Assembly: GCA_002753135.1 (NCBI GenBank)
Contig: PDZV01000028.1
Coordinates: forward strand, 1-49,866
DNA: 49,866 nt
Direction of reading: 5' to 3'
DNA from: Magnetococcales bacterium WMHbinv6
GTDB lineage: Bacteria > Pseudomonadota > Magnetococcia > Magnetococcales > Magnetaquicoccaceae
Shown here one piece after another: positions 1 through 49,866 of the stretch; within the stretch, counting starts at the first letter, position 1, and every line of letters starts with the position of its first letter. The notes below the pieces were generated by a model. That model had not been told where the DNA came from. It saw nothing but the letters and a program-made list of their open reading frames with translations, and made no database searches. Made by a program: the position numbers and the translations under genes.

Positions 1-1
1 C

Positions 2-337
2 GGCACGGCAACCAGTTACGGCGGTGGCGGCGGTGGGGCCGATGACAATGCAGGGAGTGGTGGCAGCGGCGGCCTTGGCGGTGGTGGGCATGGTGCCAAA
101 CATACCGGGGCCAATGCCACCTCTGGCTCGACCAATAGTGGCGGTGGTGGTGGTGGGGCTTATGTGACCACGCTGACTGGAGCTGGTGGATCCGGGGTTG
201 TCATTATCGCCTATCCCGACACCTATTTACCGCTCTCTTTCATCGACGTTGGCCTGATCTATAACGTTGATACGGTAACCAGACCCGGTTATCGCGTGTA
301 TCGATTCACTGCCGGAACCGGCAATATCAAATGGTGA
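2..337 (+). CDS. Glycine-rich phage tail-fibre-like protein, C-terminal part (5' end outside window)
   Basis: The open frame enters from the left edge and stops with TGA at 335-337, leaving 111 residues. The first ~65 are almost only Gly with Ser, Ala, Asn and Thr, followed by the short motif GGSGVVIIAYP and a ~40-residue hydrophobic tail. A Gly-rich stretch ending in GGSG(I/V)VII.YP is typical of the C-terminal glycine-rich domains of phage tail fibres and related adhesins, so I read this as a fibre tip. The next gene starts three bases after the stop and also looks like a phage structural protein, which supports a prophage or phage remnant. An unrelated glycine-rich surface protein is the alternative. 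Confidence 0.6.
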   Translation, partial: GTATSYGGGGGGADDNAGSGGSGGLGGGGHGAKHTGANATSGSTNSGGGGGGAYVTTLTGAGGSGVVIIAYPDTYLPLSFIDVGLIYNVDTVTRPGYRVYRFTAGTGNIKW

Positions 338-340
338 CTT

Positions 341-733
341 ATGGCGCACTATGCTTTTCTCGATAATAATAATATCGTCACGGAAGTGATTCCTGGCCGC
401 GATGAAGGGGAGCTGGCCATCGATTGGGAAGTGTGGTACGGAAATTTCCGTGGGCAAACCTGCAGACGCACCTCATACAACACCTTCGGGGGCAGACATC
501 GCGGTGGCGGTACACCCTTTCGCAAAAATTTTGCGGGAGTCGGCTATTGCTATGATGCCCGGCGGAATGCCTTCCTGGCACCGCAACCTTACCCCTCCTG
601 GGTACTGGACGAACAAAGCGGGTTATGGCAAGCACCGATCCCTGAACCAACAGAGGGCAGACCGTGGCGGTGGAACGAAGAGGAGCAAACCTGGCACAAG
701 GAGAGTGGCACCGTGCTGGCATCAGCAGGCTGA
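341..733 (+). CDS. Phage-type structural protein (small virion/tail-associated family)
   Basis: The protein is 130 residues. It opens with MAHYAFLDNNNIVTEVI, has a central TSYNTFGG segment and RKNFAGVGYCYD, then PQPYPSWVLDE and a Trp-rich end. This pattern (an opening 'AxLDxNNxVxxVI', a 'RKNxAGxGYxYD' block and a 'PYPSWxLD' block) is one I recognise from small structural proteins of tailed phages, especially T4-like marine phages. The exact virion role is not known to me. It lies 3 bp after the glycine-rich fibre gene and is probably co-transcribed with it. It is the last phage-like gene before the housekeeping gene ispH. Confidence 0.7.
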   Translation: MAHYAFLDNNNIVTEVIPGRDEGELAIDWEVWYGNFRGQTCRRTSYNTFGGRHRGGGTPFRKNFAGVGYCYDARRNAFLAPQPYPSWVLDEQSGLWQAPIPEPTEGRPWRWNEEEQTWHKESGTVLASAG

Positions 734-903
734 AACGGCCTCTCTGGCCTGCCACATGGTGTTGATCAGTACAAGCCTTTGCTGGCAAAACATGCCATAA
801 TGCACGTGTGGCCGGGCAGGAGAGAACCGATTGTACGCCTGGCAACACGGCTGATCAGAACCATAGCACTGCTGGCAACAACGTTGCATCAGAAAGAGGA
901 AAA

Positions 904-1863
904 ATGCGCATTATCTTAGCGGAACCGCGCGGTTTTTGTGCCGGGGTAGATCGGGCCATTGCCATTGTTGAAAGTGCCCTGGTCAAATTCAGCCCGCCGA
1001 TTTATGTCCGTCACGAAATTGTCCATAACCGTTGGGTGGTAGAGGCGCTGCGGCGCAAAGGGGCCATTTTTGTCCAGGAGTTGCAGGAAATTCCAGAAGG
1101 TGCCACGGTGATTTTTTCTGCCCATGGCGTTGCCAAAACCGTGGAGGAAGAGGGCAAACGGCGCACCTTGCGCATTTTGGATGCAACCTGTCCTCTGGTC
1201 AGCAAAGTGCATCGCGAGGCGGATCGTCTGGATCGTAACGGGCATCGTTTGATCTTGATCGGCCATCCCGGCCATCCGGAAGTGGTGGGAACGTTGGGAC
1301 AATTGCCCGAAGGTCAGATAGAGCTGGTCTCCAAAGCAGCGGATGTGGCCCGGTTACCCCTGCAGATTGACCAACGGCCAAACCAGCGGATTGCCTATAT
1401 CACTCAAACCACGCTCTCTTTGGATGAAACCGCCGATATTGTGGCCACTTTGCAGGCGCGCTTTCCGGATATTGTCGGCCCGGCACGAGAGGATATTTGC
1501 TATGCCACGCAGAACCGGCAAAATGCCGTCAAGGCGTTGGCCCAGAACTGCGATTGCATTTTGGTATTGGGTGCCCCCAACAGCAGCAATTCCAACCGAC
1601 TGCGCGAGGTCGCCCTGCGGGCGGGTGTCACCGCCCATTTGATTGAATCGGCAGAGGATGTGCAGCCAGAATGGCTGCAGGGTATCCAGGCATTGGGCAT
1701 TACAGCCGGGGCCTCGGCACCGGAAATATTGGTGGATGAGCTGTTGTCTGCCTTGACCACCCCCGGCAACCGCTTGCACGGTGCCAGCAAAGAGGATGTC
1801 GAACTGCTCTCAATCAGCAAAGAAAATCTTTTTTTCTCCCTGCCGGAAAGTTTGCGGGATTAG
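904..1863 (+). CDS. ispH: 4-hydroxy-3-methylbut-2-enyl diphosphate reductase
   Basis: IspH catalyses the last step of the MEP isoprenoid pathway, reducing HMBPP to IPP and DMAPP with a [4Fe-4S] cluster in the cytosol. The 319-residue product has the family's three cluster cysteines: Cys12 in RGFCAGV, Cys96 in DATCPLV and Cys199 in [10 protein letters not shown]. The active-site motifs [13 protein letters not shown] and APNSSNS are also present. The frame is open from 808, but ATG 904 is chosen because an AGAGGA ribosome site lies just before it (895-900) and the protein then starts [12 protein letters not shown] as in other IspH proteins. The length is normal. It sits alone between phage-like genes. 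Confidence 0.97.
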
Positions 1864-2011
1864 AAGCTGCCACAGCGGTTGCATGGATTTTTCTGGTCAA
1901 TTGCTCTGGTTGCCACACTTGCAGCTGTCATTGGATGAAGCATTGTCTTCATGGAGGCATCATATTGTTGGATGTACCACCCATTATTCATTGATGGCCA
2001 TGAAAATTCTT

Positions 2012-2039
2012 TTGATTATGATAGAGCTTCAGGTATATA
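2012..2039 (+). promoter_or_regulatory. Predicted sigma70-type promoter of the chitosanase gene
   Basis: TTGATT (2012-2017) and TATATA (2034-2039) are separated by 16 bp in a noticeably AT-rich stretch. The region from 1864 to 2106 holds no convincing gene. An AAAGGT...ACCTTT dyad (about 2040-2080) lies between this promoter and the start codon. A ribosome site AAGG near 2097 precedes the ATG at 2107. Confidence 0.4.
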
Positions 2040-2106
2040 AAAAGGTAAAGTTGCATCCAGTCATCCATCGACTCACCTTTGTAGAACATTTTCCATAAGG
2101 TAAATC

Positions 2107-3042
2107 ATGCCAACGTTGAGCAATCTGCAAAAATTGACGTGCCAAGCGATTGTGAATATCTTTGAAACTGGAAAAGTTTTAGGCGATTACGGTAATGTGA
2201 CCCTGCTGAAAGGGGACAGCGGCCATCTGACCTATGGTCGCTCACAAACGACCTTGGGCAGTGGCAATCTCTATCTGCTGATTAAAAGCTACTGCGAAGC
2301 CCAAGATGCCGTTTATGGAAAAGCTCTGCAACCCTTTTTGCCGCAGTTGCAGAACAGAGATTTGTCTCTGGACTATGATACCACCCTGCGGGATTTGTTG
2401 CGCCATGCCGGCGATGATCCGGTGATGCAAGAGGAGCAGGATCAATTTTTCGACCGGGTCTATTGGCAATCGGCGGCGACCTTGGCCGATGCGATCAAGA
2501 CGACCACCGCTTTAGGCATGGCTATCGTCTACGACAGCCGCATTCATGGTTCCTGGTCGCTGCTGCGCGACAAAACCAATGGCAGCTACGATACACTGGA
2601 GCAACTCGGCGAGCAGCTGTGGTTCGACCGTTATGTGGCCACCCGCAGGCAGTGGCTGGCCACGCACGCCAATGCGCTTTTACACAAAACGGTCTATCGC
2701 ATGGAAAGTTTCCAAATCATGATCGCACAGAACAAATGGAATCTGCCGTTACCCCTGACTGTGCGTGGTGAAGTGATCGGCGAGGAGAAGTTGTTCCATA
2801 CTCCTTCTTTTGCCTCCGCACATGACGACAGCCAACCGATGTTGCATTTGACCTCACCCCTCACCACAGGAGAGGCAGTGCGCCGCATGCAGACTCTTCT
2901 GAAAGAGGCTGGTTATTCATTGACGGTAGACGGTCAATTTGGCCAGGATACCGAACAAGCCGTTATCAAGTTTCAGCAAAATAATGGCCTGAAACCTGAC
3001 GGCATTGTTGGTTCCGCCACATGGTCAAAGTTGGCCCCCTGA
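2107..3042 (+). CDS. GH46-type chitosanase with C-terminal peptidoglycan-binding domain
   Basis: The protein is 311 residues with no signal peptide. Residues ~1-230 match the glycoside hydrolase 46 chitosanase layout: an early acidic residue in NIFETG (Glu20), then Asp37 in [13 protein letters not shown], spaced like the catalytic Glu/Asp pair of Streptomyces chitosanase. YDSRIHGSW lies further on. Residues ~250-311 form a PG_binding_1 domain ([35 protein letters not shown]). Enzymes of this type cut beta-1,4-linked aminosugar polymers. The intracellular, wall-binding form suggests a phage endolysin-like role or export by another route. Its stop lies 10 bp from the convergent xerC stop. The fold is clear by motif; the true substrate is not known. 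Confidence 0.82.
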
Positions 3043-3052
3043 TCGGGCGTGT

Positions 3053-4015
3053 TCAATCGGTTTTTTTGGCGCGGGGATGGGCATCATCATAGACGCGCAT
3101 CAAACGGGCTTGATCGAGGTGGGTATAGCGTTGGGTCGTGGCCAGTGAGGCGTGTCCCAACATCTCCTGAATGGCACGCAGATCGGCTCCGGCTTGCAGC
3201 AGGTGGGTAGCAAAAGCGTGGCGCAGGGCATGGGGGGTAATCTTTTCCGGCAACGCCAACCAGCGCCGCCGCTGTTGCAGCAGACGTTGCACCTGGCGCG
3301 GATTGAGACGGTTGTCGCCATTGCCCTGCCGCACCCCAATAAAAAGAGGCTCATTGACAGCGGCAGCGGGCAACGCCAGATCGCGCTGCTGCAAATAGTG
3401 TGCAATGGCCTGCACGGAAGCACGACCGAGGGGGACAATCCGCTCCTTCTCTCCTTTGCCCACCACCCTTGCCTCACGGCTGTTCAGGTTAAGATCCAGC
3501 CGATTCAATTGGCACAATTCGCTGACCCGCAAACCGGATCCGTAGAGCAGCTCCAGAATGGCCCGATCACGGGCCTGCACCCAATCAGCCGGTGGGGCTT
3601 CGGAATCCACGGGAGGGGGCGACTCCAACAAACGGACGGTATCCTCTTCACTGGGGGCACGGGGCAAGCGCAGACCCAGCTTGGGTGTGCTGACCCATTT
3701 TGCCGGGTTATGCGGCAATTGACCGTTGCTTTCCAGAAAATGAAACCAGGAACGCAAAGCCGCCATCTGTCGCTGCAAGGTGGCGCGGGCCTTTTTTTCC
3801 CGGTGCGCATGGGCCAGATAGGCCCGCATATCGACGGGACGCAGCGTTGTCAACTGCGCCATGGTCAAGGCAACTCCCTTGTATTTTTGCCAAAATTCCA
3901 TAAAACTGGTCAGATCGTGCAGGTAGGCCGCCACGGTGCGCGCTGCCAGTCGTTGTTCGGAGCGCAAATGGCGCAGAAAAGGTTCCCATAAGGGATGGCT
4001 TGGCTGTTCAGACAT
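3053..4015 (-). CDS. xerC: Tyrosine recombinase XerC
   Basis: XerC acts with XerD at dif to resolve chromosome dimers. The 320-residue product has the N-terminal SAM-like core-binding domain (~8-95) and the catalytic domain (~120-305). All active-site residues are visible: Arg163 (GSGLRVSEL), Lys187 (VGKGEKERIVPL), His262 and Arg265 (PHALRHAFATHLL), His288 (LGHASL) and Tyr297 (TTQRYTHL). Length and motif wording match chromosomal XerC rather than phage integrases. In many Proteobacteria xerC sits beside a DUF484 gene. Here a DUF484 gene is 1.2 kb upstream on the same strand, with an oppositely oriented glycosyltransferase gene between them. Confidence 0.93.
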   Translation of the reverse strand: MSEQPSHPLWEPFLRHLRSEQRLAARTVAAYLHDLTSFMEFWQKYKGVALTMAQLTTLRPVDMRAYLAHAHREKKARATLQRQMAALRSWFHFLESNGQLPHNPAKWVSTPKLGLRLPRAPSEEDTVRLLESPPPVDSEAPPADWVQARDRAILELLYGSGLRVSELCQLNRLDLNLNSREARVVGKGEKERIVPLGRASVQAIAHYLQQRDLALPAAAVNEPLFIGVRQGNGDNRLNPRQVQRLLQQRRRWLALPEKITPHALRHAFATHLLQAGADLRAIQEMLGHASLATTQRYTHLDQARLMRVYDDAHPRAKKTD

Positions 4016-4041
4016 GTGATGGCCCCGATCAGGTAAAATGC

Positions 4042-4065
4042 CAGAATGGTCTACTGCTCATTCTG
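4042..4065. promoter_or_regulatory. Inverted repeat CAGAATG-N10-CATTCTG between xerC and glycosyltransferase gene
   Basis: Two perfect 7-bp arms (4042-4048 and 4059-4065) are separated by 10 bp. The dyad lies 27-50 bp upstream of the xerC start and about 95 bp upstream of the divergent glycosyltransferase start. Size and position suit an operator for a dimeric regulator, but a chance hairpin is possible. Confidence 0.3.
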
Positions 4066-4158
4066 CGCTGACGCAAGGGCCGTTCCAGGGCCATATGGCT
4101 TGTCATGCAATGATATTTATTTGTTCTTATTGTTTACTTCCATTGATCAGGCAGGGGC

Positions 4159-5145
4159 ATGAGTTCAACTTCCTGGCGTTTGTTGACGCTGAACTGTCAT
4201 GAGGCTTGGGTGCATCAGCTGCATACCCTGCCTTGCCAACTGGATATCATCGACGGACTTCCAGGTCGCTATACGGCAGCTTGGGATCAGCGCATTCGCC
4301 CGCTGCCTGCCAATGGGCGCTTGATCACCTTGCAACAGGCGCTGTCGGATGCAACCCCATACCACTGCATCATTGCCCACAGCATGAGCGATCTGCTGGA
4401 TGTCAAGAGTTTGGCGTGGCCCCGCATTCTGGTATTGCACAATACCCTGGAAGGGCGGATACACAGCCACACCCAAAGTTCACCAGAGCAGGTGCGCGCT
4501 GTTTTGCGTCAATATGTCCAGCTGACCGGAACGCATGTGATTGCCGTAACAGCCATGAAGGGCCGTTCATGGGGATTTGGCAAGGATATTGTCCCTTGCG
4601 GGGTGGATGTGGCCGGTTATCCGGCCTGGTCGGGGGAGCTGGCTTGCGGTATTCGGGTTGCCAATCAGATTCATCCGAAGCGCAGCTTGCTCAATTGGAC
4701 CTTTCATGAAGCGACATTCCAGGATATTCCGGTACGACTGGTGGGGCACAATCCAGAGTTTCCTGGTGTGGTCCCAGCCGACAATTGGGACCACCTGAAA
4801 AGTTTATTGCAGAGCCATCGTTTTTTTATTCATACCGCAGATCCGCAACAGGAGGATGGCTATAACATGGCGGTATTGGAAGCCATGGCTGCCGGTTTGC
4901 CGGTGTTGGGCAATCGCCATCACTCCTCACCAATTGTCGACGGAGTAAGCGGCTATTTGAGCGATGACCCGCAGGAGTTGGCGCACCGGGCCAGAGAGTT
5001 GCTGGAAAATCGAGAGCTGGCGCAGCAATTGGGCATGGCGGCCCGGCGCACGGTGCAGGAAAAATTTTCGTTGCACCGTTTTGCAGCCCGCCTGCAACAA
5101 TCGATCCGCACAGCCAGGCGTCAGTGGACGAAAGGCCGCCAGTAG
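4159..5145 (+). CDS. GT4-like glycosyltransferase
   Basis: The product is 328 residues without a signal peptide or membrane segment. The C-terminal half carries the GT-B/GT4 signature: a DGYNMAVLEAMAAGLPVLG segment (equivalent to the family E-x7-E motif, with Asp as the first acid and a Glu beside it), then IVDGVSGYL and a helical end with ELLENRELAQQLG and AARRTV. An HPKRSLLNW segment stands where a nucleotide-sugar loop is expected. It probably transfers a sugar from a nucleotide donor to a glycan or lipid at the inner face of the cytoplasmic membrane; donor and acceptor cannot be told. The N-terminal domain is short for the family. A CAGGCAGGGG purine run precedes ATG 4159. It sits alone between the minus-strand genes xerC and DUF484. 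Confidence 0.8.
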   Translation: MSSTSWRLLTLNCHEAWVHQLHTLPCQLDIIDGLPGRYTAAWDQRIRPLPANGRLITLQQALSDATPYHCIIAHSMSDLLDVKSLAWPRILVLHNTLEGRIHSHTQSSPEQVRAVLRQYVQLTGTHVIAVTAMKGRSWGFGKDIVPCGVDVAGYPAWSGELACGIRVANQIHPKRSLLNWTFHEATFQDIPVRLVGHNPEFPGVVPADNWDHLKSLLQSHRFFIHTADPQQEDGYNMAVLEAMAAGLPVLGNRHHSSPIVDGVSGYLSDDPQELAHRARELLENRELAQQLGMAARRTVQEKFSLHRFAARLQQSIRTARRQWTKGRQ

Positions 5146-5252
5146 CGGTTTATCCAACCACCTCACAAACGCATGGACAATCAAAAGGAGAATGGAGGGC
5201 AAGAGCAGCGGCGATCAACCGACAATGTTACCGGTTGGCCATCCGCCCGGGA

Positions 5253-5972
5253 TCAGACAATCATGCGGAACAGGCAATGGCTGAACACATTGGCCAGATC
5301 CTGCAACAGATCGGTAGCATCGCTGGGCAAAAAGCGGTTGGGCGCTTCGCCACCCAGGTTGAGGGCACCGATCAAACGCCGGTGCGCAGAGAGACCATCG
5401 GCAGGGGCATAGAGCGGCACCAGCGCTTCGGAACGGATGGAGGTGGTCAATTGACCAAAATAGCTTTGTTTATGCTTGCCTTCCCGTCCAACGCGAATGA
5501 CGGGCGCACTCCCCTCCCCCAAAATTTGCGTCAACAGGGTATGGTCGAGGATAAACAGCCGTTCTTCCAGTGCTTCCGGCGGTGGGGTGCGGCGAAACAG
5601 CTGCACCAAAGGGGATTCCTGGGCAGTAAGAGAGATGGTCACCCGTTTGATATTGAATAAATTTTCCGGCTCTTGCGTGGCGATGGCAACGATGGCCCAG
5701 GGGGTGGTCGCCAGGATCATTTGCGTTTGAATGGTATGAAAAGCACGGTAGATCTCTTCATTGCGCAACAAACGGTTGAGAATGGCATCAAGCTTATCGC
5801 GCAACTGATCGTTTTGGCGACGCAAATGGCTTAATTGACCGGCCTCCAGGCTGATCACCTTTTCCGAGTCGGCGGCGGTCGGCAGCAGTTCCGGATGGTT
5901 CGGCAAAAAATCCGGGTTTTGTTGCAACCAAGCCAGGATCTGAGCTTCTTTAAGGGGGGGCATCGTGTTCAT
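5253..5972 (-). CDS. DUF484 family protein
   Basis: The 239-residue protein starts with a helical segment (AQILAWLQQNPDFLPNHPELL) followed by ISLEAGQLSHLRRQN and a coiled-coil stretch (~40-70). A GAF-like domain follows (~75-235, with IGALNLGGEAPNRFLPSDATDLL near the end). This is the layout of DUF484 (YigA of E. coli), a family usually encoded between dapF and xerC and of unknown biochemical role. The genomic link to xerC is conserved here apart from the intervening glycosyltransferase. ATG 5972 is used; a second ATG at 5963 is possible and neither has a clear ribosome site. Confidence 0.85.
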   Translation of the reverse strand: MNTMPPLKEAQILAWLQQNPDFLPNHPELLPTAADSEKVISLEAGQLSHLRRQNDQLRDKLDAILNRLLRNEEIYRAFHTIQTQMILATTPWAIVAIATQEPENLFNIKRVTISLTAQESPLVQLFRRTPPPEALEERLFILDHTLLTQILGEGSAPVIRVGREGKHKQSYFGQLTTSIRSEALVPLYAPADGLSAHRRLIGALNLGGEAPNRFLPSDATDLLQDLANVFSHCLFRMIV

Positions 5973-5979
5973 GCTGGTT

Positions 5980-6008
5980 GTTATGCCTCGAAATCAGGAA
6001 TCTTGCAA
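5980..6008 (-). promoter_or_regulatory. Possible promoter of the DUF484 gene
   Basis: On the minus strand TTGCAA (6008-6003) and CATAAC (5985-5980) are 17 bp apart. The expected transcription start would fall at about 5973, next to the ATG at 5972, so the mRNA could be leaderless. No Shine-Dalgarno sequence is visible upstream of the gene, in agreement. The match is moderate only. Confidence 0.33.
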
Positions 6009-6019
6009 GTAAAAATTCG

Positions 6020-6049
6020 TTGACGGCCATGGGGAACGGCGCGTATTAT
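6020..6049 (+). promoter_or_regulatory. Strong predicted sigma70 promoter of the arsR-rhodanese pair
   Basis: TTGACG (6020-6025) and TATTAT (6044-6049) are 18 bp apart, the best -35/-10 pair I noticed in the window. It points towards the ArsR-type gene about 95 bp downstream, leaving a leader of roughly 90 nt. Confidence 0.55.
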
Positions 6050-6146
6050 CCATCACGAAATTTACGTAGCAGGAGACCGGATTTGAGCTGGCGAGGCAAT
6101 GCCGGGATTCTTGTTAGTTATTGGTGAATAAATTCAGGGGGATGTG

Positions 6147-6458
6147 GTGTCCGGCAATATAGATGAAGCCAACATAGAAAAGGTTGCACGCTGCATGAAG
6201 GCGTTGGCTCACCCTCTGCGGCTGAAGGTGATTGTCGCCCTGAATGATCAGGAGTTGAGCGTGCAGGAACTGGTCGAAGCGGTTGGTACGACCCAATCCA
6301 ATGTCTCCCAACACCTGACCATTATGCGTGACAAACAGATTCTTTCCTCTCGTCGGGATGCCAACCAGGTATTTTATCGGGTCGGTGATTGCAAGGTATT
6401 GGATTTGGTCTCATTGACCCGCAATATTTTTTGCAACGCCACCCACACAGAGACCTAA
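6147..6458 (+). CDS. ArsR-family winged-helix transcriptional regulator
   Basis: The product is 103 residues. It has the ArsR/SmtB fold signature: KALAHPLRLKVIVAL (helix 1-2), LSVQELVEAVGTTQSNVSQHLTIMRD (helix-turn-helix) and SSRRDANQVFYRV (wing). The classical metal-binding ELCVCDL motif is absent. Three cysteines, Cys16, Cys82 and Cys96, remain; two lie in the first and the C-terminal helices, as in thiol-based ArsR sensors. A rhodanese gene follows after 24 bp, which hints at a sulfur or persulfide signal. GTG 6147 is preferred over GTG 6144 because the AGGGGGA purine run ends at 6141. A strong promoter lies upstream. Confidence 0.88.
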   Translation: MSGNIDEANIEKVARCMKALAHPLRLKVIVALNDQELSVQELVEAVGTTQSNVSQHLTIMRDKQILSSRRDANQVFYRVGDCKVLDLVSLTRNIFCNATHTET

Positions 6459-6482
6459 TAGCTGAAATCTTCAGGTTGCACC

Positions 6483-6899
6483 ATGAACTGGTTACAAGAA
6501 AACGCCATCACTTTACTGCTGCTGGCAGGTTTTGCCATTTTGCTGCAACGTGGCCCTTTGATGGCCAAAATGGCAGGAGTGCAGCACCTCGACGTGCATG
6601 AGTTGGCCAAACGGCTGGCATCCTCCTCGCCGCCACTCTTGTTGGATGTACGCTCACAACAGGAGTACAAGGGGGGACACGCGCCGCAAGCACTGTTGAT
6701 CCCGCTTGGGGATTTGCGTGACAGACTCGAAGAGGTGAAACGACAGGCCTCCTCACGCCCGGTTGCGGTCATCTGCCGCAGTGGCAACCGTTCCATTTAT
6801 GGCGCGGTACTCCTGAAACGATCTGGCATAACACAAGTTTTCAACATTTCGGGCGGCATGCTGGATTGGCAGGCACAGGGGTATCCGGTGCGCAGCTGA
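6483..6899 (+). CDS. Membrane-anchored rhodanese-domain protein
   Basis: The 138-residue protein has one N-terminal membrane segment (~8-21, NAITLLLLAGFAILL) and a single rhodanese domain (~35-135). The catalytic loop is CRSGNR with Cys98, the residue that carries the persulfide. LDVRSQQEY and SGGMLDWQAQGYPV are the usual flanking motifs. Rhodaneses of this anchored form (YibN-like) move sulfane sulfur at the cytoplasmic membrane; the acceptor is unknown. It is probably co-transcribed with the upstream ArsR regulator, which may sense the same chemistry. Confidence 0.9.
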   Translation: MNWLQENAITLLLLAGFAILLQRGPLMAKMAGVQHLDVHELAKRLASSSPPLLLDVRSQQEYKGGHAPQALLIPLGDLRDRLEEVKRQASSRPVAVICRSGNRSIYGAVLLKRSGITQVFNISGGMLDWQAQGYPVRS

Positions 6900-6942
6900 T
6901 CTGCTTGTCTTACCGATCTTCTTGCAGGAAACAGAGAAACAT

Positions 6943-7581
6943 ATGGCTATTGAAGAAGAGATCAAGCTGACGGCACCGGCGGCAGCCGTATTGGATGCCA
7001 TGGCGCAGGATGGTGAGTTGTTGGCCAAGTGCCAGGGCACCCCGATCAAGACCCGTCATTTTCTGGCAACCTACTATGATACGCCGGAACGTGGCCTGTT
7101 GCAGAATCATCTGGCCTTTCGCATGCGGCAGGAGCAGGGTGGTGGCTTGCGGGCCAATCTCAAGGGGACGGGTGGCCCGATGGTGGCCGGTTTTGCCCAA
7201 CGACAAGAGTGGGAAGAGTTGCTGGCAGCGCCGATTCAACGATGGGATGAACTGCCTGCCGGGGAGATGCGCGCCCATATTCTGGCGGCAGTGGATGCCC
7301 ATGCGGCTTTGCTCCCCCTCTTTGTGACCGATTTTCAACGCCGCGTCTTGTTGTTGCAGTGGGAGGGAAACCGGGTAGAAATGGCACTGGATCAAGGAGT
7401 CATTCGCACCGAAGATCGGGTGCATCACCTGGCGGAAGTGGAGCTGGAACGACTGGCAGGCGATGGAGAGGCGATTCGTGTTTTGGCGGATGGGCTGTTG
7501 CAACGCTATGGCCTGGTTTATTCACAGCGCAGCAAGTTCGGTTTGGGGCTGGCATTGTTGGGCATTGAGCAGACGATCTGA
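6943..7581 (+). CDS. CYTH-domain protein (triphosphate tunnel metalloenzyme)
   Basis: The 212-residue protein starts MAIEEEIKL, giving the family's ExExK motif at Glu4-Glu6-Lys8, which binds metal and triphosphate. Alternating charged strands follow: YYDTPERGLLQNHLAFRMRQE, LRANLKG, RVLLLQWEGNRVEMALDQG, LAEVELERLAGD and SKFGLGLALL. That is the eight-strand tunnel of CYTH enzymes such as inorganic triphosphatase YgiF and thiamine triphosphatase. There is no C-terminal CHAD domain, so the substrate is open. ATG 6943 is chosen since it places the ExExK motif at the very N-terminus; the frame is open from 6922. The gene follows the rhodanese gene by 43 bp. Confidence 0.85.
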   Translation: MAIEEEIKLTAPAAAVLDAMAQDGELLAKCQGTPIKTRHFLATYYDTPERGLLQNHLAFRMRQEQGGGLRANLKGTGGPMVAGFAQRQEWEELLAAPIQRWDELPAGEMRAHILAAVDAHAALLPLFVTDFQRRVLLLQWEGNRVEMALDQGVIRTEDRVHHLAEVELERLAGDGEAIRVLADGLLQRYGLVYSQRSKFGLGLALLGIEQTI

Positions 7582-7603
7582 GCAAAATCGAGGATTGTAA
7601 ACA

Positions 7604-8998
7604 ATGAGTGTGCGCTATATCAGCACCCGTGGACAGGTGGAGCCGATCACTTTTTCGCAAGCCGTGATGATGGGACTGGCAACGGATGGTGGTCTTCTGT
7701 TGCCGCAGACCATTCCACAGGTTACCGCAGATCGTCTGCGTTTTTGGGCAACGCTGCCCTTTGCCGAACTGGCGGTGGAGGTCGTGCGCCTGTTTGCCGA
7801 TGAGGAAGATCTGCCCACCGATACCTTGCGCTTGTTGTGTCAACGTTCGTTTGCCTGTTTTGCCCACCCGGAGGTGACGCCGGTGGTCACCATCGGCGGG
7901 CGTCGCATTCTGGAGCTGTTTCATGGCCCCACCTTGGCCTTCAAGGATGTGGCCCTGCAATTTTTGGGCAATCTGTTTGAATATATTTTGTCCAGGGATG
8001 GGGGACGGCTGAACATATTGGGGGCCACATCCGGCGATACCGGTTCGGCAGCCATTCATGGTGTGCGGGGGCGCAGCGGTATCCATATTTTTATCCTGCA
8101 CCCCTATCAGCGGGTTTCACCGATCCAAGAGCGGCAAATGACTTCGGTTCTGGATGACAATGTCCACAACATTGCCATTCGCGGCTCTTTTGATGACGGA
8201 CAACGCATCGTCAAGGATCTGTTCAACGATCTGCCCTTTCGGCAACAGTATCAACTCGGTGCCATCAATTCCATCAACTGGGCCCGCATTCTGGCGCAGG
8301 CAGCCTATTATTTTTTTGCCTGGGGCAAGGTGGCGGCGGGCAATCCGGAATATCGGGTCACCTTTGCGGTACCGACCGGCAATTTCGGTGATATTTTTGC
8401 CGGCTATCTGGCCTATCGGATGGGATTGCCCATTGAGCGCCTTATTCTGGCCACCAACCGTAACGATATTTTGACCCGCTTTTTCCAGACCGGTTGTTAC
8501 GGTACCGGCGACGTGTGGCCCACTGTCAGTCCTTCCATGGATATTCAACGGGCCTCCAATTTTGAACGCTACCTCTATTATCTGCTGGATGAAGATCCGC
8601 TGCAGGTACAAGAGGCCATGCGCTCCCTGGAGCTGACCGGTCGCTTGGAAGTCTCTGCCAACAAACAACAACAGGCGGCACAGTTGTTCCGTGCGGTTGC
8701 CGTCAGCGAGGAAGAGACCCTGGCGCAAATTCGCTCGTTTTTTCAGGAGAGCCATTATCTGCTTGACCCGCATACGGCGGTTGGCGTCCGGGCAGCGGCC
8801 CATGATCCAGAGGCCATTTGCCTGGCAACCGCCCACCCGGCCAAATTTGGTGAGGCGGTTGGGCAAGCGATTGGCCATGAACCGCCTTTACCACCGGCTT
8901 TGCAGGGTATGCTGGAGCGGCCAAGCCGCTGCGCCATCCTGGAAGCGGAGACGGCACAGGTCAAACAACATATCATTACCACCTTGCCTGCCCTGTGA
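7604..8998 (+). CDS. thrC: Threonine synthase
   Basis: ThrC converts O-phospho-L-homoserine to L-threonine with pyridoxal phosphate. The 464-residue product matches the longer (E. coli/yeast-type) class. It opens MSVRYISTRG, carries the PLP lysine in GPTLAFKD (Lys114), and has the phosphate-binding GATSGDTGSAAIHG loop, INSINWARI, VPTGNFGDIFAGY and the SASNFERYLY-type segment (IQRASNFERYLYYLL). GAGGATT lies 8 bp before the ATG. It follows the CYTH gene by 22 bp and may share its transcript. No other threonine-pathway gene is in view. Confidence 0.96.
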   Translation: MSVRYISTRGQVEPITFSQAVMMGLATDGGLLLPQTIPQVTADRLRFWATLPFAELAVEVVRLFADEEDLPTDTLRLLCQRSFACFAHPEVTPVVTIGGRRILELFHGPTLAFKDVALQFLGNLFEYILSRDGGRLNILGATSGDTGSAAIHGVRGRSGIHIFILHPYQRVSPIQERQMTSVLDDNVHNIAIRGSFDDGQRIVKDLFNDLPFRQQYQLGAINSINWARILAQAAYYFFAWGKVAAGNPEYRVTFAVPTGNFGDIFAGYLAYRMGLPIERLILATNRNDILTRFFQTGCYGTGDVWPTVSPSMDIQRASNFERYLYYLLDEDPLQVQEAMRSLELTGRLEVSANKQQQAAQLFRAVAVSEEETLAQIRSFFQESHYLLDPHTAVGVRAAAHDPEAICLATAHPAKFGEAVGQAIGHEPPLPPALQGMLERPSRCAILEAETAQVKQHIITTLPAL

Positions 8999-9055
8999 TA
9001 CCCACATGTCGGCAGGTATCGGTCCAACCACATCCTGACAGAGTGGATCAGCGTG

Positions 9056-9766
9056 ATGACGCTGTGGTCTCTTGCCTCCGGTTTGCTGCTGAGTACCCTG
9101 TTGCTGTCCCCTGAACCGGTGTTGGCCAAGGGAATCTACTCTTTTGTCGACGAACAGGGTGTATTGCATCTGACAGACCGTCCGAATGATCGTCGTTACC
9201 AACCGGTAATCGCGACCAATCGTTATATCGCCAAAAAAAATCCCACAAGCCAAAAAGGGTCTGTCGTCTATTGGGCAGAGGCCCCATCCGCCGCACGATT
9301 GCCCAATCGTGTTGCTTCTGGCTCATCCTCCTTGTATCCTGCCTTTGTCGGACCGTTATCTGGGCAAGAGGATCACCCGTATGCGGCGATTGTGCAAGCG
9401 GCAGCCCGGCAAACGGGTATCAACCGGGCGCTGTTGCAATCGATCATTCGGGCTGAATCCAATTTTGATCCGTATGCCATTTCTGCCAAGGGGGCGGTCG
9501 GTTTGATGCAACTGATGCCGGAAACAGCACGACACTATGGCGTCACTGACATGACCGACCCGGAAACCAACGTGCAGGGTGGTGCCCGTTTTTTGGCAGA
9601 TTTGTTACGTCAGTTCAATAACAATCTGGAAATTTCTCTGGCAGCCTATAACGCCGGACCCAGTACGGTCATGCGTTATGGCGGCATCATTCCCCCCTAT
9701 CCGGAAACCCGGCAGTATGTTGAGCGGGTATTGCGCTACTATCGGGAATATCAACGGGTAATGTAA
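9056..9766 (+). CDS. Secreted lytic transglycosylase with DUF4124 domain
   Basis: The 236-residue protein has a signal peptide (~1-24, ending PVLA|KG), a short DUF4124 module (IYSFVDEQGVLHLTDRP, ~27-43), a linker, and a C-terminal SLT domain (~105-236). The catalytic glutamate is Glu134 in IIRAESNFDPYAISAKGAVGLMQL, followed by MPETA, NVQGGARFL and AYNAGPSTV, all typical of SLT family 1. It should cleave peptidoglycan glycan strands in the periplasm with formation of 1,6-anhydro-muramic acid. The start could also be GTG 9053; ATG 9056 is preferred. It is followed 26 bp later by another small exported protein. Confidence 0.92.
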   Translation: MTLWSLASGLLLSTLLLSPEPVLAKGIYSFVDEQGVLHLTDRPNDRRYQPVIATNRYIAKKNPTSQKGSVVYWAEAPSAARLPNRVASGSSSLYPAFVGPLSGQEDHPYAAIVQAAARQTGINRALLQSIIRAESNFDPYAISAKGAVGLMQLMPETARHYGVTDMTDPETNVQGGARFLADLLRQFNNNLEISLAAYNAGPSTVMRYGGIIPPYPETRQYVERVLRYYREYQRVM

Positions 9767-9792
9767 TCCACAATCTGTAATGGTGCAGACTG

Positions 9793-10386
9793 ATGCGATG
9801 GTCCGCTTGGTGGGGCGTTTTTTTCGGTATCTACAGCCTGACGGCAGAAGGTGGCGATTTTTATCGCTGCAACCCGGAACAGGGCCCAGCGGTAATTTTT
9901 CCGGTGGCGGCCTGTCAACGGTTGGCCGATCCGACACAACCACCTGCGCCAGCGGTCAGCCCGCCCTCTCTCCCCTCCCCTCCTCCTGTGGTTGCCCCTC
10001 CTCCGCCTCCCGTTACCCGTGCCGGTCCCTGGACCTTGAGCCAGCTGTTGTTAAACGACGCCGAACACGGCACAAACTGGCAGGCAGTGATCAATAACCG
10101 CAGGGTCTCGGCAGGGGCACAAATTGATGGCGGACGGGTGCAAGAGATTACACGCACCCATGTCTTGATCACGCATGCCGGAGGGGAGAGCCGCCTCATC
10201 CCCGGTCGGGAAACGCATGCGGATGGATTTGCTCGTCCAGAGGCAATTTCCCTGACCTTGGACGAATTAGGGTTGGACAGTTCCGCCAGCCGTCTGCTAT
10301 TGTTGCAACGCATTGCTGCAGGCCAAGAGTTATTAATCATGCATAACGGAATACCGTTGGCACGATTGCAGCCAATGCCGAAGTAG
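9793..10386 (+). CDS. Exported protein: DUF4124-like N-terminus, Pro-rich linker, GspB-like domain, Phd/YefM-like C-terminus
   Basis: The 197-residue product has a weak signal peptide or anchor (~1-18), a short YRCN...ACQRLA segment reminiscent of DUF4124 (~23-45), and a proline-rich linker (~48-74, many PP and PPP). Residues ~93-138 (NWQAVINNRRVSAGAQIDGG, VQEITRTHVLITHAGGESRLIPG) resemble the C-terminal domain of GspB, a type II secretion partner. Residues ~175-195 (AAGQELLIMHNGIPLARLQP) look like the strand-turn-strand of Phd/YefM antitoxins. No toxin gene is next to it. No good ribosome site precedes ATG 9793. Function unknown; the antitoxin likeness may be convergent. Confidence 0.62.
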   Translation: MRWSAWWGVFFGIYSLTAEGGDFYRCNPEQGPAVIFPVAACQRLADPTQPPAPAVSPPSLPSPPPVVAPPPPPVTRAGPWTLSQLLLNDAEHGTNWQAVINNRRVSAGAQIDGGRVQEITRTHVLITHAGGESRLIPGRETHADGFARPEAISLTLDELGLDSSASRLLLLQRIAAGQELLIMHNGIPLARLQPMPK

Positions 10387-10418
10387 GAAAAATAGACCAG
10401 GCATTGCATACCGGATCT

Positions 10419-11069
10419 ATGTTGCCAACAATAGAAACTTTAGTTAAATCCATCATGAAGAGCATCACACCCATTGGGATGGCGACGGCGCAAGATATGC
10501 GGCAACTGTTGGATGGCCGCCAGTTTCATACCATCCTGGCCGACCCCCCGTGGCAATTTCACAATCGTACCGGCAAAATTGCCCCGGAATACAAGCGGCT
10601 CACCCGCTATGACACCATGCAGTTGGTTGATATTCTTGCTTTGCCTGTGAACGACTATGTACAGACCACAGCACACCTTTATTTATGGGTTCCCAATGCG
10701 CTCTTGCCGGAAGGGTTGCAGGTATTGCACCACTGGGGATTCACCTACAAGGCCAACATTGTTTGGCACAAGGTACGCAAGGATGGCGCACCGGATGGTC
10801 GGGGTGTCGGTTTTTATTTTCGCAATACGACGGAACTGGTACTGTTTGGCGTGCGCGGCCAAAAAGCGCGCACTCTGGCACCTGGACGCCGACAGGTCAA
10901 TGTGATCCGCACCATCCGTCGGGAACACTCTCGCAAACCGGAAGAGTTGTACCAAATTATTGAATCCTGTTCCCCCGCTCCCTATCTGGAACTGTTCGCC
11001 CGTGGCGGTCGTTTGGGATGGACCTGTTGGGGTGATCAGGCAGAACCGGCCTTGCCCGATGCCGGTTGA
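10419..11069 (+). CDS. MT-A70 family adenine N6-methyltransferase
   Basis: The 216-residue protein has the catalytic DPPW motif (ILADPPWQFHNRTGK) and, further on, LYLWVPNALLPEGLQVLHHWGF, NIVWHKVRKDG and GFYFRNTTELVLFGVRG. It ends with the SAM-binding block REHSRKPEELYQIIESCSPAPYLELFARG. This order (catalytic motif first, SAM motif last) is that of MT-A70 DNA methyltransferases, which are common in phages and as orphan enzymes. No restriction endonuclease is adjacent. The start is uncertain: TTG 10404, ATG 10419 and ATG 10455 are in frame and none has a good ribosome site. The most likely role is m6A methylation of DNA, with an unknown target site. Confidence 0.85.
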   Translation: MLPTIETLVKSIMKSITPIGMATAQDMRQLLDGRQFHTILADPPWQFHNRTGKIAPEYKRLTRYDTMQLVDILALPVNDYVQTTAHLYLWVPNALLPEGLQVLHHWGFTYKANIVWHKVRKDGAPDGRGVGFYFRNTTELVLFGVRGQKARTLAPGRRQVNVIRTIRREHSRKPEELYQIIESCSPAPYLELFARGGRLGWTCWGDQAEPALPDAG

Positions 11070-11115
11070 TGTGCCACCTCCGCAGTGAAAAAGTGAAGAA
11101 TTGCAGAGATCTTGA

Positions 11116-11145
11116 TTGCGTTGCGCCGAAGAGTAACAGTAATAT
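11116..11145 (+). promoter_or_regulatory. Possible promoter of the TPR-CHAT gene
   Basis: TTGCGT (11116-11121) and TAATAT (11140-11145) are 18 bp apart. A perfect 8-bp hairpin, TGTCAGGG (11178-11185) with CCCTGACA (11194-11201), follows in the leader, ending 34 bp before the start codon at 11236. The leader could be structured or regulated. Confidence 0.35.
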
Positions 11146-11235
11146 GAAAGTCACTCTTTTAGTTTCCTTTTGTCCCGTGTCAGGGGCATGCAACCCTGAC
11201 AACGGCGTAACCGACTTTTATTGGGCCAAGAAACC

Positions 11236-14200
11236 ATGAAAAGCACCTCCCCGAATCGTCTTTCCATGCGGTTGTTGTTGCTGTGTGCCGTGTTGGGTGG
11301 TGGCGTATTGACTGCGCAGGCAGCAGAGCAGCAGGCCACGACCGATAAAGCAACATCCGACAAAGCGGCTGCCGACAAGGCTGCTGCCGACAAAACAGTC
11401 AACAAGGCTGCCGACAAAACGGCTGCCGACAAGGCAGCAAACAAAGGAAACACAGAGAAAGGGGCTGCCGATATAACAGCGGCAGGCAAACCACCCACCG
11501 ATAAAGGGGCCGCAGCCCCCAAACCCCTGACAGCGGCTGAAGAGGCCAAACTGGGTAAAGAGGCCGCTGCCAAAAATGATTTGGCCAAAGCGGTTGCCCA
11601 TTTTGCCAAAGCACATCTTTTGGAACCTGCCAATCAGGATTATGCCCACAGTGCGGCGGTCTTGAGTGCCGGGCAAGGGTTGGCAGAACAGGCGCTCGTC
11701 TATTTCAAAGCCGCGACCAAACTGGCTGCCATGGCAGGCAAACATGAAGATATTGCCTTTTATAATGATGAAATTTCCAAACTGGTCAGTGATGTTCCGG
11801 CCTGGGTCAACGAAAAAATTGCGGCAGCAGCCCCGGTACCCCCAGGCAAAGAACAGGTTGTCGGCAACTGGTCGCAACTGAAAGCGGAAGTCAGCAACCT
11901 GCTGGCGCAGGGGCAAAAAGAACAGGCGGTTGCCGCCGCACAAAAGGCGCTGACAACGGCGCAGGAGGGGTTGGGTCCAAACCATTATGCCACCTTTGCC
12001 AGCCGTCGGGATTTGGCTGGCACTCTGATGCAGGTGGGTAAAATGGCGGAGTCCGACAAATTGCTGCAGCAGTCAATCAGCGACGGTCAACGCATTCTGG
12101 GTGCCAACCATCCAGATGTACTGATTGCACAAACCATGTTGGCTGACATCTATGAGGGTCAGACCAAATATAAAGAGGCCATCAACCAGCTCAAGGCGGC
12201 CCATGCGGCAGCCACTGCCGGATTGAGCGCCAAACATCCGACCACCTTCAGTGTGGCCATGGCCTTGATTCGCAACATGCGCAATGTCAGCCAGTACAAA
12301 GAGGCGGATGCCCTGTTAAAACCGTTGTGCGAAACCGAAGAGCAGGTGTTGGGCCCCTATCATGGTGACAGTGCCGATTGTCTGGTACAGTTGGCAAGCT
12401 TGCGCGTTTTGCAAGGAGATCACGAGGGGGCAGGCAGCACTTTTCAGAAAGTTTTGGCCATTCAAGAGGCCTCTTTACCGGCCAACAGCCCGATATTGTT
12501 GGCCACCCGTATTCAGCAGGCCGAATTTTTCCGGCATGAGGGGGATTATCCCAAAGCCAGAGAAGTGCTGGAGTTGGTGTTGAAACAGGCCGCCAAGGAA
12601 GATCCCAATGTCATGGAGGCAAAATCCGGCCTGGCCAAGGTCTTTGAAGATCAAGGCGAATTCAGCAAAGCGGAGGCCATGACCAATGAAGTATTGGCCC
12701 ATGAAAAAGCCGCCCTGGGCTATGATCATCCCAATACCCTGACCACCATGAACAATCTGGCCGGCATCTATCGCAAACAGAGCCGTCTGACCGACGCCGA
12801 ATCACTGTACAAAAAAACGCTGGAAAAATACCGCAAAGTATTTGGTGAAGATCATCTGGGTACCGTTTCGATCATGAACAATCTGGGCCTGGTCTATGAG
12901 ACCATGGGTCTGTATGACGAAGCGGAACTCCTGCTGCGCGCCGGTTTGGAAATTTCCAAAAAGGTGTTGGGAGACAACCACTTATCAACATTGGCCAACA
13001 TGAACAACCTGGCGTTGCTGCATGAAAGCCAGGGCAATTTTGAGCAGGCAGAGCCCCACTATCTGAATGCCATTGAAGCGGCCAGCTGGCAATTTGGTGC
13101 CGATCATCCGGATACCATGGCCTTTGTCAACAACCTGGCCTACCTGTACATGATGCAGGGCGGCTATGGCAAGGCCAAGCCGTTGTTTGAAAAGGTACTG
13201 GCCAGCTGGAACAAATCGTTGGGCGAAAAAAACAGTCGCACGATGAAGGCGATCAACAACCTGGCACGGGCAACGGCCAAGATGGGCAACCACAAGGAGG
13301 CGGAGCCACTGTTCGACAAAGCCCTGCAGCTGCGGCGCACGGTTTTGGGGGAAAATCATATGGACACCTTGCGTTCCATGTTGGATCTGGGTTCCCTCTA
13401 TGGTGCCAGCAAACGGTATCCGGAAGCGGAAAAACTGTTGCGCGACACCTTGCAACGGGCCGAGAAGGCCTTGGGAGATCAACATCCCTACACCTTTGAA
13501 ACGCTCAACAGCCTGGGCAAAATTTTGCGGGAACAGAACAAACAACAGGATGCCTTTCAACTGCTGAAAACCGGCTTCAACCGGCGCTCTTCATTCCTGA
13601 GCCGGATGTTGTGGGCCACCGGCGACAATGCCCGTGAGGGTTATATTCGTCTGCACCGCCCGGAGTTGGATGAATATTTGGGCGTGTTGGCCAAGGCCGA
13701 CGCCAGCCAGGCCGGTCGCGAGGTATTGGATGTCGGCCTGCAGCGCAAAGGACAACTGCTCAAGGTTACCTCCGAAATTCAACAAATTGTCCAGATGGGC
13801 AAAAATCCGCAGTTGAAGGCGTTGGGCGACAAACTGACCGCCACCCGAAAAAAGTTGGCTGCTCTGACCTTGTCTGGTCCGACGGAAGAGACCAAAAACA
13901 ATCACATGCAGGTGATTCATGAGCTGGAAAAATCGGTGGACACCCTGCAGATGGAACTGGGTCAGGCCAGCCGTCGTTTTCGTCAATCGGCACAGCAAAT
14001 TACCGTGGAACAACTGTCGACGGCACTGCCAAAAGATTCCGTACTGGTTGATTTTCTCGCCTACAACGATGGCGAGCAGAAAAAGCTGCTGGCCGGCATT
14101 TTACGGATCGAAAACGGCAAACCGGCGTTTGCATTGGTCACCTACCCGAACCTGAAAAAGTTGCAGGATGAAATTGTGCGCTATCGGGGTGCCATCCAGG

Positions 14201-15264
14201 AAGAGGGTCTGGAAGAGGAAGAGCTGCAGAAGATCGGCCAGGAGGTTTATGACCTGATCTGGAAACCGTTATTGCCTGGTCTGGCGGGTCGCAAAAATAT
14301 CTATGTGGTCCCGGATGACATGTTGAACATTTTACCGTTCAACGCCTTGATCGATGCCAAGGGTGAATATTTACTCAAAAACATGGATCTGCACATTCTT
14401 TCCACCAGCCGGGATTTGATCCCGGACAAAATGGAGTCGGCCAAAGGCAACTTTCTGATCATGGCTGGTCCGAACTACACTTCGACCAAAGTGGTCGATG
14501 CCACCTTGATGACCCAGGTTGCAGGTAAACGTTCGAGCAACCAGGATTCCATGCGTGGTTTTTCTGGTGGCGGTTTGCGTGGCTTAAAGTTTGACCCGCT
14601 GCCGGGTGCGGAAAAAGAGGGTAAACTGATCTCCGAAACCTCCAAATCGAAGAAAGAGGTCAATACCATCTTTACGGAAGATGCCGCCCAGGAAAATGTG
14701 GTGCAGACTTTGGCCGAGCCACCAAAAATGTTGCACATTGCCACCCATGGCTTTTTCCTCAAGGCCGATGAAAATCTGAAAAAGCGCTTGTTGAGCCTGC
14801 AGCGTGGTGCGGATGTCCATTTGCCCCCTCCGGGTGACAACCCGATGTTGCGGGCGGGTCTGGCTTTTGCCGGCATCAACGGCAGCGCTCCCTTCCTGGG
14901 CGAAATTCCCACCGAGAACGACGGGGTGTTGACCGCGCTGGAGGTGTTGGGTCTCAACCTGTCGGGCACCAAACTGGCGGTGTTGTCGGCCTGTGAAACC
15001 GGATTGGGTGAAATTCACGAAGGGGAAGGTGTCTACGGTTTGCGGCGTGCTTTCCAGGAGGCCGGAGTAAAAACGGTCATCTCCTCGTTGTGGGAGGTCA
15101 GCGATGCGGGTACGCAAGCGTTGATGACCGGCCTGTATGGCCGCCTGGCGGAAGGCAAATCGGCCCATGATGCCCTGTTGGAATCACAACGGGCCCTGCT
15201 GGCCTCCAAAGAGTGGAACTATCCCTATATCTGGTCGGCCTTCATGATGGTGGAGCGGATGTAG
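11236..15264 (+). CDS. Exported TPR-CHAT protein (caspase-like peptidase fold)
   Basis: The 1342-residue product has a signal peptide (~1-30, cleavage near TAQA|AEQ) and a low-complexity Lys/Ala/Asp region (~35-100, repeated A-A-D-K units). An array of kinesin-light-chain-type TPRs (~200-790) follows, with recurring NNLA..Y and LG.xHPxTL about every 42 residues, then a helical linker (~830-930) and a C-terminal CHAT domain (~940-1342). The dyad expected of CHAT/separase-like peptidases is visible: His1171 in LHIATHGFF and Cys1253 in LSACETGLG. Intracellular CHAT proteases act in caspase-like and CRISPR-linked cleavage; this one should face the periplasm. The frame is open from 11221, but ATG 11236 puts the signal peptide at the start. 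A strong hairpin terminator follows. Confidence 0.88.
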   Translation: MKSTSPNRLSMRLLLLCAVLGGGVLTAQAAEQQATTDKATSDKAAADKAAADKTVNKAADKTAADKAANKGNTEKGAADITAAGKPPTDKGAAAPKPLTAAEEAKLGKEAAAKNDLAKAVAHFAKAHLLEPANQDYAHSAAVLSAGQGLAEQALVYFKAATKLAAMAGKHEDIAFYNDEISKLVSDVPAWVNEKIAAAAPVPPGKEQVVGNWSQLKAEVSNLLAQGQKEQAVAAAQKALTTAQEGLGPNHYATFASRRDLAGTLMQVGKMAESDKLLQQSISDGQRILGANHPDVLIAQTMLADIYEGQTKYKEAINQLKAAHAAATAGLSAKHPTTFSVAMALIRNMRNVSQYKEADALLKPLCETEEQVLGPYHGDSADCLVQLASLRVLQGDHEGAGSTFQKVLAIQEASLPANSPILLATRIQQAEFFRHEGDYPKAREVLELVLKQAAKEDPNVMEAKSGLAKVFEDQGEFSKAEAMTNEVLAHEKAALGYDHPNTLTTMNNLAGIYRKQSRLTDAESLYKKTLEKYRKVFGEDHLGTVSIMNNLGLVYETMGLYDEAELLLRAGLEISKKVLGDNHLSTLANMNNLALLHESQGNFEQAEPHYLNAIEAASWQFGADHPDTMAFVNNLAYLYMMQGGYGKAKPLFEKVLASWNKSLGEKNSRTMKAINNLARATAKMGNHKEAEPLFDKALQLRRTVLGENHMDTLRSMLDLGSLYGASKRYPEAEKLLRDTLQRAEKALGDQHPYTFETLNSLGKILREQNKQQDAFQLLKTGFNRRSSFLSRMLWATGDNAREGYIRLHRPELDEYLGVLAKADASQAGREVLDVGLQRKGQLLKVTSEIQQIVQMGKNPQLKALGDKLTATRKKLAALTLSGPTEETKNNHMQVIHELEKSVDTLQMELGQASRRFRQSAQQITVEQLSTALPKDSVLVDFLAYNDGEQKKLLAGILRIENGKPAFALVTYPNLKKLQDEIVRYRGAIQEEGLEEEELQKIGQEVYDLIWKPLLPGLAGRKNIYVVPDDMLNILPFNALIDAKGEYLLKNMDLHILSTSRDLIPDKMESAKGNFLIMAGPNYTSTKVVDATLMTQVAGKRSSNQDSMRGFSGGGLRGLKFDPLPGAEKEGKLISETSKSKKEVNTIFTEDAAQENVVQTLAEPPKMLHIATHGFFLKADENLKKRLLSLQRGADVHLPPPGDNPMLRAGLAFAGINGSAPFLGEIPTENDGVLTALEVLGLNLSGTKLAVLSACETGLGEIHEGEGVYGLRRAFQEAGVKTVISSLWEVSDAGTQALMTGLYGRLAEGKSAHDALLESQRALLASKEWNYPYIWSAFMMVERM
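11368..11432 (+). repeat. Short degenerate tandem repeat coding for A-A-D-K units
   Basis: The 11-mer GCTGCCGACAA occurs at 11368, 11383, 11407 and 11422, with a variant at 11464. It encodes the Lys/Ala/Asp-rich segment after the signal peptide of the CHAT protein. Spacings of 15 and 24 bp show unit-wise expansion in frame, suggesting a length-variable region. Confidence 0.6.
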
Positions 15265-15299
15265 GGCTTCCGCTTGCCATTGATTGCATTGTCACCTGC

Positions 15300-15346
15300 A
15301 ACGGGATCCAGGCTCCGTAGAGAACTTGGATCCCGTTTGTTGTTTT
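15300..15346 (+). terminator. Rho-independent terminator after the TPR-CHAT gene
   Basis: AACGGGATCCA (15300-15310) pairs perfectly with TGGATCCCGTT (15327-15337), an 11-bp stem with a 16-nt loop. It is followed by TGTTGTTTT. The hairpin starts 36 bp after the CHAT stop codon. Confidence 0.75.
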
Positions 15347-15490
15347 AGGACCTGTTCTCATTCGAGGCCAAAAGCCCTTCAGACAAGGCGCTGGGCCGCG
15401 CGCAGCGCAGCATACAACTTGTATGTGAGCAGCAGAGCGGCCCAGCAACGCCGTATCAAGGGGTTGTGGACCGAATGAGAACAGGCCCTA
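15346..15490. repeat. 145-bp inverted-repeat element (MITE-like or structured repeat)
   Basis: The ends are TAGGACCTGTTCTCATTCG (15346-15364) and its reverse complement with one mismatch (15472-15490). Inside are two further dyads: GCTGGGCCGC (about 15390-15399) with GCGGCCCAGC (about 15437-15446), and CATACAA with TTGTATG touching at the centre (15411-15425). The whole can fold into one long cruciform or hairpin. It carries no believable gene. From memory, similar palindromic repeats with CTGTTCTCATTCG ends and an internal GAGCAGCAGAG stretch are scattered in several proteobacterial genomes, but I cannot check this here. Confidence 0.6.
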
Positions 15491-15851
15491 AGATAAGGCG
15501 GTTTCTTAAAATAACGGCACGCCTTATTGTTGCCGGAACCCTTCATCAACCGGTGACATCTCCTGGGCCAGATTGTTGAGCGGGCAGACTAACACAACCA
15601 ATAACGCACCCCGTTCCTGCACCGCGTATCCATGGCATGCAACTGCCTTGCCTCCCAGCCGAAAGCAGCCATTGCCTTTGTGGCGTGAGCGCATTTTAAT
15701 TGATATTTCTCAAATAATCTCTTGCAATTTCAGCAGATCAATACAGAATGTCAGCTTATGATCGGAGCAGGTAGCAGGCAGCTTGACCATGAGTGGTTTG
15801 ATCAGATTGCAAACCAACGGCAGAGTGGTATCAAGGTCACGGAAGAGAGCG
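15491..15851. other. Gene-poor interval before the chemoreceptor gene
   Basis: Apart from a hairpin, ATAAGGCG (15493-15500) with CGCCTTAT (15520-15527), I see no gene or clear promoter here. A 62-residue open frame (15573-15761) has no ribosome site or recognisable motif. The stretch 15690-15740 is AT-rich and may hold the promoter of the downstream gene. Confidence 0.45.
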
Positions 15852-18623
15852 ATGAAGAGTAACCTGTTTTTTTCCTCTGTATGGCAGAGATTGGCAACAT
15901 CCATCAGTTTACGTATCCTGGCGGTGGTCGGCATCATCGGTATGGCGAGTCTGTCCACGTTGGGTGGTTTATTGATCCGGGCAATGGAAGACAATCTGCT
16001 GCAACAAAGCGATGAAACGATCCGCACCTTGGCAGATGTGGCCAGTGAGGGGCTACAAACCATCATGTTGGCAGGCTATTCCGACATTGCCAACCAGTAT
16101 GCACAAAACCTGAAAAAAGTGCATGAATTACAGGAGTTTCGCATTCTCAATCGCTTTGGTGTGGAGGCGTTTCAAGCGAACACCACCAACCCGTTGCCGG
16201 TCAGTGATGAGATTGCACAAGCAATCAAACAGGCTGTGGCACAAAAAAATGTGCAATCTTTACTGATACGTGATGGTGCGACAACCAATCGGCTTCTGCT
16301 GGTTCCTTTACTCAACCGTGAACCGTGTCATGCCTGTCATGGCAGTGATCATGAGGTTCGTGGTCTTTTTTTATTATCCATCTCTTTGGCCGGTGTAGAA
16401 CAACAAATCGGGCAGGCCCGCCTGGCGGCGTTGCTGGTCGTCTGTGCCGCTGTCACGCTTTTTTTACTGCTGCTGGGCTACATTTTGTCCCGATCGGTGA
16501 AACAACCTCTCCAGGCGATCAGTATGGCTATTGATGAAACGGCCAAAGGTAACCTGACCGAGAGGATTCGCCATTCCGGTAAAGATGAAATTGCCCGCAT
16601 AGCCGGCAACATCAATCGGCTTAAAGAGCAAATGATCAGTAATATCCGGATGATCAACCTACAATCCGGCAGTATTACCGCCTTCATCAAAGAGGTGTTG
16701 CAGCTGCGCAAAGCCATTGGGGATGATGCGGTTGGCATTCGCAGCATGGCCGAAAATGTGGCGGCGGAAAACCAGCAGCTTAACGAAAAAATCAGCCAGA
16801 TGCGCCTGCTGCTGCAGCAGGCTGAGGAACAAATCGCCCATTTGACTGCGGCAACCGGCGAAGTGGCGACCAGCATTCAAGGCAGTGCCAGCAACGCCGA
16901 CCGCACCAGCACCAATGTGGATACCGTTTCTGCCGCTGCTGCACAAATGATGAATAATGTCAAAGAGGTCAATATTCGTCTGACCCAAGTGGGGCATGCG
17001 GTCGTGCAGGTCTCCGAATCGGTCCAGGTGATGACCACCTCTTTTGCCGATATTCAAGGCCGTTGTCAAAAAGCCAGCGAAGCCTCCCGCGAAGCGCATC
17101 ATTACGCACAAGAAACTTTTTCTGCCGTTTCACGACTCTCCCTGTCGGCAACAGAAATCGGCAACGTGGTTGAACTGATCAATAATATTGCTGAACAAAC
17201 CAATATTTTGGCCTTGAACGCCTCCATCGAAGCTGCCGGAGCAGGTTCTTTTGGGACAGGGTTTGCGGTGGTCGCCAATGAGGTCAAGGAGTTGGCGCGG
17301 CAAACGGCAGATGCGACACAGATCATTACGGACAAAATTAAAACGATTCAGCAGGATACATCTGGCGTAACGGAAGATGTCAAAGATATTTCCAATATTA
17401 TTTTGCGCATCAACACCGAAAACGGACATATTTTGCAGGCGGTGGATGAGCAGCATCATACGGTACAGGATATTTCCTCGGCGATGGGCAATGTTTCCTC
17501 GGCCACCACGACGGTCAACAGCCATATTGATCATCTCAACAACGCCGCACGCGATGTCGCGCATGCAGCGGCACAAGCCTCACAAAGCACAACGGAAATC
17601 GCCAACAGTTCGACCAGGATTGCCGATTCTGCACAAAGGATGGCAGAACAGTCTACCCGTTCGTTGGCCTTTATTCGCGAGGTATTGACCTCTTCGCAAC
17701 ATACGGAAAAATCCTCGGCGATTGTGCGCAGCTGCATTCAGGAGACTTTGTCCGTGGTGGGCAAGTTGCAAGGAACCGTCAACCATTTTCGTGCCTTGGG
17801 CGATGTGGCCAGCAATATCAGCGATGCACTCTCTGCCGCCCAATCGACATTGGATATCGGGACAGAACGGTTTGATGTGCGTGCGGTCAAGGAATCTTTA
17901 CTGCACCTGCTGGGTCGTCTGGAGCGGTCGATTTACGGGCATAATCCGGTCACCATGGCAGAGATCGAGCAACAGTGTCAAATCTGTCTCCTGGAACAGA
18001 ACCTGGTCAGCAGCTGCCATGCAGAGGAAGCGTACCAGAAACTGCAAAAGACCCACCAACAAATTCATCGCACCTGCCGGGAGATTGTCGCCCGCTTGGG
18101 AGAAATAAATCACGAGCAGGAGGCCATCGAAGCGGTACGCTTCTTTCAGGAGTTGGTCAATACTCTCTTTGAACAACTGGATTTGCTCTATTTGGGACAG
18201 ACAGCTGCTGAACAAAGCACCCTGCTGATCAGCTGGCATCCGGAACTGAGTGTTGCTGTGCCACAACTGGATAACGATCATCAGCGTTTGATCGACATGA
18301 TCAATGCGTTGTACAGCGCCCTCAAACATAATCAGGGACAGGCTGTGCTGACCACCATCATCGAGAGTCTGATCGATTACAGCAAAACCCATTTTGCCCG
18401 AGAAGAACAGCATATGACCCGTATTGGCTATCCGGAACTGGCGGCACATCGGCAAGAACATCAGGCGTTTATTGAACGGGTCATGCAGTTCATGCACAAA
18501 CAGCAGGAAGATCCGTTTGCGCTCTCCAGTGCCATGCTGCACTATCTGCGCAAATGGTTGTTGCAGCACATTCAAGGATCGGACAAAGCCTATTGCCGGT
18601 TTCAGGCGACAGGCAAGGGATAG
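15852..18623 (+). CDS. Methyl-accepting chemotaxis protein with heme c, CZB-like and hemerythrin domains
   Basis: The 923-residue protein has membrane helix 1 (~19-42), a periplasmic sensor with one heme c site (PCHACHGSDH, Cys159-Cys162-His163), helix 2 (~193-213), and HAMP (~213-265). Next is a long signalling coiled coil whose tip reads IAEQTNILALNASIEAAGAGSFGTGFAVVANEV (~445-478). After it a CZB-like zinc-binding module carries His685, Cys709, His735 and His739. A C-terminal hemerythrin domain (~791-917) shows DNDHQRL, THFAREEQHM, HRQEHQAF and LLQHIQGSDKAY, a complete di-iron ligand set. It should report redox state or oxygen to the chemotaxis kinase. ATG 15852 has GGAAGAG 5 bp upstream; ATG 15789 is an alternative. 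Its stop codon directly abuts the stop of the convergent next gene. Confidence 0.93.
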   Translation: MKSNLFFSSVWQRLATSISLRILAVVGIIGMASLSTLGGLLIRAMEDNLLQQSDETIRTLADVASEGLQTIMLAGYSDIANQYAQNLKKVHELQEFRILNRFGVEAFQANTTNPLPVSDEIAQAIKQAVAQKNVQSLLIRDGATTNRLLLVPLLNREPCHACHGSDHEVRGLFLLSISLAGVEQQIGQARLAALLVVCAAVTLFLLLLGYILSRSVKQPLQAISMAIDETAKGNLTERIRHSGKDEIARIAGNINRLKEQMISNIRMINLQSGSITAFIKEVLQLRKAIGDDAVGIRSMAENVAAENQQLNEKISQMRLLLQQAEEQIAHLTAATGEVATSIQGSASNADRTSTNVDTVSAAAAQMMNNVKEVNIRLTQVGHAVVQVSESVQVMTTSFADIQGRCQKASEASREAHHYAQETFSAVSRLSLSATEIGNVVELINNIAEQTNILALNASIEAAGAGSFGTGFAVVANEVKELARQTADATQIITDKIKTIQQDTSGVTEDVKDISNIILRINTENGHILQAVDEQHHTVQDISSAMGNVSSATTTVNSHIDHLNNAARDVAHAAAQASQSTTEIANSSTRIADSAQRMAEQSTRSLAFIREVLTSSQHTEKSSAIVRSCIQETLSVVGKLQGTVNHFRALGDVASNISDALSAAQSTLDIGTERFDVRAVKESLLHLLGRLERSIYGHNPVTMAEIEQQCQICLLEQNLVSSCHAEEAYQKLQKTHQQIHRTCREIVARLGEINHEQEAIEAVRFFQELVNTLFEQLDLLYLGQTAAEQSTLLISWHPELSVAVPQLDNDHQRLIDMINALYSALKHNQGQAVLTTIIESLIDYSKTHFAREEQHMTRIGYPELAAHRQEHQAFIERVMQFMHKQQEDPFALSSAMLHYLRKWLLQHIQGSDKAYCRFQATGKG

Positions 18624-21191
18624 TTATCCCTGTTGCCAAATACGCCACAAATGGCTTTCCAGATCCGCCGTATAGCCTACGGCATCGCACAAAGGCGAGC
18701 GCTGCATCTGGGCCCGCAGTCCGGCGCGCAAGCTGGCAAGGGTGGAGAGATTGGCTGCCAGTTGTTGGGCAATCTGTACATACTCTTCCTGGGTATTGGC
18801 AATCCATTGCGGATAACCCAGGGTGGTCAGCAAACTGCAGCCCATGCGGCTCATGAACCCTGCACCGGCCAGGGTAACCAGCGGCACACCCATCCAGAGG
18901 GTGTCACAACTGGTTGTGCCGCCATTGAAGGGGATGGGATCCAGGGCAATATCCACCTCACCATATTCGGCCAGATAGCGTTCTGCCGGGGAGGCCGGGC
19001 GCAGATGGATCCGTTCTTCACGAATGCCATGTTCGGCAAAGCGCTGCCGCACCTGTTGACAGGTTCCCGCGTCTCCGAGACTGGAGGCTTTCAGCAACAA
19101 GCGGGACTCGGCAACGGCATGCAGCAGTTTTGCCCACAGAGCGACACAACTCGGCGAAAGTTTGGGCAGATTGTTAAAGCTGCCAAAGGTGATCTGTCCG
19201 TGGCGCAGCGCCGGCAATGGGGCCACATCCGGTGCCGACTGACGCTGGTAACAGAGAAAACTTGCCCGCAGGCGAATGATCTGTTCGCTGTAGAGATGGC
19301 TTTCCTGAACAGGAATCACATAGCGATCGGCCAAAAGGTAATCGATTGTGTCCAGCCCGGTACTAAAAGGATAGCCCAGAAAAGTAGCTTGTACCGGGGC
19401 AGGGCGGCAGGCCAACAGATCCATGCGTCCCCCCGCCGTATAACCGGCCAGATCGATCAAAATATCAATCTCATCCTGCCGAATTTGCTCTGCCATGCTC
19501 TCCCGTTTGCACCCCTCCCAATCGCGCCAGCGATGGGCATAACCCTGCAGGCGTTGTGTGGTCTCATCAGCCGCATGGGGCAAGGCATAACAGGTGACAT
19601 AAAAACGATCGGCATCATGGTGTTGCAGGATGGGTTCCATGAACAAGCCGACGGGATGGCTGCGAAAATCGGGCGACAGATAACCGATGTGACAGCGCTG
19701 ACGCCGGGAAGAGCGCACCCTGCTTGCAGACAGTGGTGTCACCTGCTGCCGCACCTGCAAGGCCAGTTGTTGATGGAGCTGGCTTTGTTGCTGGCTATCC
19801 AGGCTGTCCCGATAGAGGGAAGAGAAGAGGGTATTGCCGATGGCCACTAAGCTGTCCGGCTTTTTTTGCCGCGCTCTGGCCAACAGCTGTTGGCCCTCTT
19901 CGATGCGGGCCTGCTGCACCAAAGCGAATGCCTGCATGCCCAGCAAATCCACATGGTCCGGATAACGGCGCAACAGCGGCTCCATCTGCTGCATGGCCTC
20001 ACTGATCAGCCCCAGATCGATCAACGTACAGGCCAGACTGGCCATCGTATCCGGATCATCCGGTTGCAGGCGGGCCGCCTGACGCAAATAGGCCAACCCC
20101 TCTTCATGGCGTTTTTTGATCCGACACAAGGTACCCAGATTGGCCAAGGCAACCACATGTTGTGGATCAATGGCCAGGCAACGACGCCATGCGGCCTCTG
20201 CAGCCACATTGTTGCCCAGCGCCCGCAAAACGACACCCATGGCATTGGCGGTGGTGGCCGAACCGGGTTGCAGGGTTTCCAGGCGCTGGTAGATGGCCAG
20301 GGCAGCCTCCGGCTCCTCCTGCTGAAAATAGCAATCACCTTGCAAGCGCAGCAGTTCGACATGATCGGGCCACAGGGTCAGCGCCTCTTGCAACAGTAGC
20401 TGGCTCTCTTCTGTCCGCTTTTGCGATTGACAAAGGCGAATCAGATTCAACCATGCCGTGTCCAGATCCCGCCGTTGTTGCAACGCCTGGCGATAACAGG
20501 GTTCCGCCGCCGCAGCATCCTGCTGGCGTTGATAGAGGTTGCCCAGATTGATCCAGGCTTCGGCAGGTTCGGCCAGCCAGTGGACGGCCTGTTGATAGTG
20601 CTGAATGGCCTCCTCAGTTTGACCGGCATCGGCCAGTGCATTGGCCAGGTTGTAGGCGCTTTCGCCGCGCTGTTGCGTGTTGGTTTCCGCTTGGGCCAAA
20701 GCCTGCCGATGGTGTTGAATGGCCAGCGCAAAACGCCCCATCTGCCGGTAGAGGTTGCCCAAATTGCGGTGGGCCAACGGCAGACGTGGCTGCAGCGCCA
20801 AAGCGGTTTGATAATGGCCGATGGCCTGTTCATGTTGTCCCAGATCACGCAACAGATTGGCCAGATTATAATGGGCCGGAAAGAGAGAGGGCTGACGTTC
20901 TATGGCGCTCTGAAAACTGGTGACCGCTGCGGACAACAGCCCCATTTTTTGCTGCAGATTGCCGTAATTGAACCACACTTCGCCAGGAACCTGGCCTGTT
21001 TGCAACCGTTTTTGATAAAGGGCCAGCGCCGTATCATAATTGTGCAGGCGGGCATGCAGAGAGGCCAGATTGGTCAAAGCAACGGCATGCTGCTCATCCT
21101 GCTGCAACAGTTGGTGATAAAGGGATAGCGCCTCCTCCAACCTTCCCTGCTGGTGGGCCAGCAGGGCTTGTTCGAGCAGTGGAACAGACAC
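18624..21191 (-). CDS. TPR protein with GT41 (O-GlcNAc transferase/SPINDLY-like) catalytic domain
   Basis: The 855-residue protein has about twelve TPR units in residues ~1-460 (AHYNLANLLRDLGQ, AHRNLGNLYRQMG and so on) and a GT41 domain in ~490-855. Family motifs are visible: IGYLSPDFRSHPVG with the active-site His, HLYSEQIIRLR, ITFGSFNNLPKLSP with the UDP-binding Lys, and DPIPFNGGTTSCDTLWMGVP. Such enzymes glycosylate Ser/Thr of proteins in the cytosol, using UDP-GlcNAc or another nucleotide sugar; the substrate here is unknown. GTG 21191 is the start, and its G is the last base of the mlaC stop codon (TAGTG), so it is translationally tied to the mla operon. The DUF-type OGT C-terminus looks intact. 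Confidence 0.9.
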   Translation of the reverse strand: MSVPLLEQALLAHQQGRLEEALSLYHQLLQQDEQHAVALTNLASLHARLHNYDTALALYQKRLQTGQVPGEVWFNYGNLQQKMGLLSAAVTSFQSAIERQPSLFPAHYNLANLLRDLGQHEQAIGHYQTALALQPRLPLAHRNLGNLYRQMGRFALAIQHHRQALAQAETNTQQRGESAYNLANALADAGQTEEAIQHYQQAVHWLAEPAEAWINLGNLYQRQQDAAAAEPCYRQALQQRRDLDTAWLNLIRLCQSQKRTEESQLLLQEALTLWPDHVELLRLQGDCYFQQEEPEAALAIYQRLETLQPGSATTANAMGVVLRALGNNVAAEAAWRRCLAIDPQHVVALANLGTLCRIKKRHEEGLAYLRQAARLQPDDPDTMASLACTLIDLGLISEAMQQMEPLLRRYPDHVDLLGMQAFALVQQARIEEGQQLLARARQKKPDSLVAIGNTLFSSLYRDSLDSQQQSQLHQQLALQVRQQVTPLSASRVRSSRRQRCHIGYLSPDFRSHPVGLFMEPILQHHDADRFYVTCYALPHAADETTQRLQGYAHRWRDWEGCKRESMAEQIRQDEIDILIDLAGYTAGGRMDLLACRPAPVQATFLGYPFSTGLDTIDYLLADRYVIPVQESHLYSEQIIRLRASFLCYQRQSAPDVAPLPALRHGQITFGSFNNLPKLSPSCVALWAKLLHAVAESRLLLKASSLGDAGTCQQVRQRFAEHGIREERIHLRPASPAERYLAEYGEVDIALDPIPFNGGTTSCDTLWMGVPLVTLAGAGFMSRMGCSLLTTLGYPQWIANTQEEYVQIAQQLAANLSTLASLRAGLRAQMQRSPLCDAVGYTADLESHLWRIWQQG

Positions 21192-21832
21192 TATTTTTCG
21201 CTTTTATTGACCGATTGTTCCAAGGCATGCAACATGGCATCGATACCTTCTGCATCGTCCCGTTGCAGCAGTTGTTTGAATTGGGCCCGATAGTTGGCAA
21301 CCACGCTGACCCCTTCGATGGTCACATCGTTGACTTTCCAGGTTTGTCCCTGTTTTGCCAACAGATAGGAAACTTTGAATTCTGTTCCCTTGCTGACCAC
21401 CACGCTGTCGACACGGCTCAAGGTGCTGGTTTGCACGACCTCTTTGGTGAAACGGACCTCTTCACTCTTGTAGCGCTCAATGCTGTTCATATAGGTATTT
21501 TCCAGCAGGCGTTCAAAGAGTTGGATAAAGCGGCTTTTTTGCGCCTCGGAGAATTTATGCCATTTCAAACCGACGGCACCCTGGGACATGGCATTGAAGT
21601 CGAACTCTTCAAAGACGATGGCCCGCAATTTTTCCCGGCGTTCCGGTTGTTTTTCCGGTGTGCTTAAGCTGACATCACGCAAGATGGTAAGAACTTTTTG
21701 CACCACCCGGTTCATATGTGTGATGGTTGGACTCTCTTCGGCCTGTGCGGCAGGAGGAGCGCTCAACAGGGCAAGCAGCAGCAACAGCCAACCGGCTTGA
21801 CGCAATGAGATGGAAAACGGGGAGTTAAGCAT
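21191..21832 (-). CDS. mlaC: Periplasmic phospholipid-binding protein MlaC
   Basis: MlaC carries phospholipid across the periplasm between the outer-membrane MlaA complex and the inner-membrane MlaFED transporter. The 213-residue product has a signal peptide (~1-31, ending AAQA|EES) and the family's features: LRAIVFEEFDFNAMSQGAVG, FSEAQKSRFIQLFERLLENTY and QTWKVNDVTIEGVSVVANYRAQF near the end. The length is normal. It lies 20 bp after mlaD, and its stop overlaps the GTG of the GT41 gene by one base. Confidence 0.93.
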   Translation of the reverse strand: MLNSPFSISLRQAGWLLLLLALLSAPPAAQAEESPTITHMNRVVQKVLTILRDVSLSTPEKQPERREKLRAIVFEEFDFNAMSQGAVGLKWHKFSEAQKSRFIQLFERLLENTYMNSIERYKSEEVRFTKEVVQTSTLSRVDSVVVSKGTEFKVSYLLAKQGQTWKVNDVTIEGVSVVANYRAQFKQLLQRDDAEGIDAMLHALEQSVNKSEK

Positions 21833-21852
21833 GGGCGCTTCCTTGTGGTACG

Positions 21853-22302
21853 TTATTTGACAGAGCCATGGATGAACTGGCTGATCAACTCTTCAAAGTT
21901 GATGGCCGGTTCGGTACGGACGATGGTTTCATCGGCTTTCAGGAGATTTTTGGAACCACCCGGACTGATCACCACATAACGATCACCGATCAACCCTTTG
22001 GTACGCACCGAGGCGATGGCATCATCCTGAATCGGAATATGGGGCTTGATTTTCATCCGCACCCGTGCCTCGTAATCGGTGGTATTGAGGGTAATGGCAT
22101 CGACCCGGCCCACTTCCACCCCGGCAATTTCCACGGAGGCACCGCTTTTCAATCCGGCGATGGAGGAAAAATTGGCATAGATCGGCAGATGATCACCCCC
22201 CACCAGTTCCATACGGGCCAGTCTGACCGAGAGCCAGGCCATCGCCAGCATTCCGGCCAGCACGAACAGGCCGACCATCATTTCCAATTTAACGCTTTTC
22301 AT
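21853..22302 (-). CDS. mlaD: MCE-domain protein MlaD
   Basis: MlaD forms the hexameric lipid-binding ring on the inner-membrane transporter. The 149-residue protein has one N-terminal membrane helix (~8-27, MMVGLFVLAGMLAMAWLSV) and a single MCE domain (~35-115) with IAGLKSGASVEIAGVEVGRV and the GLIGDRYVVISPGG motif. Length and architecture fit MlaD, not the multi-MCE proteins PqiB or YebT. It lies 24 bp after mlaF, with a CAAGGAGAGGAG ribosome site before its ATG. Confidence 0.94.
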   Translation of the reverse strand: MKSVKLEMMVGLFVLAGMLAMAWLSVRLARMELVGGDHLPIYANFSSIAGLKSGASVEIAGVEVGRVDAITLNTTDYEARVRMKIKPHIPIQDDAIASVRTKGLIGDRYVVISPGGSKNLLKADETIVRTEPAINFEELISQFIHGSVK

Positions 22303-22326
22303 CTCCTCTCCTTGCAGCGATTTGTT

Positions 22327-23349
22327 TCAGATCACCTGAATGGGCCCATCCAGGGCACCGCTGATGAACTGTTTGATGGTGGGATCCGTCGAATGGCGAA
22401 TATCCAGCGAAGGCCCTGACGCCAACACCCGTCCGCGGTGCAAGACCACCACATGATGGCACCAGTCAAAGATGGCAGGCACGGCATGACTGATGCAGAC
22501 GATGGTATAGCGGGTGCGCATATAGGTATCGCAAATCAGATAATGGATGGCATTTTCGATAATCGGATCCAGACCGGCAGTGGGTTCATCGAGCAGGATG
22601 ATTTCCGGTTGTGTGACCAGGGCACGGGCCAGAGCCGCCCGTTTTTTCATGCCGCCGCTCAATTCGTCGGGAAATTTATGTCCCATGCCGGCCAGATTGA
22701 CCTCCTGCAGGCAGGTTTCCACCCGTTGCAAAATTTCCTGTTCGGACAGACGGGTTTTTTCCCGCAGCGGAAAGGCCACGTTATCGGTGACATTAAGGGA
22801 ATCAAACAGGGCACCTTCCTGAAAAAGCATACTGAAACGGCGGCGCACCTCGTTGAGTTGCCGTCCGGAAAGTTTGCTGACCGGCTGATCCCCTACCCAG
22901 ACTTCTCCCTGGTCTGGTTTCATCAGACCGACCATATGTTTCAGGGTGACACTTTTGCCGCCACCGCTGATACCGATGATGGCGGTAATTTTATTGGCGG
23001 GAATTTCCAGGTTGAGGTTATCCAACACCTTGCGCCCGTCCAGCGTTTTTTCCACATGGTTGAAGCGGATGATGGTTGACGCTTGCCGATCCAGTTGATA
23101 GGCGATGCGTTCGCGGGTCAGTTGATGAAACAGACATTCCAACAGGGCCGGATGGGAGATATAACCCATTTCGATCAATTTTTTGCCGATCAACGCCTCT
23201 TTGTTGACGCTGGTACCGCTCTGCTGGGCCAGGGCCTCCTGCAACTGTTGCGGCGTGATACATTGATTGCGCACCAACCGTTCACCGATGGGCAGTGGCA
23301 TGGCCTCTTCCTGAATGGTGCTTGCTTGCAAAGCAGAGGGCTGGGACAT
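22327..23349 (-). CDS. mlaF: ABC transporter ATPase MlaF with MshEN-like N-terminal extension
   Basis: The 340-residue protein has an ABC domain at ~93-335: Walker A GISGGGKS (126-133), signature LSGGMKKRAALARAL, Walker B IILLDEPTAGLDP and switch His in CISHAVP. This is the MlaF ATPase that powers MlaE lipid transport. Residues ~17-80 are extra: IGERLVRNQCITPQQLQEALAQQ and IGKKLIEMGYISHPALLECLFHQ form a two-part repeat like the MshEN/GspE N-terminal domain, which in other proteins binds cyclic di-GMP. The leading Arg of that motif is missing in both halves, so binding is uncertain. Typical MlaF is about 270 residues. ATG 23349 lies 13 bp after the mlaE stop; an upstream start at 23394 would overlap mlaE. 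Confidence 0.92.
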   Translation of the reverse strand: MSQPSALQASTIQEEAMPLPIGERLVRNQCITPQQLQEALAQQSGTSVNKEALIGKKLIEMGYISHPALLECLFHQLTRERIAYQLDRQASTIIRFNHVEKTLDGRKVLDNLNLEIPANKITAIIGISGGGKSVTLKHMVGLMKPDQGEVWVGDQPVSKLSGRQLNEVRRRFSMLFQEGALFDSLNVTDNVAFPLREKTRLSEQEILQRVETCLQEVNLAGMGHKFPDELSGGMKKRAALARALVTQPEIILLDEPTAGLDPIIENAIHYLICDTYMRTRYTIVCISHAVPAIFDWCHHVVVLHRGRVLASGPSLDIRHSTDPTIKQFISGALDGPIQVI

Positions 23350-23362
23350 GGCAAAGCGCTCG

Positions 23363-24133
23363 TTACAACAGGACAGAGGTGATAAAATAATCACAGACCA
23401 AAATCAGCACCGAACTGAGTACCACAGCAGAGGTGGTGGCCTGGCTGACCCCTTCGGCACCCCGTTTGGCATGATAGCCTTTAAAGGTACAGATCCAGGT
23501 CACAATCAAGCCAAAGCTGACGGCTTTGATCAAGCCGGTGGTAATATCGCGCATCACCACAGCCGATTCGATCCCGGAAAAATAGACGCCGCTGCTCATT
23601 TCCAGCAGCTGCACGGCAATCAGATAGCCCCCCAGGATGCCAATCACGTCAAAGATGACGGTCAGAATCGGCAGCGAGATCAAACCGGCCAGAATGCGGG
23701 GCACGACCAGATATTGCAGGGAGGAGATACCCATCACCTCCAGGGCGTCCACCTGTTCGCGAATGCGCATGATGCCCAATTCGGCAGCCAGGGCCGAACC
23801 GGCACGTCCGGTCACCATCAAACCGGAAAGAACCGGTCCCAATTCCCGGATAATGGAAAGGGCGACCGCCGGACCAAGCATACCTTCGGCCCCAAAGCGG
23901 GTCAGGGTATAATAGCCTTGCAGCGCCAGCACCATGCCGGCAAAAATCGCCGTCAGGACAATGACAAACAGGGAACGAATACCAATAAAATGAATTTGTT
24001 TCAACAAGTTATGGATCCGGTACGGCGGGCGTACCGCCAGGGCGATTACCGTAAAGAGAAACAGGAACATACGCCCTGTTTCCAAAACGAATTCAATCGT
24101 ATAACGCCCGATATGCTGGATCAGGGGAATCAT
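23363..24133 (-). CDS. mlaE: Lipid-asymmetry ABC transporter permease MlaE
   Basis: MlaE is the inner-membrane permease of the Mla phospholipid transporter. The 256-residue product has the usual amphipathic N-terminal helix, about five membrane segments and the family block ELGPVLSGLMVTGRAGSALAAELGIMRIREQVDALEVMG (~95-133). Also present are LVVPRILAGLISLPIL and GFGLIVTWICTFKG-like residues (SFGLIVTWICTFKGYHA). It is the first gene of mlaE-mlaF-mlaD-mlaC-GT41 on the minus strand and is divergent from mlaA. No mlaB (STAS) gene is present in the cluster. Confidence 0.94.
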   Translation of the reverse strand: MIPLIQHIGRYTIEFVLETGRMFLFLFTVIALAVRPPYRIHNLLKQIHFIGIRSLFVIVLTAIFAGMVLALQGYYTLTRFGAEGMLGPAVALSIIRELGPVLSGLMVTGRAGSALAAELGIMRIREQVDALEVMGISSLQYLVVPRILAGLISLPILTVIFDVIGILGGYLIAVQLLEMSSGVYFSGIESAVVMRDITTGLIKAVSFGLIVTWICTFKGYHAKRGAEGVSQATTSAVVLSSVLILVCDYFITSVLL

Positions 24134-24195
24134 CGCAACACGCGCACAACCGTTATGGGGTAAAATGGCATTTGCCAGACAACCGAATCCTTTGG

Positions 24196-24224
24196 TTGCA
24201 AAGCGGCAAATTGTCGCGCATTAT
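24196..24224 (+). promoter_or_regulatory. Predicted promoter of mlaA
   Basis: TTGCAA (24196-24201) and CATTAT (24219-24224) are 17 bp apart in the mlaE-mlaA divergent region, about 66 bp before the mlaA start. The mlaE promoter must lie in the same 156-bp space on the other strand but is less clear. Confidence 0.42.
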
Positions 24225-24289
24225 GGATGGAGTTGGCAAGGAAATTAAAGCAAGCCAAGCCTCTTTTTTCTCTCGAGTACAGCGAGCCA

Positions 24290-25039
24290 ATGATGAAAAA
24301 ATTTTTCTTTGTTATCACATTGTTCTTCAGTTTCCTGTTGACGGTCGGCAGCGTATCGATTGCCGGGGCAGTCGCGACATCTGCCCAAAGCAGCCAAAGC
24401 AGTGAAACCGATGGCCATCTGGCCTTCAGCACGGAGGAGGTTTCCGACCCGCTGGAACCGGTCAATCGTCTCTTTTTTGAGTTCAATGATCTCTTTTATA
24501 TGGGGGTGATGCGCCCGGTTGCCACCGTCTATGGGGAGTTGGTACCGGAACCGGTGCGGGTTGGCGTGCGCAACATGTTTCACAATCTGGCCATGCCGTC
24601 CCGTTTTGTCAGCACGATGCTGGAGGGCAACATTGAGCAATCCGGGGTGGAGTTGAGCCGCTTTGGCATCAATTCCCTCTTTGGCCTGTTGGGATTTTTC
24701 GATGTGGCGGCCAATGCCGGTCTGAAAAGCAACAATCAGGATCTGGGACAAGCCTTTGGTCGTTGGGGTGTGGATGATTCCATCTATCTGGTGTTGCCGT
24801 TGGTCGGTCCCTCCACGATGCGTGACGGTGTGGGTTGGGTAGGTGATACTCTGTTGAATCCACTGACCTATGTACCGGGTGATCTGGGCTATCGTGCGGC
24901 ATTGGTAGGCCATCGTACGGTCAATGATGCCTCCTTGCATCTGGGCGAATATGAAGACCTGAAGAGAGCGGCAGTCGATCCCTATATTTCCTTGCGAGAT
25001 GCCTATTTGCAACGGCGGCGTGCCTTGATCAACGAATAA
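24290..25039 (+). CDS. mlaA: MlaA (VacJ) family outer-membrane phospholipid protein without lipobox
   Basis: MlaA removes misplaced phospholipids from the outer leaflet of the outer membrane and hands them to MlaC. The 249-residue product has a hydrophobic export signal (~5-28) and then the VacJ domain: DPLEPVNRLFFEFND, VRVGVRNMFHNLAMPSRFVSTML, FGINSLFGLLGFFDVA, DLGQAFGRWGVDD and YLVLPLVGPSTMRDG. The usual lipoprotein cysteine is absent; the signal region holds no Cys at all, so the protein may be soluble or anchored by its signal. ATG 24290 and 24293 are both possible. It is divergent from the mla transport operon. Confidence 0.93.
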   Translation: MMKKFFFVITLFFSFLLTVGSVSIAGAVATSAQSSQSSETDGHLAFSTEEVSDPLEPVNRLFFEFNDLFYMGVMRPVATVYGELVPEPVRVGVRNMFHNLAMPSRFVSTMLEGNIEQSGVELSRFGINSLFGLLGFFDVAANAGLKSNNQDLGQAFGRWGVDDSIYLVLPLVGPSTMRDGVGWVGDTLLNPLTYVPGDLGYRAALVGHRTVNDASLHLGEYEDLKRAAVDPYISLRDAYLQRRRALINE

Positions 25040-25090
25040 TCTCCCGTCGTCAGGCGGCAGCACTGCCATTCTCCAGCCACAGAAAGCCTG

Positions 25091-25122
25091 AAAGGTGCCG
25101 ATGATACCGGCACCTTTTTTTC
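25091..25122 (+). terminator. Rho-independent terminator after mlaA
   Basis: AAAGGTGCCG (25091-25100) pairs perfectly with CGGCACCTTT (25108-25117), a 10-bp stem with a 7-nt loop. The stem runs into TTTTTTTCTTT. Confidence 0.85.
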
Positions 25123-25202
25123 TTTGGTTGCATTCTTTGAGACAACAGGCCACAATGCAGCACGAAATGCTGTTTCCATTCCTGCAACTCGGTATGACTT
25201 CT

Positions 25203-26297
25203 ATGAAACAACTACGTCTTTATCTGGTTCTGTTTTTGATGCTCGCTTTCCTGGGCAGTACCGGCCATGTCGCAGCGGGGGAGTTGGATGAAATCTACCG
25301 CTTGACGGATGAAAAAAAGCTGGATCAGGCCATGAAAAAACTGGAAGCCTTTCTGCGGGAGCATCCCAAGGATGCAGAGGCTCGTTTTCTACAAGGTCTG
25401 ATTTTTACAGGTAAAAGTCAGAATGATGAGGCCATTCGCGTGTTTCGGGAACTGGGTACCGATTTTCCAGATCTGCCGGAACCGTTCAACAATCTGGCGG
25501 TTCTCTATGCCGAACGGGGCGACTATGAAAATGCCCGTCAGGCTCTGTTGAATGCCGTGCGCATCTTGCCGGATTATGCCACCGCCCATGAAAATCTGGG
25601 AGATGTCTACGCCAAATTGGCCTCGCAAGCCTATGCCCAGGCGTTGCGGGTCAATGGTTCCAATGCCCTGGTGGCAGCCAAACTGGATTTTCTGAAAAAA
25701 TTGTTTGTCACGGCGGGTACGGCACCGCCGGACATCGCCTCACCGATTGTGGCTGCCAAGCCTCCCCAGGCCAAAGCAGTGCCGGAACATGGCAAAAAAG
25801 CGGCTGCTGTGGCACCGCCTCCGGCACCAACCTCGGTCAGCAATGTGGGTGATGGGGAAGTACGCGCTGAAGTGGATCCGGCTTCGCGTGGGGTAACAGC
25901 GGCAAGCAGCGAAGCGGTGGCTCCGGCAGTGGAAACCCCTGCAGCGGTGGCTCCTCCGGCACAAGTGGAGATTGAGCGCACCGTACAAGCCTGGGCCAAA
26001 GCCTGGGCAGCAAAAAAGGTGGACGAATATTTGTCATATTATTCGGACACCGCCTACACCCCCCCGGATAAATTTCCGGATCGGGAAACCTGGAAACAAC
26101 AACGGCGTGTGGCACTCAGCGCCTCTGGCACCATTCGGGTAACCCTTGCCAACATCAAAGTAACCGTCAACGGACCGGACCGGGCCCAGGTTTCCTTCGT
26201 GCAGAGCTATTGGTCCAACCGCTATCAGGATCAAGTCAACAAAACGTTGTCCATGCAAAAAGAGGGTGCCGCCTGGAAAATTGTCCGGGAATTTTAA
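25203..26297 (+). CDS. Exported TPR protein with C-terminal NTF2-like (Cds6-type) domain
   Basis: The 364-residue protein has a signal peptide (~1-25, ending HVAA|GEL) and three or so TPR units (~30-150, with PEPFNNLAVLYAERGDYENARQALLNAV). A Pro/Ala/Val-rich linker (~170-250) follows, then a C-terminal NTF2-like domain (~255-364: VQAWAKAWAAKKVDEYLSYYSD, ETWKQQRRVALS, VSFVQSYWSNRYQDQVNKTLSM, AWKIVREF). That last domain is like the one joined to L,D-transpeptidases of the Cds6 type and to several periplasmic TPR proteins. Its role is unknown. ATG 25194 is also possible. It starts 80 bp after the mlaA terminator. Confidence 0.8.
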   Translation: MKQLRLYLVLFLMLAFLGSTGHVAAGELDEIYRLTDEKKLDQAMKKLEAFLREHPKDAEARFLQGLIFTGKSQNDEAIRVFRELGTDFPDLPEPFNNLAVLYAERGDYENARQALLNAVRILPDYATAHENLGDVYAKLASQAYAQALRVNGSNALVAAKLDFLKKLFVTAGTAPPDIASPIVAAKPPQAKAVPEHGKKAAAVAPPPAPTSVSNVGDGEVRAEVDPASRGVTAASSEAVAPAVETPAAVAPPAQVEIERTVQAWAKAWAAKKVDEYLSYYSDTAYTPPDKFPDRETWKQQRRVALSASGTIRVTLANIKVTVNGPDRAQVSFVQSYWSNRYQDQVNKTLSMQKEGAAWKIVREF

Positions 26298-26354
26298 GGC
26301 GTGTTGACCTTCGCAACACAAAGGGCTTGATACAGAGCGTTCGCTCATTTATCT

Positions 26355-26400
26355 GGAACGGATCCGTGCAGAAGCGTGCATGTGCTGCCTGATCCGTTCC
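26355..26400. repeat. Inverted repeat upstream of the Nudix gene
   Basis: GGAACGGATC (26355-26364) is exactly complementary to GATCCGTTCC (26391-26400). An inner GCAG/CTGC pair (26368-26371 and 26385-26388) allows a longer stem. No T-run follows. It ends 8 bp before the TGGAGA ribosome site, so it could affect translation or mark the 3' end of the upstream transcript. Confidence 0.4.
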
Positions 26401-26419
26401 GGCCACCTGGAGAATCAAT

Positions 26420-26872
26420 GTGTGGGTCAGAGCCACTGTTTCCGCCCACGCCATGCTCGTTGAGCGGGTAGCCGGTACGGTTGAAAGATTGTTGATGGTA
26501 CGTCTGGCCTATAAAGATCATCGCTGGAGCAAATGGTCTTTTCCTGGTGGCTATGTTGATCAGGGAGAATCGGTCAGCGATGCCCTGGTCCGTGAGGTGG
26601 TGGAAGAGATTGGCATCCGCTTGTTGCACTGGCAACGCATGGATGTGATTCCCATGCTGGATCAAGAACACCCAAACGTCAGTTTTCTCTACATTTGTGA
26701 CCGTTGGCAGGGTGACATTCAGTGCCAAAGCCGGGAGTTGTTGGAGGTGGCCTGGTTTGATCGGGAGTCGTTTGCCCGGATGGTCCAGCAGGGAGAGTTG
26801 GCCTATCCGGTCATCGCCGATCAGGTGGCTGCCATGGGATGGCCCATCCCGGAGGCGAAAGAGGGGGATTGA
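26420..26872 (+). CDS. Nudix hydrolase
   Basis: The 150-residue protein carries a complete Nudix box, GGYVDQGESVSDALVREVVEEIGI (~41-64), with the REVVEE metal-binding core. WSFPGGY precedes it and VSFLYICDRW and LLEVAWFDRESF follow, as in MutT-like enzymes. It should hydrolyse a nucleoside diphosphate linked to another group; the substrate is unknown. GTG 26420 has TGGAGA at 26408-26413. Its TGA stop overlaps the next gene's ATG (TGATG), so the two are translationally coupled. Confidence 0.9.
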   Translation: MWVRATVSAHAMLVERVAGTVERLLMVRLAYKDHRWSKWSFPGGYVDQGESVSDALVREVVEEIGIRLLHWQRMDVIPMLDQEHPNVSFLYICDRWQGDIQCQSRELLEVAWFDRESFARMVQQGELAYPVIADQVAAMGWPIPEAKEGD

Positions 26873-27264
26873 TGAAATACGCAATCGCAATGCTGATTGG
26901 CGGCTGGATGATGAGTACGGCGCTGCCCTCTGACAGCAGGGCTCTGGCTGGGGCGTATCAACCGGTGGCCGAGCCTTTGCCACAAGAGGAGCGCGTCGGT
27001 GAAGCCCTGGAGCGGGCCAGAAATGCCCTCCGTGATGCCGTTGATGCCCTGTCTGATGCCGGACGGATGACCTTGGATCAACAATTGCCCAAATTGAAGG
27101 CGCAGACCGATAAGGCACTGCGCAACACGCAACAACTGTTAAATCAATGGGAAAGCCAATTACAGCAAGAGCTGGAACAACGCAAATCCCATCCTGCCAT
27201 TCCCCTGCCTCCTCCCGACAAGGAAGACGAGGCGGATCTCCCTTCACAACTGCAGCGCATCTGA
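26872..27264 (+). CDS. Small exported helical protein of unknown function
   Basis: The 130-residue protein starts MKYAIAMLIGGWMMST, a signal peptide ending near residue 25 (SRA|LAG). The rest is a charged alpha-helical stretch (~40-110, ERVGEALERARNALRDAVDAL and further heptad-like runs) and a Pro-rich acidic tail. I do not recognise a family. It is coupled to the Nudix gene by a TGATG overlap. It may form a coiled coil in the periplasm. Confidence 0.65.
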   Translation: MKYAIAMLIGGWMMSTALPSDSRALAGAYQPVAEPLPQEERVGEALERARNALRDAVDALSDAGRMTLDQQLPKLKAQTDKALRNTQQLLNQWESQLQQELEQRKSHPAIPLPPPDKEDEADLPSQLQRI

Positions 27265-27330
27265 TCCACTGGTGCCATTGACTTTTATCGCAGCGGCTGC
27301 GATCGGAGTCCGCACATTCTGGTCGCAGCG

Positions 27331-27990
27331 ATGAATCACACGCATCTATTGCATCTGGATCGCATTATCTGGCAGGGGGCAGAGCATGCAGCCAGGCAAC
27401 CTCCCCTCCTGGACGGGATCGATTGGTCGATCGGTGCAGGGGAACGTTGGGCAATTGTTGGTGGTGAGGGCAGCGGCAAAAGCACCTTGTTACGTTTGAT
27501 GGTCGGCTTGCTGCGCCCGGAGCAGGGCGAGGTACGCTGGCAGGGTCAACCGGTCAGTGAAGGCGCGACCGTGGCAGCGATCGGCGTCTTGTTCAGCGAT
27601 GCGGCGCAGCGCTTTTTAACACCCAACGTATGGGAAGAGATTGCCTTGACGCCCGCACACCAGGGCATTCTGGGCGAAGAGCTGCAACAGCGTGTGGCAA
27701 TGGCCATGCAGCAGGCTGGTCTGGAAGCGGCGATGGCCAAGCGGGAGTTGGCCACCTTATCGACCGCTCAAGCCTACCGGGTGGCCGTGGCTGCGCTGTT
27801 GGCGATGCAACCAACGCTGTTGCTGCTCGATGAACCAGGCTCTGTCCTGGATGAGGCAGGAGAAGCGGCCCTGGCCGCCTGTTTGCGTCCCTTCAGCAGC
27901 ATCACCCTGACCAGTCGCCTGAGCCGGGCCCGACTCTTTGCCGATCGGCTGGCCTGGCTGGAGAGTGGCCAACTACGGGTAGAGACATGA
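27331..27990 (+). CDS. ABC ATPase, ECF/CbiO-like, with degenerate signature and no switch histidine
   Basis: The 219-residue protein has Walker A GGEGSGKST (~45-53), a Q-loop region written VLFSDAAQRFLTPNVWEEIAL (the wording of ECF/CbiO ATPases, where Q-loop-D..LF..TV.ED.AF is usual) and Walker B LLLLDEP. The ABC signature LSGGQ reads LSTAQ, and the switch His region reads TSRLSRARLFADRL, so Ser replaces His. A pump needing normal hydrolysis should keep that His. It may work as one half of a heterodimer or be only weakly active. No T- or S-component gene is next to it. Confidence 0.78.
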   Translation: MNHTHLLHLDRIIWQGAEHAARQPPLLDGIDWSIGAGERWAIVGGEGSGKSTLLRLMVGLLRPEQGEVRWQGQPVSEGATVAAIGVLFSDAAQRFLTPNVWEEIALTPAHQGILGEELQQRVAMAMQQAGLEAAMAKRELATLSTAQAYRVAVAALLAMQPTLLLLDEPGSVLDEAGEAALAACLRPFSSITLTSRLSRARLFADRLAWLESGQLRVET

Positions 27991-27994
27991 GCCA

Positions 27995-28022
27995 GCCGGG
28001 GAAAGAGTCCCCTTCCCCCGGC
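27995..28022. terminator. Possible terminator hairpin between convergent ABC ATPase and fumarase genes
   Basis: GCCGGGG (27995-28001) pairs with CCCCGGC (28016-28022). The 7-bp GC-rich stem lies in the 47-bp gap between the two stop codons. A TTTTT run follows only 13 nt later on the plus strand, so the call is weak. Confidence 0.35.
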
Positions 28023-28037
28023 CACAAGCTCCTGTTT

Positions 28038-29654
28038 TTACAAGCCAAGCTCGGCAAAAAAGTCGTTTCCTTTGTCATCAACGATGATAAAGGCGGGAAA
28101 ATCTTTGACCTCAATGCGGTAGACCGCCTCCATGCCCAGCTCAGGGTAATCGATGATCTCCACTTTATGGATACAATCCTGTGCCAGTCGGGCGGCAGCT
28201 CCACCGATGGAGCCGAGATAAAAACCACCATTGGCCTGGCAGGCTTGGGTGACCGAGCGACTGCGATTGCCTTTGGCCAACATCACCAAAGAGCCCCCCT
28301 GTTTTTGAAAAGTATCCACATAGCTGTCCATCCGACCGGCGGTAGTTGGCCCGAAGGAACCGGAGGCATAGCCGTCGGGTGTTTTGGCCGGACCGGCATA
28401 GTAGACAATATGATCCCGAAAATAGTCGGGCATCCCCTCACCCCGGTTGAGCCGTTCCTGAATGCGGGCGTGGGCAATGTCTCGGGCCACGACAATCGGA
28501 CCGTTGAGCATCACCCGCGTTTTGATCGGATAACGGCTCAACTCGGCGCGAATGGCGGCCATCGGTTGGTCGAGCTGAATGGTGACCACCTCCTGGCTTA
28601 AATGGCTGGGTTCCACCTCAGGCAGATAGCGGGCCGGATCCCGTTCCAGATTTTCCAACCAGATACCTTGCCGATTGATTTTTGCGCGCACATTGCGGTC
28701 AGCGGAACAGGAGACACCGATGCCGACCGGGCAGGAGGCACCATGGCGCGGCAGGCGGATCACCCGCACATCATGGACAAAATATTTACCACCGAATTGC
28801 GCCCCCAAACCCAGTTGCTGGCACAGGGCGACCACCTGCGCCTCTGTTTCCCGATCACGCAGGGCACCCCCCAGACCATCGCCTCGTTCCGGCAAACCAT
28901 CCAGATAACGGGCAGAGGCCAATTTGACCATTTTCAAATTTTGTTCCGGCGACAATCCGCCAACCACAATGGCCAAATGATAGGGCGGGCAGGCAGAGGT
29001 ACCCAGCAAGGGCAATTTTTCGCGCAGGAAGGCGGCCATTTTTTCTGGATTGAGCAGGGCTTTGGTCTGTTGATATAAAAATGTTTTATTGGCCGATCCA
29101 CCACCCTTGGCCATGAAGAGAAAGGAGTAATGGTTGCCTTCGACCGCCTCAATGTCGATTTGTGCGGGCAGATTGGTACCGGTATTGCGTTCCTCGTACA
29201 GGGTGATGGGGGCAACCTGGGAGTAGCGCAGATTGGTTTGGGTATAGGTTTGATAGATGCCTTTGGCGAGGGCCTCTTTATCCCCTCCTCCGGTCCAGAC
29301 CCGATCCCCTTTTTTGCCCATGACAATGGCAGTACCGGTATCCTGACAACTGGGCAGCACCATACCGGCAGCGATGCAGGCATTTTTGATCAGTTCCAGG
29401 GCCACATAGCGATCATTGGCCGAGGCTTCCGGATCATCGAGAATCAGACGCAACTGTTGCAAATGGCTGGCACGCAACAAATGCGAGACATCCTGCATGG
29501 CAACTTCGGCCAGAAGCGTCAAAGCGGCCGGATCGACCATCAACATCTCTTTGCCGGCAAAGGAAGCGGTCGAGACAAACTGTTCGGACAGCAAGCGATA
29601 ATCGGTCGGATCGGAACCAAGGTCCAACAGTTCAGTCATGTGGAAGGAAGTCAT
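28038..29654 (-). CDS. Fumarate hydratase, class I ([4Fe-4S])
   Basis: Class I fumarase interconverts fumarate and L-malate in the TCA cycle with an oxygen-sensitive [4Fe-4S] cluster. The 538-residue product fits the single-chain FumA/FumB type. The N-terminal cluster cysteine is Cys103 in [12 protein letters not shown]. The second and third are in the segment [11 protein letters not shown]. The C-terminal half has [43 protein letters not shown] and [10 protein letters not shown], the beta-domain motifs. ATG 29654 has AGGAGAAAA about 8 bp upstream; the frame is open to 29738 and a later ATG lies at 29639. It is convergent with the ABC ATPase gene. Confidence 0.95.
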
Positions 29655-29747
29655 GCCAATTTTCTCCTGATGGTGAATAGAGCGGGTTATCCTGCCGGTA
29701 CGTGCAACAAAAGGTTGACGGACGGGGTGCGTGCGCACACTACCATA

Positions 29748-30698
29748 TCAATCTGCGAGGCTCTGTACAACATAATCAGGTCGGATCCCTCGTTGCTGGC
29801 ACAAGGCGTCAAGATGGTCTGCGGCATGGGCGCAGGCACCGGAAAGGGTCAGACAGGTGGCAAACCCTTGGGCAGCCCCTCCCAGAATATCCGTATCCAG
29901 TGTATCACCGACCATCAGACAACGCTCTGGATCCAGATCCGGAAACTGCTGCCGGATACGTTGGTAGACGGGTGCAAAGGGTTTACCCAATCCCAGCCAG
30001 GGCGAATGAAAGCGATCAACCCATTCAGCAGCCGTAAATCCGGCGACCACGGCAACGCCACCAGACTCTTCCGGGGTGATCAGATCGGGATTGGCCAGAA
30101 GAATGGGCAACGGTTGCCGTGCCAACAGCGTTTCGACCTGGTGCTGTTGTTGTTGGCCATAGTAATCCCGATTACTGCACATCAACAGATAACGGGCCTG
30201 TTGCCAGCCATCACCGGGAAAGAGGTTGGCACATAAACGGTGTCGATCCGGGGCATAGGCCTGCAGGCTTTCCTCGCTACCCACCAGGTAATAGGGTTGC
30301 TCATGCCAGGGCGAATGGGGCAGAAAATCGGCAATGACCATGCCGGAGGTAACAATATGTTCTTGAGGAAAGCAAAAGCCCATCGCCTGCAGTTGTTGGG
30401 TCAACCGTTCCGGCGTCTGTGAAGCGTTGTTGGAGACCACACGCACACTCTTACCCGCTTGATACAAACGATGCACGGCAGTTGGTGCGCCGTGGATCAC
30501 CTGTTTGCCGCGATAGAGAACGCCAAAAGCATCCAAAAGAATGTAATCGAAGCGAAGGCTGAGATCTTGGAAAGAGACCGGCTGCAGGCGGCCAGCCAGC
30601 AATCGCTCTGCCAATGCGGGATCTTCCGCACACAAAAGCGAACGATAACGGGCATAAAGGGGAGTCAGCACCTCCAGATTATCAATAACGGGTTTCAT
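29748..30698 (-). CDS. HAD-superfamily subfamily IIA (NagD-like) protein
   Basis: The 316-residue protein has the HAD-IIA layout: motif I ILLDAFGVLYRG (~55), motif II VVSNNAS, a C2 cap domain (~125-225), and motif III/IV at the end, LGLGKPFAPVYQRI and CLMVGDTLDTDILGG. Family members usually start with DxDGV and are phosphatases of small sugars or nucleotides. Here the second Asp is Phe (DAFGV), as in the poorly known TIGR01459-type branch, so activity may differ. ATG 30698 is chosen because the upstream frame to 30761 runs through the divergent promoter region. It is 93 bp downstream of the fumarase start and in the same direction. Confidence 0.85.
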   Translation of the reverse strand: MKPVIDNLEVLTPLYARYRSLLCAEDPALAERLLAGRLQPVSFQDLSLRFDYILLDAFGVLYRGKQVIHGAPTAVHRLYQAGKSVRVVSNNASQTPERLTQQLQAMGFCFPQEHIVTSGMVIADFLPHSPWHEQPYYLVGSEESLQAYAPDRHRLCANLFPGDGWQQARYLLMCSNRDYYGQQQQHQVETLLARQPLPILLANPDLITPEESGGVAVVAGFTAAEWVDRFHSPWLGLGKPFAPVYQRIRQQFPDLDPERCLMVGDTLDTDILGGAAQGFATCLTLSGACAHAADHLDALCQQRGIRPDYVVQSLAD

Positions 30699-30731
30699 CG
30701 GACCATACACTGATAAAATTTTTTTAATGAC

Positions 30732-30747
30732 CACAAATTTATTTGTG
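30732..30747. promoter_or_regulatory. Palindrome CACAAAT-TT-ATTTGTG between HAD and LysR genes
   Basis: Two perfect 7-bp arms (30732-30738 and 30741-30747) flank two bases. The site lies 33 bp before the HAD start codon and 137 bp before the divergent LysR gene, in an AT-rich region (30715-30780). LysR regulators often bind such T-rich dyads and repress their own gene while controlling the divergent one. Confidence 0.45.
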
Positions 30748-30883
30748 TACTTCGCGGCCAATTTTTTTTAAAATAACAAAATATCCACACTGCGACAAGA
30801 CGTGCTTCCCTGTCAACGACTGCCAACAGCGTTCGGCGGGGTGTGCCGTATTCTGCCACTCCCCACATTTCAGGGTCCAGACA

Positions 30884-31813
30884 ATGGGTTTTTCTGATAA
30901 CAGGTTGCGGGTATTTCATGCGGTTGCCAAACATTTATCCTTTACCCGTGCCGCAGAAGAGTTGGATCTGACCCAACCGGCCATCACCTTTCAGATTCGT
31001 CAACTGGAAGAACATTTTGATACCCGGTTATTTGATCGGCATCATAACCGTATTACCCTGACGGAAGCAGGCAAGGTCGCCTTGGATTATGCCGAACGCA
31101 TTTTGGAACTCTATCATGAGACGGAAAAAAGCGTACATGAAATGACTGGCGTCACCCGTGGTCTGATCAAGCTGGGGGCATCGACCACGATTGGAGAATA
31201 TTTGCTGCCAACCATTTTAAGCGGGTACCACGAACATTACCCGGATGTGAAAATTCGCATGACGGTAGACAACACCAGCCAGGTTGTGCGCAAACTGGAG
31301 GATGCCACCATCGATCTGGGCATGGTAGAGGGTCCGGTGGAAAACAGCAATCTGATGGTGACGCCCTGCATGACGGATGAACTGGTGGTAATCTTACCAC
31401 CGCAATCACCGCTGGTGCGCTGGGAAGAAATTCCTTTGGAACAGTTGGTTGGCGTTCCGTTTGTCTCCCGCGAGGAGGGTTCTGGGACCCGTGCGGTGGT
31501 AGAAGCCTTGTTGGCGCAGACCAAACTGCCTTATGGCCGTTTAAATCTGGCTCTGGAACTGGGCTCGACCGAAGCGGTCAAGGTCGCTGTCGAAGGAGGG
31601 GTCGGCTTTGGCATCGTGTCGTTAACCGCCTTGGCCAAGGAGTTGCGACTCAACACATTGGTGATGCGCCGTATTCAGGGTATGCGTTTGATGCGGCAGC
31701 TCAATTTTATCTATCCCAAACAAAAATTCCGCTCCAAGGCGGTGGAGGCCTTTTTACGTTTTGCCAGTCAGCGTTGTGGTGTTGCTCCTGAGACGTTGCA
31801 GATCATCGCTTGA
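30884..31813 (+). CDS. LysR-family transcriptional regulator
   Basis: The 309-residue protein starts with the LysR helix-turn-helix (RLRVFHAVAKHLSFTRAAEELDLTQPAITFQIRQLE, ~7-42) and has the periplasmic-binding-protein-like effector domain (~90-300). The wording (LTLTEAG-like RITLTEAG, STTIGEYLLPTILSGYHEHYPDV, GVPFVSREEGSGTRAVVEALL and TEAVKVAVEGGVGFGIVS) is close to the CysL/CbbR group. These control sulfur or CO2-fixation genes in many bacteria, but no such target is in view. ATG 30884 has CAGGG 8 bp before it. Confidence 0.93.
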   Translation: MGFSDNRLRVFHAVAKHLSFTRAAEELDLTQPAITFQIRQLEEHFDTRLFDRHHNRITLTEAGKVALDYAERILELYHETEKSVHEMTGVTRGLIKLGASTTIGEYLLPTILSGYHEHYPDVKIRMTVDNTSQVVRKLEDATIDLGMVEGPVENSNLMVTPCMTDELVVILPPQSPLVRWEEIPLEQLVGVPFVSREEGSGTRAVVEALLAQTKLPYGRLNLALELGSTEAVKVAVEGGVGFGIVSLTALAKELRLNTLVMRRIQGMRLMRQLNFIYPKQKFRSKAVEAFLRFASQRCGVAPETLQIIA

Positions 31814-31840
31814 TGAGGTGGGTCGGTATGCGGGCAAAAC

Positions 31841-31870
31841 CGTCAGGGGAGAATCACTCCCCCCCTGACG
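31841..31870 (-). terminator. Terminator hairpin between convergent LysR and helical-repeat genes
   Basis: CGTCAGGGG (31841-31849) pairs with CCCCTGACG (31862-31870). The 9-bp stem is perfect. On the minus strand it is followed by GTTTTG, fitting the minus-strand gene that ends 9 bp away; it may serve both genes. Confidence 0.6.
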
Positions 31871-31879
31871 AAATGATCA

Positions 31880-33127
31880 TTATTTTGCCTCTTCGGCGGA
31901 ATCCTCTTTAACCGGTTCCGGATTGACGGAGGGATCTTCTCCCAAAACCTCTTTGAGAACCCACAAATAACGTTGTTTGGCCTCTTTGAGCAGGGCATCA
32001 ACTTCGGCTTGATAGGAAGAGACTTTAAAATACTCTTTGCCAAGCAGTGAGACCCCTTTGATCGGACCCAATTTGCGGGCGATACCCATGGCCATGACTT
32101 TTTGGGCAGCAAGATGGCTGCCCAGACGGCTGTGGGCCTGGGTAAATTTTTCGCCATCATTGAGATCATTGATACCCATGGCCAAAATTTTACCGGCCAT
32201 GGAATCGCCACGCATGAAACGGCAGGCTTTGATCAACAAAGGTTCGCGGTTTTTGGCAAATTTGGTACGATGCACCAGTTTGGTGACCAAAATTTCACCG
32301 GCATCGCTGCCATCGCTGATATATTTTTCCAGAATGACCACCACGGCGTTGATATCGGCAATGCGGGTCAGCTCCAGAGCCAGGATGGCCGAAGCTTTGG
32401 CATTGTTTTTACAGAAAGACAGGCCGCGAACCATGGGTTCGACGCCCACATCTTTGCGGTTGGCAACGCCGGAGGCCAGGGCCACGATACCCGGTGAGGA
32501 GTCGTCCAACAGATTCATTGCTTCCAGCATCTGTTCGAGGGTACCTTTGCGCATGATCTCCATGGCCCACATCAGTTCCGCATCCGGTTGACCACGCGGA
32601 GCAGTGGCAATGGTACGAATCATATGGTTGACCGTGCCCTGTTCGGCGATTCCTTTGGCCAGTGCCATGTAGGCGGTCGGGCTGACGGTGGCAAAACGCA
32701 ACGATTCAATCAGGGGATTGACACCCCGTTGCGCCGTGATACCGCCAACCAGATCTTCGACCAATTCACGCCGATTGGTCACTTTGCCCAAGGCTTCAAC
32801 CAGGGAAGGTGGTTTGGCATCTTTGTGGTTTAAAATTGCAGTCACTAACCGTTGTTGTTTATCCGGCTCACTTTTTGCCTTGTCCAATCCGGCAATCATG
32901 TCCGGAAGACGCCCAGTCGCGATGATCGCCGTGACATCGACAGACGGATTATCCATCTTTTCACGGAGTTTCATCAATTTTTCGTCATCCTCGGAAACTT
33001 CCGGGGCAGCGGAAAAACGGGTCTCCAACACCTCAAGGGCTTGTGCCGATTTGTCACCCAAAGCAGAGCCGAGCGTGGCACGAATGCGTTCCAACTGCTC
33101 AACGGTATAATTCTCTTTCTGTGCCAT
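31880..33127 (-). CDS. Alpha-helical repeat protein of unknown family (HEAT-like)
   Basis: The 415-residue cytosolic protein has no signal peptide or membrane segment. It is almost wholly alpha-helical, and from residue ~70 to ~370 two-helix units of roughly 33-37 residues recur. Each has a small-residue turn followed by a hydrophobic helix, for example GVNPLIESLRFATVSPTAY, GTVNHMIRTIATA, GTLEQMLEAMNLL, GVEPMVRGLSFC and EPLLIKACRF. This suggests a superhelical solenoid for protein binding. The C-terminus is acidic and likely disordered. I do not recognise the family and assign no function. ATG 33127 has AAGGA 7 bp upstream; TTG 33133 is another option. Confidence 0.7.
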   Translation of the reverse strand: MAQKENYTVEQLERIRATLGSALGDKSAQALEVLETRFSAAPEVSEDDEKLMKLREKMDNPSVDVTAIIATGRLPDMIAGLDKAKSEPDKQQRLVTAILNHKDAKPPSLVEALGKVTNRRELVEDLVGGITAQRGVNPLIESLRFATVSPTAYMALAKGIAEQGTVNHMIRTIATAPRGQPDAELMWAMEIMRKGTLEQMLEAMNLLDDSSPGIVALASGVANRKDVGVEPMVRGLSFCKNNAKASAILALELTRIADINAVVVILEKYISDGSDAGEILVTKLVHRTKFAKNREPLLIKACRFMRGDSMAGKILAMGINDLNDGEKFTQAHSRLGSHLAAQKVMAMGIARKLGPIKGVSLLGKEYFKVSSYQAEVDALLKEAKQRYLWVLKEVLGEDPSVNPEPVKEDSAEEAK

Positions 33128-33270
33128 TGCCAAATCCTTTCCATTCCATCAAGAACTCTCTATAACGAGAATGCGGGATTATGCCATACTTCCGTGACGA
33201 GGGCTATAGCTCTTTTTTTGTGTCTGACCCATTGTCGTAGTTCTCCCATTTTTTTTAGAGGAATACAGCC

Positions 33271-33906
33271 GTGACCACTGTGCCAACTCTGCCAAAAATT
33301 TTTCTGGATGATCTGGATGAAGAGTACCTGCAACGTTACCTGAACAGTCGCTTTCTTTCCGTCGATACGGAGACCATGGGCTTGAACGTTCTGCGCGACC
33401 GCTTGTGTGTTGTGCAAATGTGTAACGAAGAGGGTGTCGTTGCGGTGGTGCAGATTAAAGATCGTCAGGCACCGCGCCTGAAACAGGTGTTGGAATCTTC
33501 GTCCGTCGAAAAAATCTTTCACTTTGCCCGTTATGATCTGGCCAGTCTGCGCCACTGGCTGGGCATTTACGTACAGCCGGTTTTTTGCACCAAGATTGCG
33601 TCCCGTTTGGTACGGACCTACAGCGGCTACCATGGCCTGAAAGATCTGGTGCGGGAACTGCGCGGCATGGAAATGGATAAGCAGCAACAATCTTCGGACT
33701 GGGGGGCAGAAACACTCTCTGCGCAGCAGATTCAATATGTCCAATCGGATGTGATTCATCTGGTCACCCTGAAAGAGGGGTTGGAGCGGATGTTACAGCG
33801 TGAAGGGCGTTTGCAACTGGCGCAAAGCTGCATGGCCTTTTTACCGACGCGGGTAACGCTGGATCTGGCGGGCTGGGAAAGTGAGGATATTTTTTCTCAT
33901 TCGTAA
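33271..33906 (+). CDS. RNase D-like 3'-5' exonuclease (exonuclease domain only)
   Basis: The 211-residue protein has a DEDDy exonuclease fold: motif I FLSVDTETMGLNVLRDRLCVVQM (Asp and Glu), motif II IFHFARYDLASL (Asp) and motif III QIQYVQSDVIHL (Tyr and Asp). The C-terminal HRDC domain of RNase D is missing, as in the short RNase D-like group. It should trim RNA 3' ends. GTG 33271 has AGAGGAA 9 bp upstream. Its stop is 12 bp before the folM gene, so it probably leads the folate cluster. Confidence 0.92.
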   Translation: MTTVPTLPKIFLDDLDEEYLQRYLNSRFLSVDTETMGLNVLRDRLCVVQMCNEEGVVAVVQIKDRQAPRLKQVLESSSVEKIFHFARYDLASLRHWLGIYVQPVFCTKIASRLVRTYSGYHGLKDLVRELRGMEMDKQQQSSDWGAETLSAQQIQYVQSDVIHLVTLKEGLERMLQREGRLQLAQSCMAFLPTRVTLDLAGWESEDIFSHS

Positions 33907-33918
33907 GCGGATGCCCGA

Positions 33919-34650
33919 ATGATGGAACTTGGCGGTCAAACAGCTCTGGTGACAGGCGCGGGGCAGCGCATTGGTGCTGTGTGTGCGGAGGCATTGGCCA
34001 AAGCCGGCGTGCGACTGGCGTTGCATGCGCATCAATCCCGACAGGCTGCACAGACGCTGCAGGCGCGAATTCGGCAACAGGGTGGTGAAGCGGAGCTCTT
34101 TTTTGCCGATTTATCCGATGGGCAACAGGCAACCCGCTTATTCGAGCAGGTTACGGAACAGATGGGCTGCTTGCAGATTCTGGTCAACAACGCAGCCATT
34201 TTTCATCCGTCCACCCTGGCAGATCTGTCACTGGATGCTTGGCAAAAAATGATGGCCATCAATCTGACTGCCCCCTTTTTGCTGATGCAACAGTTTGCCC
34301 GCCAGAAAAAAATCGAAGCGGGTGCTGTGATCATCAACCTGATCGATCAACGTATTGTGCGACCAAGGCCGGGACATCTGGCCTATACGGTGGCCAAAAG
34401 CGGGCTTTGGACCCTGAGCCAAATGGCTGCCGTGGAACTGGCACCAACCATTCGGGTCAACGCCATTGCACCGGGCCCGATCTTGCCAGCAGCGGACGCT
34501 GCGCAGGAGACTTTTCAACGAATTGTTGCCGCCACCCCGTTGCAACGTTCCGGTTCCGCGCAGGATATTGTGGAGGCGTTGTTGTTTTTGCTCAAGCAAC
34601 CGTTCATCACCGGCCAATTGCTGTTTGTCGATGGCGGCGAACACCTTTGA
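33919..34650 (+). CDS. folM: Short-chain dehydrogenase, FolM-like dihydropteridine reductase
   Basis: The 243-residue protein has the SDR fold: NADP-binding TGAGQRIG (~12-19), NNAA (~91-94) and the catalytic Tyr-x3-Lys in LAYTVAKSG (~154-162). Next are VNAIAPGPILP and GQLLFVDGGEHL at the end. The 'TGAGQRIG' glycine motif with Arg and the 'RPRPGHLAYTVAKSGLW' wording match FolM/pteridine reductases, which reduce dihydromonapterin or dihydrofolate. Its position directly before folB and folK agrees. ATG 33919 or 33922 may be used. Confidence 0.85.
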   Translation: MMELGGQTALVTGAGQRIGAVCAEALAKAGVRLALHAHQSRQAAQTLQARIRQQGGEAELFFADLSDGQQATRLFEQVTEQMGCLQILVNNAAIFHPSTLADLSLDAWQKMMAINLTAPFLLMQQFARQKKIEAGAVIINLIDQRIVRPRPGHLAYTVAKSGLWTLSQMAAVELAPTIRVNAIAPGPILPAADAAQETFQRIVAATPLQRSGSAQDIVEALLFLLKQPFITGQLLFVDGGEHL

Positions 34651-34665
34651 CAAGGAAATGTCGAT

Positions 34666-35061
34666 ATGAATGCACGACCCAGCCAAGCAGATTTCCCTGT
34701 TTATGATCGGATTAAAATTCGCGATTTGCACTTGCGGTGCGTGATCGGTATCCAGGAGTGGGAAAGAAACACCTTACAGGATGTTCTCATCCAGGTCGTG
34801 CTGCACGTGGATCTGGCGGCGGCAGGTCGCTCGGACCGTATCGAAGAGACGGTAAATTATAAAACATTGAGCAAAGCGATTATTGCCCTCACCGAAAAAT
34901 CACAATTTTTTCTGGTGGAAGCGCTGGCCGAACAGATTGCCCAACTCTGCTTGCGCGACCAGCGTGTGGCACGTGCCAAAGTCACGGTCGAAAAACCGGG
35001 TGCCTTGCGCTTTGCCCGCTCGGTTGCTGTCACCATTCAACGCTTTCGGCCTGTTACCTGA
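34666..35061 (+). CDS. folB: Dihydroneopterin aldolase
   Basis: FolB splits 7,8-dihydroneopterin into 6-hydroxymethyl-dihydropterin and glycolaldehyde. The 131-residue protein has IRDLHLRCVIGIQEWER (with the active-site Glu region), NYKTLSKAI with the conserved Tyr, and FFLVEALAEQIAQLC. KVTVEKPGALRFARSVAV follows, with the conserved Lys. The order matches the family and the length is typical. AAGGAAATG lies before the ATG; the gap to folM is 15 bp. Confidence 0.93.
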   Translation: MNARPSQADFPVYDRIKIRDLHLRCVIGIQEWERNTLQDVLIQVVLHVDLAAAGRSDRIEETVNYKTLSKAIIALTEKSQFFLVEALAEQIAQLCLRDQRVARAKVTVEKPGALRFARSVAVTIQRFRPVT

Positions 35062-35086
35062 TCCACTTTCCACCTTGTCTTCTGCC

Positions 35087-35632
35087 ATGCTTTATGCCCC
35101 TGTTCTGATTGCATTTGGCTCCAATATTGACCCGTTGCCCCACCTCTACCGTGGGTTGCAGCATTTAGGAGAGGAGATGCCGTTGCTGGCCATTTCAACG
35201 GTCTATCGCACCAAACCCTTGCCAGATCCAGAAGGAGGTGCAGAGGGAGCAGACTATTTGAATGGTGCCGTTCAGGTTGCCACAGCACTGGATCCGCATG
35301 CCTTGAAAACCTGTCTGCGCCGCATTGAACAGGCACTGCATCGAGTCCGTTCCAACTCCCGATTTGCCCCGCGGACCTTGGATCTGGACATCGCTGTGAT
35401 GGGTGAACTGGTTTTACAAACCGAGACCTTGCATCTGCCAGACCCGGATCTGGAGCATCGCCCCTTTCTGGCTATTCCTCTGGCCGAACTGGCTCCCGAT
35501 TTTCTCCATCCGGTGGCACAGCAAACATTGCGTCAGATTGGCAAACGTTTTGCGCAACCCCTGCCGGTTGATCAGGAGGCCACGCGCTTGCTGCAAACCT
35601 TGTTATGCCGTGCCACAACGGCTAACTTCTGA
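35087..35632 (+). CDS. folK: 6-hydroxymethyl-7,8-dihydropterin pyrophosphokinase
   Basis: FolK adds pyrophosphate from ATP to hydroxymethyl-dihydropterin, the step after FolB. The 181-residue protein has IAFGSNID at the start, YRTKPLPDP, DYLNGAVQVAT, the catalytic loop RSNSRFAPRTLDLDIAVMG, and HLPDPDLEHRPFLAIPLAELAPDFLHP. All are standard HPPK motifs. ATG 35087 is chosen because SNI.P follows at the correct distance; the upstream frame overlaps folB. It lies 25 bp after folB, so the cluster likely works as one operon. Confidence 0.94.
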   Translation: MLYAPVLIAFGSNIDPLPHLYRGLQHLGEEMPLLAISTVYRTKPLPDPEGGAEGADYLNGAVQVATALDPHALKTCLRRIEQALHRVRSNSRFAPRTLDLDIAVMGELVLQTETLHLPDPDLEHRPFLAIPLAELAPDFLHPVAQQTLRQIGKRFAQPLPVDQEATRLLQTLLCRATTANF

Positions 35633-35787
35633 CAAGTACGATTGTTGCAGAAATTTTTGATATTTGCCGAAAAATATTCCACCACAGGAACCCCTTGTGA
35701 TGTGATGATTTTTCCGGTAGCTTTATTCAGTTTGGAAGTTTGTGACAAGAATGGCTGCCATAATTAATGAAAGGATGATCGATTGCC

Positions 35788-36669
35788 ATGTTTAAAGGCG
35801 TCTTCACAGCGTTGATCACGCCATTCCGGGATGGCCAGGTGGATCATATTGCCCTGGGCAATCTGATTGATCGTCAGATTGAAGGTGGTATCAGCGGATT
35901 GGTTCCCTGCGGGACTACCGGTGAATCGGCAACGCTAAGCCATGCCGAACACCGCCATGTCATCGAAACCTGTCTGGCTCGTGTCAATGGTCGGGTCCCG
36001 GTCATTGCCGGAACCGGCTCCAATTCGACGGCAGAGACCATCGAATTGACCCGTTTTGCCCAGCAGGCCGGGGCTTCGGCAGCCCTGTTGATCACCCCCT
36101 ACTACAATAAACCGACGCAAGAGGGTCTGTTTCGCCATTATCAGGCGGTGGCCAATGCGGTCGATATTCCGTTGGTACTCTATAATGTGCCCGGTCGTAC
36201 CGGCGTGGATATGCAGGCGGAAACCGTTGCCCGTTTGGCCCGGCATGGTCAGATTGTGGCCATCAAAGAGGCGACGGCCAATATGGAGCGTGCTTCACAC
36301 ATTCTGCAACAAACAGCGGGTCGTATTACCTTGCTCTCTGGAGATGACGCCACCTTTTTGCCCTTTTTGGCCATCGGTGGCGAAGGGGTTATCTCGGTGA
36401 CCTCCAATATTGCGCCCGCGTTGATGGTGGCTCTCTGGCAACATTTTATCCAGGGCCGACTGGAAGAGAGCCGTCAAGTGCATCTGCAGTTGCTGGAAAT
36501 CAATCGGTTGCTCTTCTGCGAGACCAACCCGATTCCGGTCAAAGCAGCCGCAGCCATGATGGGACTTTGTGGACCGGAGATCCGCCTGCCCCTGACTCAG
36601 TTGGCGGATAACTGGCGCGAACCGTTACGGAAGGCCATGCAGCGTATCGCTCTGTTGCCTGCGGAATAA
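35788..36669 (+). CDS. dapA: 4-hydroxy-tetrahydrodipicolinate synthase
   Basis: DapA condenses pyruvate with aspartate semialdehyde on the route to lysine and diaminopimelate. The 293-residue product has the Schiff-base Lys160 (VAIKEATAN), Tyr132 (LYNVPGRTG) and the catalytic Thr43 (PCGTTGES) and Tyr106 (TPYYNKP), the expected triad and lysine. SGDDATFLPFLAIGGEGVISVTSNI lies further on. AAGGATG precedes the ATG by about 12 bp. It is 155 bp after folK and probably has its own promoter. Confidence 0.96.
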   Translation: MFKGVFTALITPFRDGQVDHIALGNLIDRQIEGGISGLVPCGTTGESATLSHAEHRHVIETCLARVNGRVPVIAGTGSNSTAETIELTRFAQQAGASAALLITPYYNKPTQEGLFRHYQAVANAVDIPLVLYNVPGRTGVDMQAETVARLARHGQIVAIKEATANMERASHILQQTAGRITLLSGDDATFLPFLAIGGEGVISVTSNIAPALMVALWQHFIQGRLEESRQVHLQLLEINRLLFCETNPIPVKAAAAMMGLCGPEIRLPLTQLADNWREPLRKAMQRIALLPAE

Positions 36670-36683
36670 ATTTATAACCTATC

Positions 36684-36739
36684 AGACGGCATCAGCTTCG
36701 GCCACCGTCTAGTTAAGTCAACGGCAATGGGTGCCGTTG
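36684..36739. other. Two hairpins between dapA and cytochrome c genes
   Basis: AGACGG (36684-36689) pairs with CCGTCT (36705-36710), and CAACGGCA (36719-36726) pairs perfectly with TGCCGTTG (36732-36739) across a 5-nt loop. Neither is followed by a T-run. They could end the dapA transcript or structure the cytochrome leader. Confidence 0.35.
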
Positions 36740-36779
36740 GCAGTATTGTCGTCATCGTCGATTGTCAAGGAGAACTCGT

Positions 36780-37088
36780 GTGAAAAAGCTGACTTATGGC
36801 CTGTTGTTGGCTTCTGTCCTGGTTGCTGGTCCGGCCCTGGCTGGTGGGGATGCGGCAGCTGGTAAATCCAAATCCGCCGTGTGCGCGGCCTGCCATGGTC
36901 CAGATGGAATGAGCAAAGTGGATGCAAACCCAAATCTGGCTGGGCAAAAAGCGGGCTATATGGTAGCTCAGTTGAAAGCCTTCCGTGATGGCAAACGGGT
37001 CAACCCCTTGATGACCGCTCCGACCAAAAACCTGACCGATGAAGATATCGATAATCTGGCGGCTTATTTTTCCAGCTTGGGCAAATAA
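36780..37088 (+). CDS. Small class I cytochrome c (c553-like)
   Basis: The 102-residue product has a signal peptide (~1-21, GPALA|GGD) and one heme c site, CAACH (Cys35, Cys38, His39), followed by GPDGMS, PNLAGQ and NPLMTAPTKNLTDEDIDNLAAYFSSL. The Met in NPLM is the likely sixth heme ligand. Short soluble cytochromes of this type shuttle electrons in the periplasm. GTG 36780 is preferred because AAGGAGA lies 6 bp before it; a TTG start at 36762 would add six charged residues before the signal peptide. Confidence 0.92.
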   Translation: MKKLTYGLLLASVLVAGPALAGGDAAAGKSKSAVCAACHGPDGMSKVDANPNLAGQKAGYMVAQLKAFRDGKRVNPLMTAPTKNLTDEDIDNLAAYFSSLGK

Positions 37089-37121
37089 TTCGTTTTAGAT
37101 TGATGCAGGTACTGTTGTGCC

Positions 37122-37157
37122 AGGAGCGGCCTGTTGTGGCCGCTCCTTTTTTTTATT
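37122..37157 (+). terminator. Rho-independent terminator after cytochrome c gene
   Basis: AGGAGCGGCC (37122-37131) and GGCCGCTCCT (37138-37147) form a perfect 10-bp stem with a 6-nt loop, followed by TTTTTTTATTTT. It lies between the cytochrome and smpB. Confidence 0.88.
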
Positions 37158-37199
37158 TTGCAGGATAACTCTGTTGCAACGGTACTGGAACCTGAAACC

Positions 37200-37655
37200 A
37201 TGGGCATTAAAATAATCACGGATAATCGCAAAGCGCGATTCAATTATGAAATCTTGGAACAACTGGAGGTTGGTATCGTCCTGCTCGGTACCGAAGTCAA
37301 ATCGTTGCGGGCGGGCAAACTCAATATCAACGATTCCTATGCGCTGATTCAGGGCAATGAGTTGGTGTTGCTCAATGCCAACATTGCGGTCTACACGCAC
37401 GGCAATTGGAACAATCATGATCCGTTGCGTACCCGCAAGCTGCTGGCACATCGCGGGGAAATCCGACGATTGATCGGTTTGAGCAGGGAAAAGGGGCTGA
37501 CGCTGATTCCCCTGAAAGCCTACTGGAAAGAGGGCAAGGTCAAGCTGGAAGTGGGCGTAGGTCGCGGCAAACAGTTGCACGACAAACGGCAAACGATCCA
37601 CGAGCGGGACTGGAATCGGGATCGGGCACGCATCCTTCAGGAAGCCAGAGAGTAG
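37200..37655 (+). CDS. smpB: SsrA-binding protein SmpB
   Basis: SmpB binds tmRNA and brings it to stalled ribosomes. The 151-residue protein has NRKARFNYEILEQLEVGIVLLGTEVKSLRAGKLNINDSYA, then LLNANIAVYTHGN and HDPLRTRKLLAHRGEI. The C-terminal tail is GKQLHDKRQTIHERDWNRDRARIL. The order and length match the family closely. ATG 37200 gives the normal N-terminus; the frame is open from 37134 but overlaps the terminator. No ssrA gene is seen in this window. Confidence 0.96.
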   Translation: MGIKIITDNRKARFNYEILEQLEVGIVLLGTEVKSLRAGKLNINDSYALIQGNELVLLNANIAVYTHGNWNNHDPLRTRKLLAHRGEIRRLIGLSREKGLTLIPLKAYWKEGKVKLEVGVGRGKQLHDKRQTIHERDWNRDRARILQEARE

Positions 37656-37678
37656 CCATCCTGGCGCTGTGGCCCATT

Positions 37679-37711
37679 AAAAAAGGGTCCAGACCAGTAT
37701 GATCTGAACCC
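37679..37711 (-). terminator. Terminator of the nuo operon
   Basis: On the minus strand GGGTTCAGA (37711-37703) pairs with TCTGGACCC (37693-37685) through one G-U pair, and a TTTTTT run follows (37684-37679). The wobble pair works only in the minus-strand RNA, showing that it serves nuoN, the last gene of the operon, and not smpB. Confidence 0.8.
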
Positions 37712-37769
37712 CGTCTCGTGCAGCCCCTTCGCCAAAACGATGCCGCTTTTTGGGGAGCCCTCCTCCGCT

Positions 37770-39218
37770 TTACAAGAGCGATTGTACCGAGGCCAAACTC
37801 CAATCCAACAGCTTGCCTGGAAAAATGCCCACGACCAGAACAATCAGGGCACTGATGGCCAGGACAATCTGGTGAGACAAGGAGACTTCCATGTCAAACG
37901 GCTGTTCGGCCACATCAAAATAGATGATTTTGACAATGCGCAGATAGTAAAAAGCGCCAATGGCGGCAAAAATGACACTGATCACCGCCAGGGTCAACAA
38001 GCCTGCTTTAACTGCGGCCATCAAGACATACAGCTTGGCAATAAATCCGGCCAGTGGTGGGATACCCGCCATGGAAAACATGAACATGGACATCAGAAAG
38101 GCCAGCAGGGGACGTTTCTTGGCCAAACCGGCATAATCGCTGATCTGGTCACCGATTCCCTGCCGGTTCAGCACCAAAACCAGGCAGAAGGCACCCACTG
38201 ACATAAAAATATAGTTGGCCAGATAGAAGACCACGCTCTGGTGGCCCAACTGGCTACCGGTGGTCAGACCGATCAGCAAAAATCCCACATGACCGATGGA
38301 GGAGTAGGCCAACAACCGTTTGATGTTGCTTTGCGCAATCGCCCCCAGGGAACCCACTGCCAAGGTCAATACTGCCAGCAGCTGGAGCATGGGTGCCCAG
38401 TGGACATGCAAGGCGCTGAAAGCCTCCAGCAATACGCGGAAAAAGGCGGTAAAAGCGGCCACTTTCGGCATTACGGCAATAAAGGCGGTCACCGAGGTGG
38501 GCGCACCTTCATAAACATCGGGTGCCCACATATGAAATGGCGCAGCGGCCACTTTGAAGCTGATACCAATAATGACCAGCACCGCACCCAAAACCAGTAC
38601 CGGGCTGACATGTTCCGCCGTTTTGATGGCATTGGCCACGGCGGTAAACAACGTGGTGCCCGTGGCACCATAGACCAGACTGGTGCCGTACAGCAAAATG
38701 CCGGAAGCCAAAGAGCCGAGAATGAAATATTTCAAGCCGGCTTCCGTGGATTGCAGCTGATCCCGTTGATAGGCCGCCAACACATAGATGGAGAGCGACA
38801 TCAGTTCCAGCCCCAGGTAGAGGAGCAGAAAACTGCCCGCCGAAACCATCGCCATGGCTCCGATAAGCGAGGTAATGGTCAAGACATAATATTCCCCACT
38901 ATCCAGACCATGTTGGTTGAGATACTCCCTGGACATCAACAGCGGCAGGGCAGTGGCGATCAAAAGCAACCATTTCATGGCCCGAGCCAGACGGTCATCG
39001 ATAAAGTGGCCACCCATGGTTGCCGAAGGCGTGGCACTGGAGAGACCAGCCAGCACCACAGCTGCCAGAACAATGCCGCTGAGGGCCATGGTGCCGATCA
39101 AACCACGCGACTCTTTGCCAGACCAGGCACTCATCAGCAACAGCCCCATGGCCACCAGGGAGAGCAAAATCTCCGGTGAGAGCAGGACCAAGTTCATTTC
39201 CGGTAGTTGAACAGCCAT
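37770..39218 (-). CDS. nuoN: NADH-quinone oxidoreductase subunit N
   Basis: NuoN is one of three antiporter-like proton-pumping membrane subunits of complex I. The 482-residue product has about 14 hydrophobic helices and the family motifs LYLGLELMSLSIYVLAA, FKVAAAPFHMWAPDVYEGAP, RLLAYSSIGHVGFLLIGL and MFSMAGIPPLAGFIAKLYVL. Charged Glu and Lys residues in these helices match the proton path. ATG 39218 is chosen; ATG 39197 is also possible. It is the last gene of the operon, 71 bp after nuoM, and is followed by a terminator. Confidence 0.95.
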   Translation of the reverse strand: MAVQLPEMNLVLLSPEILLSLVAMGLLLMSAWSGKESRGLIGTMALSGIVLAAVVLAGLSSATPSATMGGHFIDDRLARAMKWLLLIATALPLLMSREYLNQHGLDSGEYYVLTITSLIGAMAMVSAGSFLLLYLGLELMSLSIYVLAAYQRDQLQSTEAGLKYFILGSLASGILLYGTSLVYGATGTTLFTAVANAIKTAEHVSPVLVLGAVLVIIGISFKVAAAPFHMWAPDVYEGAPTSVTAFIAVMPKVAAFTAFFRVLLEAFSALHVHWAPMLQLLAVLTLAVGSLGAIAQSNIKRLLAYSSIGHVGFLLIGLTTGSQLGHQSVVFYLANYIFMSVGAFCLVLVLNRQGIGDQISDYAGLAKKRPLLAFLMSMFMFSMAGIPPLAGFIAKLYVLMAAVKAGLLTLAVISVIFAAIGAFYYLRIVKIIYFDVAEQPFDMEVSLSHQIVLAISALIVLVVGIFPGKLLDWSLASVQSLL

Positions 39219-39289
39219 TTCCTTAAATGCTCCACTGCTGATCTCGTGATCCCTACCGTCCAACAACAGGCAAAACCGATTGTGGACGA

Positions 39290-40774
39290 CTAAAACATGG
39301 CGATGGCGGCAGAACCGGCCTTAATGGTATTGGCCTGAATCAACAATTGTTCCACCGAAGCATGCATCATTTTCAAAAAGGGTGCCGGGTAAAAGCCGAT
39401 CCACAGCACCAACACCAGCAACGGAATGAACAGGACAATTTCGCGCATGCTCATATCCTGCAGGGCTGCCACTTCATCACTGCGCACCACTCCGAACAGC
39501 ACCTTTTTAAACATCCACAACATATAGGCGGCCCCCAGAACCAGACCGGTTGCTGCCACCACCGCTACACCCTTGTTGGCCAGATAGGCACCCAAGAGAA
39601 TCAAAAATTCACCGATAAAACCGTTGGTGCCGGGCAAGCCGACCGAAGCCATGGTAAAGACCATAAAAATGACCGCATAGACCGGCATGCGATGGGCCAC
39701 CCCGCCAAAACGGGCAATCTCCCGGGTGTGCATACGGTCGTAGATCACACCGACCAGCAGGAAGAGACCTCCGGAGACAACCCCGTGGTTGACCATTTGC
39801 AGAATACCACCTTCAATGCCCTGCTGGTTAAAGGCAAACAGGCCGATGGTGACAAACCCCATATGGGAGACGGAGGAGTAGGCAATCAGCTTTTTCAGAT
39901 CTTTCTGCATCAAGGCGACCAGGGCGGTATAAACAATCGCCACCAGCGACAAACCAAAGATGAAGGGGATAAAAAAGCGTGAGGCATCCGGCAAAATGGG
40001 CAGGGAGAAGCGCAGAAAACCATAAGCACCCATTTTCAACAGAATACCGGCCAAAATAACCGATCCGGCAGTGGGTGCCTCCACGTGGGCATCGGGCAGC
40101 CAGGTATGCACCGGCCACATGGGCACTTTGACCGCAAAAGAGGAAAACAGACCGATAAACAGCCAGACCTGCAAGCCAAATGAGAAAGGAATGCCCATCA
40201 AAGCCGGAATCGAGAAGGTACCCCCTTTAAAGCCCATCACCAGAATGGCGATCAACATCAACACCGAACCGCCCAGGGTGTACAGGAAAAATTTATAGGC
40301 AGCATAAACCCGATTCTTGCCACCCCAGATGCCGATCAGCAGAAACATGGGAATCAACATTGCTTCCCACAGAATATAGAAAAGGATGAAATCGAGGGCA
40401 CAAAAGACCCCGATGACAAAACTTTCCAGGGCCAGGAAGGCGACCATATACCCTTTGACCTGCGTTTGAATGCTCTCCCAGGAGGCAAGAATACAGATCG
40501 GCGTCAAAAGTGCGGTCAACAGCACAAAGGGCAGGCTGATGCCATCGACACCCATGCGGTAGGTAATGCCGTAAGCTGGCAGCCAGGCGGCCTCTTCCAT
40601 AAATTGAAACGCAGCGGAAGCGCTATCAAATCCATTCAGGATTTGCAGGCTGACCAGAAAAGTCAGCAGGCTGGTGCCCAAGGCCAAGTATCGGGCCAGT
40701 TTGGCACTCTCCTTCACGGCAAAGAAGATGACCAATGCACCGACCAATGGAAGAAATGTGACCAAACTCAACAT
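39290..40774 (-). CDS. nuoM: NADH-quinone oxidoreductase subunit M
   Basis: NuoM is the second antiporter-like subunit of complex I. The 494-residue product has about 14 membrane helices, with GVDGISLPFVLLTALL, WEAMLIPMFLLIGIWGG, AVKVPMWPVHTWLPDAHVEAPTAGS, KKLIAYSSVSHMGFVTIGLFAFN and MASVGLPGTNGFIGEFLIL. The frame stays open back to 41002, but ATG 40774 (MLSLVTFLPLVG) gives the expected N-terminus and does not enter nuoL. It lies 95 bp after nuoL. Confidence 0.96.
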   Translation of the reverse strand: MLSLVTFLPLVGALVIFFAVKESAKLARYLALGTSLLTFLVSLQILNGFDSASAAFQFMEEAAWLPAYGITYRMGVDGISLPFVLLTALLTPICILASWESIQTQVKGYMVAFLALESFVIGVFCALDFILFYILWEAMLIPMFLLIGIWGGKNRVYAAYKFFLYTLGGSVLMLIAILVMGFKGGTFSIPALMGIPFSFGLQVWLFIGLFSSFAVKVPMWPVHTWLPDAHVEAPTAGSVILAGILLKMGAYGFLRFSLPILPDASRFFIPFIFGLSLVAIVYTALVALMQKDLKKLIAYSSVSHMGFVTIGLFAFNQQGIEGGILQMVNHGVVSGGLFLLVGVIYDRMHTREIARFGGVAHRMPVYAVIFMVFTMASVGLPGTNGFIGEFLILLGAYLANKGVAVVAATGLVLGAAYMLWMFKKVLFGVVRSDEVAALQDMSMREIVLFIPLLVLVLWIGFYPAPFLKMMHASVEQLLIQANTIKAGSAAIAMF

Positions 40775-40869
40775 ATGCCCAATCGTCCCGCTCGCAATGA
40801 GGTAACCCGGTTCCGGGAAAGGTTCCCAACACCTCTCAACTTTCCCTGTTGCCAGGGAGTGGTGTTCCT

Positions 40870-42783
40870 TTAAGTATAGAGTGACATCAAGACCAACACG
40901 CCGATCAACATGGCAAAGGCATAGTGATAGACATAGCCCGTTTGCAGGCTGCGCAACTGTTCTGCCCAACGCTGGCAAAGATTGGCCACACCGTTGACAC
41001 AACCATCAACAATCTTGGCATCACCCGTCAACCACAAACCTTCGCCAATCAATTTTGCCGGCTGCACGAACAGACGGTCATACAGGCGATCAAAATACCA
41101 GGCGTTCAACAGAAAACGGTGGGTTGCCCGATAATGACCGGCAATGATACCCGGCAGCTCAGGCATGCGAACATAGAGCAACCAGGCCATACCCAGACCG
41201 ATGAGAAACATCAGGAAGGGTGACCATTTTACCCAGGCACTGACATGGTGGGCATGTTCCATGGCATCGTGGCCGGGTGCCAGGAAGATGGCCGATTTAA
41301 ACCACCCCAGGTGGGTCATCGATTCACCGAGCATACCGGCAAAGAGGGCCCCCACCGCCAGTACCATCAATGGCCCCAACATCACCCAGGGCGATTCATG
41401 GGCATGGTCATAGCTATGATGATCGGCAGGACGGCCATGGAAGGTCATGAAGATCAAGCGGAACGAATAAAAGGTGGTCAACACCGCTCCGATCATGCCC
41501 AAGGTCCAGGCAAAGGTGCCAGCCGTGCTATGGGCTGCATAAGCCGCCTCCAGAATGGCATCTTTGGAGTAGAAGCCCGCCAGGAAGGGAAAGCCGGTCA
41601 AGGCCAGCGTTCCAATCATCATCACCGTATAAGTGATGGGAATTTTTTTGCGCAGCCCCCCCATCTTGCGCATATCCTGTTCATGGTGCATCGAATGGAT
41701 GACGGCACCGGCACTCAGGAAGAGCAGCGCTTTAAAGAAGGCATGGGTCATCAGGTGAAAAATGGCAGCCGAATAGGCGGAAACTCCGGCAGCAAAAAAC
41801 ATGTAGCCCAACTGCGAACAGGTGGAATAGGCGATCACCCGCTTGATATCGTTTTGCACCAGACCGACGGTGGCGGCAAAGAAGGCGGTGATGGCCCCGA
41901 TCACCGTCACGACGGTCAAGGCGGTCTCCGACAGCTCAAAGAGCGGCGAGGCGCGGCAGACCATGAACACACCAGCGGTAACCATGGTCGCGGCGTGGAT
42001 CAAGGCGGAGACAGGCGTTGGCCCTTCCATGGCATCCGGCAACCAGGTATGCAGAATAAACTGGGCCGATTTACCCATGGCACCGATAAAGAGCAGCAGG
42101 CAGATCAGGGTCATGGTATGAACCGGACCCCAGAAGAGAAAGTCAACGGTTTGCGGGTATTGTCCGGTTCCGGCCATGCGGAAGACGGTGGCATAATCCA
42201 GGGTGTGGAACACCTGATAAATGGTGAAGATACCCAGGGCAAAACCAAAGTCGCCGACCCGGTTGACCAGGAAGGCCTTGATGGCGGCGTTGCAGGCCGA
42301 CTCTTTTTTGAACCAGAAGCCGATCAACAGGTAGGAGGCCAGACCGACCCCTTCCCAGCCGAAGAAGAGTTGCAAAAAGCTGTCACCGGTAACCAGCATC
42401 AGCATGGCAAAGGTGAAGAGCGACAGATAGCTGAAGAAGCGTGGTTGATCTGGATCTTCCGCCATGTAACCCATGGAGTAGATATGGATCAAAGTGGAGA
42501 TACCGGAGACCACGATCAGCATCACGGCGGTCAGGCGATCGATCAACAGACCGAACGAGACGCGAAACTCACCGGAGACAATCCAGGACCAGACCTCCTG
42601 CCGCACCGGGTCGCCGTTACCGACGGCAATCTCGAAAAAGGTGATGATGGCCAACAAAGCAGAAACCGACATGCCTGCGATGGTTACCAGGCTGGCCAAC
42701 CGGTTGCCCAGCAGCCGGCCAAAAAAGCCGGCAATCATGGAGCCGAACAGCGGTGCCAGAACGATCAGAAGATATTTGCTCAT
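40870..42783 (-). CDS. nuoL: NADH-quinone oxidoreductase subunit L
   Basis: NuoL is the largest antiporter-like subunit and carries the long lateral helix of complex I. The 637-residue product has DRLTAVMLIVVSGISTLIHIYSMGYM, FFGWEGVGLASYLLIGFWF, AQFILHTWLPDAMEGPTPVSALIHAATMVTAGV, KRVIAYSTCSQLGYMF and HAFFKALLFLSAGAVIHSMHHEQDMRKMGGL. The C-terminus (~560-637) includes the amphipathic lateral helix. Length and motifs are normal. It starts 26 bp after nuoK. Confidence 0.96.
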   Translation of the reverse strand: MSKYLLIVLAPLFGSMIAGFFGRLLGNRLASLVTIAGMSVSALLAIITFFEIAVGNGDPVRQEVWSWIVSGEFRVSFGLLIDRLTAVMLIVVSGISTLIHIYSMGYMAEDPDQPRFFSYLSLFTFAMLMLVTGDSFLQLFFGWEGVGLASYLLIGFWFKKESACNAAIKAFLVNRVGDFGFALGIFTIYQVFHTLDYATVFRMAGTGQYPQTVDFLFWGPVHTMTLICLLLFIGAMGKSAQFILHTWLPDAMEGPTPVSALIHAATMVTAGVFMVCRASPLFELSETALTVVTVIGAITAFFAATVGLVQNDIKRVIAYSTCSQLGYMFFAAGVSAYSAAIFHLMTHAFFKALLFLSAGAVIHSMHHEQDMRKMGGLRKKIPITYTVMMIGTLALTGFPFLAGFYSKDAILEAAYAAHSTAGTFAWTLGMIGAVLTTFYSFRLIFMTFHGRPADHHSYDHAHESPWVMLGPLMVLAVGALFAGMLGESMTHLGWFKSAIFLAPGHDAMEHAHHVSAWVKWSPFLMFLIGLGMAWLLYVRMPELPGIIAGHYRATHRFLLNAWYFDRLYDRLFVQPAKLIGEGLWLTGDAKIVDGCVNGVANLCQRWAEQLRSLQTGYVYHYAFAMLIGVLVLMSLYT

Positions 42784-42809
42784 AGTTCACATTCCACGGC
42801 CTAGTCGGC

Positions 42810-43112
42810 TTAACCTTTCAGGGTGTCAATCCGTTCCACATCGATGGTCGCCCGATTCCGGAAGAAAGCAACCAGAATGGCCAGGCCAATTGCTGCTTCC
42901 GCCGCCGCAACCGCCAGGACAAAAAAGGTGAAAATCTGTCCGGTCACATCGTTGTTGTAGTGAGAAAAGGCTACAAAGTTGATGTTGACCGACAAAAGAA
43001 TCAGTTCAATGCTCATCAGGATGATGATCACGTTGCGCCGGTTAAGAAAAATGCCGAACACACCGGTGGTAAACAAAATGGCACCCAAAATCAAAAAATG
43101 ATGCAAGGACAT
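42810..43112 (-). CDS. nuoK: NADH-quinone oxidoreductase subunit K
   Basis: The 100-residue, three-helix subunit of the complex I membrane arm has [40 protein letters not shown], with the conserved Glu in the second helix (MSIELILL). [18 protein letters not shown], with a Glu in the third helix, follows. It starts 3 bp after the nuoJ stop. Confidence 0.95.
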
Positions 43113-43115
43113 GAG

Positions 43116-43703
43116 TTAAGCTCCTTCGCCCGGTTTGCGCTGCACCAGTTCCACCGCTTCGGAACGGGTGCGGGCGATTTGTTGACTGATCACTTGGCGA
43201 CGCATCACTTTTTTCCGTTCACGCAGAGTCAGAACAACGGCACCAATCAAGGCAACCAACAGAATCAGCGAGGCCAATTCAAACGGATAGAGATATTGGG
43301 TATAGAGGGTACGTCCGATGGCCAGGGTATTGGGTACAGTGCTGGCGGCAGCCACATGGGCATGGCTGTGCGACAGCACGACGACCAACTCAAGCAAAAT
43401 CACGGCACCGACTGCCAACCCCAGGGGCAGATGGTTGATTGCCTGGGCTTTCAAATCGCTGACGTCCATATCCAACATCATCACCACAAACAAGAACAGC
43501 ACCGCCACGGCACCCATGTAGACCATCACCAGCAGAGCAGCCAAAAACTCTGCTTCCAGGAGGACGAACAGGGCCGCAGTGGAAAAAAAGGTCAGAATCA
43601 AAAACAGCACCGAATGGACCTGATTGCGACTGCTGACCACCCCGATCGCCGCCAGGGTCGTCACTGCCGCAAAAGCGTAGAAAATGACATCTACCACCAT
43701 CAT
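43116..43703 (-). CDS. nuoJ: NADH-quinone oxidoreductase subunit J
   Basis: NuoJ is a five-helix membrane subunit. The 195-residue product has FYAFAAVTTLAAIGVVSSRNQVHSVLFLILTFFSTAALFVLLEAEFLAALLVMVYMGAVAVLFLFVVMMLDM, the family's most conserved part. ATG 43703 is preferred because AGGTGA lies 5 bp upstream; the GTG at 43712 would overlap that site. It is 87 bp after nuoI. Confidence 0.94.
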   Translation of the reverse strand: MMVVDVIFYAFAAVTTLAAIGVVSSRNQVHSVLFLILTFFSTAALFVLLEAEFLAALLVMVYMGAVAVLFLFVVMMLDMDVSDLKAQAINHLPLGLAVGAVILLELVVVLSHSHAHVAAASTVPNTLAIGRTLYTQYLYPFELASLILLVALIGAVVLTLRERKKVMRRQVISQQIARTRSEAVELVQRKPGEGA

Positions 43704-43790
43704 CGGACTCACCTATTTTTTATCAGCCTGTTGATACAATGCTTGTTGCAACCATCCACTGCCATCTTGCCACCTGCTGTTGCATCGGTG

Positions 43791-44285
43791 TCAACGGTAG
43801 CGGGCATCTGCTGCCAGATTGGCATCAATTTTATCTTTCCAGCGCTCATAATTGCCCAACAGGCGCTGTTTGTTGGAAACCAGTCCATCTCGTGTTTCGG
43901 CAAAAAATTCAAAATTCGGCCCCAGAACAATGGCATCGACCGGGCAGGCCTCCTGGCAATAGCCACAATAGATGCACTTGGCGTTGTCTATGTCATAGAC
44001 GCTGGTCAACCGTTTTTCTGCCGTGCTGTTGGGGTCGATGGCAATGAAGATGGCCTGTGCCGGGCAAACGGCCTCGCACAATTTGCAGGCCACACATCTC
44101 TCCGCACCGTTTTCATCCCGACGCAAAGCATGTTCACCACGAAATCGCGGGGACAGGGGCGTTCTCTCTTCGGGATACTGCACGGTAATATTGGGTTTGA
44201 AAAAATAGCGCAGGGTGACGGCCAAACCGGCAGCCAGTTCACGCAAGCCAAAGGTCCATACCCACCCTTTTACACCGACACTCAT
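43791..44285 (-). CDS. nuoI: NADH-quinone oxidoreductase subunit I (2 x [4Fe-4S])
   Basis: NuoI carries clusters N6a and N6b, linking the NADH arm to the quinone site. The 164-residue product has two Cys motifs: [16 protein letters not shown] and [38 protein letters not shown] and [11 protein letters not shown] are standard family wording. A long amphipathic N-terminal helix anchors it to NuoH. It lies 77 bp after nuoH. Confidence 0.96.
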
Positions 44286-44362
44286 TGCTCATCCCCGCCG
44301 CAAGGGTTGTTCACCCGTTGTTCCATGGTCACCAATGACGCCCGTTTGCTTCCGATCCACCG

Positions 44363-45406
44363 TTACACTTTACCAAACAGATGCAGCCCCACTGCGGTCA
44401 AAAAGACCCAGGTCAGGGAGATGGGCAGAAAAATTTTCCAACCCAAGCGCATCAACTGGTCATAACGATACCGGGGGAAGGTGGCGCGAATCCAGAGAAA
44501 AACAAACATCAGAAAACCTGCCTTGATGGCCAGCCAAACGATGCCCGGAATAAAGGAGAGCAGCCCGATCGGCGGCAACCAACCTCCCAGAAACATCAGG
44601 CTGCCCAAAAAGCAGACCAGAATCATGTTGGCATATTCACCCAGGAAAAAGAGGCCGAAGCTCATGGCAGAATAATCGGTAAAATAACCGGCCACCAGCT
44701 CTGCCTCCGCCTCGGGCAGATCAAAGGGGGAGCGGTTGGTCTCTGCCACGCCTGAGATGAAATAGATAACAAACATGGGCAGCAGGGGGATGATATTCCA
44801 CATATCCTGCTGGGCATTGACAATATCCTTGAGGCTGAGGCTGCCGCTGAGCAGAATGACCGGGATCAGGGTAAAGCCCAGGGAAACTTCGTAGGAGATC
44901 ATTTGCCCGGCAGAGCGCATGGAGCCCAAAAAGGCAAAGCGCGAGTTGGAAGACCAGCCCGACATCAGAACCCCGTAGACCCCGATCGAAGAGATGGCCA
45001 ACACATAGAGAATGCCAACATTGATATCAGCCAGAATCAGCTCCGGCGAAAAGGGGATCACCGCCCACATCAGCAGTGCGGGTACCAGCGTCAGGGCAGG
45101 AGCCAGAAAAAAGACCGCCCGCTTGGCCCCCTGCGGAATCAGGGTCTCTTTGCAGAAAAGTTTAATGGCATCGGCAAAGGGCTGCAGAATACCCCAAAAG
45201 CCGGCCCGGTTTGGACCGTAGCGCACCTGCATGTAACCGATCACCTTGCGTTCGGCCAAGGTATAGTAACTGACAAGGATCATGACCGGCGTGATCAGCA
45301 GAATAATTTTGATCAATGTCCAGACCAATGTCCACACCAGCGGCCACCATTGGGGTCCCAGCAGTGCCAAACCTTGATTCTGGATGAGTTGGTTCAATTC
45401 AGTCAT
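44363..45406 (-). CDS. nuoH: NADH-quinone oxidoreductase subunit H
   Basis: NuoH forms the quinone channel floor of complex I. The 347-residue, about eight-helix product has YTLAERKVIGYMQVRYGPNRAGFWGILQPFADAIKLFCKE, then GWSSNSRFAFLGSMRSAGQMISYEVSLG. Next are ETNRSPFDLPEAEAELVAGYFTDYSAMSFGLFFLGEYANMI and FLWIRATFPRYRYDQLMRLGWK. All are near-universal NuoH blocks, with the quinone-path Glu and Arg residues kept. Confidence 0.97.
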   Translation of the reverse strand: MTELNQLIQNQGLALLGPQWWPLVWTLVWTLIKIILLITPVMILVSYYTLAERKVIGYMQVRYGPNRAGFWGILQPFADAIKLFCKETLIPQGAKRAVFFLAPALTLVPALLMWAVIPFSPELILADINVGILYVLAISSIGVYGVLMSGWSSNSRFAFLGSMRSAGQMISYEVSLGFTLIPVILLSGSLSLKDIVNAQQDMWNIIPLLPMFVIYFISGVAETNRSPFDLPEAEAELVAGYFTDYSAMSFGLFFLGEYANMILVCFLGSLMFLGGWLPPIGLLSFIPGIVWLAIKAGFLMFVFLWIRATFPRYRYDQLMRLGWKIFLPISLTWVFLTAVGLHLFGKV

Positions 45407-45453
45407 CGCTTAGTCCGGTTATCAACCGTCCGCAAAAGAGTCTCAGCCAATCA

Positions 45454-45502
45454 CCGGAAAATGGTGCTTCCGGGGTTATGCCGGGAAGTGGCATCACTTC
45501 CC
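45454..45502. repeat. Two hairpins in the nuoG-nuoH gap
   Basis: CCGGAA (45454-45459) pairs with TTCCGG (45468-45473), and GGGAAGTG (45483-45490) pairs perfectly with CACTTCCC (45495-45502) across a 4-nt loop. They sit in the 107-bp gap, the longest in the operon. They could slow RNA decay or separate translation of the NADH-arm and membrane-arm genes. Confidence 0.45.
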
Positions 45503-45513
45503 CAAACTTGCAT

Positions 45514-47916
45514 CTACAAACCCACAAGGCTTACCTGTGGGAAACCGCCGTCCCAATCACAGAGATCCTGCAACAGGGCCGCCCTCTGACCCATATCGCC
45601 AAAGACAACCTGGGCAGGAACGTTGGCATCCAGACTGGCAATACACTCCACATTCCGTTCGCCACAAATCATGCGAACCCGTTGCCCATCGCCAATATTG
45701 GCCTTGCCTGCATCTTCCGGGTTGATGCGCAGAGTACCCAAGGCACTGCGCCCCAGAGTCAGTTGTGCCAAAATAGTCGAACGGCGGGCAATGGCATCAT
45801 CCTGAAAAAACGGTGGCTCAACCACCAGCAGGAGACCATCTTTGCTCGTGGCAACGGTTGCCAACGGCAAACCGGCGGTAACCGGTTTATGATCGCAGGC
45901 CGCGCTTAGTTCACCGGCTTCCAGGCCGTCCAAGGCATAGCGATGGTCGGCTGCGGCCATACGGGCCTGCAACGCCTCCCGGGTGTTATAGGGCAAAGGT
46001 TTGGCAAAGCGGTCGCTCAAGGAACGCAAAATACGCCAATCTTCTTTGGCCTGTACCGGTCCCATCACGGCCATATCGCTCCGTTGTGCCCGGCCTTCCA
46101 GGTTGGTCAATGTGGCCGGACGTTCGCCGTTGGCCAGACCCGGCAATACCACCGCCGCCATTTCGGCAGCAGGGGTCTGCTGTGCGCCGATATAAATCAC
46201 CACACTCTTGGCCAAGGCTGTCCGCGCCAGCGAAGTATCCACCGCTTCGATGCTGGGGTCACAACCCAGCAGCAGCAGCAGGCGAATCTCGCCATTGGCG
46301 GCACCTTGCAAAATCTGTTGCGCGTTGCGGCCATGCCGCTCCAAACGCCGATAACCCGGATCTCGATGCGGTACCACGCCAAGATCCTGAGCCGCCGCCG
46401 CATTGCCCCGGCCTGCCACCCGGTTGAAACCGTTCCATTGTGTACTCAGGGCCCCTACCCGCTCCAGCAGGGCCACGGCACAACGGCGAATCGCCTCGGC
46501 CTGCGGGTGGTGAATGGCATAGTTGCCCAGCAGCAGTACCGGCTGTTTGGCCTTTTGCCAGGCTTCTGCCAAGGCGGAACGATGGCCGTCACTGCTGCCC
46601 AACTCCTGCAACAGGCCATCGAGGAAAGCCACTTCGTCTCCTGGACGCACGACCAGTTGGGTCAAATTGGCCAGATTGTGCTGCAACTGACGGGGATGGA
46701 CAGCAAAGGCCCGGGCCCCGGCCAGGGTGGCCTGACGCAAACGCAGATTGAGTAACGGTGTTTCGTAACGGGGTTCAAAACCGATCAGCAGGATCACATC
46801 CGCCTTGCCCAACTGGCTCAGCGGCGTATTCATGGAGAGATCGGCCCGTGTCAACGGCACCTCGTCAGCGCTGAAATCGCGCTGCCGCAAACGATGATCC
46901 AGATGCGGCGTACCCACCACATGGCGCAGAAACTCCTGGAAGGCATAGAGTTCTTCAGCACCCTGCCCACTTTCGGAGGCCAAACCGGCCACCTCTTCCG
47001 GTTTGAACCGTTTCAGCAGATCGGCAGCCCGATCCAGAGCCACTGCCCAGGAGGCCGGAACCAGTTGATTGCTCTCTTCGGAACGGACCATGGGTTGTTG
47101 CAAACGTTCACGGGTCAAACCGTCATAGGCAAAACGCCCCTTGTCACACAACCAGGTCTGGTTGATCTCCGGGCAACGCCGTGACATGACCCGTTTGACC
47201 TCATTGTTGAGATGATCAACCCGCTGATGGCAACCGACGGCACAATGCGCGCAGATGCCATCGCTGTTTTTCAACTCCCACCCTCTGGCCTGGAAATGGA
47301 ACGGCTTATTGTTGAGCGCACCCACCGGGCAGAGTTCCGCCAGGTTGCCGGTCAATTCGGAGGTCAACGGACGAGAGGTGTAGGGACCAACCTGCATATG
47401 GTCACCACGATAAACGGCCCCCATTTCTGGAGCCCCGGCAACCTCGTCGGTGAAACGGATACAGCGCGTGCAGTGAATGCAGCGGTTCATTTCCGTTTCC
47501 AACAAGGGGCCCAGATCATAATCGCGCTCATGCCGCTTGTGTTCGTGGTAGCGGGAACGATCCGGACCATATTTCATGGCCAGATCCTGCAAGGTACACT
47601 CCCCGCCCTGATCACACACCGGACAATCCAACGGGTGGTTGATCAGCAGAAATTCCATCACCGCCTGGCGGCCCTTGCGCACCATGTCGGAATCGGTTTT
47701 AACCACCATTCCTTCGCTGACCGGCATCGCACATGAGACGACCGGTCTGGGCATTTTTTCCACTTCAACCAGACACATCCGGCAATTGCCAGCGATGGAC
47801 AGCTGCGGATGATAGCAAAAATGCGGAATATAGACGCCCAGCAATCGCGCTGCCTCCATGATGGTGGCACCCGGCTGGACACTGATTTCCTTCCCGTCGA
47901 TGATCAGAGTAGGCAT
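45514..47916 (-). CDS. nuoG: NADH-quinone oxidoreductase subunit G
   Basis: NuoG is the large iron-sulfur subunit of the NADH arm. The 800-residue product has a [2Fe-2S] ferredoxin domain (~1-75: FCYHPQLSIAGNCRMCLVEV), the CPVCDQGGECTLQD motif, HEHKRHERDYDLGPL and CIHCTRCIRFTDEVAG for [4Fe-4S] clusters. CAHCAVGC starts the molybdopterin-oxidoreductase-like domain (~220-800). ATG 47916 is chosen over TTG 47934: GGAG lies about 10 bp before it and the protein then starts MPTLIIDGKEI as in relatives. It lies 43 bp after nuoF. Confidence 0.95.
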   Translation of the reverse strand: MPTLIIDGKEISVQPGATIMEAARLLGVYIPHFCYHPQLSIAGNCRMCLVEVEKMPRPVVSCAMPVSEGMVVKTDSDMVRKGRQAVMEFLLINHPLDCPVCDQGGECTLQDLAMKYGPDRSRYHEHKRHERDYDLGPLLETEMNRCIHCTRCIRFTDEVAGAPEMGAVYRGDHMQVGPYTSRPLTSELTGNLAELCPVGALNNKPFHFQARGWELKNSDGICAHCAVGCHQRVDHLNNEVKRVMSRRCPEINQTWLCDKGRFAYDGLTRERLQQPMVRSEESNQLVPASWAVALDRAADLLKRFKPEEVAGLASESGQGAEELYAFQEFLRHVVGTPHLDHRLRQRDFSADEVPLTRADLSMNTPLSQLGKADVILLIGFEPRYETPLLNLRLRQATLAGARAFAVHPRQLQHNLANLTQLVVRPGDEVAFLDGLLQELGSSDGHRSALAEAWQKAKQPVLLLGNYAIHHPQAEAIRRCAVALLERVGALSTQWNGFNRVAGRGNAAAAQDLGVVPHRDPGYRRLERHGRNAQQILQGAANGEIRLLLLLGCDPSIEAVDTSLARTALAKSVVIYIGAQQTPAAEMAAVVLPGLANGERPATLTNLEGRAQRSDMAVMGPVQAKEDWRILRSLSDRFAKPLPYNTREALQARMAAADHRYALDGLEAGELSAACDHKPVTAGLPLATVATSKDGLLLVVEPPFFQDDAIARRSTILAQLTLGRSALGTLRINPEDAGKANIGDGQRVRMICGERNVECIASLDANVPAQVVFGDMGQRAALLQDLCDWDGGFPQVSLVGL

Positions 47917-47959
47917 CGTTTCGGCTTGCTCCAAAGACCTTTACTGACAATAGCGCAAA

Positions 47960-49222
47960 TCAGGCCACCATACAGCGGCCATGCTCCACGTGGTATTCAA
48001 ACTCTTCCCGGAACGCCCGGATTGCCCCCACCACCGGCATGGCGGCCGCGTCTCCCAGGGCACATATGGTCTTGCCCTGAATATTTCCTGCAACACTCAA
48101 CAGCAAATCAATATCTTCCCGCACCCCTTTGCCCTGCTCGATCCGCTGCATGATCTGCGACAACCAACCGGTACCTTCCCGGCACGGCGAACATTGGCCA
48201 CAGGATTCATGACGGTAAAAGCGGGAGAGTCGGGCAATGGCGCGCACGATACACACCGAGCGATCCAGAACGATCACGGCACCGGAACCCAACATGCTGC
48301 CTGCTTTGCTGATGGCATCGTAATCCATGGTCACGGTTTCGCAAACCGTTTTGGTCAATACGGGGGAAGAGGCCCCACCAGGAATGACCCCTTTCAGGTT
48401 ATCCCAACCACCACGGATACCACCGGCATACTCCTCGAGCAGAACTTTGAGCGGAATACCCAGCTCAACTTCATAGTTGCCCGGTTTGTTGACATGACCG
48501 GAGACGGCAAACACTTTGGTACCGGTCGATTTGTCCACACCCAGGCTGCTGTACCAGGCCCCTCCGTTCAGGATAATGTCCGGCACCGAGGTCAAGGTCT
48601 CCACATTATTGATCACCGTCGGCCCGCCATAGAGGCCGATATTGGCCGGAAACGGTGGTTTCAGCCGGGGCTGTCCTTTTTTGCCTTCCAGCGATTCGAT
48701 CAAGCCGGTCTCTTCACCGCAGACGTAAGCACCGCCCCCCCGATGAACCGCCAGATCAAAACGAACACCGCGCCCCATGACATTGTCACCCAGATAACCG
48801 GCAGCATAGGCCTCATCGATGGCGGCCTGCACCCGTTCCGCCTCCCGGTAAAATTCGCCACGAATGTAGATATAGCCCCGCTCAGCCCGCACGGCATAGC
48901 CGGCGATGATCATCCCTTCGATCAACTGGTGCGGCACGTAGCGCAGAATATCGCGGTCTTTGCAAGTGCCCGGTTCACCTTCGTCGGCGTTGCAGACCAG
49001 ATATTTGGCCCGGTCATCCTTGGGAATGAAAGACCATTTGAGACCAGCCGGAAAACCGGCACCACCCCGCCCGCGGATACCGGACCGTTTGACTTCATCA
49101 ATGATGTCGTCACCTGACAGCGTCAGGGCCTTCTCCAGGGCCTGGTAACCGCCTGCCGACTTGTAAACCGCCAGCGTATGGCTGTTCTCCAGGTGAATGT
49201 GTTTATAGACAATCTTCGTCAT
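47960..49222 (-). CDS. nuoF: NADH-quinone oxidoreductase subunit F (NADH and FMN binding)
   Basis: NuoF oxidises NADH with FMN and passes electrons to cluster N3. The 420-residue product has GRGGAGFPAGLKW (NADH loop), KYLVCNADEGEPGTCKDR, YICGEETGLIESLEGK-like wording (AYVCGEETALI class) and RKPPFPA-type text (LKPPFPANIGLYGGPTVINNVETL). The [4Fe-4S] motif ESCGQCSPCREGT is near the C-terminus. It lies 16 bp after nuoE. Confidence 0.96.
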   Translation of the reverse strand: MTKIVYKHIHLENSHTLAVYKSAGGYQALEKALTLSGDDIIDEVKRSGIRGRGGAGFPAGLKWSFIPKDDRAKYLVCNADEGEPGTCKDRDILRYVPHQLIEGMIIAGYAVRAERGYIYIRGEFYREAERVQAAIDEAYAAGYLGDNVMGRGVRFDLAVHRGGGAYVCGEETGLIESLEGKKGQPRLKPPFPANIGLYGGPTVINNVETLTSVPDIILNGGAWYSSLGVDKSTGTKVFAVSGHVNKPGNYEVELGIPLKVLLEEYAGGIRGGWDNLKGVIPGGASSPVLTKTVCETVTMDYDAISKAGSMLGSGAVIVLDRSVCIVRAIARLSRFYRHESCGQCSPCREGTGWLSQIMQRIEQGKGVREDIDLLLSVAGNIQGKTICALGDAAAMPVVGAIRAFREEFEYHVEHGRCMVA

Positions 49223-49238
49223 GGAGGTTCGCTCGTGT

Positions 49239-49751
49239 TCAGGGCAACTGATCGATGATCTCCGACACCTTGGCCGGGGTCAAATTTTCATAGTAGTCGT
49301 CATTGATCTGCAGCATTGGGGCGTTGATGCAGGCCCCCAGGCACTCCACCTCACTCAAGGTAAAACGACCGTCGCTGCTGGATTCACCAAACGACAACTG
49401 CAATTTATTGCGTAACGCCTGGGCAATGCTGTCCGAGTCACAAAGCCAGCAGGAGATATTGGTACAAACCTGAATATGGTATTTGCCAACCGGCTTGAGG
49501 TTGTACATGGTGTAGAAGGTAGCCACCTCATAGACCCGGATCGGCGGCATACCGACGATTGTGGCGACATAATCCAATGCCTCTTGCGACAACCAGCCAC
49601 CGAACTCCCGTTGCGCCAGGTGCAAAACTGGCATCACGGCGGATTCGCGGCGATCGGCAGGATAGCGTTGAAAGATCACCTCAACCTGGCGCATGGCCTC
49701 CTCGGAAAACCGGGGGGGCACCCCACTGGAACTTTTCTGCAATTCGCTCAT
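49239..49751 (-). CDS. nuoE: NADH-quinone oxidoreductase subunit E ([2Fe-2S])
   Basis: NuoE holds cluster N1a beside NuoF. The 170-residue product has the thioredoxin-like fold with cluster cysteines in VCTNISC and ECLGAC, and the family segments HLAQREFGGWLSQEALDYVA and VYEVATFYTMYNLKPVGKYHIQ. The Cys spacing is normal. It lies 33 bp after the nuoD stop. Confidence 0.95.
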   Translation of the reverse strand: MSELQKSSSGVPPRFSEEAMRQVEVIFQRYPADRRESAVMPVLHLAQREFGGWLSQEALDYVATIVGMPPIRVYEVATFYTMYNLKPVGKYHIQVCTNISCWLCDSDSIAQALRNKLQLSFGESSSDGRFTLSEVECLGACINAPMLQINDDYYENLTPAKVSEIIDQLP

Positions 49752-49784
49752 GAAACGTGCTTGCCCGTCACAAAGTGGAAAATG

Positions 49785-49866
49785 TTACCGGTCGATCTCA
49801 CCAAAGACAATATCGACCGTCCCGACCAGGGTGGTCACATCGGCGAGCATATGTCCCAAGGCCATC
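49785..49866 (-). CDS. nuoD: NADH-quinone oxidoreductase subunit D, C-terminal end (partial)
   Basis: The minus-strand frame entering from the right edge reads ALGHMLADVTTLVGTVDIVFGEIDR and stops with TAA at 49787-49785. GTVDIVFGEIDR is the near-universal C-terminus of NuoD, the quinone-site subunit. Only 26 codons plus the stop are in the window; position before nuoE agrees. Confidence 0.92.
   Translation of the reverse strand, partial: MALGHMLADVTTLVGTVDIVFGEIDR

Follow-up and report, generated by a model that had tools for sequence, protein, structure and literature searches.

A Magnetococcales chemoreceptor combining a periplasmic heme-c sensor domain, a CZB-derived bundle with an altered ligand set and a C-terminal hemerythrin

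Chemoreceptors with heme, hemerythrin or zinc-binding modules have been described separately. The periplasmic heme-c receptors GSU0582 and GSU0935 of Geobacter sulfurreducens bind NO and CO and also show redox-sensor behaviour at -156/-251 mV; in GSU0582 the distal position is taken by Met60 when the heme is reduced, and NO or CO displaces it (PMC8396549). DcrA is reported to sense O2 or redox. A 2026 preprint places this heme-sensor family in the Cache superfamily, and describes an sCache_heme member, fused to a signalling module, that holds NO tightly, releases it slowly and forms no stable O2 complex (PMC12889525). The hemerythrin domain of DcrH (DcrH-Hr), with the five-His, one-Glu, one-Asp ligand set of its family, undergoes a redox-dependent conformational change; its coupling to the MCP is unproven, as is an O2 role in vivo (PMC9388753). 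In CZB domains, position 4 of the Cys motif in helix alpha-3 is almost universally Gly (PMC8262984). In the CZB receptor TlpD, loss of the His315-Zn bond goes with shifts of 18-20 A at the hairpin tip (PMC12871147), and in recent work zinc availability connects CZB receptors with attraction to O2 (PMC13370339). Here we describe a receptor in which homologs of all three modules occur in one chain. To our knowledge, no magneto-aerotaxis receptor of magnetotactic cocci has been tied to defined sensor chemistry.

Architecture and surroundings of the receptor gene

The window, that is, the whole stretch of DNA analysed, comprises 49,866 nucleotides from the genome of a magnetotactic-type bacterium of the Magnetococcales. 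Positions 15852-18623 on the plus strand form a single intact open reading frame of 923 amino acids plus stop, and GGAAGAG immediately 5' of the ATG is a plausible ribosome site. The encoded protein runs in the order TM1, periplasmic c-heme Cache domain, TM2, HAMP, MCP signalling domain, CZB-derived bundle and bacteriohemerythrin:

15852-18623, plus strand: whole gene, membrane chemoreceptor (MCP), 923 aa; full-length orthologs at 70, 53, 54, 49 and 33% identity
15909-15977, plus strand: TM1, about residues 20-42; hydropathy peak
16047-16388, plus strand: periplasmic c-heme Cache sensor (sCache_heme / PF21563 Mcp40H-20), residues 66-179; Pfam E 7.7e-8, above cut-off
16065-16067, plus strand: Met72, candidate distal heme ligand; aligned with Met60 of GSU0582, invariant in 5 of 5 ortholog alignment rows
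16326-16340, plus strand: CxxCH heme-c attachment motif, Cys159-His163; read from the sequence, invariant in orthologs
16422-16490, plus strand: TM2, about residues 191-213; hydropathy peak
16485-16631, plus strand: HAMP domain, residues 212-260; Pfam 39 bits, cut-off 25
17067-17552, plus strand: MCP signalling domain (MCPsignal), residues 406-567; Pfam 104 bits, E 9.4e-30
17877-18197, plus strand: CZB-derived helical bundle, residues 676-782; sub-threshold CZB profile, ortholog profile, five helices in the AF2 model
18225-18602, plus strand: bacteriohemerythrin domain, residues 792-917, ligands H810, H847, E851, H866, H870, H906 and D911; NCBIfam 131 bits

The original prediction had read the protein as a chemoreceptor with heme-c, CZB-like and hemerythrin sites and had proposed a domain search, in which MCPsignal, HAMP, Hemerythrin and PF21563 all scored above their Pfam cut-offs. 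The protein qualifies as an MCP by its signalling domain and by a HAMP domain downstream of the second TM helix. The tip of the MCP hairpin (window 17229-17264, residues 460-471) reads EAAGAGSFGTGF, as compared with EAAGAGSFGAGF in the closest ortholog and EAAGAGEAGKGF in paralogs, so that AGSFGTGF stands where the paralogs have AGEAGKGF. This altered tip could change contacts to CheA/CheW or within receptor trimers.

There are no chemotaxis genes among the nearest neighbours of the receptor gene, which are instead a TPR-CHAT protein, a TPR glycosyltransferase and Mla transport genes. The TPR protein upstream (window 11221-15264, plus strand) has a C-terminal CHAT (caspase-like) domain. Downstream and convergent to the receptor, window 18624-21191 on the minus strand encodes a TPR protein with a glycosyltransferase family 41 (O-GlcNAc transferase-like) domain; mlaC, mlaD and an ABC ATPase gene adjoin it on the same strand.

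The periplasmic heme sensor and the cytosolic hemerythrin

The outer domain matches the profile of PF21563, the class-40H heme sensor (sCache_heme, Tll0287-like c-heme Cache), and carries an extracytoplasmic CxxCH. This motif arose by chance in 12 of 2000 shuffles of the receptor protein. Because two hydrophobic peaks bracket the domain, the CxxCH lies on the periplasmic and not the cytosolic side, and the periplasmic heme-c motif that had been proposed at Cys159-His163 was borne out by structural matches as well. When a profile of five orthologs was run against the PDB (hmmsearch), it found GSU0582 (3b47, E 6.5e-7) and GSU0935 (3b42, E 9.8e-6) with the CxxCH aligned, and Foldseek ranked 3b42 first for the predicted sensor structure (pLDDT 73). 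Sequence identity to the two Geobacter sensors is 18-19%. Met72 was equated with Met60 of GSU0582 through chain residue 26 and an offset of 34, the offset being set by His143 as the His of CxxCH. The invariant CxxCH and the cytochrome c assembly genes in the receptor's own genome are indirect signs that heme c would be attached covalently.

What this heme would report is a separate matter. Published biochemistry of signalling heme-Cache domains points to NO or redox and away from a stable O2 complex (PMC12889525), so that a periplasmic oxygen sensor is not to be taken for granted and oxygen may, by analogy, go unreported by the outer domain altogether. One alternative that we take seriously, though at less than even weight, is that the domain is a nitric oxide sensor, in which case periplasmic NO from denitrification, rather than a second oxygen or redox reading, would be integrated with cytosolic O2. 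The slow NO dissociation and missing stable O2 complex of the signalling sCache_heme member (PMC12889525), and NO and CO binding by GSU0582/0935 (PMC8396549), are consistent with such a role, but the Geobacter proteins behave as redox sensors too, and DcrA was reported as a sensor of O2 or redox.

The C-terminal domain scored 131 bits against a bacteriohemerythrin (NCBIfam) cut-off of 84, and residues 803-912 exceeded the Pfam Hemerythrin cut-off. All seven ligands of a di-iron-type hemerythrin, five His, one Glu and one Asp, are present at family spacing, in keeping with the di-iron domain of the original prediction. Profile and fold agree: the best Foldseek matches were DcrH-Hr structures (2avk/3waq/2awc), at about 30% identity, and hmmsearch of the PDB gave 2avk at E 2.6e-28. 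A di-iron centre is predicted and so, by analogy with DcrH, is a role in cytosolic O2 sensing. Among relatives of the receptor, the ligands are partly lost in L044 and L015 and gone in L135, so the clade as a whole does not depend on the O2 sensor.

An alternative role for the hemerythrin is local buffering of O2 or iron, with no signalling input. The genome (3.8 Mb) holds 21 hemerythrin matches, several of them stand-alone, and coupling to the MCP lacks proof even in DcrH (PMC9388753). We nevertheless consider a mere buffer unlikely, given that the fusion of a CZB-type bundle and hemerythrin to an MCP C-terminus recurs across the Magnetococcales genomes searched and that DcrH-Hr changes conformation with redox state. 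Other hemerythrin carriers in this genome include chemoreceptors, an HD-GYP-like protein, a PAS sensor kinase and a metallo-hydrolase/cyclic-nucleotide-binding-like protein.

The CZB-derived bundle and its ligand set

The original prediction had named a CZB-like site with His685, Cys709, His735 and His739 as its His/Cys set. All four residues are present, and the domain shares ancestry with CZB, but it lacks the 3His/1Cys set that defines CZB domains: His685 is off register, and an invariant Cys712 had been missed. The residues concerned are as follows:

17898-17906, plus strand: Leu683 (canonical CZB His position) to His685 (off register); alignment with HxxW of DgcZ and canonical paralogs
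17976-17987, plus strand: Cys709-x-x-Cys712, first half of a C2H2-type ligand set; invariant in 8 of 8 orthologs
18054-18068, plus strand: His735-xxx-His739, second half of the set; invariant in 8 of 8 orthologs

The expected match of the CZB profile to residues 677-747 fell short, at 12.3 bits against a cut-off of 29.4 (E 0.23, residues 688-746, with the first His outside the match; 18.3 bits in the genome search). As the plain profile was undecided, homology was tested through intermediates. A profile built from the eight orthologs found canonical CZB paralogs at about 1e-25 and, at about 1e-6, a small number of CZB proteins from beyond the class. Because the ortholog clade thus reaches canonical paralogs, sequence comparison makes common descent of the bundle with CZB domains secure. 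An AF2 model of the tail (pLDDT 82, pTM 0.55) has five helices in the expected order across the bundle, for comparison with the four-helix bundle of DgcZ and TlpD. For the CZB part, Foldseek with this model returned hemerythrins and catenin-like noise only, the DgcZ CZB structure 3t9o not being among the matches listed. The profile score is below cut-off, the 3His/1Cys set is missing and the fourth position of the alpha-3 motif is not Gly; we therefore term the bundle CZB-derived, since it lacks the ligands that define a CZB.

The register of the first ligand follows from two alignments. Around KxxHLxWLGRLE, the receptor aligns without gaps to canonical CZBs of the same order, and a canonical domain aligns to DgcZ (3t9o) over KAIDAHYQW in a phmmer search (E 0.21, used for register and not for significance). 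The His of HxxW (DgcZ His22) falls on Leu683, two residues before His685; a Trp three residues after His22 marks the same HxxW register in diguanylate cyclases (PMC8262984). A canonical zinc site with His685 as first ligand can draw on its presence in the receptor and in 5 of the 8 orthologs, and on a roughly suitable spacing to Cys709. Yet canonical paralogs and DgcZ, aligned without gaps, place the ligand at Leu683, a shift of two residues along a helix leads to a different face, and His685 is replaced by Asn in the closest ortholog (L010), by Ala in L015 and by Ser in L135. We regard a canonical site as very improbable, and reject His685 itself as zinc ligand on the grounds of register and conservation.

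Cys709 corresponds to the canonical CZB Cys and Cys712 occupies position 4 of the alpha-3 motif. In all eight orthologs with a readable CZB region (the window receptor, L010, L011, L012, L013, L136, L015 and L135), Cys709, Cys712, His735 and His739 are shared, so that a C2H2 set replaces canonical H-C-H-H. These four residues and the CxxCH are invariant among orthologs down to about 33% identity. Among 115 distinct Magnetococcales modules, 40 are H-CxxG-HH, 6 are H-CxxC-HH and 8 are [LIV]-CxxC-HH, these last being the clade of the window receptor; most others are ligand-depleted. In a quick tree of the modules the eight orthologs form one group (SH-aLRT 85), and CxxC requires at least 4 changes, a count that is indicative because the ligand columns were kept in the tree. 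High-scoring CZBs, mostly from outside the class, have CxxG wherever readable save in one partial second-domain match, in a sample picked by score and therefore biased to canonical forms. No description of a CZB with CxxC was found in the open-access literature, where absence is weak evidence. In a neighbouring Magnetococcales clade (e.g. L048, L149, L150) the canonical CZB His is lost and position 4 is Asp (V-CxxD-HH), which may be a further case of ligand exchange.

Redox activity is common in CxxC motifs. The bundle might no longer be a zinc sensor, with Cys709/Cys712 forming a reversible disulfide or the bundle serving as a metal-free spacer, so that only heme and hemerythrin sense. The loss of the canonical His fits this reading, as do many MCP-CZB-hemerythrin paralogs that have lost all CZB ligands and kept the fold and an intact hemerythrin, from which it follows that the bundle can work metal-free. 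However, a pure disulfide switch would not need His735 and His739, which are invariant together with both Cys in 8 of 8 orthologs, and three other CxxC lineages retain the canonical His too, as fits metal binding. We therefore consider loss of the metal site possible but doubtful, and favour a metal-binding C2H2 set. Because the equivalent of TlpD His315 is missing, zinc on these four residues would leave the hairpin helix ungripped. The comparison with TlpD suggests that the site is structural or thiol-redox in role, and not a TlpD-type switch.

Distribution, proposed mechanism and comparison with known receptors

The original prediction had called the three modules together unusual, and so they proved. 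In the searches described below, the triple architecture turned up in Magnetococcales alone, in 9 of 48 genomes, partial genes included, with hemerythrin ligands complete in six; heme-CZB and CZB-hemerythrin receptors are each common in the same genomes, and the triple is a minority form. Receptors with heme, MCP, CZB-derived and hemerythrin modules are found in G000, G006, G007, G009, G010, G024 and G019, the hemerythrin ligands being changed in G024 and absent in G019; in addition, G011 has one split over two contigs and G017 an N-terminal half at a contig end. The named relatives of the receptor are Magnetococcales MAGs. At 1e-60, a full-length profile matched 47 of 48 Magnetococcia and 0 of 350 other genomes of the phylum, and in 84,980 species scanned with two peptide patterns the CZB-hemerythrin tail appeared only in Magnetococcales. 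These searches were bounded by threshold or pattern, and independent fusions may exist beyond the order. Plasmid records gave only generic MCP matches covering 41-48% of the query. We found no description of CZB plus hemerythrin in one receptor in the open-access literature, a silence that is weak evidence. A tree of the N-terminal half has long branches and does not settle whether heme and tail were joined in L015 and L135 by the same event as in the rest; its rows L011_+ and L012_- are neighbouring short heme receptors, not triples.

In three orthologous genomes (L136:1489-3057, minus strand; G009:C6 near 94258; G010:C24 near 4558), the triple has as its opposite-strand neighbour a short heme-c chemoreceptor of about 525 aa. 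In the window genome, its homolog lies elsewhere (C16), apart from the triple. The same genome also encodes a 640-aa receptor (L137:3047-4966, G000:C16) with two tandem CZB domains in its N-terminal half (matches 15274-15486 and 15550-15759, both above cut-off), adjoining the genome's second heme-c receptor (553 aa).

The explanation that we put forward, at roughly even confidence, is of a transmembrane redox/oxygen-taxis receptor that has one working gas or redox sensor outside the membrane and another inside, with a remodelled CZB tail linking hairpin and inner sensor. On the outer side, the c-heme Cache domain would swap heme ligation, with Met72 bound when reduced and water or NO otherwise, and this switch would act through TM2 and HAMP on the MCP hairpin. 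Inside, the hemerythrin would read cytosolic O2 or redox through di-iron oxidation and pass its signal on via the CZB-derived bundle, where Cys709, Cys712, His735 and His739 most likely hold Zn2+, tying helix 3 to helix 4 and leaving the hairpin-derived helix untouched. Outer and inner inputs would meet at CheA. Integration of oxygen and redox signals, as originally proposed, is plausible, with the proviso on periplasmic O2 given above, and the receptor probably informs the cell about oxygen and redox state outside as well as inside the membrane. Its function is probably redox or oxygen taxis; the sequence analysis establishes architecture, homology, conserved motifs and spread within the clade, and we infer metal occupancy, the ligand sensed, the direction of the signal and sign of the response, and the route from hemerythrin to hairpin.

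A more far-reaching proposal is speculative and, taken whole, rather unlikely: that Cys2His2 in place of His-Cys-His-His is a new class of metal site in the CZB fold, with zinc freed from the hairpin helix to form a thiol-redox relay between hemerythrin and hairpin, while the periplasmic heme drives the same hairpin, so that redox would be compared across the membrane for magneto-aerotaxis. The receptor gives concrete, separable predictions: an outer heme ligand switch, an inner di-iron switch and, in between, a swapped zinc site. The CxxC/HxxxH variant further puts a current model of CZB signalling to the test, in that the TlpD hairpin is driven by breakage of the His315-zinc bond and that His is naturally absent here, while four potential ligands remain.

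We read the receptor as a variation on heme-c, hemerythrin and CZB receptors already described: the single modules are known, and the combination and ligand swap are new. Like GSU0582 and GSU0935 (3b47, 3b42), it has a periplasmic c-heme domain with CxxCH and a Met60 equivalent in an MCP, whereas those receptors, by their descriptions, have neither a CZB-derived bundle nor a hemerythrin. With Desulfovibrio vulgaris DcrH (2avk) it shares a periplasmic region, HAMP, MCP and a C-terminal hemerythrin with all ligands, but the published architecture of DcrH includes neither a heme-c motif nor a CZB domain (PMC9388753). As in Helicobacter pylori TlpD and Salmonella McpA, a CZB bundle lies C-terminal to the MCP hairpin, and as in these and E. 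coli DgcZ a Cys and an HxxxH pair occupy equivalent places. Those three proteins are 3His/1Cys (Gly at position 4 being near-universal in the family) and by description carry no heme-c or hemerythrin, whereas the receptor has both modules, Leu for the first His and Cys at position 4. Closest to home, Magnetococcales heme-CZB receptors (e.g. L146, L147, L034) share two modules and the backbone, but lack hemerythrin and have a canonical H-CxxG-HH CZB, and CZB-hemerythrin receptors (e.g. L053, L055) likewise share two modules and the backbone, but lack heme and have mixed CZB ligands.

Follow-up and report, generated by a model that had tools for sequence, protein, structure and literature searches.

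A minimal MshEN-type domain fused to the MlaF-like ATPase of Magnetococcales, a probable c-di-GMP receptor in lipid transport

The mla operon of Magnetococcales bacterium WMHbinv6, which belongs to a group of bacteria that form magnetic particles, found in the window analyzed here (49,866 nucleotides of contig PDZV01000028.1), encodes an MlaF-like ABC ATPase that begins with a minimal MshEN domain (MshEN_N type, ~57 residues). We read this protein, with a probability of roughly two in three, as a lineage-specific ATPase in which the added domain would be a c-di-GMP receptor that tunes lipid transport. The MshEN-type identity of the domain, its predicted fold, its fusion with the ATPase, its conservation and the operon are established by computation.

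The mlaF-like gene is located on the minus strand (22327-23349, or 22330-23349 without the last codon), since frame 1 of the plus strand contains stop codons over 22327-23349. Its open reading frame covers 22327-23394 (355 aa). The likeliest start is the ATG at 23349, which gives a protein of 340 aa, and the alternative is an upstream GTG at 23394 that overlaps the end of mlaE. The annotation of the locus is provided in Table 1. In the locus comparison, the order mlaE-F-D-C and the divergent mlaA were conserved. Outside the operon, a TPR protein is encoded at 18624-21191 (minus strand), where it overlaps the stop codon of mlaC; by eye, its C-terminal region resembles glycosyltransferases of the SPINDLY/OGT type, and the same protein also lies 3' of mlaC in two congeneric genomes (71 and 65%; L031 and L050). 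A chemoreceptor-like protein (15783-18623, plus strand) has a C-terminus resembling bacteriohemerythrin, also by eye, and a short ABC ATPase (219 aa) stands alone at 27331-27990 (plus strand).

Table 1. Coordinates, within the window, of the mla locus and of the parts of the MlaF-like protein
Feature	Position	Strand	Description and evidence
mlaF-like gene	22327..23349	-	340 aa, MshEN domain and ABC ATPase; ORF, start region, ABC_tran 2e-32, fold 6xbd Z 28.1
MshEN motif I, residues 20-43 (P at position 1, G22, L36, L40, Q43)	23221..23292	-	NF053729; residue counts in 35 relatives; helices 21-27 and 33-43
MshEN motif II, residues 53-76 (L at position 1, G55, L69, L73, Q76)	23122..23193	-	NF053729; residue counts; helices 54-60 and 66-86
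Helix alpha4, residues 66-86, from motif II towards the ATPase	23092..23154	-	Invariant E80, nearly invariant Y84
MlaF-type nucleotide-binding domain, residues 92-340	22330..23076	-	Ends 3 residues past the G-P-I motif
mlaE permease, directly upstream of mlaF	23363..24133	-	PF02405 1.9e-83; TIGR00056 258.6 bits, cut-off 212.2
mlaD (MCE protein)	21853..22302	-	TIGR04430 153 bits, cut-off 135; PF02470
mlaC (periplasmic lipid carrier)	21191..21832	-	PF05494 1.4e-43
mlaA / vacJ outer-membrane lipoprotein, divergent	24227..25039	+	PF04333 1.1e-65

The N-terminal domain consists of two tandem motifs of 24 residues, at residues 20-43 (PIGERLVRNQCITPQQLQEALAQQ) and 53-76 (LIGKKLIEMGYISHPALLECLFHQ), joined by a linker of 9 residues. 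Residues 20-76 matched NF053729 ('c-di-GMP_motif, MshE-related'; NCBIfam), a curated 53-residue model of the MshE-type c-di-GMP motif, with 46 bits (E 3.4e-12; cut-off 38 bits). When the N-terminal domains of relatives were scanned alone, the model matched all 29 at E<=0.01; these were 29 of the 35 aligned, and the most degenerate one (L015) was among the six left out. The Pfam model MshEN (PF05157, 90 positions) matched neither the MlaF-like protein nor its N-terminal domain, nor any of the same 29 domains, and its matches in the WMHbinv6 genome lay only at other places. As the domain lacks a C-terminal subdomain, we assign it no further than to the 53-residue c-di-GMP motif type. A sequence search of the PDB with the domain retrieved PilB (6olj, E 0.001; also 5tsg and 5zfr), MshE (5htl, 0.087) and PilF (8pe0, 0.46), with unrelated CAND1 chains interspersed at E 0.02.

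AlphaFold2 predicted four helices in this region (residues 21-27, 33-43, 54-60, and 66-86). Given that the fold matches of the full-length model were all taken up by the ABC domain, the N-terminal domain was modelled separately, with a pLDDT of 83, and the best nine of 15 PDB matches found by Foldseek were all of the MshEN type. The top match was 5htl, MshE with c-di-GMP (probability 1.00, TMq 0.64, rmsd 2.0 A, 31% identity), followed by c-di-GMP-bound mutants of PilF GSPII-B and, at ranks six to nine, by structures of X. citri PilB; for this small domain the E-values were weak (0.036 at best, to 3.8). The alignment with 5htl by VIA-align was modest (Z 8.7, rmsd 6.2, 68 residues aligned). A preliminary description of this DNA had proposed an MshEN-like module fused to the N-terminus of MlaF, and the NF053729 score above its cut-off and the MshEN-type fold matches bear the proposal out. 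The profile search of the N-terminal region was positive with NF053729, though not with PF05157, and the predicted structure is not unlike the MshEN fold.

With regard to the ligand site, each guanine in MshE is described as stacked on three leucines and covered by the arginine at motif position 1, the motif glycine and the next residue holding the guanine through the backbone and the last glutamine contacting a phosphate (PMC5013675, PMC11731258). The putative ligand positions of the MlaF-like protein are I21, G22, L36, L40, and Q43 in motif I and I54, G55, L69, L73, and Q76 in motif II, with Ile at two of the six Leu-type positions. Among 35 relatives, motif I retained G22 in 35, L40 in 33, Q43 in 27, and L36 in 26 (V, I or M in the other nine), and motif II retained G55 in 34, L69 in 34, L73 in 35, and Q76 in 23, with I or V at its position 2 in most members. 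Position 1 was P in 17, S in nine, R in four, L in two, and E, Q, and T in one each for motif I; for motif II it was L in 33 and R and F in one each. In the MlaF-like protein, motif I also departs from the consensus at Q29 and C30, with four misses by the strict and two by the relaxed pattern, and motif II has three and one, respectively. The Leu at position 1 of motif II fits the extended consensus (Arg, or Lys/Leu) and the Pro of motif I fits only the relaxed search motif of 2016, [RKPN]. Conservation was higher at the contact positions than elsewhere in the motifs (mean majority 0.81 vs. 0.44, p 7e-5), and its excess over the structural core was not significant (0.81 vs. 0.74, p 0.28).

The preliminary description was right that neither motif has the position-1 Arg (P20 and L53 instead). 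Its suggestion that this absence could mark a degenerate form is not supported, given that PilF GSPII-B of T. thermophilus, in which Lys and Leu occupy position 1, binds c-di-GMP with a KD of 6 nM and loses affinity 25-fold and 4-fold when Arg is restored (150 and 23 nM, respectively), according to PMC11731258. From the same source, PilF GSPII-C, in which position 1 of motif II is a Pro, has about MshEN-like affinity (500 nM), but contains three motifs. In view of the tight binding by GSPII-B and of the Leu present in motif II of 33 of the 35 relatives, a missing Arg is by itself no proof of decay. For the MlaF N-terminal domain, c-di-GMP binding is likely.

The same residues could be read in another way, which we regard as rather improbable. 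The MshEN fold would have been kept and the nucleotide no longer bound, leaving a protein-docking module like the PilZ-binding N-terminal domain of X. citri PilB, described in PMC8389850 as being without the c-di-GMP motif. Such a module would agree with the replacement of the motif I Arg by Pro or Ser in most members, with a conservation of the contact positions that does not significantly exceed that of the core, and with the X. citri PilB structures among the Foldseek matches. However, glycines, Leu triads and most of the Gln residues are kept here, unlike what is reported for X. citri PilB (PMC8389850), the structures heading the Foldseek ranking are c-di-GMP-bound, and tight binding is possible with a Leu at position 1 (PMC11731258).

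The rest of the protein (residues 92-340) is an ABC ATPase (ABC_tran 2e-32). Its best curated family was MlaF (NF008809), with 212 bits, below the equivalog cut-off of 441; judged by its sequence, it is not an MlaF equivalog of the E. coli type, though NF008809 is its top-scoring family. In fold, E. coli MlaF came closest (6xbd, with a Z of 28.1 and an rmsd of 1.8 A for 251 residues), and the identity as MlaF is supported by the fact that an MlaF-fold ABC ATPase is encoded together with mlaE, mlaD, and mlaC. E. coli MlaF (6XBD, 6XGY) shares with residues 90-340 the ABC fold and the mlaE, mlaD, and mlaC partners. It differs in the gene order (F-E-D-C-B, vs. E-F-D-C in the Magnetococcales locus) and, as described in PMC7367683, in having no MshEN domain, a C-terminal handshake tail of ~25 residues and a dependence on MlaB. 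In E. coli, the tail binds where MlaF meets MlaB, and assembly requires both the tail and MlaB (PMC7367683).

In all 22 loci of the order examined, only three residues follow the G-P-I motif and the E. coli-type MlaB-docking tail is absent; in the four outgroup loci, 21-24 residues follow it. STAS_2 matched at 10 places in the WMHbinv6 genome, none of them on the contig carrying mlaF. Among the matches listed for 15 other genomes of the order, none was beside mlaF and a single genome (G026) had any on the mlaF contig, at least 14.6 kb away. The claim that no mlaB gene is present stands in these terms, with no STAS_2 match on the contig and no mlaB beside the operon. One outgroup genome (G048) has a STAS gene directly 3' of mlaC; the other three have no STAS gene adjoining mlaC, yet keep the tail. 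A STAS gene was also observed in G019 (C126:520-2459, locus L157), with a second MlaE and an MshEN-free ATPase as neighbors, possibly an MlaB-bearing paralogous system alongside the MshEN-MlaF one. In addition, the WMHbinv6 genome contains a second, distant MlaE homologue (G000:C33:38740-39360).

The suggestion that the domain may replace MlaB was correct as to its premise, mlaB being missing, and the docking tail is missing as well, but the suggestion is weakened by relatives of the protein. Three genomes of the order (G020, G044, and G047; loci L035, L154, and L155) keep the mlaEFDC operon with neither MshEN motifs nor a neighboring mlaB, the genome-wide STAS search covering one of the three. 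Tail-less MlaF-like proteins without MshEN were common in the tail comparison (e.g., L066, L080, L098), and alphaproteobacterial and cyanobacterial MlaF-like proteins (from a set of at least 80 loci) end shortly past the G-P motif, also without MshEN. For these reasons, a takeover of the MlaB role by the MshEN domain is possible and weakly supported, and it was demoted from the main reading to a rival. In its structural version, the domain would stabilize MlaF or its dimer after the loss of MlaB and the tail, with or without a ligand. The requirement for MlaB and tail in E. coli (PMC7367683), the shortened C-termini of the order and the lack of adjacent STAS genes speak for this version, and the three relatives and the tail-less lineages just mentioned make it quite doubtful.

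The distribution of the fusion was studied in 48 genomes of Magnetococcales, WMHbinv6 included, with a threshold of 1e-60 for MlaF matches. MlaF was matched in 39, and the MshEN-mlaF fusion was intact on one piece in 35, which represent 12 of the 14 families of the order. In G017, mlaF is broken between two contigs and the MshEN domain lies on a single piece. The mlaF genes without MshEN motifs, in which the profile match begins at position 65-66, are those of G020, G044, and G047 (3/39); G020 is the only full-match genome of family f4. As a separate observation, family f11 (G027, G034, and G038; ~99% complete) gave no MlaE or MlaF match and seems to have lost the whole Mla inner-membrane complex. 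Two different MshEN-mlaF copies were present in one 74% complete assembly (G046:C118 and G046:C400); the N-terminus of the C400 copy is almost identical to that of G036, and contamination is possible. MCR (magnetochrome) domains were found in 11 of 11 genomes of the order tested and in none of 14 controls, a pattern that, taken with the kinship of the genomes, would point to the Magnetococcia.

Among the matches listed for 350 other genomes of the phylum sample, the fusion was not seen: most matches begin at position 70-92, and the few earlier ones (48, 49) cross stop codons. A loosened MshEN motif, searched for with one regular expression, preceded the ATPase in 0/80 of at least 80 loci from other groups. 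With the N-terminal domain profile, no match listed for three further phyla (247, 245, and 235 genomes) covered the ATPase junction, and no listed match in 25 genomes of those loci and the three phyla reached the end of the model (position 97); outside the order, the furthest listed match ran to position 94, in a frame of 752 aa. The MshEN-like regions that this profile found in other phyla were mostly in frames of ~570-620 aa, the size of a PilB-type ATPase. As an architecture conserved within the lineage, the MshEN-MlaF fusion is confirmed. Of 125 pairs, the 14 closest gave a dN/dS of 0.11-0.66 for the MshEN part and 0.06-0.29 for the ATPase; for the leader before the MshEN part it was >1 in five and undefined in three. 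By these sequence ratios, the MshEN domain is under purifying selection. It must be noted that the two possible starts, the upstream one overlapping the end of mlaE, might suggest a start-codon artefact, a read-through of mlaE or a chance helical resemblance as the source of the N-terminal extension, but this is ruled out, for practical purposes, by the presence of the domain in frame in 35 genomes of 12 families, with motif-specific conservation, dN/dS <1 in the closest pairs and profile and fold matches that agree.

The systems closest to the proposed c-di-GMP receptor domain are V. cholerae MshE (5HTL) and PilF GSPII-B (9GL5, 8PFA, 9GLG), which have the same tandem 24-residue motifs in a four-helix N-subdomain, with the glycines, Leu triads and Gln, and are its closest fold matches. 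The MlaF domain differs from them in comprising the N-subdomain only, without MshEN_C, in the Pro and Leu at position 1, in its linker (9 residues vs. 5 in V. cholerae MshE; PMC5013675) and in its partner, an ABC ATPase rather than a secretion ATPase. In E. coli NfrB, too, a motif of the MshE type is attached to an unrelated enzyme as a regulatory element, and the NfrB model of NCBIfam matched the MlaF domain weakly (E 2e-4); NfrB is a c-di-GMP-activated glycosyltransferase and thus differs in output enzyme and process. In MetN, ModC, and MalK, as proposed here for MlaF, an added domain controls an ABC ATPase via a small molecule or a protein, but those regulatory domains are C-terminal and respond to other signals, according to PMC7367683, and that of the MlaF-like protein is N-terminal and of the MshEN type. 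In the open-access literature searched, no report of an MshEN-MlaF fusion was found.

As for the mechanism, we infer ligand binding, regulation, whichever its direction, and the coupling through alpha4, in contrast to the fold and the fusion, which were computed. c-di-GMP would bind between both motifs, as in MshE and PilF. Whether the four-helix domain is occupied or empty would be relayed via alpha4 (residues 66-86) to the strand with which the nucleotide-binding domain begins. The ATP turnover or the dimerization of MlaF would then change, by activation or inhibition, and phospholipid transport by MlaE-D-C would change with it. Since the WMHbinv6 genome contains 35 GGDEF stretches, c-di-GMP should be present. 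All 35 full forms aligned have Glu80, and the short forms of G020, G044, and G047 retain the last helix (e.g., ELRARLADTFSEECREYR in G044) and the equivalent of Glu80. The helix may pack on the ATPase and couple the sensor to it, and the sensor itself would be modulatory and dispensable for assembly. The three short forms, with alpha4 and mlaEFDC kept, are natural domain-loss variants. On balance, we lean slightly towards a direct gating of inter-membrane phospholipid transport by c-di-GMP, a second messenger of the sessile and motile states, that is, allostery on the Mla ABC ATPase coupled through alpha4, as a post-translational control without a neighboring MlaB.

To our knowledge, the control of Mla transport is not settled for E. 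coli either, nor is the part that MlaB plays there. In this regard, the Magnetococcales protein offers a testable system, with a ligand known from its relatives, natural relatives without the domain and conserved leucines in each half-site. If our reading is true, ABC lipid transporters would join the outputs of MshEN domains, and c-di-GMP signalling would be directly linked to the lipid balance of the envelope.
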